A stretch of DNA of 31,857 nucleotides from a virus, in IMG/VR virus record IMGVR_UViG_3300037264_000560, positions 1 to 31,857 of that record, one strand, 5' to 3'. The translations under genes and the position numbers were made by a program. The notes beneath the pieces are model-generated. The model was not told the DNA's origin and searched no databases. It saw only the letters and a program-made list of their open reading frames with translations. Of the stretch, positions 1 through 31,857 are shown piece after piece (positions within the stretch are counted from its first letter, which is position 1; each line of letters starts with the position of its first letter).

Positions 1-64
1 CGGTGAGCAGTGGGCCGACCGTCTGATGGCCGCTCGCAATCTTGATCACATCGTTGTCGGCCAT
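1..64 (-). CDS. Partial unknown protein, N-terminus only
   Basis: The first 21 codons of a leftward gene lie at the window edge, reading MADNDVIKIASGHQTVGPLL and onward. The ATG at 64-62 shares its A with the TGA of the upstream 83-aa gene (TGATG), so translation is probably coupled. The rest lies outside the window. No function can be given from this fragment, but it continues the late leftward block after the lysis genes. Confidence 0.55.
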   Translation of the reverse strand, partial: MADNDVIKIASGHQTVGPLLT

Positions 65-315
65 CAGTGAGCCCTCCACCGTTTGAGCGCCTTGCTGGCC
101 CCGCCGAGCGACGAGTCAATGTTGAGTCGGATCGCCAGTTCCTCGGGCGTCACCGTTGCCGGGTCGGCGAAGTCGTAGTAGCCCGCCGCTTCGAGCGCGA
201 TCGCCAACGACTCGCCTGTGGCCGCTGCCGGATCGGCGATCGCGAACCAGCCGGCCGCCACGATGGCGTCGGCGATCTGCTCGGCGGTCGTTGCGGCCGG
301 GAAGGGGAAGTACAC
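64..315 (-). CDS. Small protein with a repeated ~23-residue motif
   Basis: This 83-aa acidic, alanine-rich protein has a GTG start at 315 and no clear ribosome-binding site. Its start lies 3 bp after the stop of the upstream 49-aa gene. Two similar units of about 23 residues can be seen: one around AIVAAGWFAIADPAAAT (residues ~16-33) and one around AIALEAAGYYDFADPATVT (~39-57). A partial third unit begins at PEELAIRL. Each has a helix-like A-x-A-L/I-x-A-A-G stretch followed by an aromatic-A-D-P turn. I do not recognise the family. Strand, tight spacing and the coupled downstream gene support it over the overlapping opposite-strand reading frame. Confidence 0.6.
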   Translation of the reverse strand: MYFPFPAATTAEQIADAIVAAGWFAIADPAAATGESLAIALEAAGYYDFADPATVTPEELAIRLNIDSSLGGASKALKRWRAH

Positions 316-318
316 GGG

Positions 319-468
319 CTACCGCGCTGGCTTCCGCGACGTTCCCTTCGCGGACTGCTCGGGCTTCGTCTTCGCTTTCGCCGCCGTGCTGACGGCCTTG
401 CCAAAGTCCTTGCCGCTCATCGTCCCCTTCACCGGCTTGCCCATGAAGCCGCCGCCGCCCTTTGCCAT
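319..468 (-). CDS. Small basic Lys/Gly-rich protein (49 aa)
   Basis: The protein is 49 aa, starting MAKGGGGFMGKPVKGTMSGK and ending in a Lys/Arg-rich tail (GTSRKPAR). The start at 468 is well supported: an AAGGAG Shine-Dalgarno sequence sits 7 nt upstream, just past the TAG of the preceding gene. The next gene begins 3 bp after its stop. It has no membrane segment or recognisable domain. Its strong charge and glycine-rich start suggest a nucleic-acid-binding or virion-associated peptide, but that is only a guess. Confidence 0.65.
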   Translation of the reverse strand: MAKGGGGFMGKPVKGTMSGKDFGKAVSTAAKAKTKPEQSAKGTSRKPAR

Positions 469-483
469 GATCGTTCTCCTTCC

Positions 484-681
484 CTAGAACACGCTCGGCG
501 CGTAACACCACTTGCAGCGGCGCTCGCCGGGCGGTGGTTCGTACGTCTGCGTGGCCGCGATCTTGCTATCGTCCAGGTTGCACCGCTCGTGCGAGCGGAC
601 CACGCTCTCGGTCAGTGTAACCCGGTGCCACGTCCCGTTGCGGGACTGGACGTAGTGGTAGGTGCCGACGAAGGTGGTCAC
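484..681 (-). CDS. Small putative zinc-binding protein (65 aa)
   Basis: The protein is 65 aa with a GTG start at 681 that overlaps the TGA of the holin candidate (GTGA). It contains H31-x2-C34 (SHERCN) and a C-terminal CKWC pair, a pattern that could bind one zinc ion. The middle resembles small phage proteins of unknown role. It belongs to the run of short genes after the lysis genes. Function is unknown, and zinc binding is inferred only from Cys/His spacing. Confidence 0.6.
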   Translation of the reverse strand: MTTFVGTYHYVQSRNGTWHRVTLTESVVRSHERCNLDDSKIAATQTYEPPPGERRCKWCYAPSVF

Positions 682-911
682 GTCGTCGCCCAGCGCAGGA
701 GGGCGCGGTAGCCGGCCCGGACAGCAGCGCCACCGATCGCCAGCCCGGCTGTCTCGGGTGCCTGGATTGCCGCGCCGAGGTCCATGATCTGGGTGACGGC
801 GAGGGTGGCCGAAGCCGTGAGCAGGAAGTCGGCCACGAAGTCCTTGGTGAACTTGGTCCAGGTGCCGGAGCTGACGCCGGTGCCGTCCGTCAGGGTGGCG
901 CTCAGGTTCAC
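678..911 (-). CDS. Putative holin
   Basis: This 77-aa protein has two hydrophobic, alanine-rich stretches: residues ~25-46 (FVADFLLTASATLAVTQIMD) and ~50-72 (GLAIGGAAVRAGYRALLRW). The C-terminus is short and positively charged. Size, two-segment layout and position directly after an endolysin candidate are typical of phage holins, which permeabilise the inner membrane so that the endolysin reaches the cell wall. The GTG start at 911 has a GGGAGG Shine-Dalgarno sequence partly overlapping the TAG of the endolysin gene, so the two are probably translated together. The segments are weaker than in classical holins, so the assignment rests partly on context. Confidence 0.6.
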   Translation of the reverse strand: MNLSATLTDGTGVSSGTWTKFTKDFVADFLLTASATLAVTQIMDLGAAIQAPETAGLAIGGAAVRAGYRALLRWATT

Positions 912-925
912 GTTGTCAACCTCCC

Positions 926-1765
926 CTAGCTGGCCGGCAGCAGGTGATCCGCAATGGTCTTGCGGTCCCGTGCGAGCTGGTCCTTGCGGATGGCCGCCTC
1001 GTCCGGCGTGCCGGGCGTGGTAACGGGCGGCGCTGGCGTGAAGGTCCCGTCTGCCTTCGGGTAGGCGCGCAGCTCACCGTCGGGCGCGCCCTTCGTGAAC
1101 CAGGCGTCGGCCACGAAGCCCTCCAGCGTGCCCTGCATGACGACCTGCTGGTCCTCGTTGGCACCGACCAGACCGTCTGCGCCGTCATGGACCCGGTAGA
1201 CGGTCGCGCCGTTCGGGCTGGTCGTGAAGATGCCGTCGGCGGCGAGCGGGTTCAGGATGCGGGGCATGGCTGGCTCCTGTGGTGGGGTCGGCGTGGCGAA
1301 GTATGGCGCGAACAGTTGCGTCTTGGCAAGGAACTCCGTGTCCCGGTAGAAGCTGATGTGCGTGTGCGTCTCGTGGCTGAGACTGCCCTGGCCGTTTCCC
1401 CAGCGGATCACGCCATCGACGCCTGACCAGCGCTCGACCCGGCCGGCGTCGGGGTTCCAGTAGATGACCTCGCGGACGAGGCCGTTGACCGGGAGCGTGG
1501 AGACGAGCCACTTGCTGAACTCGCGCAACTCGGTCAGCGAGCCGTCGAGCTTGCCGAGGTCGATGGCGCTGGCGGCCTCGGTCAGCCCGGCAACGTCACG
1601 CGGGAGTACGCGACTGTACGCGGTGTCCTTGAGCGCCGACTTGCCCAAGTGGTAGCTGACGCCCGTGTTCACGTGGTCGCCGTCGCCGACGATGCCGAGG
1701 TTCACGCCCCCCTTGCTGACCCAATAGGCGGCGAGGTCGCGGAGCGTGAGCGGGGCGAAGGTCAC
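926..1765 (-). CDS. Putative endolysin, zinc-peptidase-like
   Basis: The protein is 279 aa from the GTG at 1765, which overlaps the TGA of the upstream gene (GTGA). A longer reading frame upstream would run through that gene in another frame, so it is not used. The N-terminal ~150 residues look like a metal-dependent peptidase: YHLG around H39, SRVLPRD at 51-57, ASAIDLG with D69, then SHETHTHISFYRD with H131, H134 and H136. This His/Asp...His-x-His layout recalls DD-/LD-peptidases of the M15 type in phage lysins; I have not verified the fold. The C-terminal ~110 residues (after a Pro-rich linker at ~158-168) may bind the cell wall. It lies between a membrane protein and a holin candidate. It could instead be a virion-bound wall hydrolase. 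Confidence 0.65.
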   Translation of the reverse strand: MTFAPLTLRDLAAYWVSKGGVNLGIVGDGDHVNTGVSYHLGKSALKDTAYSRVLPRDVAGLTEAASAIDLGKLDGSLTELREFSKWLVSTLPVNGLVREVIYWNPDAGRVERWSGVDGVIRWGNGQGSLSHETHTHISFYRDTEFLAKTQLFAPYFATPTPPQEPAMPRILNPLAADGIFTTSPNGATVYRVHDGADGLVGANEDQQVVMQGTLEGFVADAWFTKGAPDGELRAYPKADGTFTPAPPVTTPGTPDEAAIRKDQLARDRKTIADHLLPAS

Positions 1766-2196
1766 GGGAACAGCCCGCCCGGCCCGGTGATGGTCTTGTG
1801 GGTCGCCGCCGCGATCAGCGCCCAGACCATCGCAAGGATGCCCGGTGCGCCGACGATCGCGACCAAGGCCCGCAGCGTAGCGACAGTCGTGGTGATCTTG
1901 TCGATGCCCCGCTGGGCGATGACGATCTCGGACTCCATCAGCTCGACCTGCACTATCTGGGCTTTGACGTGTCCGTCGAACGTCTCGCGGCTGACGAAGG
2001 TGGCCGTGTCCCGGCGGGACTCCTCGCGAAACTTGTTCATGGCTTCCAGCCGCTTGTCGAGCGCAGCGGACGCCAGTGTGATCGCCTGTTCCTGCGCGGT
2101 GAACCGGGCGTTCAACGCTTTCATCTCGGCTTCCCGCAACTCGCGCTCGTGTTTGACCAGCGCCGCGCAAGCAAGGCAGGGGGCATCGGCGCTCAT
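1762..2196 (-). CDS. Coiled-coil protein with C-terminal membrane anchor, lysis-associated
   Basis: The protein is 144 aa with an ATG start at 2196. It has a CLAC pair at residues 7-10 and a long charged helical region (~12-105, heptad-like, many Glu/Lys/Ala/Leu). One hydrophobic segment follows at ~109-131 (LRALVAIVGAPGILAMVWAL) and then a short tail. The coiled coil plus single anchor, directly before endolysin and holin, resembles small membrane proteins of actinophage lysis cassettes that may be accessory holins. That role is inference from order. A candidate promoter lies just upstream at 2220-2248. Confidence 0.65.
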   Translation of the reverse strand: MSADAPCLACAALVKHERELREAEMKALNARFTAQEQAITLASAALDKRLEAMNKFREESRRDTATFVSRETFDGHVKAQIVQVELMESEIVIAQRGIDKITTTVATLRALVAIVGAPGILAMVWALIAAATHKTITGPGGLFP

Positions 2197-2219
2197 GTCA
2201 GGCGGTCATTCACGCACGG

Positions 2220-2248
2220 ATCGTACCCTGCTCGTGCAAGGATGACAA
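2220..2248 (-). promoter_or_regulatory. Candidate promoter for the lysis genes
   Basis: Reading leftward, TTGTCA (2248-2243) and TACGAT (2225-2220) are separated by exactly 17 bp. They sit in the 57-bp gap between the last fibre gene and the coiled-coil lysis gene, one of the few real gaps in the leftward block. The -35 differs from consensus at one base and the -10 at two. Predicted transcription would start near 2213, giving a ~17-nt leader. Confidence 0.45.
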
Positions 2249-2253
2249 GGATT

Positions 2254-2985
2254 TCAGGCGACCGACCAGACCTCCATGATCGCGGGCGCGTTTGGGTTAG
2301 CGACCAGCGTGCCGGTCCCGGCCGACTGGGCTGCCGCCCACTTGTAGGTATAGGAGTTGCCGGGTGTCAGACCGGAGATGTAGAAGGTCATCGAGCGGGC
2401 ACCGTAGTTCTCGGAGCCCGAGCCAGGCTGGCGAGTTGCGAAAGACGCCGAGGTCGAGCCGGCGATGATCACGGCGGCTTCGCGCAGGCCCCACGACTGA
2501 ATGGCGTTCGCCGTGGTGCTTGCGCCAGCTACGGCGTTCAGCCTGACCAACACCTTGCCCGAACCCGGCGCCGTAAAGGTTACGCTGGTCGCGGTCGTCG
2601 GAAGGTCGGCGAGGGTCGCGCTGGTGATGGAGCGGTCGCCCACGGTGTCCACGGTGTAACCGAGCATCCGGCCATAGCCCCACGACAGAGCTGACCCAGA
2701 CGATCCCAGCAGCGTTCCAGACGCTCCGGCCGTGAGCTTCGCAGCCGTGTCGGCGCCGGAGCCAACGGCAAGATCACCGGCCGCGTCCCAGATAGCGTCG
2801 GCTGCCACACCGCCGGCGCCACCGATGCCCGTCACGGCGCCAGCCGAGTCCTTGACGTGAAGTTGGCCGTCTTCGCCCAGGAACAGGCGACGGTGATCGG
2901 CTGCCGGGTTGGTCAGCGTCGATCCGTCCGACAGGATCTCCTCGACGGTCAGGCTCGGGATCAGGATGTCGTCAATCTGGGCCAT
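2254..2985 (-). CDS. Tail fibre-like structural protein
   Basis: The protein is 243 aa with an ATG at 2985 and an AGGATG-type ribosome site 5-10 nt upstream. The N-terminus (MAQIDDILIPSLTVEEIL, then DHRRLFLGEDGQLHVKDSAG) looks like the attachment region of phage fibre proteins. A Gly/Ala/Ser-rich linker follows (~55-100). The remaining ~140 residues are beta-rich with Thr/Ser/Tyr, as in a receptor-binding or carbohydrate-contacting tip. It follows the collar-domain fibre gene by 9 bp and is the last structural gene before the lysis genes. It is probably a second fibre or receptor-binding protein; no specific domain can be named. Confidence 0.6.
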   Translation of the reverse strand: MAQIDDILIPSLTVEEILSDGSTLTNPAADHRRLFLGEDGQLHVKDSAGAVTGIGGAGGVAADAIWDAAGDLAVGSGADTAAKLTAGASGTLLGSSGSALSWGYGRMLGYTVDTVGDRSITSATLADLPTTATSVTFTAPGSGKVLVRLNAVAGASTTANAIQSWGLREAAVIIAGSTSASFATRQPGSGSENYGARSMTFYISGLTPGNSYTYKWAAAQSAGTGTLVANPNAPAIMEVWSVA

Positions 2986-2994
2986 GTTGTCATC

Positions 2995-4296
2995 CTATGC
3001 TGTCCGCTTCCACATGTACACCACGATGTACGGCTGCACAACCGACGTGGCCGCACCTGGGGTATTCGTACCGGCGGGCGTGCCGGCCGTGATCGCGTCG
3101 TGCTGATGGGTCGCCAAGGCGTTGCCGGTGAAGACGTGGCCGTGCGAGGTCCCGGCAGCGGTCGTGCCGGTCGCCACGCCGCCGGTCGGGTTGGCTGTCG
3201 AGATCCCTGCTGCAGCCGAGCCGGAGGCGTTGGTATCGAGTTGCAGGAGGATCGCGCCGCCCGATGCCGAGGATGGGGCGTTCTGGACGTGGACGTGGTT
3301 GGGAACTTCGGTGTAGGTGTGGGTGTGCGCCGCCTCGGCCGCGTTGGTCCCAGCCGGTGTGCCAGCCGAGATGGCTGCGTGCTGGTGCGTACCGAGCGCG
3401 TTGCCCGCGAACGTCTGCGCCGAGCTGGCGACCGTCTTTGCCCCGCCTGTCTCCTCGACTGTATCGAAATCGGTATCGCCCGAGTCCAGCCCGACTAGCA
3501 CCCGGCCCGTCCCGAAGGCGCTCCACGTCCCGCCGCCGAGCAACGTCGCCGGGCTGGTGGACACGACCGCGATGAAGACCGAGCCGATGGGCCAGGCGTC
3601 GATCGGATTGCCGCCACCGGCATGAGAGTGCAACGACGTGACGCCTAAGTCAGTCAGGTCGGTCCAGTTCGCGTCCGCCTCGCGGACATAGCCGGTGTGC
3701 GGATCAGCAGCGGCTTCGTGCACCGTTAGCGCTCCTGCTGCGGTGGCCTCAGCGGCGGCCTGTGTCGCTGCATGGGTCGAACCGGAGTGCGTGGCATCAA
3801 CCGTGGGCGCGTCCATGAAGCCGCCGAGCTCGCCACCGGCCGCGACTTCCGACAGGTCCAGCTCGACCAGTTGGCCCGTAACATCGAGGCCTGTGCCCAC
3901 CGTCACGGGGTCGTGGTGCGCGGACCCGCTGTGGACGCTATCGACAGTCGGAGCCGCCCAAGTCCCGCCCAGCTCACCGCCGGGCGTGGCGCCAACGACG
4001 ATTTCGGCGGAGAGTCCGCCCTGAGCCGTACCCACGAGATAGTCAGCGGTGTCCGGCGCGTAAGCGTGGGTATGAGCCGTGCCCGACTTCTCGGTGTCCA
4101 GTTCCTCGATAGCCGCCTGCACGTCAGTTGCGGCAATCCCGCCGACGGGCGCGAAACTGACCGCCGTCGCGTCATGGGCGTCGGTCGTGTCTCCGGTGTG
4201 AGCGACAACGGCTCCGGCTGGTTCCGCGTTCCCGAGCCGGTCAGCCGGAACTTGTCCGGTTGCGTCAAGCGGCGCGTAACTCTCCTCGCGACTCAT
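2995..4296 (-). CDS. His-rich tail fibre with C-terminal tail-collar-like domain
   Basis: The protein is 433 aa with an ATG at 4296 that overlaps the hub gene's stop (ATGA). The N-terminal ~210 residues are repeat-like, including two similar segments GGELGGTWAAPTVD and GGELGGFMDAPTVD, each followed by an HSGS-x-H turn. From about residue 240 the protein matches the collar/receptor-tip type: WPIGSVFIAVVSTSPATLLG, GTWSAFGTGRVLVGLDSGD, and the closing VVQPYIVVYMWKRTA. His-x-His pairs recur in this region (HTHTY, NHVHV, SHGHV, HQH). In T4-type fibres such pairs hold iron along a trimer axis. A ~25-residue unit beginning FxGNALxTHQHxAIxAGTPAG occurs twice. It probably binds the host receptor. Confidence 0.8.
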   Translation of the reverse strand: MSREESYAPLDATGQVPADRLGNAEPAGAVVAHTGDTTDAHDATAVSFAPVGGIAATDVQAAIEELDTEKSGTAHTHAYAPDTADYLVGTAQGGLSAEIVVGATPGGELGGTWAAPTVDSVHSGSAHHDPVTVGTGLDVTGQLVELDLSEVAAGGELGGFMDAPTVDATHSGSTHAATQAAAEATAAGALTVHEAAADPHTGYVREADANWTDLTDLGVTSLHSHAGGGNPIDAWPIGSVFIAVVSTSPATLLGGGTWSAFGTGRVLVGLDSGDTDFDTVEETGGAKTVASSAQTFAGNALGTHQHAAISAGTPAGTNAAEAAHTHTYTEVPNHVHVQNAPSSASGGAILLQLDTNASGSAAAGISTANPTGGVATGTTAAGTSHGHVFTGNALATHQHDAITAGTPAGTNTPGAATSVVQPYIVVYMWKRTA

Positions 4297-5993
4297 CCTG
4301 GCACCCAGCCGTACACCCAGTCGTCACCGTCCGGCGTCTGCACCGGATCGGGTGGGAACGTCACGCTTGGATCCATAATGACCTCCCAGCGACCGGCGTC
4401 CCGAATGACGCCCGTTCTGATGGTCGGGTTCGGATACGTGCCATCCAAATCCCCGCCGGCCGCGCCGACAGGTGTACCGGGAACCGTGATGGTCTTCTCT
4501 ACCCCCGTCCCCGAAGCGGTCACGCCTGCGCCAACGAAGTCCAATCGGTTCGCGGTTGTCGCCAGCGGCGTGCCTTCGTCCTCGACGGTGAGCGGTGAGC
4601 CGATCGCGCTGTACGTGCCCAGCGCGGTCATGTCCACCCACAGGCCCGTCGCGGGGTCCACCTGCCAGATGTGGCCGGTCACGCTGTTGATCCACGTCAC
4701 ATCGGCGTCACCCGGCGGATCTACTGGGTCGGCGTCGTGGACCTCGACGTGCGTGACCCGGATGACGGGATCGCTACCCGTGATCCCGGCGTCCGGCTCG
4801 CTCTCCTCGGCCTTCGGCTGGAGGGTCAGGACCGTCTCGGTGTGCCCGTCGTCGTTGACGACCAGCACCCAGCCCCAGCACGTCAGGTAGTTGGTCGGCC
4901 ACAGCGCCGTGTCCACGGGACCGCGCTGGATCAGGACCGGGAACGAGTCGCAGATGTCCCAGTTGTCCTTGATCGCGAGCTTGTCCACGCGCAGGCCGAG
5001 GCCGACTTGCTTGCCGATCGCGCCGACCTCCTGCGCGTAGCGGGCGGCTCGTCGCCGCAGGTCGTTCGTGTCGGCAATGTCCTGCCAGAAGTTGATCTTG
5101 GGCAGATTGCCGTAGCGCGTCTCGTTGTAGGTGGACAGCTCGCCAGTCGGCGGCGGGGTGCTGGCCGTGTGGTACTCGACCTGGAACCCGACCGGCGTCT
5201 TGCCGATGGCGAGTACGCGCGTCCCGAAGTCGCCGAACGGGATCGTCCGGTAGCCCTGCACCTGCGCGCCGTACTCCAGCTTGAGGTTCGGGCGATCGAC
5301 GCCGGGGTTGTCCTCGACCTCGAACGAGTAAGCGGCGGTGTACGTCAGGTCGTCCACCCACGTCAAGGTCTTCACCACGCGCAAGCGTGTTCGCCGTCCG
5401 GTCCCGGCACGGTGACTGTCGAGCAGGCCCTTGATGAACGGCAGCCGCTCGCGCATCGTGGCGTAGATCGTGACGACCTCGGGCATGGACGCCACGGACA
5501 CGGACGCGAAGAACCCGAGCGGACTGTCCGTGGTGGCGATGGCCCGTTCGAGCTGGTCGGTGACGATCTCGGTGATCGTGTTCTCGACGTACTTGGACCC
5601 GCCAGTGCCGGTAGGGTCGGACGGGTACAGTTCGGCCACCGCGTCGATCGCCTCGTCAGGGTTGAACCGCTCGTCCACGAGCACGCCGAGGATCCCGATG
5701 TAGTCGAGCCCGTAGAAGATCGTCTCCTGGTCGGTGGAGTCCATGTCCGTGATCCAGCCGACGTTCAGCTCCTTCCAGCCCTCGCCGGTGTACTCCTCCA
5801 GCGCCCAGTGCGTCTCCCACGGCAGGACGGCAGCGATAGCGGTGTGGTTATTCGGCAGCGTGAAGAACAACTCGCCTGCGTCGTTGTAGAACTCGCTAGC
5901 GCCAATGCCCTTGGCGTCCTCGATGGTGGCGACGATCGCCGCCGGCGCGCGCAGCGTTCCAGCGGCTCGGATCAAGATGCGGTGGCGGCTCAT
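4293..5993 (-). CDS. Tail hub / minor tail protein with fibre-docking C-terminus
   Basis: The protein is 566 aa with an ATG at 5993 overlapping the upstream stop (ATGA). The N-terminal ~380 residues fit the phage tail-hub family sometimes called Gp37-like in actinophage tails: an opening beta domain (MSRHRILIRAAG; GELFFTLPNNHTAI), a YGLDYIGILGVLVDERF segment, and a later WDICDSFPVLIQRG stretch. This protein would sit at the tail tip. The C-terminal ~170 residues differ and contain a fibre-type unit GGDLDGTYPNPTIRTG, related to the GGELGGTW units of the next gene. That suggests a docking region for the fibre. Hub assignment comes from sequence style and position after the Dit-like gene, not from a search. 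Confidence 0.65.
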   Translation of the reverse strand: MSRHRILIRAAGTLRAPAAIVATIEDAKGIGASEFYNDAGELFFTLPNNHTAIAAVLPWETHWALEEYTGEGWKELNVGWITDMDSTDQETIFYGLDYIGILGVLVDERFNPDEAIDAVAELYPSDPTGTGGSKYVENTITEIVTDQLERAIATTDSPLGFFASVSVASMPEVVTIYATMRERLPFIKGLLDSHRAGTGRRTRLRVVKTLTWVDDLTYTAAYSFEVEDNPGVDRPNLKLEYGAQVQGYRTIPFGDFGTRVLAIGKTPVGFQVEYHTASTPPPTGELSTYNETRYGNLPKINFWQDIADTNDLRRRAARYAQEVGAIGKQVGLGLRVDKLAIKDNWDICDSFPVLIQRGPVDTALWPTNYLTCWGWVLVVNDDGHTETVLTLQPKAEESEPDAGITGSDPVIRVTHVEVHDADPVDPPGDADVTWINSVTGHIWQVDPATGLWVDMTALGTYSAIGSPLTVEDEGTPLATTANRLDFVGAGVTASGTGVEKTITVPGTPVGAAGGDLDGTYPNPTIRTGVIRDAGRWEVIMDPSVTFPPDPVQTPDGDDWVYGWVPG

Positions 5994-7312
5994 GGTGTTG
6001 CGTACCCGGTCAAGTTCGGTGACGAGCCAGGGTCAGGTTCCCAGCCCTTCGTCACGGTCAGGTAGCCGGACAGTTCGTTGCTCTCGGTGCCGCGCCGGTC
6101 GGTGGCGGTCATCGTCCAGTAGTACGTGCCAGGGCCGAGGCCACGGCCGTTGTACCACGTCCCGACCGCCTCCGAGTCAGCAAGTCCCTCGTACTGCCCC
6201 TCGGTCGCCCAGAGCAGGATGTCGGTGTCGAACGACCAGACCGTCTCGGTGATCTCCTCACCGACGACCAGATCGCCGGGACCAGCCGTAACGATCAGCC
6301 AATGACCGGAGTTGCCCACGCCTGTCGGGAGCGTCACATGAGAGCCCGTTGCTCCAACCGTCGCGTCAATACGAGCCGTGAGCACGTCGCCGGGAACGAC
6401 CGCGATACCGGGCAAGACAAGAGACGTGCCGGCGATGATCTCGAAACCGTGTATACGCAACCCGCCGGTTGTCGTGTTGGCAGAAGACCCGATTGACCCG
6501 CCGTTGTTGCGTACCTGGAAGGTGAACGTATGCGAACCGGACACGATTTCCGAAACCGAGCAAGCCAACGTCACCGTAACCGTCCCGGTCGCGAGTACTT
6601 CGATCCCGGTTCGCTCTGCCAGAACGCCAACGTAGGCGAGCGGTCCGGCCAACGGGTAAAAAGCGTCACCAGCTTTCGGGTTGTCTCCGTCGTTATCCCA
6701 GTTGATCGCCCAGTTCTGGGCAGCGTGGTCAGGTGTCGCGTCCTCGTTGTTGTCGTTCGGGCGCGTCACCCTGGCCTGTGCGTTCCCCATGTACGGCTCG
6801 TCGTCCACCGTAACTACTTCCTCGCTCACGGCTTTGTAGAGCCGCACGTAGAGGCGATGAGGCCGATCCCCGTCCGCGTCCGAGTACGCTGCCCCGAAGA
6901 ACACGTGACGCAGCGTCTCGAACTCGGGGAAGTTCGTTGGCAGCGTCGAGGTTGACAGGACTGGCGCCACTGACGCGAAGGCGAACACCGCCTTGCTCGA
7001 CCACGCGGTCCACGAGCCGAAGTTGTCGCGGAGTCTGACCTGCCAGCAGTAGTCGCCCGCCAGGTCGATCGCCGGCGGGAGGGCGACCGTATAGGAGTCG
7101 GCGTAGGAGTCCGCCGCCGTCACCGCGCCCGAAAGCGTCCACAGGGCTACTTCTCCAGTGTGCGATGTCTCATGCCGGAACAGCTCGATCTCGACCAGCT
7201 CGACAATGTTGTCCTCACGGTCCAGCCCGGCGCGCGTCCAGAGTCCCGTGAACACGGCATCGACCAGCGTGCTGATGCTGGCCGCCGGCGCGGTCTGCGT
7301 GACCGTGACCAT
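5990..7312 (-). CDS. Minor tail protein with fibronectin/Ig-like domains
   Basis: The protein is 440 aa. The ATG at 7312 overlaps the stop of the Dit-like gene (TGATG); a longer upstream frame overlaps that gene and is not used. Two segments look like FN3/Ig folds: residues ~15-110, ending CWQVRLRDNFGSWTAWSSKA, and ~370-430, with GPGTYYWTMTATDRRGTESN. The middle is a beta-rich segment with VSGSHTFTFQVRNNGGS. Such domains are common on tail surfaces, where they bind weakly to cell-surface sugars. Its place between Dit-like and hub genes supports a tail-tip role. Confidence 0.65.
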   Translation of the reverse strand: MVTVTQTAPAASISTLVDAVFTGLWTRAGLDREDNIVELVEIELFRHETSHTGEVALWTLSGAVTAADSYADSYTVALPPAIDLAGDYCWQVRLRDNFGSWTAWSSKAVFAFASVAPVLSTSTLPTNFPEFETLRHVFFGAAYSDADGDRPHRLYVRLYKAVSEEVVTVDDEPYMGNAQARVTRPNDNNEDATPDHAAQNWAINWDNDGDNPKAGDAFYPLAGPLAYVGVLAERTGIEVLATGTVTVTLACSVSEIVSGSHTFTFQVRNNGGSIGSSANTTTGGLRIHGFEIIAGTSLVLPGIAVVPGDVLTARIDATVGATGSHVTLPTGVGNSGHWLIVTAGPGDLVVGEEITETVWSFDTDILLWATEGQYEGLADSEAVGTWYNGRGLGPGTYYWTMTATDRRGTESNELSGYLTVTKGWEPDPGSSPNLTGYATP

Positions 7313-8205
7313 CAGATGAACGCTTCGTGGTACGTCCCCGTGATCGTGGAGGCGCCGACGGTCCCGGTGGTGAAGACCTCGTACGAGCCACCGCCGGGCG
7401 GCACGATCGGGAAAGTGGTCGCGGCGTCGTGGGTCACGAGGTCGTTGCGGACGGTGGTCACGCCAGACACCGTGCGCTTGAGCACCTGGTTCTCGCCGTC
7501 CCACACGAGCGTCTGGGCGCCCGTTCCGTCAGCCGTGATCGTCATGTCCGTCCCGGCGCCGACGTACCGGACAGTCGTGAGCGTGCTGGCAGGCAGAACG
7601 ATGGTGATGGTCAGCGGCGAGTTGTACGTGCCACGGTTGGCGAGGTCGCCCGTTGCGCCCAGCGTGGCGCTGACGGCATCCTCAACGTACAGGCGTGGAT
7701 CCTTCGCCTCGACATCGCACGCCCACTGGACGCCGAAGCCCTTGGCGTCGAGCCCCCCCGTACGGTCCCGGTTCCACGGGAACGCCGGCGTGCCCAGCGG
7801 ACGGATCAGAAGGTAGAGCGACTTGACGCTATCAGGCCAGTCGTCCGTGCGATCCGTCGGCTGGGAGAACGCCAGCGGGAGGAAGCCCATGTTCTCGTCG
7901 TCGTCATCGAACGCCAGGGTTGGCGTCAGCGCGGCGATCAAGTCGGTCAGGCGATCGAACGTGTCTCCGCGCGTAGCCCCGTAGATCGTGCCGCGCATCG
8001 GGAACCGGCGCGGCCCCAGCCACACGTCCAGCCCGGCATCGTTGCCGTCACCGCGCGCCCGCTTCTCGGTGTACCCAACGCCACGGACGCTCGTCCAGTC
8101 GATGCTCTCCAGGATGCAGCCGACAAGCGGACCCGCGGGCGCGTTCCGGTCGCCGTCATTGAGGTCGAACTCCCGGTACGTGACCGACTCGTGCGGGTCG
8201 AACAC
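7312..8205 (-). CDS. Distal tail (Dit)-like protein
   Basis: The protein is 297 aa with a GTG at 8205 that overlaps the adaptor stop (TAGTG). The N-terminal half has features of distal tail proteins: REFDLNDGDRNAP, then LESIDWTSVRGVGYTEKRARGDG, and FPMRGTIYGATRGDTFDRLTDL. These form the Dit ring to which hub and fibres attach. The C-terminal half (from ~residue 180) is beta-rich (TYNSPLTITIVLPAS; TLVWDGENQVLKRT), as in the Dit galectin-like domain. The order Dit, minor tail, hub, fibre is the usual one in siphoviral tails. Missing tail-tube and tape-measure genes just upstream make the morphology uncertain. Confidence 0.65.
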   Translation of the reverse strand: MFDPHESVTYREFDLNDGDRNAPAGPLVGCILESIDWTSVRGVGYTEKRARGDGNDAGLDVWLGPRRFPMRGTIYGATRGDTFDRLTDLIAALTPTLAFDDDDENMGFLPLAFSQPTDRTDDWPDSVKSLYLLIRPLGTPAFPWNRDRTGGLDAKGFGVQWACDVEAKDPRLYVEDAVSATLGATGDLANRGTYNSPLTITIVLPASTLTTVRYVGAGTDMTITADGTGAQTLVWDGENQVLKRTVSGVTTVRNDLVTHDAATTFPIVPPGGGSYEVFTTGTVGASTITGTYHEAFI

Positions 8206-8852
8206 TAGGGAAGCTCACGCATCTCCGCGAGCTGCTTCCGCCGACGGTCCCAGCGCGCCTGCCAGAGTCCAACGGCGTTGATCAGCCCGGCGGTGGACAC
8301 ATCCGTATTGTTGGCCTGCTGCTGCCATTGCGCGAACAGGACCCGCTCGTTGAGCAACCGCTCGAAGCCGTGGAAGACGGCACACTCGCGCATCGCGTCC
8401 TGAGCGTCTTCGTCCAGGTCCGTCGTGTCGCCACCGTTGACGAGATGCGTCCACGGCTTGTAGCCCCAGACGCGGATCGTGTACGCATCGGTCAGGGCGA
8501 ACTGGGAGACGTTGTAGGGGAACTCCAGCGTCCCGTTGAAGACCCGCCAGCCGGCCTCCGAGGAGTTAACGTTGCTCTCGCTCGCGAACGGCACGCGATA
8601 CCGGAACTTCGGTGGAGTCGTGTCCCAGATTTCGACGCGCGTGGCGGACACCTTGCGCCCAGTGGCGGTGAGCACGTACGTCTGATCCCCGGTGGCGGCG
8701 ATGTCCTCCTGGAACGGCTGCGGCGTGATGCGGGACAGCTCAGTGATGGCCGAGTTGATCAGGTCCGTAACCATCGCGGTCGTGAACGCGTTGTTGTTCG
8801 TGTCGCGCAGGTCACGCGAGACAGCCGTGATCAGCTCAGTGAGGGTTGTCAC
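8205..8852 (-). CDS. Head-tail adaptor-like protein
   Basis: The protein is 215 aa with a GTG at 8852 overlapping the upstream stop (GTGA). The opening helical region (TLTELITAVSRDLRDTN, then VTDLINSAITELSRITP) is characteristic of phage adaptor/connector proteins that begin with a short domain and the pattern L-I-N-x-A-I-x-E-L. A beta-rich middle with VEIWDTTPPKFRYRVPF follows, and then a helical C-terminus (DAQDAMRECAVFHGFERLLNE, ending RRRKQLAEMRELP). Such proteins attach below the portal. It is separated from the head genes by the six-gene glycan cassette, which is unusual. Family assignment is by resemblance. Confidence 0.6.
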   Translation of the reverse strand: MTTLTELITAVSRDLRDTNNNAFTTAMVTDLINSAITELSRITPQPFQEDIAATGDQTYVLTATGRKVSATRVEIWDTTPPKFRYRVPFASESNVNSSEAGWRVFNGTLEFPYNVSQFALTDAYTIRVWGYKPWTHLVNGGDTTDLDEDAQDAMRECAVFHGFERLLNERVLFAQWQQQANNTDVSTAGLINAVGLWQARWDRRRKQLAEMRELP

Positions 8853-9532
8853 GCCGCCATCCTACTGCCCTCGCGCTCCGCAAGCAAGGCTCGCATCGCG
8901 GAATAGGATCCGCGCGCCTGCTTGTATCGCTCGAACAGCGCCTTGTCGGTCGCGTTGTAGGTCAGCCTCGCTGACGGGTGCCAGAGATGCCAGAGCTTGC
9001 CCGTGACCCGCAGCCAGCCCGTGGACACCGCGTCGAGCGCCCAGAGCATGGCGTTGTCCTCGAACCCCCAGCCCGTGAACCGCTCGTCGTAGCCCTCGAT
9101 CTCGTCCCAGACCCGTCGCGGGTAGACGACCACGCCCGAGGGGCGCTTGCGGTGGTTCTGGTCCTCGCACCACGACCCGTCCCACTTGGCGACGTTCGGT
9201 TCGAGCATCGCCAGGAGCGTGCCTGCGTGGGACAGCGGCCAGTAGTGATCGTGCGGGAGGACGACCTGGTTACGCTGGTACGCCAACTCCAGCGCCAGCT
9301 CTAGCGTCTCGATCGGGATGATGCAGTCGGCGTCGATCATGGCCGCCACGTCCCACGCGCCGGCGTCCTGCGCTGCCTTGTTACGGCTTGCCGTGCGTGA
9401 GAAGGCGAGCGTATCGGCGTCCCCGAGTGTGACCGCTATGCCACTCCGTTCGTAGTGGTTCACGACGTACGCCAGGTTCCGCTCCCGATCCGGGTTGCCC
9501 GGTCGCCACGGGATCAGGATGACCGCCCTCAC
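8849..9532 (-). CDS. Family-2/galactosyltransferase-like glycosyltransferase
   Basis: The protein is 227 aa with a GTG at 9532 overlapping the previous stop (GTGA). The N-terminus AVILIPWRPGNPDRERN is a typical GT-A opening. DAD at 67-69 is the metal- and nucleotide-sugar-binding DxD. Residues 147-162 (GYDERFTGWGFEDNAM) match the galactosyltransferase C-terminal motif, and HLWHP (182-186) is a common late motif of these enzymes. It would transfer a sugar from a nucleotide donor; donor and acceptor cannot be read from sequence. It is the last gene of the glycan cassette, so the target may be a virion protein, a host surface glycan or DNA. Confidence 0.85.
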   Translation of the reverse strand: MRAVILIPWRPGNPDRERNLAYVVNHYERSGIAVTLGDADTLAFSRTASRNKAAQDAGAWDVAAMIDADCIIPIETLELALELAYQRNQVVLPHDHYWPLSHAGTLLAMLEPNVAKWDGSWCEDQNHRKRPSGVVVYPRRVWDEIEGYDERFTGWGFEDNAMLWALDAVSTGWLRVTGKLWHLWHPSARLTYNATDKALFERYKQARGSYSAMRALLAEREGSRMAA

Positions 9533-10875
9533 CGGAGCGCGCGGGCAGCTTTGGTTCGTCCATCGAGCTTCTTCGGTGGGCGACCGCCCTTGTTCTTGAC
9601 GGGGACGGTAGACTTGGCGTCCACGCCGGGGGTAAGGGTCGCCACCTGCTGTCGGCGTGGCTTCTCCGCTACCGCCGCCACCTTCGGTGTCGGCCAGTGC
9701 GGACCGTGGTGCGTGACCAGCCCGTACACCTGCTTGGCGAGCGTGGGTCGGCTGTGCCGGTCGCTGATCGTGTACTGACCGTCAGCGGTGACGACCACGC
9801 GCTGGACGACGGAACCCTGCTTCGTCCGAGCGAGCACGATGCTGCCGACCTCGATCCTGTCCGGCTGACCGAGCACGATCACGTCACCGTTGGGGATCTC
9901 GGGAGCGAGCCCGCTACTGCGGAGGCGAGTCATCACCAGGTAGCCCTTCGCCAAGCCGCCGATCGCCTCGGGCAACGATCGCACGACGTTCGGATCGGTT
10001 CTCGACCACGGCTCGGGTGGCCTGTACTTCGTCAACATCGGCGACCCAACTTCCTCTCTGGCGGCCTTCTCGCGTAGGCGTGCTGTTGGCGGAAACGGAG
10101 TTGGCTTGTACGGGACGGTCACGTAATCCCACACCGGGCGCGGCAGTCCGGGGACATCATCCTCCTGTCCGGTCCGCGCGACAACCATCAGACGGTCGTT
10201 GAGGAACGCGCGGCTGTCGAGAACCTGCTTCTCGGTTCGGAACAGCGTCCGGTGCTCCACGAGGAACGAAACCGGCAACCTCGCGTCGGCCTTGCCGCCG
10301 TAGTGCATCTCGGTCGGCGGGCCAGAGCGCGACCCCCAGTAGAACCAGTGCTTTCCGCGGACCTCGAAGTTCGGCACCGACCGGAACAGGACCGCCATGT
10401 CGAGCGTCGTGCCCGCCACGTCCTTGTGCCAGTTGGTCGCTGCGCTCTCGTCCAGCGTTCGGTCCGGGGCGAGCGGCGTGGTGAAGTCCACGCTCACGAA
10501 GCGCACCCACTCGGACATCGCCTCCAATGCCGCACGCGCCGCTACGCGGTCGGTGTGGACGATGTGGTCCGCATCCACGACCAGAACCCAGTCGGAGCCG
10601 TTGGCGGCCTCCCTGAGCAGGAACGTGCGCTTGGCGACTTGGCCCGCCCACAGCTCGTCGGGCTGAACGATAACGCACTCGATCCCGGCCGCCTTCGCGG
10701 CAGCGCGGATGGCGCGCACCTGCGAGACGGGACTCTTGATCGTCGCGTCGGGGTAGCGACGATATGCCCCGTCCACGGCGACCAGGCGGTCGGCGATGTT
10801 CCCCAGCGCCAACACGCAGGCGGTCAGAAACTTCGGTGACTCGTTCCACCACGCCAACGCCGCCGTGACGATCAT
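9529..10875 (-). CDS. Glycosyltransferase fused to a degenerate S24/LexA-like domain
   Basis: The protein is 448 aa with an ATG at 10875 overlapping the methyltransferase stop (ATGA). Residues 1-~255 are a GT-A type glycosyltransferase (VTAALAWWNESP opening; DAD at 101-103), paralogous to the 267-aa protein two genes upstream. Residues ~312-390 resemble the S24 peptidase/LexA C-terminal beta fold: SSGLAPEIPNGDVIVL, then VGSIVLARTKQGSVVQRVVV and VYGLVTHHG. Against the usual G-D-S-M-x-P-T-I-x-D-G-D, the catalytic Ser position is Gly322. The catalytic Lys position (usually V-K-R) is Gln358. The domain is therefore probably inactive as a protease. The tail has GGRPPKK (430-436), AT-hook-like, in a basic segment. 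The glycosyltransferase call is strong, the S24 call moderate. Confidence 0.75.
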   Translation of the reverse strand: MIVTAALAWWNESPKFLTACVLALGNIADRLVAVDGAYRRYPDATIKSPVSQVRAIRAAAKAAGIECVIVQPDELWAGQVAKRTFLLREAANGSDWVLVVDADHIVHTDRVAARAALEAMSEWVRFVSVDFTTPLAPDRTLDESAATNWHKDVAGTTLDMAVLFRSVPNFEVRGKHWFYWGSRSGPPTEMHYGGKADARLPVSFLVEHRTLFRTEKQVLDSRAFLNDRLMVVARTGQEDDVPGLPRPVWDYVTVPYKPTPFPPTARLREKAAREEVGSPMLTKYRPPEPWSRTDPNVVRSLPEAIGGLAKGYLVMTRLRSSGLAPEIPNGDVIVLGQPDRIEVGSIVLARTKQGSVVQRVVVTADGQYTISDRHSRPTLAKQVYGLVTHHGPHWPTPKVAAVAEKPRRQQVATLTPGVDAKSTVPVKNKGGRPPKKLDGRTKAARALR

Positions 10876-11498
10876 GGCTTGCGGACCACCACCTGCACTT
10901 CGATCCCGTCGTGAACCAGCTCGCCCTCGACAACCTCACAACCAAAGACGCGCGTGAACAGCAGGGTCAGGCTCGCCAGGCTGAAATGCCGGAGATGCAC
11001 GAAGCGGTACGGGTAGGCCGGGTCGAGGTACGGGGCCAGGTCCTCGTTGTTCGGCGAGCGGATGACCAGGTGGCCGCCCGGCTTGAGAACCCGCAGCAAC
11101 TCCGCGATCACGGTGTTGAGGTCGAGGACGTGCTCAAGCACGTCGGTCGCCACCACCACGTCGAACTGCACGTCAAGGTACGGCAGGCTCTCCAGCTCGC
11201 CCCAGACGACCCTCGCCTCGATCCCGCGCTCAACGATCAGGTCGAGGTACGGCTGGGCGAAGTCGCACCCGAACAGGCGGCGGTCTTCGACCCGTGCCAG
11301 CAGTTCGCCGATCCCGCAGCCGGCGTCGAGCATGACATCGTTGGGCTGGCTGTACTTCTCGATGAGCGCCAGCGTAGCGGCAATCGTCTCCTCGACCTGC
11401 TCGGGCGGCTGCCACGGGTTGCCACCGCCCGACGACCGCCAGTGGGCGATGTGGTCGGCGGCGATCTGGTCGTAGTTGGCCCGGTAGTCGGCGCGCAT
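10872..11498 (-). CDS. SAM-dependent methyltransferase (class I)
   Basis: The protein is 208 aa with an ATG at 11498 placed directly after the previous stop (TGA then ATG, no gap). Residues 56-64 (MLDAGCGIG) are the SAM-binding motif I. GCDFA (77-81) supplies the acidic residue for the ribose, ATDVLEHVL (117-125) is motif II/III, and LLRVLKPGGHLVI follows. This is the Methyltransf_11/23 type used on small molecules, sugars and lipids. Lying between two glycosyltransferase genes, it probably methylates a sugar or glycan intermediate, although the acceptor is not visible. A DNA methyltransferase is unlikely because no N/D-PP-Y/F motif is present. Confidence 0.85.
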   Translation of the reverse strand: MRADYRANYDQIAADHIAHWRSSGGGNPWQPPEQVEETIAATLALIEKYSQPNDVMLDAGCGIGELLARVEDRRLFGCDFAQPYLDLIVERGIEARVVWGELESLPYLDVQFDVVVATDVLEHVLDLNTVIAELLRVLKPGGHLVIRSPNNEDLAPYLDPAYPYRFVHLRHFSLASLTLLFTRVFGCEVVEGELVHDGIEVQVVVRKP

Positions 11499-12302
11499 TC
11501 AGGACGCCACGACAGAGGTTTCGTTGATGTCCCGACACTCGTAGTCCCAGACCGGCTCAGGCAACCCTGGCAGGGCGTCCTCCTGCCCCGTCAGGCGAAC
11601 GACCAGCGTCCGGTCGTTGTAGTAGCCGCGGCTCGCCAGCATCCGGGCCTCGTCGCGGAGCAGGACGGAGTGCTCCATCCAGTAGCCGTCAAGGTGGACG
11701 GCCTCGCAGACCTGACGGCCATCGGGGACCGCATAGCTGTTGCCGCCGTACTCGTACCAGAAGCGACTCCCGTCCTTGACCGCGCTGTACCACCAGTGGA
11801 ACCGCTCCACTTGCATGTCGGGATAGACCCGGAACAGGTGGATGAACGGGAGCACCTGATCCGGCAGCTTCTCGTGCCATTGCGTGGCCGCGGACGGACC
11901 GGGCAGCGTCCGCACGTCCACGGTGTAGACATCCACGTCCGGGTTGGACGCGAGCGTGGCCCGGACCGCCTCGCGGTCGGCGTGGACGATCATGTCGGCG
12001 TCAACGACGGCGACCCAATCGGAGCCCTTCGCCGCCTCGCGCATCAGCCGCGTGCGCTTCTCCGGCTCGCCGCGCCACAGGCGCTTGGGCGTGATGATCC
12101 ACGGCTTGATCCCAACGTCCATCGCGGCGCGGACAATGGCGTCAGCCTGCGCCGGATCGCTCTGCGCCGTCGCGCCGGGATACCGCTGGTAGGCTCCGTC
12201 GATCGCCACCACGCGGTCGGCGATGTCCCCCAGGGACCGCACACAGGCGGCAAGATCCTCGGGCTTCTCGTTCCACCACGCGAGCGCAGCGGTGACTTTC
12301 AT
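11499..12302 (-). CDS. Glycosyltransferase (GT-A type)
   Basis: The protein is 267 aa. The ATG at 12302 overlaps the upstream stop (ATGA). An ATG eight codons upstream would overlap that gene further and lacks this coupling, so it is not chosen. MKVTAALAWWNEKPEDLAAC, IADRVVAIDGAYQRYPGAT and SDWVAVVDAD (DAD at 101-103) mark a nucleotide-sugar transferase. The first ~200 residues align with the N-terminal domain of the 448-aa fusion protein, including REAA(K/N)GSDWV and the DAD core. The two are probably duplicates separated by the methyltransferase. Substrates are unknown. Confidence 0.8.
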   Translation of the reverse strand: MKVTAALAWWNEKPEDLAACVRSLGDIADRVVAIDGAYQRYPGATAQSDPAQADAIVRAAMDVGIKPWIITPKRLWRGEPEKRTRLMREAAKGSDWVAVVDADMIVHADREAVRATLASNPDVDVYTVDVRTLPGPSAATQWHEKLPDQVLPFIHLFRVYPDMQVERFHWWYSAVKDGSRFWYEYGGNSYAVPDGRQVCEAVHLDGYWMEHSVLLRDEARMLASRGYYNDRTLVVRLTGQEDALPGLPEPVWDYECRDINETSVVAS

Positions 12303-13123
12303 CGGACGGCGAGGAGGTCGTACCACCAGTTGCGACCGAACGGCTTGGCGGGATCCGGCACGTAGCCGATCCGGTCAGCGACAAACGAGCGCACCGGCTC
12401 GACCTGTGCCCACTGGACGAACGGTGTCGGGAAGCCCATCTTGTCCCGACGGTCGATGATGGTATCCGGCACGATCCCGCGCACGGCTGCCCGAAGGTGC
12501 CGCTTCCCGATCCGCTCGGTGATCGGCAAGGCCAGCGCGTACTCGTGGATGCGCTGGTCGTTCAGTGGTGCCCGCGCCTCAAGGTTCCACGCCGCGCACA
12601 TCGCGTCGTCCACGGCCAGCAGGGCTGGCAGGCGCTCGTAGTCGTACGCCAGCGCGCCGGCGAGATCGCGCGGGTAGTCGGCCGGGAGAACGTAGTGCTC
12701 GTAGCCCTCCGGCGGCATCTCGCCCGCCACGATCGACTGCCGGGCGTAGCCGCCAAACAGTTCGTCCGAGCCCTCGCCCGACATGAGCACGTCCACGTAC
12801 TCGCTGGCGTAGCGGGCCACGATGTACTGACCGAACGCGCCCGTCCCCCACGGCCCGGTCACGTGCTTGGCGAACGCGTCGAACGCGGACACGAAGTCCT
12901 CGGGCGTGATCTTGACCGCGTGGTGGTTCCGGTGGGCGACCAGCCCAGCGTAGTACCGCTCATCGAACCCCGGCACGTCGTACCAGCCCGTAAACGTCGG
13001 CAGGTAGGCCGGCGCCAGGCACGCCACCGTGGACGAGTCCAGCCCGCCCGACAGGCTGATGCCGACGTTGCCGTCGAGCCGGTCGCGGATCGAGTCAAGG
13101 ATCAGCGGAACGAGCACGGTCAT
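12299..13123 (-). CDS. Stand-alone asparagine-synthetase (ATP-dependent amidation) domain
   Basis: The protein is 274 aa with an ATG at 13123 overlapping the epimerase stop (ATGA). AAAGG just upstream may serve as ribosome site. SGGLDSS at 25-31 is the PP-loop that adenylates a carboxylate. SGEGSDELFGGY at 115-126 is a second signature of the AsnB synthetase domain. The glutaminase half of AsnB (N-terminal nucleophile Cys2, ~200 residues) is missing: the protein begins only 24 residues before the PP-loop. It would need free ammonia or a separate donor. Among sugar enzymes, it more likely amidates a sugar acid or surface polymer than free aspartate. That target is inference. Confidence 0.8.
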   Translation of the reverse strand: MTVLVPLILDSIRDRLDGNVGISLSGGLDSSTVACLAPAYLPTFTGWYDVPGFDERYYAGLVAHRNHHAVKITPEDFVSAFDAFAKHVTGPWGTGAFGQYIVARYASEYVDVLMSGEGSDELFGGYARQSIVAGEMPPEGYEHYVLPADYPRDLAGALAYDYERLPALLAVDDAMCAAWNLEARAPLNDQRIHEYALALPITERIGKRHLRAAVRGIVPDTIIDRRDKMGFPTPFVQWAQVEPVRSFVADRIGYVPDPAKPFGRNWWYDLLAVR

Positions 13124-14007
13124 CCTTTCAAGTGGGTGTACACGTCCATGACGCCATTCGCTTCGTACCAGCGCACGGCCCGCTCGATGCCGACGTTGAG
13201 CGGCGTCTTCGCCTCCCAGCCGAACTCCGCCCTGGTCCGCATCGGATCGAGCAGCAGAGTCGCCACGTCGTCGGGGCCACGCGGGACGATCGCCGGCTCG
13301 GGGAACGCTACGCCCATCGCCTGGCCCACCGCAAGGTAGACGGCGCTGATCGGCGCGTCCGCACCGGACGACACGTGGTACACGCCATCGCCTTGCGTGG
13401 CGGCCTTGACCGCGACCCAGATCAGGTCGTCCACGTACATGAAGTCGCGACGGCTATCGACCACCGTGCAGGGCTCGCCCGCAGCGAGCCGCTTGTAGAA
13501 CGCGGGAACGGGGCCGGACAGGTTGCGCGGACCGTACATGTTGGCGAGCCGGAGGCTCACGTACGACACGCCCGAGTCGCGGATGTAGCTCTCGGCTGCC
13601 GTCTTGCTCACCGCGTACGAACCACGGGGGTCCAGCGGCGCGTTGATCTGGACGGGCGTGACGGGGTTCGGCCCGTAGCACAGTGAGGTCTGGAAGTAGA
13701 CGATCCGCGAGTCGTGCCGCTGGGCCTCACGGATGACGGCGATCGTCCCGTCGAGGTTTGTCGTGGCGTCAGACTCCCACGCCTCGCGGTCCTTGTAGGA
13801 CGCGGCAGCGTGGTAGATCACGTCCCACGGACCGGGCGGAATGTCCTCGCGGATGTCGCCGACGATCAGGTGCGCCTGGTCCGGCACGTTGCCCTCACGG
13901 CCCGTCGAGAGGTTGTCGATCCCGTAAACCTCGTGACCGTGATGCAGCAGGGCTTCGGCGAGACGAGAGCCGATGAACCCAGCCATGCCCGTGATCAGGA
14001 CGCGCAT
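13120..14007 (-). CDS. NAD-dependent sugar epimerase/dehydratase
   Basis: The protein is 295 aa. I choose the ATG at 14007, not one 22 codons upstream, because GAAGGAG lies 8 nt before it and the upstream part would run through a terminator hairpin. MRVLITGMAGFIG (G7, G10, G13) is the NAD-binding Rossmann motif, with D31 at the end of beta-2. YAVSK at 131-135 is the SDR catalytic Tyr-Lys pair, and Thr107/Ser108 fits the third catalytic residue. YGP and later RDFMYVDDLIW are typical of extended-SDR enzymes acting on UDP/GDP/dTDP sugars. As first gene after the capsid terminator, it probably supplies a nucleotide sugar to the glycosyltransferases. The exact sugar is unknown. Confidence 0.85.
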   Translation of the reverse strand: MRVLITGMAGFIGSRLAEALLHHGHEVYGIDNLSTGREGNVPDQAHLIVGDIREDIPPGPWDVIYHAAASYKDREAWESDATTNLDGTIAVIREAQRHDSRIVYFQTSLCYGPNPVTPVQINAPLDPRGSYAVSKTAAESYIRDSGVSYVSLRLANMYGPRNLSGPVPAFYKRLAAGEPCTVVDSRRDFMYVDDLIWVAVKAATQGDGVYHVSSGADAPISAVYLAVGQAMGVAFPEPAIVPRGPDDVATLLLDPMRTRAEFGWEAKTPLNVGIERAVRWYEANGVMDVYTHLKG

Positions 14008-14031
14008 TGTGCCCGCTCCTTCGTGCCAAGT

Positions 14032-14066
14032 GAAAAGCCCTCCGCCGGGCACTACGGCGGAGGGCT
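14032..14066 (-). terminator. Intrinsic terminator after the major capsid gene
   Basis: A perfect 12-bp stem (AGCCCTCCGCCG at 14036-14047 with CGGCGGAGGGCT at 14055-14066, 7-nt loop) is followed leftward by TTTT at 14035-14032. It lies 24 bp after the capsid stop and 25 bp before the epimerase start. No T-run follows on the other strand, so it works leftward. It probably limits read-through from capsid into the glycan and tail genes. Confidence 0.85.
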
Positions 14067-14089
14067 CGTTCATGCTACCCGACCGGAGG

Positions 14090-15046
14090 TCAGGCGGCGG
14101 ACTCGATGCGAACGTAGCGAGCGCCGTTGCTGTCGATCAGCGCGGCACCGAACATGGCCTTCCAGCCAACGCTCGCCTTCTGGTTCAGCGGGTCGGCCTT
14201 GTCGGCCCCCCGATTGAAGTAGACGCGCATCGTCTGGAGGTCGCCGAACGCCCACGCGTCCTGACCGTAGACGATGGTGGAGTACACGTCCACCGAGCCC
14301 GTACCGGAGTCGGCCTGGATGCCGGCGTAAGCCGACTCCATGAACCGGACACCCGCGTAGCGGCCCAACTCGCCCGCGAGGAGCGGACGGTTGTCGGTGT
14401 ACTTGTTGGCGTCCATCCAGCCGCCCGTGTCGTCGTCAATCATCAACTGATAGACGGCTTCTGGGTGGATGATCGCGTGGTAATAGCCGTCGGGGAAGCG
14501 TGGGACGCTACTCCCGGCCAGGGTCGCGACAGCTCGCTTGATGTTGGCTGCGACCAGTACGTCACCGGCGGCGACATCGCTGGTCTGAGTGTTGGACGTG
14601 CCCGCAAAGATCGTATTGGACGTACCCGCCTTGAGGATGTTGGCGATGTACTCGTCAATCGTGGCCTTGGCGTTGAACGCCACGCGATCACCGGCGACCG
14701 CGATCAGGTCGTGGGGCGACTCCGCCATCGCGATATCCGAAATCCCGACAAGCCGACCCGCCTGGTAGGCAGCCATCTCGTCGTAGGTGATCGCGAGAGC
14801 TTCCTCGGTGGGAGCCACGCCCTGCGTCAGCCACGGCGGGGTGCCGGGCGACGGGGTGCCAGTGTCGATGCTGAGATCGGTGTACGCGATGAAGCGCATC
14901 GTGCCGTTGGTCCCGGCGACGTAGGTCGCCTTGAGCGCATCCTGAAGATGGACGAGCCCCGAACGAAGCTCCTCCACGATCCTGCGCTGGATGAGTTCGA
15001 CAACCGTCTTGTCGAAGTTGGCCGTGCCCGTCTGGAGCAGAGTCAT
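14090..15046 (-). CDS. Major capsid protein, N4-gp56-like
   Basis: The protein is 318 aa with an ATG at 15046. The pattern fits the N4-gp56 major capsid family: an N-terminal ~TVVELIQRRIVEELRSGLVH, a central YHAIIHPEAVYQLMIDDDT (~194-212), and the end KADPLNQKASVGWKAMFGAALIDSN...RIES. The scaffold gene precedes it and a strong terminator follows, as expected for the most abundant virion protein. The ribosome site is weak (GAAAG), and a small hairpin lies at 15062-15079 upstream. It forms the icosahedral shell. Confidence 0.85.
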   Translation of the reverse strand: MTLLQTGTANFDKTVVELIQRRIVEELRSGLVHLQDALKATYVAGTNGTMRFIAYTDLSIDTGTPSPGTPPWLTQGVAPTEEALAITYDEMAAYQAGRLVGISDIAMAESPHDLIAVAGDRVAFNAKATIDEYIANILKAGTSNTIFAGTSNTQTSDVAAGDVLVAANIKRAVATLAGSSVPRFPDGYYHAIIHPEAVYQLMIDDDTGGWMDANKYTDNRPLLAGELGRYAGVRFMESAYAGIQADSGTGSVDVYSTIVYGQDAWAFGDLQTMRVYFNRGADKADPLNQKASVGWKAMFGAALIDSNGARYVRIESAA

Positions 15047-15061
15047 GTCACGCGTCTTTCT

Positions 15062-15079
15062 GCCCGGTCAGGGCCGGGC
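15062..15079 (-). other. Hairpin in the capsid gene leader
   Basis: GCCCGG and CCGGGC form a perfect 6-bp stem around a 6-nt loop, 15 nt upstream of the capsid start, in the scaffold-capsid gap. No T-run follows, so it is unlikely to terminate. It could mark an mRNA processing or stabilising site that separates capsid from scaffold expression. That role is inference. Confidence 0.4.
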
Positions 15080-15099
15080 GCCCACCGTGGCGACTCCAG

Positions 15100-15636
15100 T
15101 CAGGAGTCGAAGGCCATCGTCTTGAGGCGAGCGAGGATGTCCTTGCTCGTCGTTTCCTTCCCGGCGGAAGGCGATGCGTCCCTCGGCGCGCGCATGGCTC
15201 GCGGTGTCTCGGCTTCGGACTCCTCGCCGCTGTCCTTGAGCATCGCTTCGAGCTTCGCCAGCCGGACCTCATCGGTCACTTCGGGGAACTCGGCGCGTGC
15301 CGTCGGGTAGAGCTTGTTGAGGAGCTTGGCTTCGGCTGCCGTCTCGGCCTCCGCTGCCCGCCGTTCTGCCGCCTCGGCGCGTGCCTGGAGCTTGGCTGTC
15401 TCCGACATTCCGGCCTGCTGCTGCTCGACTTCCTTGGCGCGATACTTCGCGTTCTCGGCTTCGAGGGCTGCGGCCTTCTGTTCGGCGACGGCCCTGGCTG
15501 CATCCGCGCCGGCCTGTCGCTTCCGCCAAGTGGCGATGTCTGCCTCGTTGCCCAAGCCCTTCTGCTCGGCGACCTGTTCGGTGGCCGGCGCTTCCGGGGT
15601 TGTCTCCGTGGCTCCATCCGCGACTTGCTCTGTCAT
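15100..15636 (-). CDS. Capsid scaffold protein
   Basis: The protein is 178 aa with an ATG at 15636 and GGAGG 4 nt upstream. It is strongly acidic and Glu/Ala-rich, with an extended coiled coil at ~35-110 (runs such as AEQKAAALEAENAKYRAKE and AEAAERRAAEAETAAEA). A linker follows with SPSAGKETTSKD and a short C-terminal helix (DILARLKTMAF), typical of scaffold proteins that touch capsid protein through the C-terminus. It lies directly before the major capsid gene, the usual order. It is expected in proheads and lost on maturation. Confidence 0.8.
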   Translation of the reverse strand: MTEQVADGATETTPEAPATEQVAEQKGLGNEADIATWRKRQAGADAARAVAEQKAAALEAENAKYRAKEVEQQQAGMSETAKLQARAEAAERRAAEAETAAEAKLLNKLYPTARAEFPEVTDEVRLAKLEAMLKDSGEESEAETPRAMRAPRDASPSAGKETTSKDILARLKTMAFDS

Positions 15637-15658
15637 CGTGCCTCCATCCTACGCTGTT

Positions 15659-15676
15659 CTTGCGCGAGTACGCAAG
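15659..15676. promoter_or_regulatory. Palindromic operator copy 1 (TTGCG-N6-CGCAA)
   Basis: CTTGCG-CGAGTA-CGCAAG is a perfect 6-bp-arm inverted repeat with a 6-bp spacer. It lies between the 1665-aa gene and the scaffold gene, in one of the few non-coding gaps. The same arms and spacer recur at 27530-27549 and twice near 31.4 kb. Leftward, TTGCGT (15675-15670) and TAGGAT (15651-15646) are 18 bp apart. A start from that -10 would exclude most of the scaffold ribosome site, so the promoter position is unsure. Confidence 0.55.
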
Positions 15677-15679
15677 TAC

Positions 15680-18600
15680 CTACTTGTTCAACTGCTTCGT
15701 CAAGTCAACGAAGCTGTCCCGAAGGACCTGTTCGAGATTTTGCTGGGGGGTCGGGACGGCGACAGCGCCCGCAGGCGCTCCGACCGGCTGCTTCATCAAC
15801 TCATCCAACGTAATCGACACAGGCGCCTTCGTGTCTTCTTCCGGCTTACCGGACAGTTCACCCAACCCACCGATCCCCGACAAACCGCTCTCGATCTGCG
15901 AATACGGTCGGAGAATACTCGTGTACTCAACCACCCTACGAACCGTCCGACCGAGGTCGATCTCCTTCGCGGGCAACCCCTTCGCGACCCGCTTCTCGTT
16001 CTCTATCGACTGCTCCACGATGTCGCGCGCCCACGTCGGCACCGACGCCCCGACGTTCGTCGGCCACGCGGGGATGAGATAGGAGAGCAGCCAGAGCGCC
16101 GAGTTACGACCGATGTTGTCCAGCATCTTGTCAAACTCGGGATCCCATTCGCGCTGGATCGCAATGGACTTGCTGACCTCGTTGAGCCCGTACGCCATCG
16201 CTCCGGTACGGAGCCCGAACGGCTCCTTGGCGATGAACCTGACCAACTCGGGCAACACCTTGCCCCACATGTACGACGCCGGATAAATGCCAAAGAAGGG
16301 ATGGTTCAGCGACCGCTCCAGGAACGACCGGGTGCGCTTGTAGTAGAGCAGCCGGAACGCGTCTTCCTCAGCGAGCCGCATCCCCTCGGCAATCTTGTTG
16401 AGCATGAGCTGTTGGCTCATGTTGTACGGCACCGCGCCCTCGGCCGGAATCTGGAGCACGTCTTCGAGCAACTTCGAGTACGCAGGACTGTCCGCCCACA
16501 GGCCCTTCGCCACGGCGTCTTCGGACCAGACCCGGAACTGGCGGTACAGCCGCTCTACGTCAGCGTTCGCGTCCGGTACACCCGACGCGACGCGCGCACG
16601 GAGAGCGTCAGCGAGGCCACCCGCCCGGACACCGAACTGCTCCAGCAACAACTCCCGACCGGACGGCGCGAGATGCGTCTCGAAAATCTTGGCGAGCTGG
16701 TCCACGAGATCGGTCGTCGTCCCGCCCTCGGCCGGCGCGCGGAGTACGTTCAGCGCGCCCCGCAGGTTGTCCACGACCGTAGCGCCACGCGCGCTTTCGT
16801 CCACGCTGTCCTTGAATACTTGCGACAAGAACTCAACCGGACTCATGCCGTGTGCCTTGCCCGCGCGTGTCGCGAAGTTCTGGAGCGCCCTGATCTCCGC
16901 CGGTGACGCGTCGAACTTGCCCTTGATCTGCACCCAGAAGCCGTCGTAGTCGAACTCCAGCGCCCGCTTGGCACGGGCGATGTACTCGGGGTTGTAGCCG
17001 TGCGACCGCATGATCCGGGCAACAGAGTGCTTGCCGGCCGTCTCGTCCCACGTAACCGTGCCATTGCTGAGTGCGGCCTTGAGGTCCTTCGCCGACGTGA
17101 TCGTCTTGAGTTCGTCAACTTGGATCGCCAGATCCTCGGCTAGCCGGTCAAGCTGAATCGGCCGGAGTTCGCCAATGTTCTCGGGCCGGAACGGATCGCT
17201 ATTCGTCGCCCGCGAGAAATCAGCGTTGGACTGCCCAGGGCGAATGATGTTGTTCACGTGAACGTCATTCGCCAACGCCATCTCGGCAAGGTACTGCTCG
17301 GCGATCTCGTTGTCGGACATGTTCCGGCCGGCCTGCCGAATGTAGTCTCGCGTGATGTCGTCCCACACGCCGGGCGTGAACTCCTCCATCGCCTCCTTGA
17401 CGATCCGCCCAACCGCCTGACGCTCAACCTGGAGCTGGCTGATACGGCGCTGCATCCCAACGTTGGTGAGGCCGTCGAGAACACCCTTATTCGGCAGCCG
17501 GCTCAGGCCACGCGCCGCCGCCTGTCCGCCCGCCATCACCGCGTAAGACTGCTCGGCCATCTCAATCAGATCGGCAGCGCGCATCACGCCCGTCTCGGCC
17601 ATCCGCTCGTTGACCCGAGCCGCCACCCGCTGCGCTTCGTTCATCGAACTACCGAAAACAGGCCGGATCCCGCGAGCGACTAGCCAGATCGGAGCCTCGA
17701 TCTTCTCCTGCATCTGGAAGATCGGGTTCCGGGCAAACTTGATGTCCGGGTACGTTCCCTCGGCGATAGCACCAGTGAAGTTACCCTTGAGGCCCAGCAC
17801 CGTCTTTGCCCGGCCGGTGAGCTTTTGCGTCATACCGACAATCGAGAAGTCGCCCTCGAAGCCGTCAAGAACGAGGTTCCGCAACTCACGCGAGTTCAAG
17901 ATCCCCTCGTCCACGAGCCGCGGCGGGATCAGGTCGGCCGTCCGGTTCCAGAGGTCCTGCTCCTTCAAGGCACGAACCGTATGTCCGTCGATCTGGGCTG
18001 CCTTGCGAACGGCGACGAATACCTGCCGAGCCTCGTACTCGGTCATGCCGCCCTTGATCGTCAAGCCCTCGATCTTCGACGCCTTCCCGTAAACAGCGTG
18101 GCGAACAAACCGCTGCTCTGCGTTCAAGACAATCTCGCGCGTACTAGTCATCCGGCGCCACGTGTTGGCAGCGTTTTCCAGCGCATCCACGATGCGTCCG
18201 GGAGCTTCGCCGATGAGCGCCATCCCGGCCTTGTTGTAGACCAGCGCGCTCATGGGCCGGAAGATGTTGCCGTCATGGGTCACGTGGTCGTTCCAGACCT
18301 CGTACGACCCGAACGCCTTGCCGGTCAGCGGGTCAACGTCGATGCCCCACTTGAGGTCGTCGGGCGGCGTAAAGCCAAGGTCGCGGTCCGGGTAGCGCGC
18401 CTTCCACTCCCTGATCGCATCGGGCATGTGAGCGAGTTCGCTGTCCGTGAGCTTATGCGGCAACCCGCCCTCATCAATCTTCAACCGCAAGTGAGCGATC
18501 GTCCTCTCCATGTCAGCCGGACGCTCGGAGACGGTAATGTAGCGGAGCGCCGGGAACCGCTCCTGATAGTCACGGATGACCGCACCCTGGTACTTCCGCA

Positions 18601-20677
18601 GAACCTCGTCATCGGTACCCGTAAACTCGGTCCGCATGACCGCCATGTCCGGCGGATCGTCCAGCATGGCCACGAGATCTTCGAGGTCCCTGTCGCCCAG
18701 CGTTGTCCGGTTCATCGGGTTCAGGCGGTTGAGGTTGGTCGAACCCGTGTACGGCTGATTGACCGCCACTTGCCACGCCTTGAGAAAGTCGTTCTCCATG
18801 TGCCCGTACGCAATAGCGTGCCAATACGCCTGCGCGTCAGGGTTCATCTTCTGGAAGTCAGCCAGGAGGTTGCCCGACAACTGCTCTGCGTACCCACGTT
18901 CAAGCCGACGCACAATACTCTCTTGAACAGCATCGGCACCCAGACGGTCAAGATCCTCGATCTGCTGACGCACAAACGCCCTGATACCCGGATCAACACT
19001 CGGAGGCGGCAACGCATCGAGAAACGCGTTGATGGTCCTTTCGTTGCTGTCCCGCGCGAGCTGACTCCAGAGATACCTAACCTCGGGAGCGTAGTCCGGT
19101 GGAGCAGGCACCAGGCGAGCCACTTCATCGACTGTCGATTTCAACTCCTGCGGCGTGAGCGTAACCTTGCCAACCTTCCGCATCTCCTCGCGAGCGAGGC
19201 GAGCAAGGTCCGGCGCAGCCTCCAGTTTCAGAAGTTCACCCATTACCTCATTGATCGGTGTACGGCTCAGTTCCTCGCCCCCCCCAAGCCCGATCAGCCC
19301 GTCCCGGTGCTGGCGCAAAATCAACCGCCGGGTGGCGTTAGTCGTGTACGTCTTCTCCGCCGACAGGACCGTATCCTGAAACCCCTGCCCGAACATGCGC
19401 GCGTACGCGAGTTGCGGAAGCGCCTGCCCGCCAACCGATTCACGAAACGCCCGAACGGACGACTCGGAGATCACGTCCAGCACCGCCTCGCCGACAACCT
19501 TGTTCTGCCCGATCGCGTGCAGCGGGTCGATCGCGTACCGAACCGCCTTGGCGATCTTGCCCATCTGAGACGTTTCGAGCGGCGTGTACACCTTCGAGCC
19601 ATACCACCGCAGGAAGTCGCTCGCAGTATCCGTCTCGGCAATCTTGCCGAGTACGTCAAACTTGCCTGCCGCGCCACCCGTCTTGGCGATCAAGGACGGG
19701 TCGCCCGCCAGCGCCGTTCGCCGCACAAGTGCCTTCCCGGCAACGCCCAGCTTCGTCAGCCCAACCGCACCGACCGACCCCCAAACGCCAGGGTCAAGCG
19801 CGAACGAAGCTGCGGTCTGCAACGCCCGATCATGCGAGTACCCGGACTCGTTCGAGGCGAGAAAGTCAAGCGCCTTGTCCGGCGACCAGGCTCCCGACTT
19901 CCACATGTCAAACGCCAGTTGCTCCTCGGGGTGAAGTTCCATGCCGGCTGCCGACGCTGCCTCGATCCACTGGAGCCGGTTCAAGCCGTCAGCCTTCGGC
20001 GTCCCGGCAACATACCGCTGCATAGCACGACCGCCAGCCGAGAAAATGCCCAGCACGCGACCCACCGAGTCGGCCAGCGATCCGGTTGGCGTCTGGAGGT
20101 CGTAGAACAGGTTGGGGTTCTTTTGCTGATCGAGGTACGCCTGCTCTTGCAGCGCCCCGAACATCAAATGTTGCGCACGACCAGCAAAACCTGACTCAGC
20201 CTCGATCTGGGTTGCATACTTCGCCTGAATCTCCGGGCTGACCTTAGCCCGGTACTGCTCGGTCAGGTCTTTGTTGCCGGACGGGATACGCTCCAGGATC
20301 GTCCCGACCGTGTTGATCGCCACGCGCGGGATCGTGCCGAGAAACTGTCCGACCGGATTATCCCCGATGAACCGGCCAATATCGCCGACGACCGGAATCC
20401 CGCCCAGCAGCGACCCCTCTTTCTTGAACAGCGCATCTCCAAGCTGATCAAGAAACGTCTGCCCGCTCAGCAGCGACTCGCCCAGAGACTCCGCAGCACC
20501 GCCCGGCGACGTAACATCCACGTTGAACACGCCGGGCTTGATATCCAGCATAGGTTCCGCCACCGGAGTCGGCTCGGCAAACCCGCCACCACCGGACGAC
20601 TCCCACCACTCCTTCGGCGCAAAGTCGCCACCGCTATCGCTTCCGCTATCGGGCGCCTGATCCCAGTTGATTGCCAC
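15680..20677 (-). CDS. Very large virion-associated protein (1665 aa), unrecognised
   Basis: The protein is 1665 aa, the largest here, with a GTG at 20677 placed 3 bp after the preceding stop and no clear ribosome site. The first ~70 residues are Gly/Ser/Pro-rich and probably flexible. Hydrophobic patches occur near 90-135 (GGIPVVGDIGRFIGDNPVGQ), ~1460-1490 (HPFFGIYPASYMWGKVLPEL) and shortly after (SALWLLSYLIPAWP). The rest is mostly helical, with no polymerase, peptidase or lysozyme motif I can find. Between portal-side genes and scaffold, it may be an internal (ejected) virion protein. Its length also fits a tape measure, but that normally sits between tail-tube and Dit genes. Function is unknown. 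Confidence 0.75.
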   Translation of the reverse strand: MAINWDQAPDSGSDSGGDFAPKEWWESSGGGGFAEPTPVAEPMLDIKPGVFNVDVTSPGGAAESLGESLLSGQTFLDQLGDALFKKEGSLLGGIPVVGDIGRFIGDNPVGQFLGTIPRVAINTVGTILERIPSGNKDLTEQYRAKVSPEIQAKYATQIEAESGFAGRAQHLMFGALQEQAYLDQQKNPNLFYDLQTPTGSLADSVGRVLGIFSAGGRAMQRYVAGTPKADGLNRLQWIEAASAAGMELHPEEQLAFDMWKSGAWSPDKALDFLASNESGYSHDRALQTAASFALDPGVWGSVGAVGLTKLGVAGKALVRRTALAGDPSLIAKTGGAAGKFDVLGKIAETDTASDFLRWYGSKVYTPLETSQMGKIAKAVRYAIDPLHAIGQNKVVGEAVLDVISESSVRAFRESVGGQALPQLAYARMFGQGFQDTVLSAEKTYTTNATRRLILRQHRDGLIGLGGGEELSRTPINEVMGELLKLEAAPDLARLAREEMRKVGKVTLTPQELKSTVDEVARLVPAPPDYAPEVRYLWSQLARDSNERTINAFLDALPPPSVDPGIRAFVRQQIEDLDRLGADAVQESIVRRLERGYAEQLSGNLLADFQKMNPDAQAYWHAIAYGHMENDFLKAWQVAVNQPYTGSTNLNRLNPMNRTTLGDRDLEDLVAMLDDPPDMAVMRTEFTGTDDEVLRKYQGAVIRDYQERFPALRYITVSERPADMERTIAHLRLKIDEGGLPHKLTDSELAHMPDAIREWKARYPDRDLGFTPPDDLKWGIDVDPLTGKAFGSYEVWNDHVTHDGNIFRPMSALVYNKAGMALIGEAPGRIVDALENAANTWRRMTSTREIVLNAEQRFVRHAVYGKASKIEGLTIKGGMTEYEARQVFVAVRKAAQIDGHTVRALKEQDLWNRTADLIPPRLVDEGILNSRELRNLVLDGFEGDFSIVGMTQKLTGRAKTVLGLKGNFTGAIAEGTYPDIKFARNPIFQMQEKIEAPIWLVARGIRPVFGSSMNEAQRVAARVNERMAETGVMRAADLIEMAEQSYAVMAGGQAAARGLSRLPNKGVLDGLTNVGMQRRISQLQVERQAVGRIVKEAMEEFTPGVWDDITRDYIRQAGRNMSDNEIAEQYLAEMALANDVHVNNIIRPGQSNADFSRATNSDPFRPENIGELRPIQLDRLAEDLAIQVDELKTITSAKDLKAALSNGTVTWDETAGKHSVARIMRSHGYNPEYIARAKRALEFDYDGFWVQIKGKFDASPAEIRALQNFATRAGKAHGMSPVEFLSQVFKDSVDESARGATVVDNLRGALNVLRAPAEGGTTTDLVDQLAKIFETHLAPSGRELLLEQFGVRAGGLADALRARVASGVPDANADVERLYRQFRVWSEDAVAKGLWADSPAYSKLLEDVLQIPAEGAVPYNMSQQLMLNKIAEGMRLAEEDAFRLLYYKRTRSFLERSLNHPFFGIYPASYMWGKVLPELVRFIAKEPFGLRTGAMAYGLNEVSKSIAIQREWDPEFDKMLDNIGRNSALWLLSYLIPAWPTNVGASVPTWARDIVEQSIENEKRVAKGLPAKEIDLGRTVRRVVEYTSILRPYSQIESGLSGIGGLGELSGKPEEDTKAPVSITLDELMKQPVGAPAGAVAVPTPQQNLEQVLRDSFVDLTKQLNK

Positions 20678-20680
20678 TGG

Positions 20681-23128
20681 TTAGCGGGAATAGGTCGGCG
20701 GTGGCGAGCCGCCGTAGTATTCGTCAGCCAGGGGCACAACAAACGGATCGGCTACGGGCGCGGGCGCAACATTGGTCACGTTCTGCGGCAGCGGAGCGAC
20801 CCACGGTGTCGGCGACGGAGCTGTGATCGCCTCCTCGAACGGCATCGTGTACATCTGCGTCGGAGCCACCGGCGGTGCGGTGTAACCCGGCACTGTCAGT
20901 TCGGTCGGCGTCTTGATCAACAGGTTCGGGACCGTCACCGGCGCCGCGTACTGCCGGTTCATGTACTCAGCCAAGTTCCCGAACTCACCGACAGGATCAC
21001 GCGTAGGCGACCGCGAAGGCACACCCTGCGGTGATGGTGACGTGAACGCTGGCTCAAACGACTGTGGATTGTACCGCTGACCGATCTTGATAGCGTCGTT
21101 CTCGTAGCCCTGCACGCTGTTGACCGCCATCTGGTACTCAGACATGACCGCCGCGTACTTCTGTTCGGCTGTCATCGGCGTCCGGTTCAGACCAGAAGCT
21201 GGGTCAGGGATTACGCCACCGGCAGACGCAACCGCACGCGCCTCGGCCTCGACCACGGCGCGGAAGTTCGGATCATTCTGGAGCCTGTACAGCGTTACTG
21301 CGCCATCCGCGCCAGATTGAGCCCAGGCAATCGTCGGCGACAGATAGTCCATCTGCGGGTTGACGCCAGCCGCATTACGCACGGCATCAAACGCTTGGCG
21401 CGGATCGTAAATCAAGTCCTTGACCGCACCATTCGCGTCCTTGGTTGCCGTCAGCGCCACGCCCGGAACACTAGAAACATCAAGAACGAACGTGCCGTCC
21501 TTACCCTGCGTGAGCACCGCCCGAGTATCCCACGGTGACTCCGTTGTATAGCGAGTCGTACCCAACGCATCCACGTACTGATAGAGGCGAACCTTCTCGC
21601 CACCGAAATAGGCATCGAACACGCTGCCGACAACATTGCTCGGGATCGAAATCTTCGCCTCTTTGCCAGTCGCAGGATTCCGCATCACCGTCTCAATGCG
21701 CATCGGCGCCACGTACACCATCGCCGGACCCAGACCAGCCGACTGCGGCACGAACGCAACCTGAGCACCGAACTTCTGCGCCTGTTCGATCGGAACAGCA
21801 CCAATCCGATTTCCGCCAGGACGCAACTCGAAGCCGGTCGGTACGCCAAACTCACCCTTACCAGTTGTCCCGCCAAACGCCCACACATGCGTCTGAGCAG
21901 CCACAAGTTCACGCTGCTGGTAGGCAAACTCAAGATTGGCCCGCAATATCGCGTTCTCAGGTTTCGAGCGTTCAGGATTGACCGTCTCGGTCCCGATAAA
22001 CGCCTCCTGCCACGTCGGCATCGACGGGTCGAGGTTCATCTCGCCAACAATCTTCTCGCGCGTAAAGTCATCCACCGGATTCTTCGGATCAGTGATAAGT
22101 GCGCCGAGCGCCTGCTGGAAGTTCTCCCAACCCTGGACGAGTTCATCAGGAGAAGCAAAGCCACCCGCCACCGCCTGCCACGTTCGCTTGGCAGCCATGT
22201 ACGCCTCGGCGGTATCCCACGTCCCCGACTGACGAGCCAACTCACCCGTGTCAGTCATCTCCTTGATGATCGCGTTCTGCTCGGTCTTCGTCGTCGCCTG
22301 CGCAAGTCGAAGCTGAAGCCCCTGCCACTTCTGGCGAAGCGCATTAGCGAAGTAGTCGCTTGAAAGCTCGCCGCTGAACGATGGATCGAGCCGTTTGATT
22401 TCATCAAGAACCATCTGACCCGTAATCGGGCCGTTCGGACCCATCATCAGCGTCTCGCCAGGAGCCGCATTGAGATCAGCGATGATCTCTCGCATCTTCT
22501 CGGGATCGGTCAACCCGCCCCTCGGAGCCGACAACTGGAAGTCGTTGGTGAGCGTCTTGTCCATCTGAATCAACCCGCGGACCTTAGCGAGATACGTAAA
22601 CACACTGGTCAAGTAGTCGCCAACCCGCTCATACTTGTTCTTCACGTCAGTCGCAGCCGACTCGCGGGCGCTCGACGCCGACGCCCGCCGGGAACCGCTG
22701 CTCGCCGTCCGCACCGACTGGATGAAGCGGGCAGCGTTGCGCTGGAAGACCCGGTAGAACTCACTGTCCTGTGGGATCTTCTTCGCCCAGTCCAGGTAGA
22801 AGTTCGACATCGCGGCCGCGCTCGTCTTGCCCTGCGCGTAGGACGTGGAAATCTTGCTCTCAGCGATCGAGAACTCGAACTGGGTGACAGTATTGCTGTA
22901 CTGATCATAGAGCGGGTCCTTCGGACTGATGCCCTTGAGCCGCCCGCGCCAGTGTTCGAGGATCATGTCATCGGTGACGGGCGCGCCCTTGTACATGCCG
23001 CCCTTCTCCCACGCATCGGTAATGTTCCGATCGTTGGCGGCCTGCATGGCCTGAGCGATCGCCACGATCGTCGCCGTCAGCGAAGGAGCGGCGCGGGGGC
23101 GCCGGCCGAAAACGCCCCTGCGGGCCAC
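20681..23128 (-). CDS. Large virion-associated protein (815 aa), unrecognised
   Basis: The protein is 815 aa from the GTG at 23128, just after the portal stop (TAGCGTG). The open frame extends further upstream but only through the portal gene. After a short Arg-rich start it is helical with many Asp/Gln/Lys (SNTVTQFEFSIAESK; LKGISPKDPLYDQ). From about residue 410 it becomes beta-rich (AMVYVAPMRIETVMRNPATG; RLYQYVDALGTTRYTTESP). The last ~130 residues are Pro/Thr-rich, ending DEYYGGSPPPTYSR. No known enzyme motif is visible. Lying directly after the portal, before the 1665-aa gene, it is probably a head- or ejection-associated structural protein. Start choice is fair; ATG codons ~30 codons in are alternatives. 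Confidence 0.7.
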   Translation of the reverse strand: MARRGVFGRRPRAAPSLTATIVAIAQAMQAANDRNITDAWEKGGMYKGAPVTDDMILEHWRGRLKGISPKDPLYDQYSNTVTQFEFSIAESKISTSYAQGKTSAAAMSNFYLDWAKKIPQDSEFYRVFQRNAARFIQSVRTASSGSRRASASSARESAATDVKNKYERVGDYLTSVFTYLAKVRGLIQMDKTLTNDFQLSAPRGGLTDPEKMREIIADLNAAPGETLMMGPNGPITGQMVLDEIKRLDPSFSGELSSDYFANALRQKWQGLQLRLAQATTKTEQNAIIKEMTDTGELARQSGTWDTAEAYMAAKRTWQAVAGGFASPDELVQGWENFQQALGALITDPKNPVDDFTREKIVGEMNLDPSMPTWQEAFIGTETVNPERSKPENAILRANLEFAYQQRELVAAQTHVWAFGGTTGKGEFGVPTGFELRPGGNRIGAVPIEQAQKFGAQVAFVPQSAGLGPAMVYVAPMRIETVMRNPATGKEAKISIPSNVVGSVFDAYFGGEKVRLYQYVDALGTTRYTTESPWDTRAVLTQGKDGTFVLDVSSVPGVALTATKDANGAVKDLIYDPRQAFDAVRNAAGVNPQMDYLSPTIAWAQSGADGAVTLYRLQNDPNFRAVVEAEARAVASAGGVIPDPASGLNRTPMTAEQKYAAVMSEYQMAVNSVQGYENDAIKIGQRYNPQSFEPAFTSPSPQGVPSRSPTRDPVGEFGNLAEYMNRQYAAPVTVPNLLIKTPTELTVPGYTAPPVAPTQMYTMPFEEAITAPSPTPWVAPLPQNVTNVAPAPVADPFVVPLADEYYGGSPPPTYSR

Positions 23129-23129
23129 G

Positions 23130-25091
23130 CTACCGCCTACCGAGCTTGGTAAGGTCTTGACGCGTAAGAATACGGCTCTTTGTCTGACCCTGCGCCGTGA
23201 CCATGCCCTGCAACTGAGCCCGCTGCGGGGCACGAACCGTCGGAGCGCCACCGCCCGCCTTCGCCGCCGGAGCGCCGGGGACCATCCCCTCGGGTGGCAT
23301 GATGCCCTGATCGCCCGGAAGCTGCGAGCCGGTCGTGTTGTCCGGCGTGGCGGTGCCAAGCGCGCCACGGAGCGCGTTCTGCTGGGCGCCCGCGCCCTGC
23401 TGGACCTGCTGCGGTGCCTGTGCGCCGACCGACTGGAGCGCACCGAGCAGAGTCGCCATCGTCATCACCTTCTCGGGATGCCGGGTGGCGTCGGTGTTAC
23501 CCGCCTTGATCAGCTCGATCTCGGTCTGCGGATCGTCAATCCCGATGTGATCCATGCCCGTCTCGTCGGCCATCAGGCCACCGTTGACGAGGTTCAGGAT
23601 GCGGGTCGCCTGCTCCATCTCGTCGCGCGGGTTGAGCGACGGGTCGGTGATGTCGAGGTCGCCACTGCCGGCGTCCACGATCCCCGCGATGGTCGCGTCC
23701 TTGTACGCCCAGACGGTGACGGCGAGATCCCAGATGTCGCCGTCCCACTCATACAGGACGCCACGCTTCATCGCCAGTCGAGTCACGTACGTCGCGATGA
23801 ACGCGTTGATCGCCTTGGAGGACGAGAGCGCCTGGCTCGGCGAGTGACCGAGCAGGAGCGGGTTCAGGCCCGAAATCGTCACGCCCTCGTAATCGAGCCG
23901 GTCGAGGTACTGCTCGCCCTGGAACTCCATGACCATCGGCTGGACCGTCTCGATCCGCGCACCGGGGCCGGGGCTGATGATCTGACCGATCTTCGGCTTC
24001 GCGGTCTGCGGGACCTGCCCGGCGGTCGTCTCGGGACCGACGAGCTGCCACGCCGTCCCGCCCACGGCGGCATGGATCGCCTGGCTCAGCGCCGTGATCG
24101 TCTCGTACTTCTCGCGGATGATCTGCTCGATGTCGTACAGCTCGGAGCGACCGTTCGGGATGCCGGGCAGGTAGTCGTTGAACAGCACCTTGAACGGCAG
24201 CTTGCCCTGGAACTCGGGATGCTCCTCGTAGCGGACCAGCGCGCCACCGACGAAGACCGCGTTCCAGACCGCCATCTTCGTCCGGCCGCCGATCGTGCCG
24301 ATGTCGCCCTTCTTCTTGAGGAACCAGTAGTCCCAGACCTCGATCATGGCGTTGCCGAAATGGAGCCATGTGCGCGACGGCGTGGAGTCAACGCCAGTGC
24401 CGTTCGTTGCCGTCACCCACGGCACGACCTTGCCGTTGAGGTCGCGGCCCTCGATGTCAACGCTGAACTCCTCCAGCACCGCCTCGGGGCTCATGCGCTG
24501 GACGTAGGCTGCCCACTGGAGCTTGTCGTAGGCGTCGGTCTTGTAGCCCAGCCACAGGTTGCGCGGCTGGTCGATGATCTCGACGCACGGGTAGCCCTTC
24601 TCGCCGTTCTCGGCCGGCTGCCAGTACACGCGTGCCGCCGACCGACCGTACAGGCTCTTGACGAACACGGCCTTGTGACGCTTGAGGTTCCACTTCTCCT
24701 TGCGCTTCCACGCGTACCGGACGCGCTCCATCGCAGCCGCCGCCTCGCGAGCCTCGTCGGTCGTATCGGTCGCGAGCATGTTCTCGACCGGTACGACCGA
24801 CTGCAACGCTGACGGGATCGTGACGTACACATGCGCCGTGTTGACCGAAACGTGCGACCGGCCGTCCATCGTTGCGGACGGGTCATCCGCCCACAGGTCA
24901 GCGCCCCACTTCGTCAGACCTTCGGCGTAGAACAGTTGGTCGAAGCGGTCACACTCGTCAATGAACCGCTCCTGCTCCTCGCGCACGGACTCGCGCCGGG
25001 CACTGAGAGCTTGCAGGAGATCCTTGGCGCCGGAGTCGTCCAGCAGCTTGAGCGCGTTCTTGATGTCGAGATCAGCGTACTCGGCGACCAT
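23130..25091 (-). CDS. Portal protein
   Basis: The protein is 653 aa with an ATG at 25091 overlapping the terminase stop (TGATG). It directly follows the large terminase, the standard portal position. Features fit a P22-like or related large portal: a helical start with SARRESVREEQERFIDECDR, VSVNTAHVYVTIPSALQSV, FVKSLYGRSAARVYWQP, VEIIDQPRNLWLGYK, and a long IREKYETITALSQAIHAAVGG helix. LDYEGVTISGLNPLLLGHSP leads to the barrel region. The last ~90 residues are Gln/Ala/Gly-rich and probably disordered. The dodecameric ring is the DNA gateway and the dock for the terminase and the adaptor. Confidence 0.85.
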   Translation of the reverse strand: MVAEYADLDIKNALKLLDDSGAKDLLQALSARRESVREEQERFIDECDRFDQLFYAEGLTKWGADLWADDPSATMDGRSHVSVNTAHVYVTIPSALQSVVPVENMLATDTTDEAREAAAAMERVRYAWKRKEKWNLKRHKAVFVKSLYGRSAARVYWQPAENGEKGYPCVEIIDQPRNLWLGYKTDAYDKLQWAAYVQRMSPEAVLEEFSVDIEGRDLNGKVVPWVTATNGTGVDSTPSRTWLHFGNAMIEVWDYWFLKKKGDIGTIGGRTKMAVWNAVFVGGALVRYEEHPEFQGKLPFKVLFNDYLPGIPNGRSELYDIEQIIREKYETITALSQAIHAAVGGTAWQLVGPETTAGQVPQTAKPKIGQIISPGPGARIETVQPMVMEFQGEQYLDRLDYEGVTISGLNPLLLGHSPSQALSSSKAINAFIATYVTRLAMKRGVLYEWDGDIWDLAVTVWAYKDATIAGIVDAGSGDLDITDPSLNPRDEMEQATRILNLVNGGLMADETGMDHIGIDDPQTEIELIKAGNTDATRHPEKVMTMATLLGALQSVGAQAPQQVQQGAGAQQNALRGALGTATPDNTTGSQLPGDQGIMPPEGMVPGAPAAKAGGGAPTVRAPQRAQLQGMVTAQGQTKSRILTRQDLTKLGRR

Positions 25092-26677
25092 CAGTCACGG
25101 CTCCAGGCGTTGTCGGTGTTCAGGTCGTCACGCAGCCATGACGGTGTTCCGCGTGGAACATCACGCTCGGGCGCGAACGGGTTGAACGTAACGACCTGCC
25201 CGTCATCGGGGCCGCCCGAACGACGAACCTCGGCCCACGCGCAGGCGAGGGCCATCACGAAGTCCTGCTCGATGCCACGATCTGCAAGCTTGTACCCCGC
25301 CATCTGTCGCCGGCCCACCAGCCAGAGTCCGTGTCGCGGCATGATGAGCTTGCCCTGGTCGATCGCCGTCTTCAAGTCACCGAGCAACTTGAGCTTCTTC
25401 TGCTTCGAGCCGCCGAACTCGATCGCCCGCAAGGGGCTGATCCCGTCCAGCGCCTCTCGGAACATCTTACCGCCAAAGCCGGTCGCGTCAATCGCCGTCG
25501 CGCACGACGCCCGCAGGTTCGGCTTCGTGGAAGTGTAGGCGTTGTGCGAGTCGGAGGCCAGTGCCACGATCGAGTCGGTCGTCTTGCCCGAGCTGCCCCG
25601 CTGGCGCGTGACCTTCACGCCCACGACCGGCTTGCCACGGCGGTAGTCCGTGCTGTCCAGCACGACCGACCAACTGGAGTCGTAAGTCAGCGCGGCGTCC
25701 ACGCCCTGGGCGTACACGTGCAGGTGCTTCGCCGTCTGCAACTCGGGCAGGTCATCCTTGAACGCCTCGTCCACCTTGAGGGCCGAGAAGTAGTTGGTCC
25801 GGCCCTCGATGAAGTAACCCTCGATGTTCTGCTTGACCAGCTCCTCGGGCATGTCGGCGACGAGGCGGTCGAACACGTCCTGCTGGAGCCCGTAGCCCAC
25901 GTTGTCGCGCGTGCTCATGCGGACCGCCATCCGGTCGGGGGCACGGTCAGGAGCCTCGGGGTTGCCCGTCTCCCAGAGGTCCGAGAAGCCCGTGATGCCC
26001 TCGGTCGGCGTGGACGCGAGGATCAACTGCCCACCCGTCCCCATCCTGCGGAGGTTGAGCACTTCGCCGAACACGAAGTCGAGATGGCTGTCGTGCGCGC
26101 ACTCGTCGTACGTGATCAGGTCCATGTCCCGCCCCAGCGAGCCCAGCCCGCGCTCGCTCGTCGTCCGAAAGTGGATCTGGGCGCCGCCCAGCATCTCGTG
26201 GAAGACGAAGTGGCGGTACTCACCCTGGTACTTCTTGTCCCACGTTGCCCACTGGCCGATCTCGTCGGTCAGCGGGCACGTTCCGTTGATCTGCCCCTCG
26301 TGCGTGCCCGACGCGATCTTCACCAGGTCCATGAAGACCAGCTCGGCGATCTCCTGCTGGATCGCGAAGTGGAACGCGGTGTACTCCGCCTTCATCCACC
26401 GCCCGAAGTCCTTGTCCGAGCTGCCCGGCGGCTTCTTGCCGACCTTGTAGATGCACGAATGGGCGATCGCGATGGTCATGGCGAGGGTCTTGCCGGCCCG
26501 GTTGCCCGCCGAGAGCAGGATCGTGAGGTACGCAGCCCGCCATTTGGTGTGATTGCGGGTCAACAGGGCTTTCAGGAACCGCACCTGGCCCGGATGAACG
26601 CGGATCCCGAGGAAACGGAGGGCAAAGAACTCGATGTCCCAGTGACCGCGGGCGAGATCGGCCTTGAAGTCGCTCAT
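25091..26677 (-). CDS. Terminase large subunit
   Basis: The protein is 528 aa with an ATG at 26677 overlapping the upstream stop (ATGA). SAGNRAGKT at 56-64 is the Walker A loop and MDLITYDE at 185-192 is Walker B with the catalytic Glu. LILASTP (218-224) is the coupling motif. The nuclease domain starts at QGVDAALTYDSSWSVVLD (324-341) and continues with AIDATGFGG (395-403), giving the acidic RNase-H-like residues. The motor pumps DNA into proheads through the portal and cuts the concatemer. Neighbours are a small terminase candidate upstream and the portal downstream. Confidence 0.9.
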   Translation of the reverse strand: MSDFKADLARGHWDIEFFALRFLGIRVHPGQVRFLKALLTRNHTKWRAAYLTILLSAGNRAGKTLAMTIAIAHSCIYKVGKKPPGSSDKDFGRWMKAEYTAFHFAIQQEIAELVFMDLVKIASGTHEGQINGTCPLTDEIGQWATWDKKYQGEYRHFVFHEMLGGAQIHFRTTSERGLGSLGRDMDLITYDECAHDSHLDFVFGEVLNLRRMGTGGQLILASTPTEGITGFSDLWETGNPEAPDRAPDRMAVRMSTRDNVGYGLQQDVFDRLVADMPEELVKQNIEGYFIEGRTNYFSALKVDEAFKDDLPELQTAKHLHVYAQGVDAALTYDSSWSVVLDSTDYRRGKPVVGVKVTRQRGSSGKTTDSIVALASDSHNAYTSTKPNLRASCATAIDATGFGGKMFREALDGISPLRAIEFGGSKQKKLKLLGDLKTAIDQGKLIMPRHGLWLVGRRQMAGYKLADRGIEQDFVMALACAWAEVRRSGGPDDGQVVTFNPFAPERDVPRGTPSWLRDDLNTDNAWSRD

Positions 26678-27177
26678 CCGACCACTTCGTACGCCTCGCC
26701 CTCGATCACGAGATCGTCGGGCGGTTCGAGCAGCCCGATCGGGCCGTATCCAGCCAGCGCGCGGGCCATCATCAGGAACATCTGGCGATCAGTGGTCGCC
26801 GCCGCCCGCTTGTCGAGGATCTGGACCGCCGCGAGGCCGTCACGGATCGACGGCTCCAGCCGACCCTCCTGCACCGCCTCGATCGTCGCGTCACGGATCA
26901 GGATGGCGAGGTCGGCGGGCTTCTTGGCGGCCGATGGGATCGGGATGTAGTGCTTCCTGTGGGTCAGGATCGACTGCGCGCCCGTCTTGAGGTTCATGTC
27001 GTCGGTCAGCACGCCCGCGATGAACGCCGCCGAGTAGCCCTTAGCGAGCTGGGCGTCCACGTAGGCGGTCTTCCGCGGATCGTTGCAGATCGAGCACCGC
27101 TTCGGGGCAGGGATGATCTCGGGGATCTTCGGCACGCGCCGGCGGCCGACGACCTGGGGCTCGTCATCATCGGTCAT
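26674..27177 (-). CDS. Zn-finger/HTH protein, terminase small subunit candidate
   Basis: The protein is 167 aa from the ATG at 27177, overlapping the nuclease stop (ATGA); the upstream extension of the frame runs through that gene. CSIC (C28, C31) and H73, H76 (LTHRKHY) enclose a helix-turn-helix-like stretch (YVDAQLAKGYSAAFIAGVL). This C-x2-C...H-x2-H pattern with an HTH core is common in phage DNA-binding proteins before terminase genes. The C-terminal half is helical and could oligomerise or contact the motor. Position directly before the large subunit supports a role in recognising packaging sites. Confidence 0.65.
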   Translation of the reverse strand: MTDDDEPQVVGRRRVPKIPEIIPAPKRCSICNDPRKTAYVDAQLAKGYSAAFIAGVLTDDMNLKTGAQSILTHRKHYIPIPSAAKKPADLAILIRDATIEAVQEGRLEPSIRDGLAAVQILDKRAAATTDRQMFLMMARALAGYGPIGLLEPPDDLVIEGEAYEVVG

Positions 27178-27542
27178 GCTGCCAACACCGCCTGGATCTC
27201 CTTCCACTGATCGGGCTTCCAAACTACAGCCACCTGTCCAGCGGCGATCAGGATGTCGAGCCACGCCCACTGTTTCGGCGTCGGGTGGGTCAGCACCCGC
27301 TTGAACTCGGCAAAGATCGGCTGACGGCCCGGCTTCACGAAGATCACGTCGGGGAACCCGTCGGCGTCCCCGCTGACGGGTGTCGCCCAGACAGGAGCGT
27401 CGGGCGTGCCCGCGACGATGGCCTGGTAAAAGTGAACGGCTCTCCAGCCGCGCTTGCGGGCGAACCGGATGACCTTCGCCTGAAACGCCGACTCCAGCAC
27501 AGCGCGATCCGCGCGCTCGGTGTCGGTCAACTTGCGTGCCAT
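27174..27542 (-). CDS. VRR-NUC domain nuclease
   Basis: The protein is 122 aa from the ATG at 27542. FQAKVIRFARKRGWRAVHFY (20-39) is the opening helix and strand. GFPDVIFV with D65 and FAEFK with E79 and K81 form the PD-D/ExK catalytic core. QWAWLDILIAAGQVAVVWKP (91-110) is the C-terminal signature of VRR-NUC enzymes, often structure-specific or resolvase-like nucleases. It is the first gene of the leftward block, followed by the terminase genes, so it may trim branched replication DNA before packaging. No ribosome site is visible; the -10 lies 7 nt upstream, so the message may be leaderless. The start overlaps an operator palindrome. Confidence 0.85.
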   Translation of the reverse strand: MARKLTDTERADRAVLESAFQAKVIRFARKRGWRAVHFYQAIVAGTPDAPVWATPVSGDADGFPDVIFVKPGRQPIFAEFKRVLTHPTPKQWAWLDILIAAGQVAVVWKPDQWKEIQAVLAA

Positions 27543-27549
27543 CGCAAGT
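27530..27549. promoter_or_regulatory. Palindromic operator copy 2, over the start of the leftward block
   Basis: ACTTGCG-TGCCAT-CGCAAGT is a perfect 7-bp-arm inverted repeat with 6-bp spacer, the best of the set. It covers the predicted transcription start and first codons of the nuclease gene and touches the candidate -10 at 27550-27555. A protein bound here would block leftward late transcription. Confidence 0.6.
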
Positions 27550-27579
27550 ACGGTAGCACGCCCGCACAACTGAACGCAA
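27550..27579 (-). promoter_or_regulatory. Candidate leftward promoter, leaderless
   Basis: Reading leftward, TTGCGT (27579-27574) and TACCGT (27555-27550) are 18 bp apart. TACCGT fits the TANNNT form of high-G+C -10 boxes. It ends 7 nt before the ATG at 27542, so transcription should start at or next to the start codon, consistent with the missing ribosome site. The -35 is weak. The rightward promoter begins only 10 bp away. Confidence 0.45.
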
Positions 27580-27588
27580 AATCACCAC

Positions 27589-27617
27589 TTGACACCATCT
27601 CCCGTATCGCCTAGTAT
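27589..27617 (+). promoter_or_regulatory. Rightward promoter of the replication block
   Basis: TTGACA (27589-27594, perfect consensus) and TAGTAT (27612-27617) are separated by 17 bp. It is the best sigma-70-like promoter I found in the window. Transcription should begin near 27624-27625, at the first base of the inverted repeat that closes the leader RNA. It sits back-to-back with the candidate leftward promoter. Confidence 0.75.
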
Positions 27618-27624
27618 CTTCCTT

Positions 27625-27713
27625 GTCACTTCCGCTGGCTCCCCCTAGGGAATGAAAGCGTCCTCCGGCCGGAGGCGTGGTGCGTGAGAACCTAGAACAG
27701 CGGCGGAAGTGAC
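27625..27713 (+). ncRNA. Structured 5' leader RNA candidate (89 nt)
   Basis: GTCACTTCCGC (27625-27635) pairs with GCGGAAGTGAC (27703-27713) in a perfect 11-bp closing helix. Nested inside are CTAGG (27645-27649) with CCTAG (27691-27695). Inside those is a hairpin CCTCC-GGCC-GGAGG (27662-27675) extended by two C-G pairs around a bulged U. The purine-rich internal strands GGAATGAAAG and TGGTGCGTGAGAA face each other. The element starts at the predicted transcription start and ends 24 nt before the AGGAGG ribosome site of the first gene. It could be a cis-regulatory RNA, attenuator or 5'-stability element. I do not recognise a known class. Confidence 0.6.
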
Positions 27714-27750
27714 CGAGCCACCCCCAATCACCCCACAGGAGGCACCACGC

Positions 27751-28140
27751 ATGGGCAACATCGTCAAGATCACCGCCGGCGGACCCGACATCGAGGCCGG
27801 GGTCTACCCCGCCAAGCTCACCGGGGTCAGCATCTTCGACCCCGAGGACGACAAGGGCAACAAGACCAGCCAGTACGGCCCGTCGCGCAAGTGGGAGTTC
27901 GATGCGCTGGACGAGGGCGAGCTGGTCGAAGTGGACTGCCTGACCTCGCTGTTCCTCAACTCGGGCAGCCGTGGCGGGCAGAACCTCACCGCGATCCTCG
28001 GCCGTCAGCCGGAAGTCGGCGAGGAAGTCGATCTCGATGACCTCGTTGGCAAGCCGTGTCAGGTCGTCATCGGGCTCAACAAGAAGGGCACGCGGATGAC
28101 CGTCGTGCAGGTGCTCCCGGCGAAGAAGGTCAAGGCGTGA
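27751..28140 (+). CDS. Putative ssDNA-binding protein (OB-fold-like)
   Basis: The protein is 129 aa. The ATG at 27751 is chosen because AGGAGG lies 9 nt before it; an in-frame GTG 14 codons upstream falls in the leader helix. The beta-rich pattern (GVYPAKLTGVSIFDPEDD; YGPSRKWEFDALDEGELVEV; CLTSLFLNSGSRGGQNLTAILGR; VGKPCQVVIGLNKKGTRMTV) resembles small phage proteins thought to bind single-stranded DNA. As first gene of the replication block, that role fits. It ends with a Lys-rich tail rather than the acidic tail of classical SSBs. Family assignment is by resemblance. Confidence 0.6.
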   Translation: MGNIVKITAGGPDIEAGVYPAKLTGVSIFDPEDDKGNKTSQYGPSRKWEFDALDEGELVEVDCLTSLFLNSGSRGGQNLTAILGRQPEVGEEVDLDDLVGKPCQVVIGLNKKGTRMTVVQVLPAKKVKA

Positions 28141-28325
28141 ACGACGACCCCCTGATGACCGTCCACGACATCGCGAAGATGTGGGGTGTCCACGTGCGGA
28201 CGGTTCGCACGTGGATCCGCATTGGCCGGCTGGCGACCGTTCGGACGGAGGGCGTGTTCCGCGTCCGCGTCCGGCTGTCGGTCGCAGAGTCGGCCCTGGG
28301 AGAACGACCCAGCACGACGGCGTAA
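28137..28325 (+). CDS. Small helix-turn-helix protein (MerR/excisionase-like)
   Basis: The protein is 62 aa with a GTG at 28137 overlapping the upstream stop (GTGA) and AAGAAGG just before it. LMTVHDIAKMWGVHVRTVRTWIRIGRLATVR is a helix-turn-helix of the MerR/HTH_17 type. The wing (VFRVRVRLSV) follows and the protein ends soon after. Such proteins act as excisionases or small transcription regulators. It is the only evident sequence-specific regulator in the rightward block and a possible, unproven, binder of the TTGCG-N6-CGCAA palindromes. Confidence 0.75.
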   Translation: MNDDPLMTVHDIAKMWGVHVRTVRTWIRIGRLATVRTEGVFRVRVRLSVAESALGERPSTTA

Positions 28326-28329
28326 CCCC

Positions 28330-29106
28330 GTGAGCGACAACGTGCTACTCGCAGGTATCGAGTACATGCGGGCTGGCTTGGCGATCCTCGCCCTGAACGG
28401 CAAGTCGCCGAACGGGCGGTACCACAAGCCGAACCAGACGCCAGCGTGGGACCCGTTTACATCCCCGGACGACCCACGCTGGGCGAAAGCAGCCGCCCAC
28501 CGCTCCACGAGCGGCGTCGGGCTAATCATCCCCGAGCACCTGTGCGTGCTCGACATCGACGGAGAGGCCGGAGCGGTCGCGTTCCGGCAGCTCGTCGGCC
28601 CTGGCGTGCCGTGGTGGGGGATCGCCAGGACCGGACGGGGGCTGCACCTGTGGTTCCTGTCACCGCGGGTCATCCGCAACGGGAAGCTGGCCGAGAAACT
28701 GGACATCAAGGGCCACGGGGGCTACGTCGTCGCCCCGCCGTCCGTCCATCCCGAGCTGGGGACGGTCTACGAGTGGCTGGATCCGCTCGTCGTTGACGGC
28801 CAGGTCCACACCGACTTCCTGCCCGACGCCATCGAGGAGGCCATCGCCGCACGGGAGGGAGAGATGTCCGTGGGCCTTGCGGGGACGTTCCGCGGTGGTA
28901 GCCTTGATGGTCTTACGCGCCACGTCGCGTCATCGACCGAGGGCGGCAGGAATGACACCTTGAACTGGGCCGCGTGGACGGCCCGCCAGGACGGCTTCCC
29001 CGTCTCCGAAGCCCTCCCGGCGCTCGTTGAGGCAGCGATGACGGCAGGGTTGCCGCAAGCAGAAGCCGTGCGGACCGTGAAGTCCGCCTACCGAGGGGCA
29101 CGATGA
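28330..29106 (+). CDS. Prim-pol type primase/polymerase
   Basis: The protein is 258 aa from the GTG at 28330 (4 bp after the previous stop; no strong ribosome site; the upstream frame overlaps the HTH gene). GIEYMRAGLAILALNGKSP opens the bifunctional primase-polymerase domain. SGVGLIIPEHLCVLDIDG holds the catalytic DxD (D75, D77), TGRGLHLWF holds H106, and LDIKGHGGYVVAPPSVH (124-140) is a further signature. The C-terminus (NDTLNWAAWTARQDG...AEAVRTVKSAYRG) resembles the primase C-terminal helical domain that links to the helicase. It probably primes replication together with the SF3 helicase two genes downstream. Confidence 0.85.
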   Translation: MSDNVLLAGIEYMRAGLAILALNGKSPNGRYHKPNQTPAWDPFTSPDDPRWAKAAAHRSTSGVGLIIPEHLCVLDIDGEAGAVAFRQLVGPGVPWWGIARTGRGLHLWFLSPRVIRNGKLAEKLDIKGHGGYVVAPPSVHPELGTVYEWLDPLVVDGQVHTDFLPDAIEEAIAAREGEMSVGLAGTFRGGSLDGLTRHVASSTEGGRNDTLNWAAWTARQDGFPVSEALPALVEAAMTAGLPQAEAVRTVKSAYRGAR

Positions 29107-29300
29107 CCGACCTAGACCTCGACGCTCTCGAAAACACAGCTAGAGATGCCCGAGCCGCGGGCGCCCTGTGGATCAGGGTTTTCCCGAACACCCTTCTCAC
29201 CCTGATTGAACTAGCCAGAGCGGCACAAGAAGCACCAGCACCTGAGGAATGGAACGCCAGCAGCATCGCCGTTCATTCGTGGGAGCGCGATCACGAATGA
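29103..29300 (+). CDS. Small unknown protein (65 aa)
   Basis: The protein is 65 aa with an ATG at 29103 overlapping the primase stop (ATGA) and GAGGGG upstream. It is acidic and helical (LDLDALENTARDARAAG; FPNTLLTLIELARAAQEA), resembling the short segments of Ead/Ea22-like phage proteins. It lies between primase and Dam methyltransferase, each overlapping by one base or more, so it is co-translated. Function is unknown. Confidence 0.65.
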   Translation: MTDLDLDALENTARDARAAGALWIRVFPNTLLTLIELARAAQEAPAPEEWNASSIAVHSWERDHE

Positions 29301-29764
29301 CAGTCCACGAGAAGCCTGTTGGCGCAACCGTCGAGTGGTACACGCCGCCCGAACTGTTCGCCAAGCTCGATCTGGAGTTCGACCTCGACCCGGCGTCGCC
29401 GAACCCCCCCGTCCCGTGGGTTCCAGCCGCGCGGTTCATGTGGCAGGACGGCCACACGCTCCCGTGGACGGGCCGCGTGTGGCTCAACCCGCCATACGGC
29501 CCCAAAGCGGTCCCGTTCGTGGAGCGAATGATCGCCCACGGCGACGGGATGCTCCTGCTCCCAGCCAGAACCGAGACGCGAGCGTTCCAGCGAGCCGCAA
29601 CGGAGGCCAAGGCGGTCTGCTTCCTCCGTGAACGGCTCTGGTTCAAGCGCGCCGACGGGTTCCAGGCACGGTCATCGTTCGGGTCAGTCCTGTTCGCGTT
29701 CGGGTGGGACTGCTGGTACGCCCTCCAGACAGCCGATCTGGGCTTCACCGTCTCGAACGACTGA
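29297..29764 (+). CDS. DNA adenine-N6 methyltransferase (Dam-like, phage type)
   Basis: The protein is 155 aa from the ATG at 29297, overlapping the upstream stop (ATGA), with GGGAG upstream. EWYTPPELFAKLDLEFDLDPA, GRVWLNPPYG (NPPYG at 64-68) and MLLLPARTETRAFQ match the phage Dam family (PF05869 type), with the NPPY catalytic motif. It would methylate adenine in phage DNA, protecting it from restriction or marking it for replication or packaging. No cognate endonuclease is seen, so it is an orphan methyltransferase. Confidence 0.9.
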   Translation: MTVHEKPVGATVEWYTPPELFAKLDLEFDLDPASPNPPVPWVPAARFMWQDGHTLPWTGRVWLNPPYGPKAVPFVERMIAHGDGMLLLPARTETRAFQRAATEAKAVCFLRERLWFKRADGFQARSSFGSVLFAFGWDCWYALQTADLGFTVSND

Positions 29765-31290
29765 TGGTGGCTAACCTCATCGAGTTCCCACCGCCCGCGC
29801 GCGTACGCGAGGAAGACACGGACCCCGAGTTCTCGGACAAGCTCGTGGACGGCCCCGGCAACGACGACGTGGAGGTCCCCGAGGCCGACAAGAAGCTCGT
29901 GCTGGACAAGACGGACGACCGCCTGGCGGACCTGTACGACCGGCCGTGGCCGGCGGGGATCAGGGACCGGGTGCGGTACGACCACAGCAAGCAACGCTGG
30001 CACGTGCTCGCGGAGAAGACGAGCATCTGGCGGCCGGACGAGACGGGCATGATCTACTTCCTGATGGCGGAGTGCCTGGGCAGGTGGATGGCGTCGGCCG
30101 CCCTCGACGGCGCCACGGGAAAGATCGCCGCGTACTCCGTGCTCCTCAACCAGCAGAAGAAGGAGTCGGTCCTCAAAGCCCTCCGCTGGCACCGCGGGAT
30201 CGCGATGAAGGGCGACGAGTGGGACCCCGACTCGAACCTCCTCGGCTGCGCGAACGGGATCGTTGACTTGCGAACGGCCAAGCTGATCCGGGGCCAGCAC
30301 CCGGAGTTGCTGGTGACGCGCTCGACGGGGATCGTCTACGAGCCGGACGCGTGGCAGACGAAGTGCCCGCGGTTCATGTCGTTCCTGCTGGAGATCACGT
30401 CGGGGAACCTGGAGCTGACGCAGTACCTCCTGCGCGTGCTGGGCTACAGCCTGTACGGCGCCCAGCGCGAGCAGAAGTTCTGGGTGTTTATCGGCAACGG
30501 CCAGAACGGCAAGGGCGTGCTCGTGAAGGCGGTCGCCCACGTGCTGGGGGACTACGCCATGTTCGCCTCGTCGGCCATGTACATGCGGTCCAAGCACGGC
30601 GATCCGGGCTCGTCCGGGCCGCGGGCGGACCTGATGGCGTTGCAGGGCAAGCGGTTCCTGACGACCTCGGAGCCGGTCCAGGGCGCGTTCAACGACGAGC
30701 TGGTCAAGCACCACACGGGCGGCGATCCCGTCCGCGCTCGCGCGCTCCACTCGAACACCGAACTCCAGTTCCCGCCGACGTGGACGATCTTCTTCCTGAC
30801 GAACAACCCGCCCAAGCTCGAAGACGTGGGCAAGTCGATGCAGCGCCGGCTGCGGGCGGTCCACTTCAACGAGGACTTCTCGGGGCCGCGGGACGACAAG
30901 AACCTGGAGGAGCTGTTCAAGGGGCCGGAGGCGGTCGGGATCCTGTCCACGCTCGTCATGCAGGCCGCGCTGTACTTCGACGCCGGGCTGACCGAGCCGG
31001 AGATCGTCACCGACTCGTCCAGGCAGTACATCGAGGAGAACGACCCGATCAGCGAGTTCATCCACGACTGCTGCGTCATCGAGCCGCGAGTGTCGGTCCA
31101 GTCCAAGCTCCTGTTCGCCGAGTACATGTCCTGGTCAGCCGAGACGGGAGCCGAGGCGCTGACGCTCTCCGCGTTCGGGGCGGCCATCGCCCGACGGTTC
31201 ACCAAGGAGAAGCGCCGGAACGGCATCTTCCACCTCGGGATCCGGCTCAAGGGAGCGATGGAGTTGGCGGCCGCCGACCAGGGCTCGTAA
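29764..31290 (+). CDS. SF3/D5-type replicative helicase
   Basis: The protein is 508 aa with an ATG at 29764 overlapping the Dam stop (TGATG). LLGCANGIVDLRT (159-171) is the D5 N-terminal signature. GNGQNGKG (244-251) is Walker A, LTTSEP (299-304) Walker B, TNNPP (346-350) sensor 1, and QRRLRAVHF (360-368) holds the arginine finger: together the SF3 helicase of P4/D5 type. The ~200-residue C-terminus is probably winged-helix. No primase domain is fused; the prim-pol gene upstream supplies it. The hexamer would unwind the origin, plausibly in the repeat-rich DNA just downstream. Confidence 0.9.
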   Translation: MVANLIEFPPPARVREEDTDPEFSDKLVDGPGNDDVEVPEADKKLVLDKTDDRLADLYDRPWPAGIRDRVRYDHSKQRWHVLAEKTSIWRPDETGMIYFLMAECLGRWMASAALDGATGKIAAYSVLLNQQKKESVLKALRWHRGIAMKGDEWDPDSNLLGCANGIVDLRTAKLIRGQHPELLVTRSTGIVYEPDAWQTKCPRFMSFLLEITSGNLELTQYLLRVLGYSLYGAQREQKFWVFIGNGQNGKGVLVKAVAHVLGDYAMFASSAMYMRSKHGDPGSSGPRADLMALQGKRFLTTSEPVQGAFNDELVKHHTGGDPVRARALHSNTELQFPPTWTIFFLTNNPPKLEDVGKSMQRRLRAVHFNEDFSGPRDDKNLEELFKGPEAVGILSTLVMQAALYFDAGLTEPEIVTDSSRQYIEENDPISEFIHDCCVIEPRVSVQSKLLFAEYMSWSAETGAEALTLSAFGAAIARRFTKEKRRNGIFHLGIRLKGAMELAAADQGS

Positions 31291-31308
31291 CCGAACAGTC
31301 TTTCGGTT
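31289..31308 (+). terminator. Hairpin at the end of the replication block
   Basis: AACCGAA and TTCGGTT form a perfect 7-bp stem around CAGTCT, starting within the helicase TAA. No T-run follows, so it is a weak or factor-dependent terminator, or a 3'-end stabiliser, for rightward transcripts. Confidence 0.4.
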
Positions 31309-31365
31309 CGTGCACGGACGATTTGACGACCATCAAACTGACGACCACTTCGAGACAGGCCCTAT

Positions 31366-31381
31366 TTGCGTCCTGACGCAA
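31366..31381. promoter_or_regulatory. Palindromic operator copy 3
   Basis: TTGCG-TCCTGA-CGCAA has perfect 5-bp arms and a 6-bp spacer. It lies 75 bp after the helicase stop and is the first of three such sites in 72 bp. Confidence 0.55.
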
Positions 31382-31388
31382 CAAGCTA

Positions 31389-31406
31389 CTTGCGTCTATG
31401 TGCAAG
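31389..31406. promoter_or_regulatory. Imperfect palindromic operator copy 4
   Basis: CTTGCG-TCTATG-TGCAAG has 6-bp arms with one mismatch and the same 6-bp spacer as the others. Its centre is 24 bp from copy 3 and 32 bp from copy 5. Confidence 0.45.
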
Positions 31407-31421
31407 CAGTGTGCACGCTAT

Positions 31422-31437
31422 TTGCGTAAACGCGCAA
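31422..31437. promoter_or_regulatory. Palindromic operator copy 5
   Basis: TTGCG-TAAACG-CGCAA has perfect 5-bp arms and a 6-bp spacer. It is interleaved with the TGTGCA hexamer array. Together with copies 3 and 4 it makes this the densest operator cluster in the window. Confidence 0.55.
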
Positions 31438-31466
31438 GTGTGTGCACACCTGTGCATACTTTTCAT

Positions 31467-31481
31467 ACTTTCCCCGAAAGT
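31467..31481. other. Short hairpin in the control region
   Basis: ACTTTC-CCC-GAAAGT is a perfect 6-bp stem with a 3-nt loop, lying in the A+T-richer gap between the two TGTGCA groups. TCCCCGA here is also complementary to TCGGGGA at 31512-31518, so alternative pairing is possible. The role is unknown. Confidence 0.35.
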
Positions 31482-31558
31482 TCTAAGCTGTACGCTCGCG
31501 TAAGGGAGTTATCGGGGAATGTGTGCAGAGTGTGCAAGGGTGTGCACACTCAAGCGAC

Positions 31559-31604
31559 CTTGAGTACCGAGGTCAGGTGCGCTTGAGTACCGAGGTCAGG
31601 TGCG
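31559..31604. repeat. Two tandem copies of a 23-bp repeat
   Basis: Two identical adjacent 23-bp units (31559-31581 and 31582-31604) begin CTTGAGTACC and end GTCAGGTGCG. A partial third begins CTTGA at 31605. There is no spacer between them. They follow the hexamer array and could be iterons, binding sites or slippage products. Confidence 0.8.
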
Positions 31605-31756
31605 CTTGACGGGTAGCTCATTTATCCAGCGGCGGGCACCTGGTCGGGCTCTCGATCGCTCAGAGGCTGGCCTCGGATCTCGTCCATTACTCAGAGGCGG
31701 GCATGTTCACTTCCCGCGCGCGCCGGCGGAAACCTGGCCGGGTACCGGGTAGGGGC

Positions 31757-31774
31757 CGCCCGCGATCGCGGGCG
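31757..31774. repeat. 18-bp perfect palindrome
   Basis: CGCCCGCGATCGCGGGCG is fully self-complementary with no spacer and lies in very G+C-rich, apparently non-coding DNA near the right edge. It may bind a dimeric protein, or be a chance feature of CG-rich sequence. Confidence 0.5.
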
Positions 31775-31800
31775 CCGGCCGGTCGGGTACCTGTAAGAAC

Positions 31801-31814
31801 GTGCATGTATGCAC
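31801..31814. repeat. 14-bp inverted repeat GTGCAT-GT-ATGCAC
   Basis: Perfect 6-bp arms surround a 2-bp spacer. The TGCA core echoes the TGTGCA array 250 bp upstream, so it may be an outlying related site. Confidence 0.4.
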
Positions 31815-31857
31815 ATATCGGGCGGGGGGGGGGCTCGGCCGGGGCTCCGGCCCTGGC

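Follow-up and report, generated by a model that had tools for sequence, protein, structure and literature searches.

An oversized predicted 5′-terminal stem-loop on a phage replication operon transcript and start-proximal hairpins in the leaders of its relatives

An 89-nt nested stem-loop is predicted at the 5′ end of a replication operon transcript in an uncultured phage. We read it as an oversized form of a small start-proximal hairpin common among related phages, a 5′-terminal stem-loop that would protect the replication operon mRNA, and we put the chance of this reading being right at about even. Protection appears to be the likeliest job of the element, with autoregulation by a single-stranded DNA (ssDNA)-binding protein (SSB) as the main rival, and a cap that protects or regulates the message is more probable than any known riboswitch. 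Features of this kind are already known; the enrichment of start-proximal hairpins across the family is the new result, and a limited literature search found no description of such family-wide positional conservation or of this element.

The DNA analyzed (the window) comprises all 31,857 bases of an IMG/VR virus record and has a GC content of 0.65. Terminase, portal-like, and VRR-NUC-like genes are read leftward, and a rightward early/replication module begins at 27751. The 89-nt element sits in the divergent gap between the two, and the features of this region are as follows.

27177 to 27542, − strand: divergent VRR-NUC-like gene; small terminase-like, terminase, and portal-like genes lie further left
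27589 to 27617, + strand: σ70-like promoter, TTGACA-17-TAGTAT, with its predicted start at G27625; a similar promoter is present in the closest relative, L035
27625 to 27713, + strand: nested 5′-terminal stem-loop of 89 nt, folding better in sense than in antisense
27625 to 27635, + strand: 5′ arm of the 11-bp closing helix, 100% complementary to 27703 to 27713 (pair probability, 0.98 to 1.0)
27662 to 27675, + strand: apical hairpin CCUCC-GGCC-GGAGG, as DNA a 14-bp palindrome
27675 to 27683, + strand: GCGUGGUGC, a 9-nt perfect complement of the ribosome-binding site (RBS) spacer and possible switch or pseudoknot strand
27703 to 27713, + strand: 3′ arm of the 11-bp closing helix
27737 to 27750, + strand: Shine-Dalgarno AGGAGG (27737 to 27742) and spacer to the ATG, read from the sequence
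27742 to 27750, + strand: GCACCACGC, pairing partner of 27675 to 27683
27751 to 28140, + strand: P0001, opening the replication operon and predicted to be an ssDNA-binding-like protein with an OB fold (AlphaFold, Foldseek)
28137 to 28325, + strand: small HTH/MerR-like (excisionase-like) gene (Pfam HTH_17 and MerR; PHROG excisionase/regulator)
28330 to 29106, + strand: Prim-Pol (PF09250; E value, 7.5e−22)
29249 to 29764, + strand: Dam-like N6-adenine methyltransferase (PF05869)
29764 to 31290, + strand: D5-type primase/helicase (PF08706, PF03288)

The orientation of the replication module relative to the terminase genes varies: the two diverge in the window, as they do in L035 and many relatives, and are codirectional in others (compared with L007, L012, and L027, the module of the window is inverted relative to the terminase genes). 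An origin-like module was also observed at 31433 to 31556 of the window, with a core of AAAGTYC-N10-20-CTCGCGTA between inverted, phage-specific repeats (GTGTGCAC in the window; CCTCCATACC, CCTACATACC, and ACTCACCACT elsewhere). The same module occurs at L007 1851, L012 1301, and L117 241; in relatives its place is upstream of the ssb-like gene, whereas in the window it follows D5.

A preliminary description of the sequence had named the promoter at 27589 to 27617 as the strongest in the window, and it is indeed the only σ70-type match at 10 of 12 positions. G27625 is the first purine downstream of the −10 element, after seven pyrimidines, and the 11-bp closing helix begins at this +1, a start predicted from the sequence. 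All structural parts originally proposed were recovered, namely the perfectly complementary 11-bp closing helix, an inner 5-bp helix (27645 to 27649 with 27691 to 27695), the GGCC-loop hairpin with its bulge, and purine-rich internal strands. The view that promoter, predicted start, structured leader, and Shine-Dalgarno belong together is supported, and a ligand- or protein-responsive cis-regulatory role is putative. The further remark that the RNA ends just before the ribosome site is right as to order, the Shine-Dalgarno being downstream of the element, but the distance is 24 nt and the site does not adjoin its end. A ten-codon upstream open reading frame (GTG at 27680 to TGA at 27712; VRENLEQRRK) lies within the element behind GGAGG, and its stop codon shares bases with a GTG that is in the P0001 reading frame. 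No T-run follows the 3′ arm at 27713, and the element is therefore not an intrinsic terminator or attenuator.

The predicted minimum free energy of the element, −44.1 kcal/mol, was equalled by none of 200 shuffles (z-score, −3.54; range across tests, −3.5 to −3.9), and the sense strand folded better than the antisense strand (−44.1 versus −38.0 kcal/mol; z-scores, −3.9 versus −2.9). The z-score was lost when 136 to 176 nt were scored (−1.2 and +0.05), and the signal is therefore confined to the 89-nt element. The significance of the 11-bp repeat depends on the question asked. Across the whole window, four 11-bp inverted repeats within 120 bp were seen against 3.06 ± 2.4 expected, which is ordinary, whereas within the 126-nt leader any 11-bp inverted repeat occurred in only 0.16% of shuffles (P = 0.0016) and one placed at the start site in 0.01% (1e−4).

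The earlier inability to match the element to a known riboswitch or ribozyme was borne out by the Rfam covariance models, which gave no match in the window at gathering thresholds and none up to an E value of 10 within 27500 to 27800; the same search on 17 related loci also returned nothing. A degenerate tRNA was rejected, as ARAGORN found no tRNA in the window and no Rfam tRNA match was obtained. For comparison, viral contigs and genomes were searched with terminase and D5, which gave 142 related loci (1.4 Mb), not all of them separate, as some contigs contributed overlapping stretches. No recognizable homologue of the 89-nt element was identified among these loci. Using nhmmer, the element was found in the window only, and a single-sequence covariance model run over the same 1.4 Mb recovered the window element alone (and, weakly, its own reverse complement), all else having E values of >1. 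BLASTN against phages and plasmids yielded no meaningful match to the element, and an exact scan of viral contigs for the internal-strand pattern yielded none. The conserved promoter-flank pattern matched the L035 contig only. L035 is the closest relative (terminase, 58%; D5, 55%; VRR, 54%) and shares the divergent layout; judged by eye, it also has a similar promoter in the corresponding position. In L035 a tRNA-Leu(CAA) predicted by ARAGORN (5802 to 5888, − strand) occupies the slot of the 89-nt element a few nucleotides behind the replication operon promoter, and in most of the other divergent relatives the leader is short.

Start-proximal hairpins are enriched in the leaders of the first replication gene. 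The comparison covered 44 relatives with a recognizable promoter (the −10 boxes of L007, L012, L020, and L105 were set by eye), whose starts are predicted and whose loci are related and so not fully independent statistically. Over the 34 nt that follow the predicted start, the mean z-score was −1.36, with 61% below −1, against −0.61 to +0.17 in upstream, promoter, and coding controls (Mann-Whitney P = 4e−9, a value made optimistic, like those of the other leader tests, by the kinship of the loci and the use of predicted start sites). A hairpin of at least 5 pairs starting within 16 nt of the −10 box was present in 37 of 43 leaders, the window included, compared with 20.4 expected. The sense strand was again favored (z-scores, −1.35 versus −0.76; P = 5e−6) after shuffle correction for composition; uncorrected energies in the relatives are more stable for antisense, which we attribute to base composition. 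Optimistic P values notwithstanding, the effect is a broad one. The stems vary in sequence from group to group (CCGGTC/GACCGG in L027, CCCGAC/GTCGGG in L116, GATCGGC/GCCGATC in L087), column alignments of the leaders were of poor quality, and from the differing stems it appears that position and pairing, not sequence, are kept.

Other arrangements were seen in subsets of the relatives. The ssb-like gene leaders of L038, L040, and L047 (131 to 138 nt) carry a start-proximal hairpin followed, before the gene, by a terminator-like hairpin and T-rich tail; judged by these motifs, they are possible attenuators or small RNAs. In L112, L116 to L119, L122, L126 to L128, and L030 the Shine-Dalgarno lies within a small hairpin (e.g., GCTCGAAAGGAGC, GGTCGAAAGGAGACC, and AGGCTGAAAGGAGCCT) whose stems differ in an apparently compensated manner. 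Direct repeats of the GTGTAGCA/GTGTTGCA type, approximately 11 bp apart by eye, overlap the ssb promoter in L053, L058, L064, L067, and L072 and look like operator or initiator sites.

The product of the first gene, P0001, had no Pfam or PHROG match. Its AlphaFold model (pLDDT, 83) was OB-fold-like, and the best Foldseek matches in the PDB were PrgE, an ssDNA-binding protein of pCF10 (PMC11137577), and RPA OB folds (E value, about 1e−3; TM score of 0.56, a moderate match). Matches among viral structures included an SSB-annotated protein and DUF669 proteins, and a gene-family HMM had 66 matches in the related loci. From the model, P0001 is predicted to be an OB-fold ssDNA-binding-like protein.

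A helix formed from the first transcribed base guards bacterial mRNAs against 5′-end-dependent decay, and it is established that 5′ hairpins impede RppH and stabilize mRNA (PMC3997798). Likewise, the mRNA of T4 gene 32, the T4 ssb, is described as stabilized by a 5′ leader hairpin in the part of PMC8948821 that cites Gorski 1985. On these precedents the element is read as an oversized 5′-terminal stem-loop. From the computed fold, the position behind a strong promoter, the rarity within the leader, the sense-strand enrichment, and the OB-fold prediction, we infer a transcription start at G27625, folding in the cell, and protection of the mRNA. The element would form the 5′ end of the replication operon mRNA (ssb-like, HTH, Prim-Pol, Dam, and D5). 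Were transcription to begin at G27625, the first base would already be in the 11-bp helix and there would thus be no single-stranded 5′ end. Such a locked end would most likely block 5′-end-dependent decay, whether by pyrophosphate removal and 5′-tethered RNase E or, in other hosts, by RNase J/Y. The first 89 nt would be folded away, while the short C/A-rich stretch and the Shine-Dalgarno would stay open to ribosomes. Several points count against protection. No homologue of the 89-nt element was recovered, and the relatives that show the hairpin enrichment are not statistically independent and have predicted starts. A simple hairpin of 10 to 15 nt would suffice to protect a 5′ end, and the element, with its 89 nt and purine-rich internal strands, seems overbuilt for that purpose. 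The tRNA in the same slot of L035 is expected to be cut by RNase P, leaving no comparable 5′ cap.

Among the alternatives, P0001 could bind its own leader, recognizing the structure together with the C/A-rich stretch over the Shine-Dalgarno, and repress its translation when in excess of ssDNA; reasoning by analogy with T4 gp32, we regard this autoregulatory operator as possible but rather unlikely. The leader's first gene does encode a predicted OB-fold protein, and repression by gp32 relies on a folded 5′ element together with an unstructured stretch over the RBS, in operators that diverge between phages (PMC535899, PMC3014915), a layout similar to that seen here. However, the C/A-rich stretch is also found in relatives lacking the large element, and both the binding of ssDNA or RNA by P0001 and its specific recognition of the leader are putative. 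A two-state translational switch or pseudoknot, in which 27675 to 27683 would pair with 27742 to 27750 to close the RBS and a ligand or protein would select the state, is improbable. The 9-nt perfect complement ends exactly at the ATG (P = 6.5e−4 for a pre-ATG complement in shuffles), but it was noticed after many features had been inspected, an energy-based test gave a P value of only 0.02, and the alternative nested fold is less stable by 11 kcal/mol (−41.6 versus −52.9 kcal/mol). Relatives have no such enrichment (z-score, about 0), and long-range RBS pairing was therefore rejected as a family-wide feature. The two ideas can be joined: fast-diverging 5′-terminal hairpins, kept by position, might let the OB-fold protein control its own synthesis, with the 89-nt form an elaborated operator whose second state pairs 27675 to 27683 with the RBS. 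This combination is quite unlikely; if true, a large family of uncultured phages would share autoregulatory leaders of a new kind.

The element might instead act as DNA, in the form of operator half-sites, a replication origin, or a MITE-like insertion with 11-bp terminal inverted repeats, to which we assign a low probability. The inverted ends lie exactly at the borders, the 14-bp palindrome is at the center, and the short leaders of relatives lend it the look of an insertion. Against this, neither the related loci nor the phage and plasmid records searched contained a second copy, there is no visible target duplication, and folding favors the sense strand over the antisense. A replication origin in particular was rejected, the origin-like module being located at 31433 to 31556 instead. 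A functionless chance fold in GC-rich DNA would suit the window-wide frequency of 11-bp repeats and of equally stable folds (of the 6,354 pieces of 89 nt that were scanned, 112 fold no worse than the element) and the weak z-score of the whole leader, yet the rarity specific to the leader and start site and the hairpin enrichment across the family make it very improbable.

Both protection and its main rival have a counterpart in the T4 gene 32 leader, which contains the site of autoregulation and also makes the mRNA more stable (PMC3014915, PMC535899, and the passage in PMC8948821). Like it, the window has a structured 5′ leader on the message of a phage protein, here one with a predicted ssDNA-binding-like OB fold, with a folded element and then a less structured stretch carrying the RBS. 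Unlike it, the window combines an 89-nt nested hairpin with a C/A-rich stretch, where T4 has an ∼28-nt pseudoknot and an A+U-rich stretch. We saw no sequence similarity between the two, and the H-type pseudoknot and A+U-rich repeats over the RBS that typify gene 32 are absent, the best fold being a nested hairpin. The 5′-terminal stem-loops of the Escherichia coli ompA type, which impede 5′-end-dependent decay (PMC3997798 and references there), also extend from the transcript 5′ end. With its predicted start, the element has a stem-loop at or within a few nucleotides of the 5′ end, as in that class; it is much larger and nested, and stabilization would be its presumed effect. Early phage transcripts also carry structured RNA near their start in the case of the HK022 put sites, which act in antitermination and are pairs of short stem-loops. 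They share with the element a location near the transcript start and differ in lying further from it; compared through Rfam only, they gave no match.

In this uncultured phage family, then, the replication-gene message tends to begin with a hairpin whose sequence is free to change. The leaders of its relatives are natural variants that bear on the protection of early messages by 5′ hairpins in phages, and the same leaders bear on whether autoregulation by an SSB, as with T4 gene 32, extends beyond T4-like phages.
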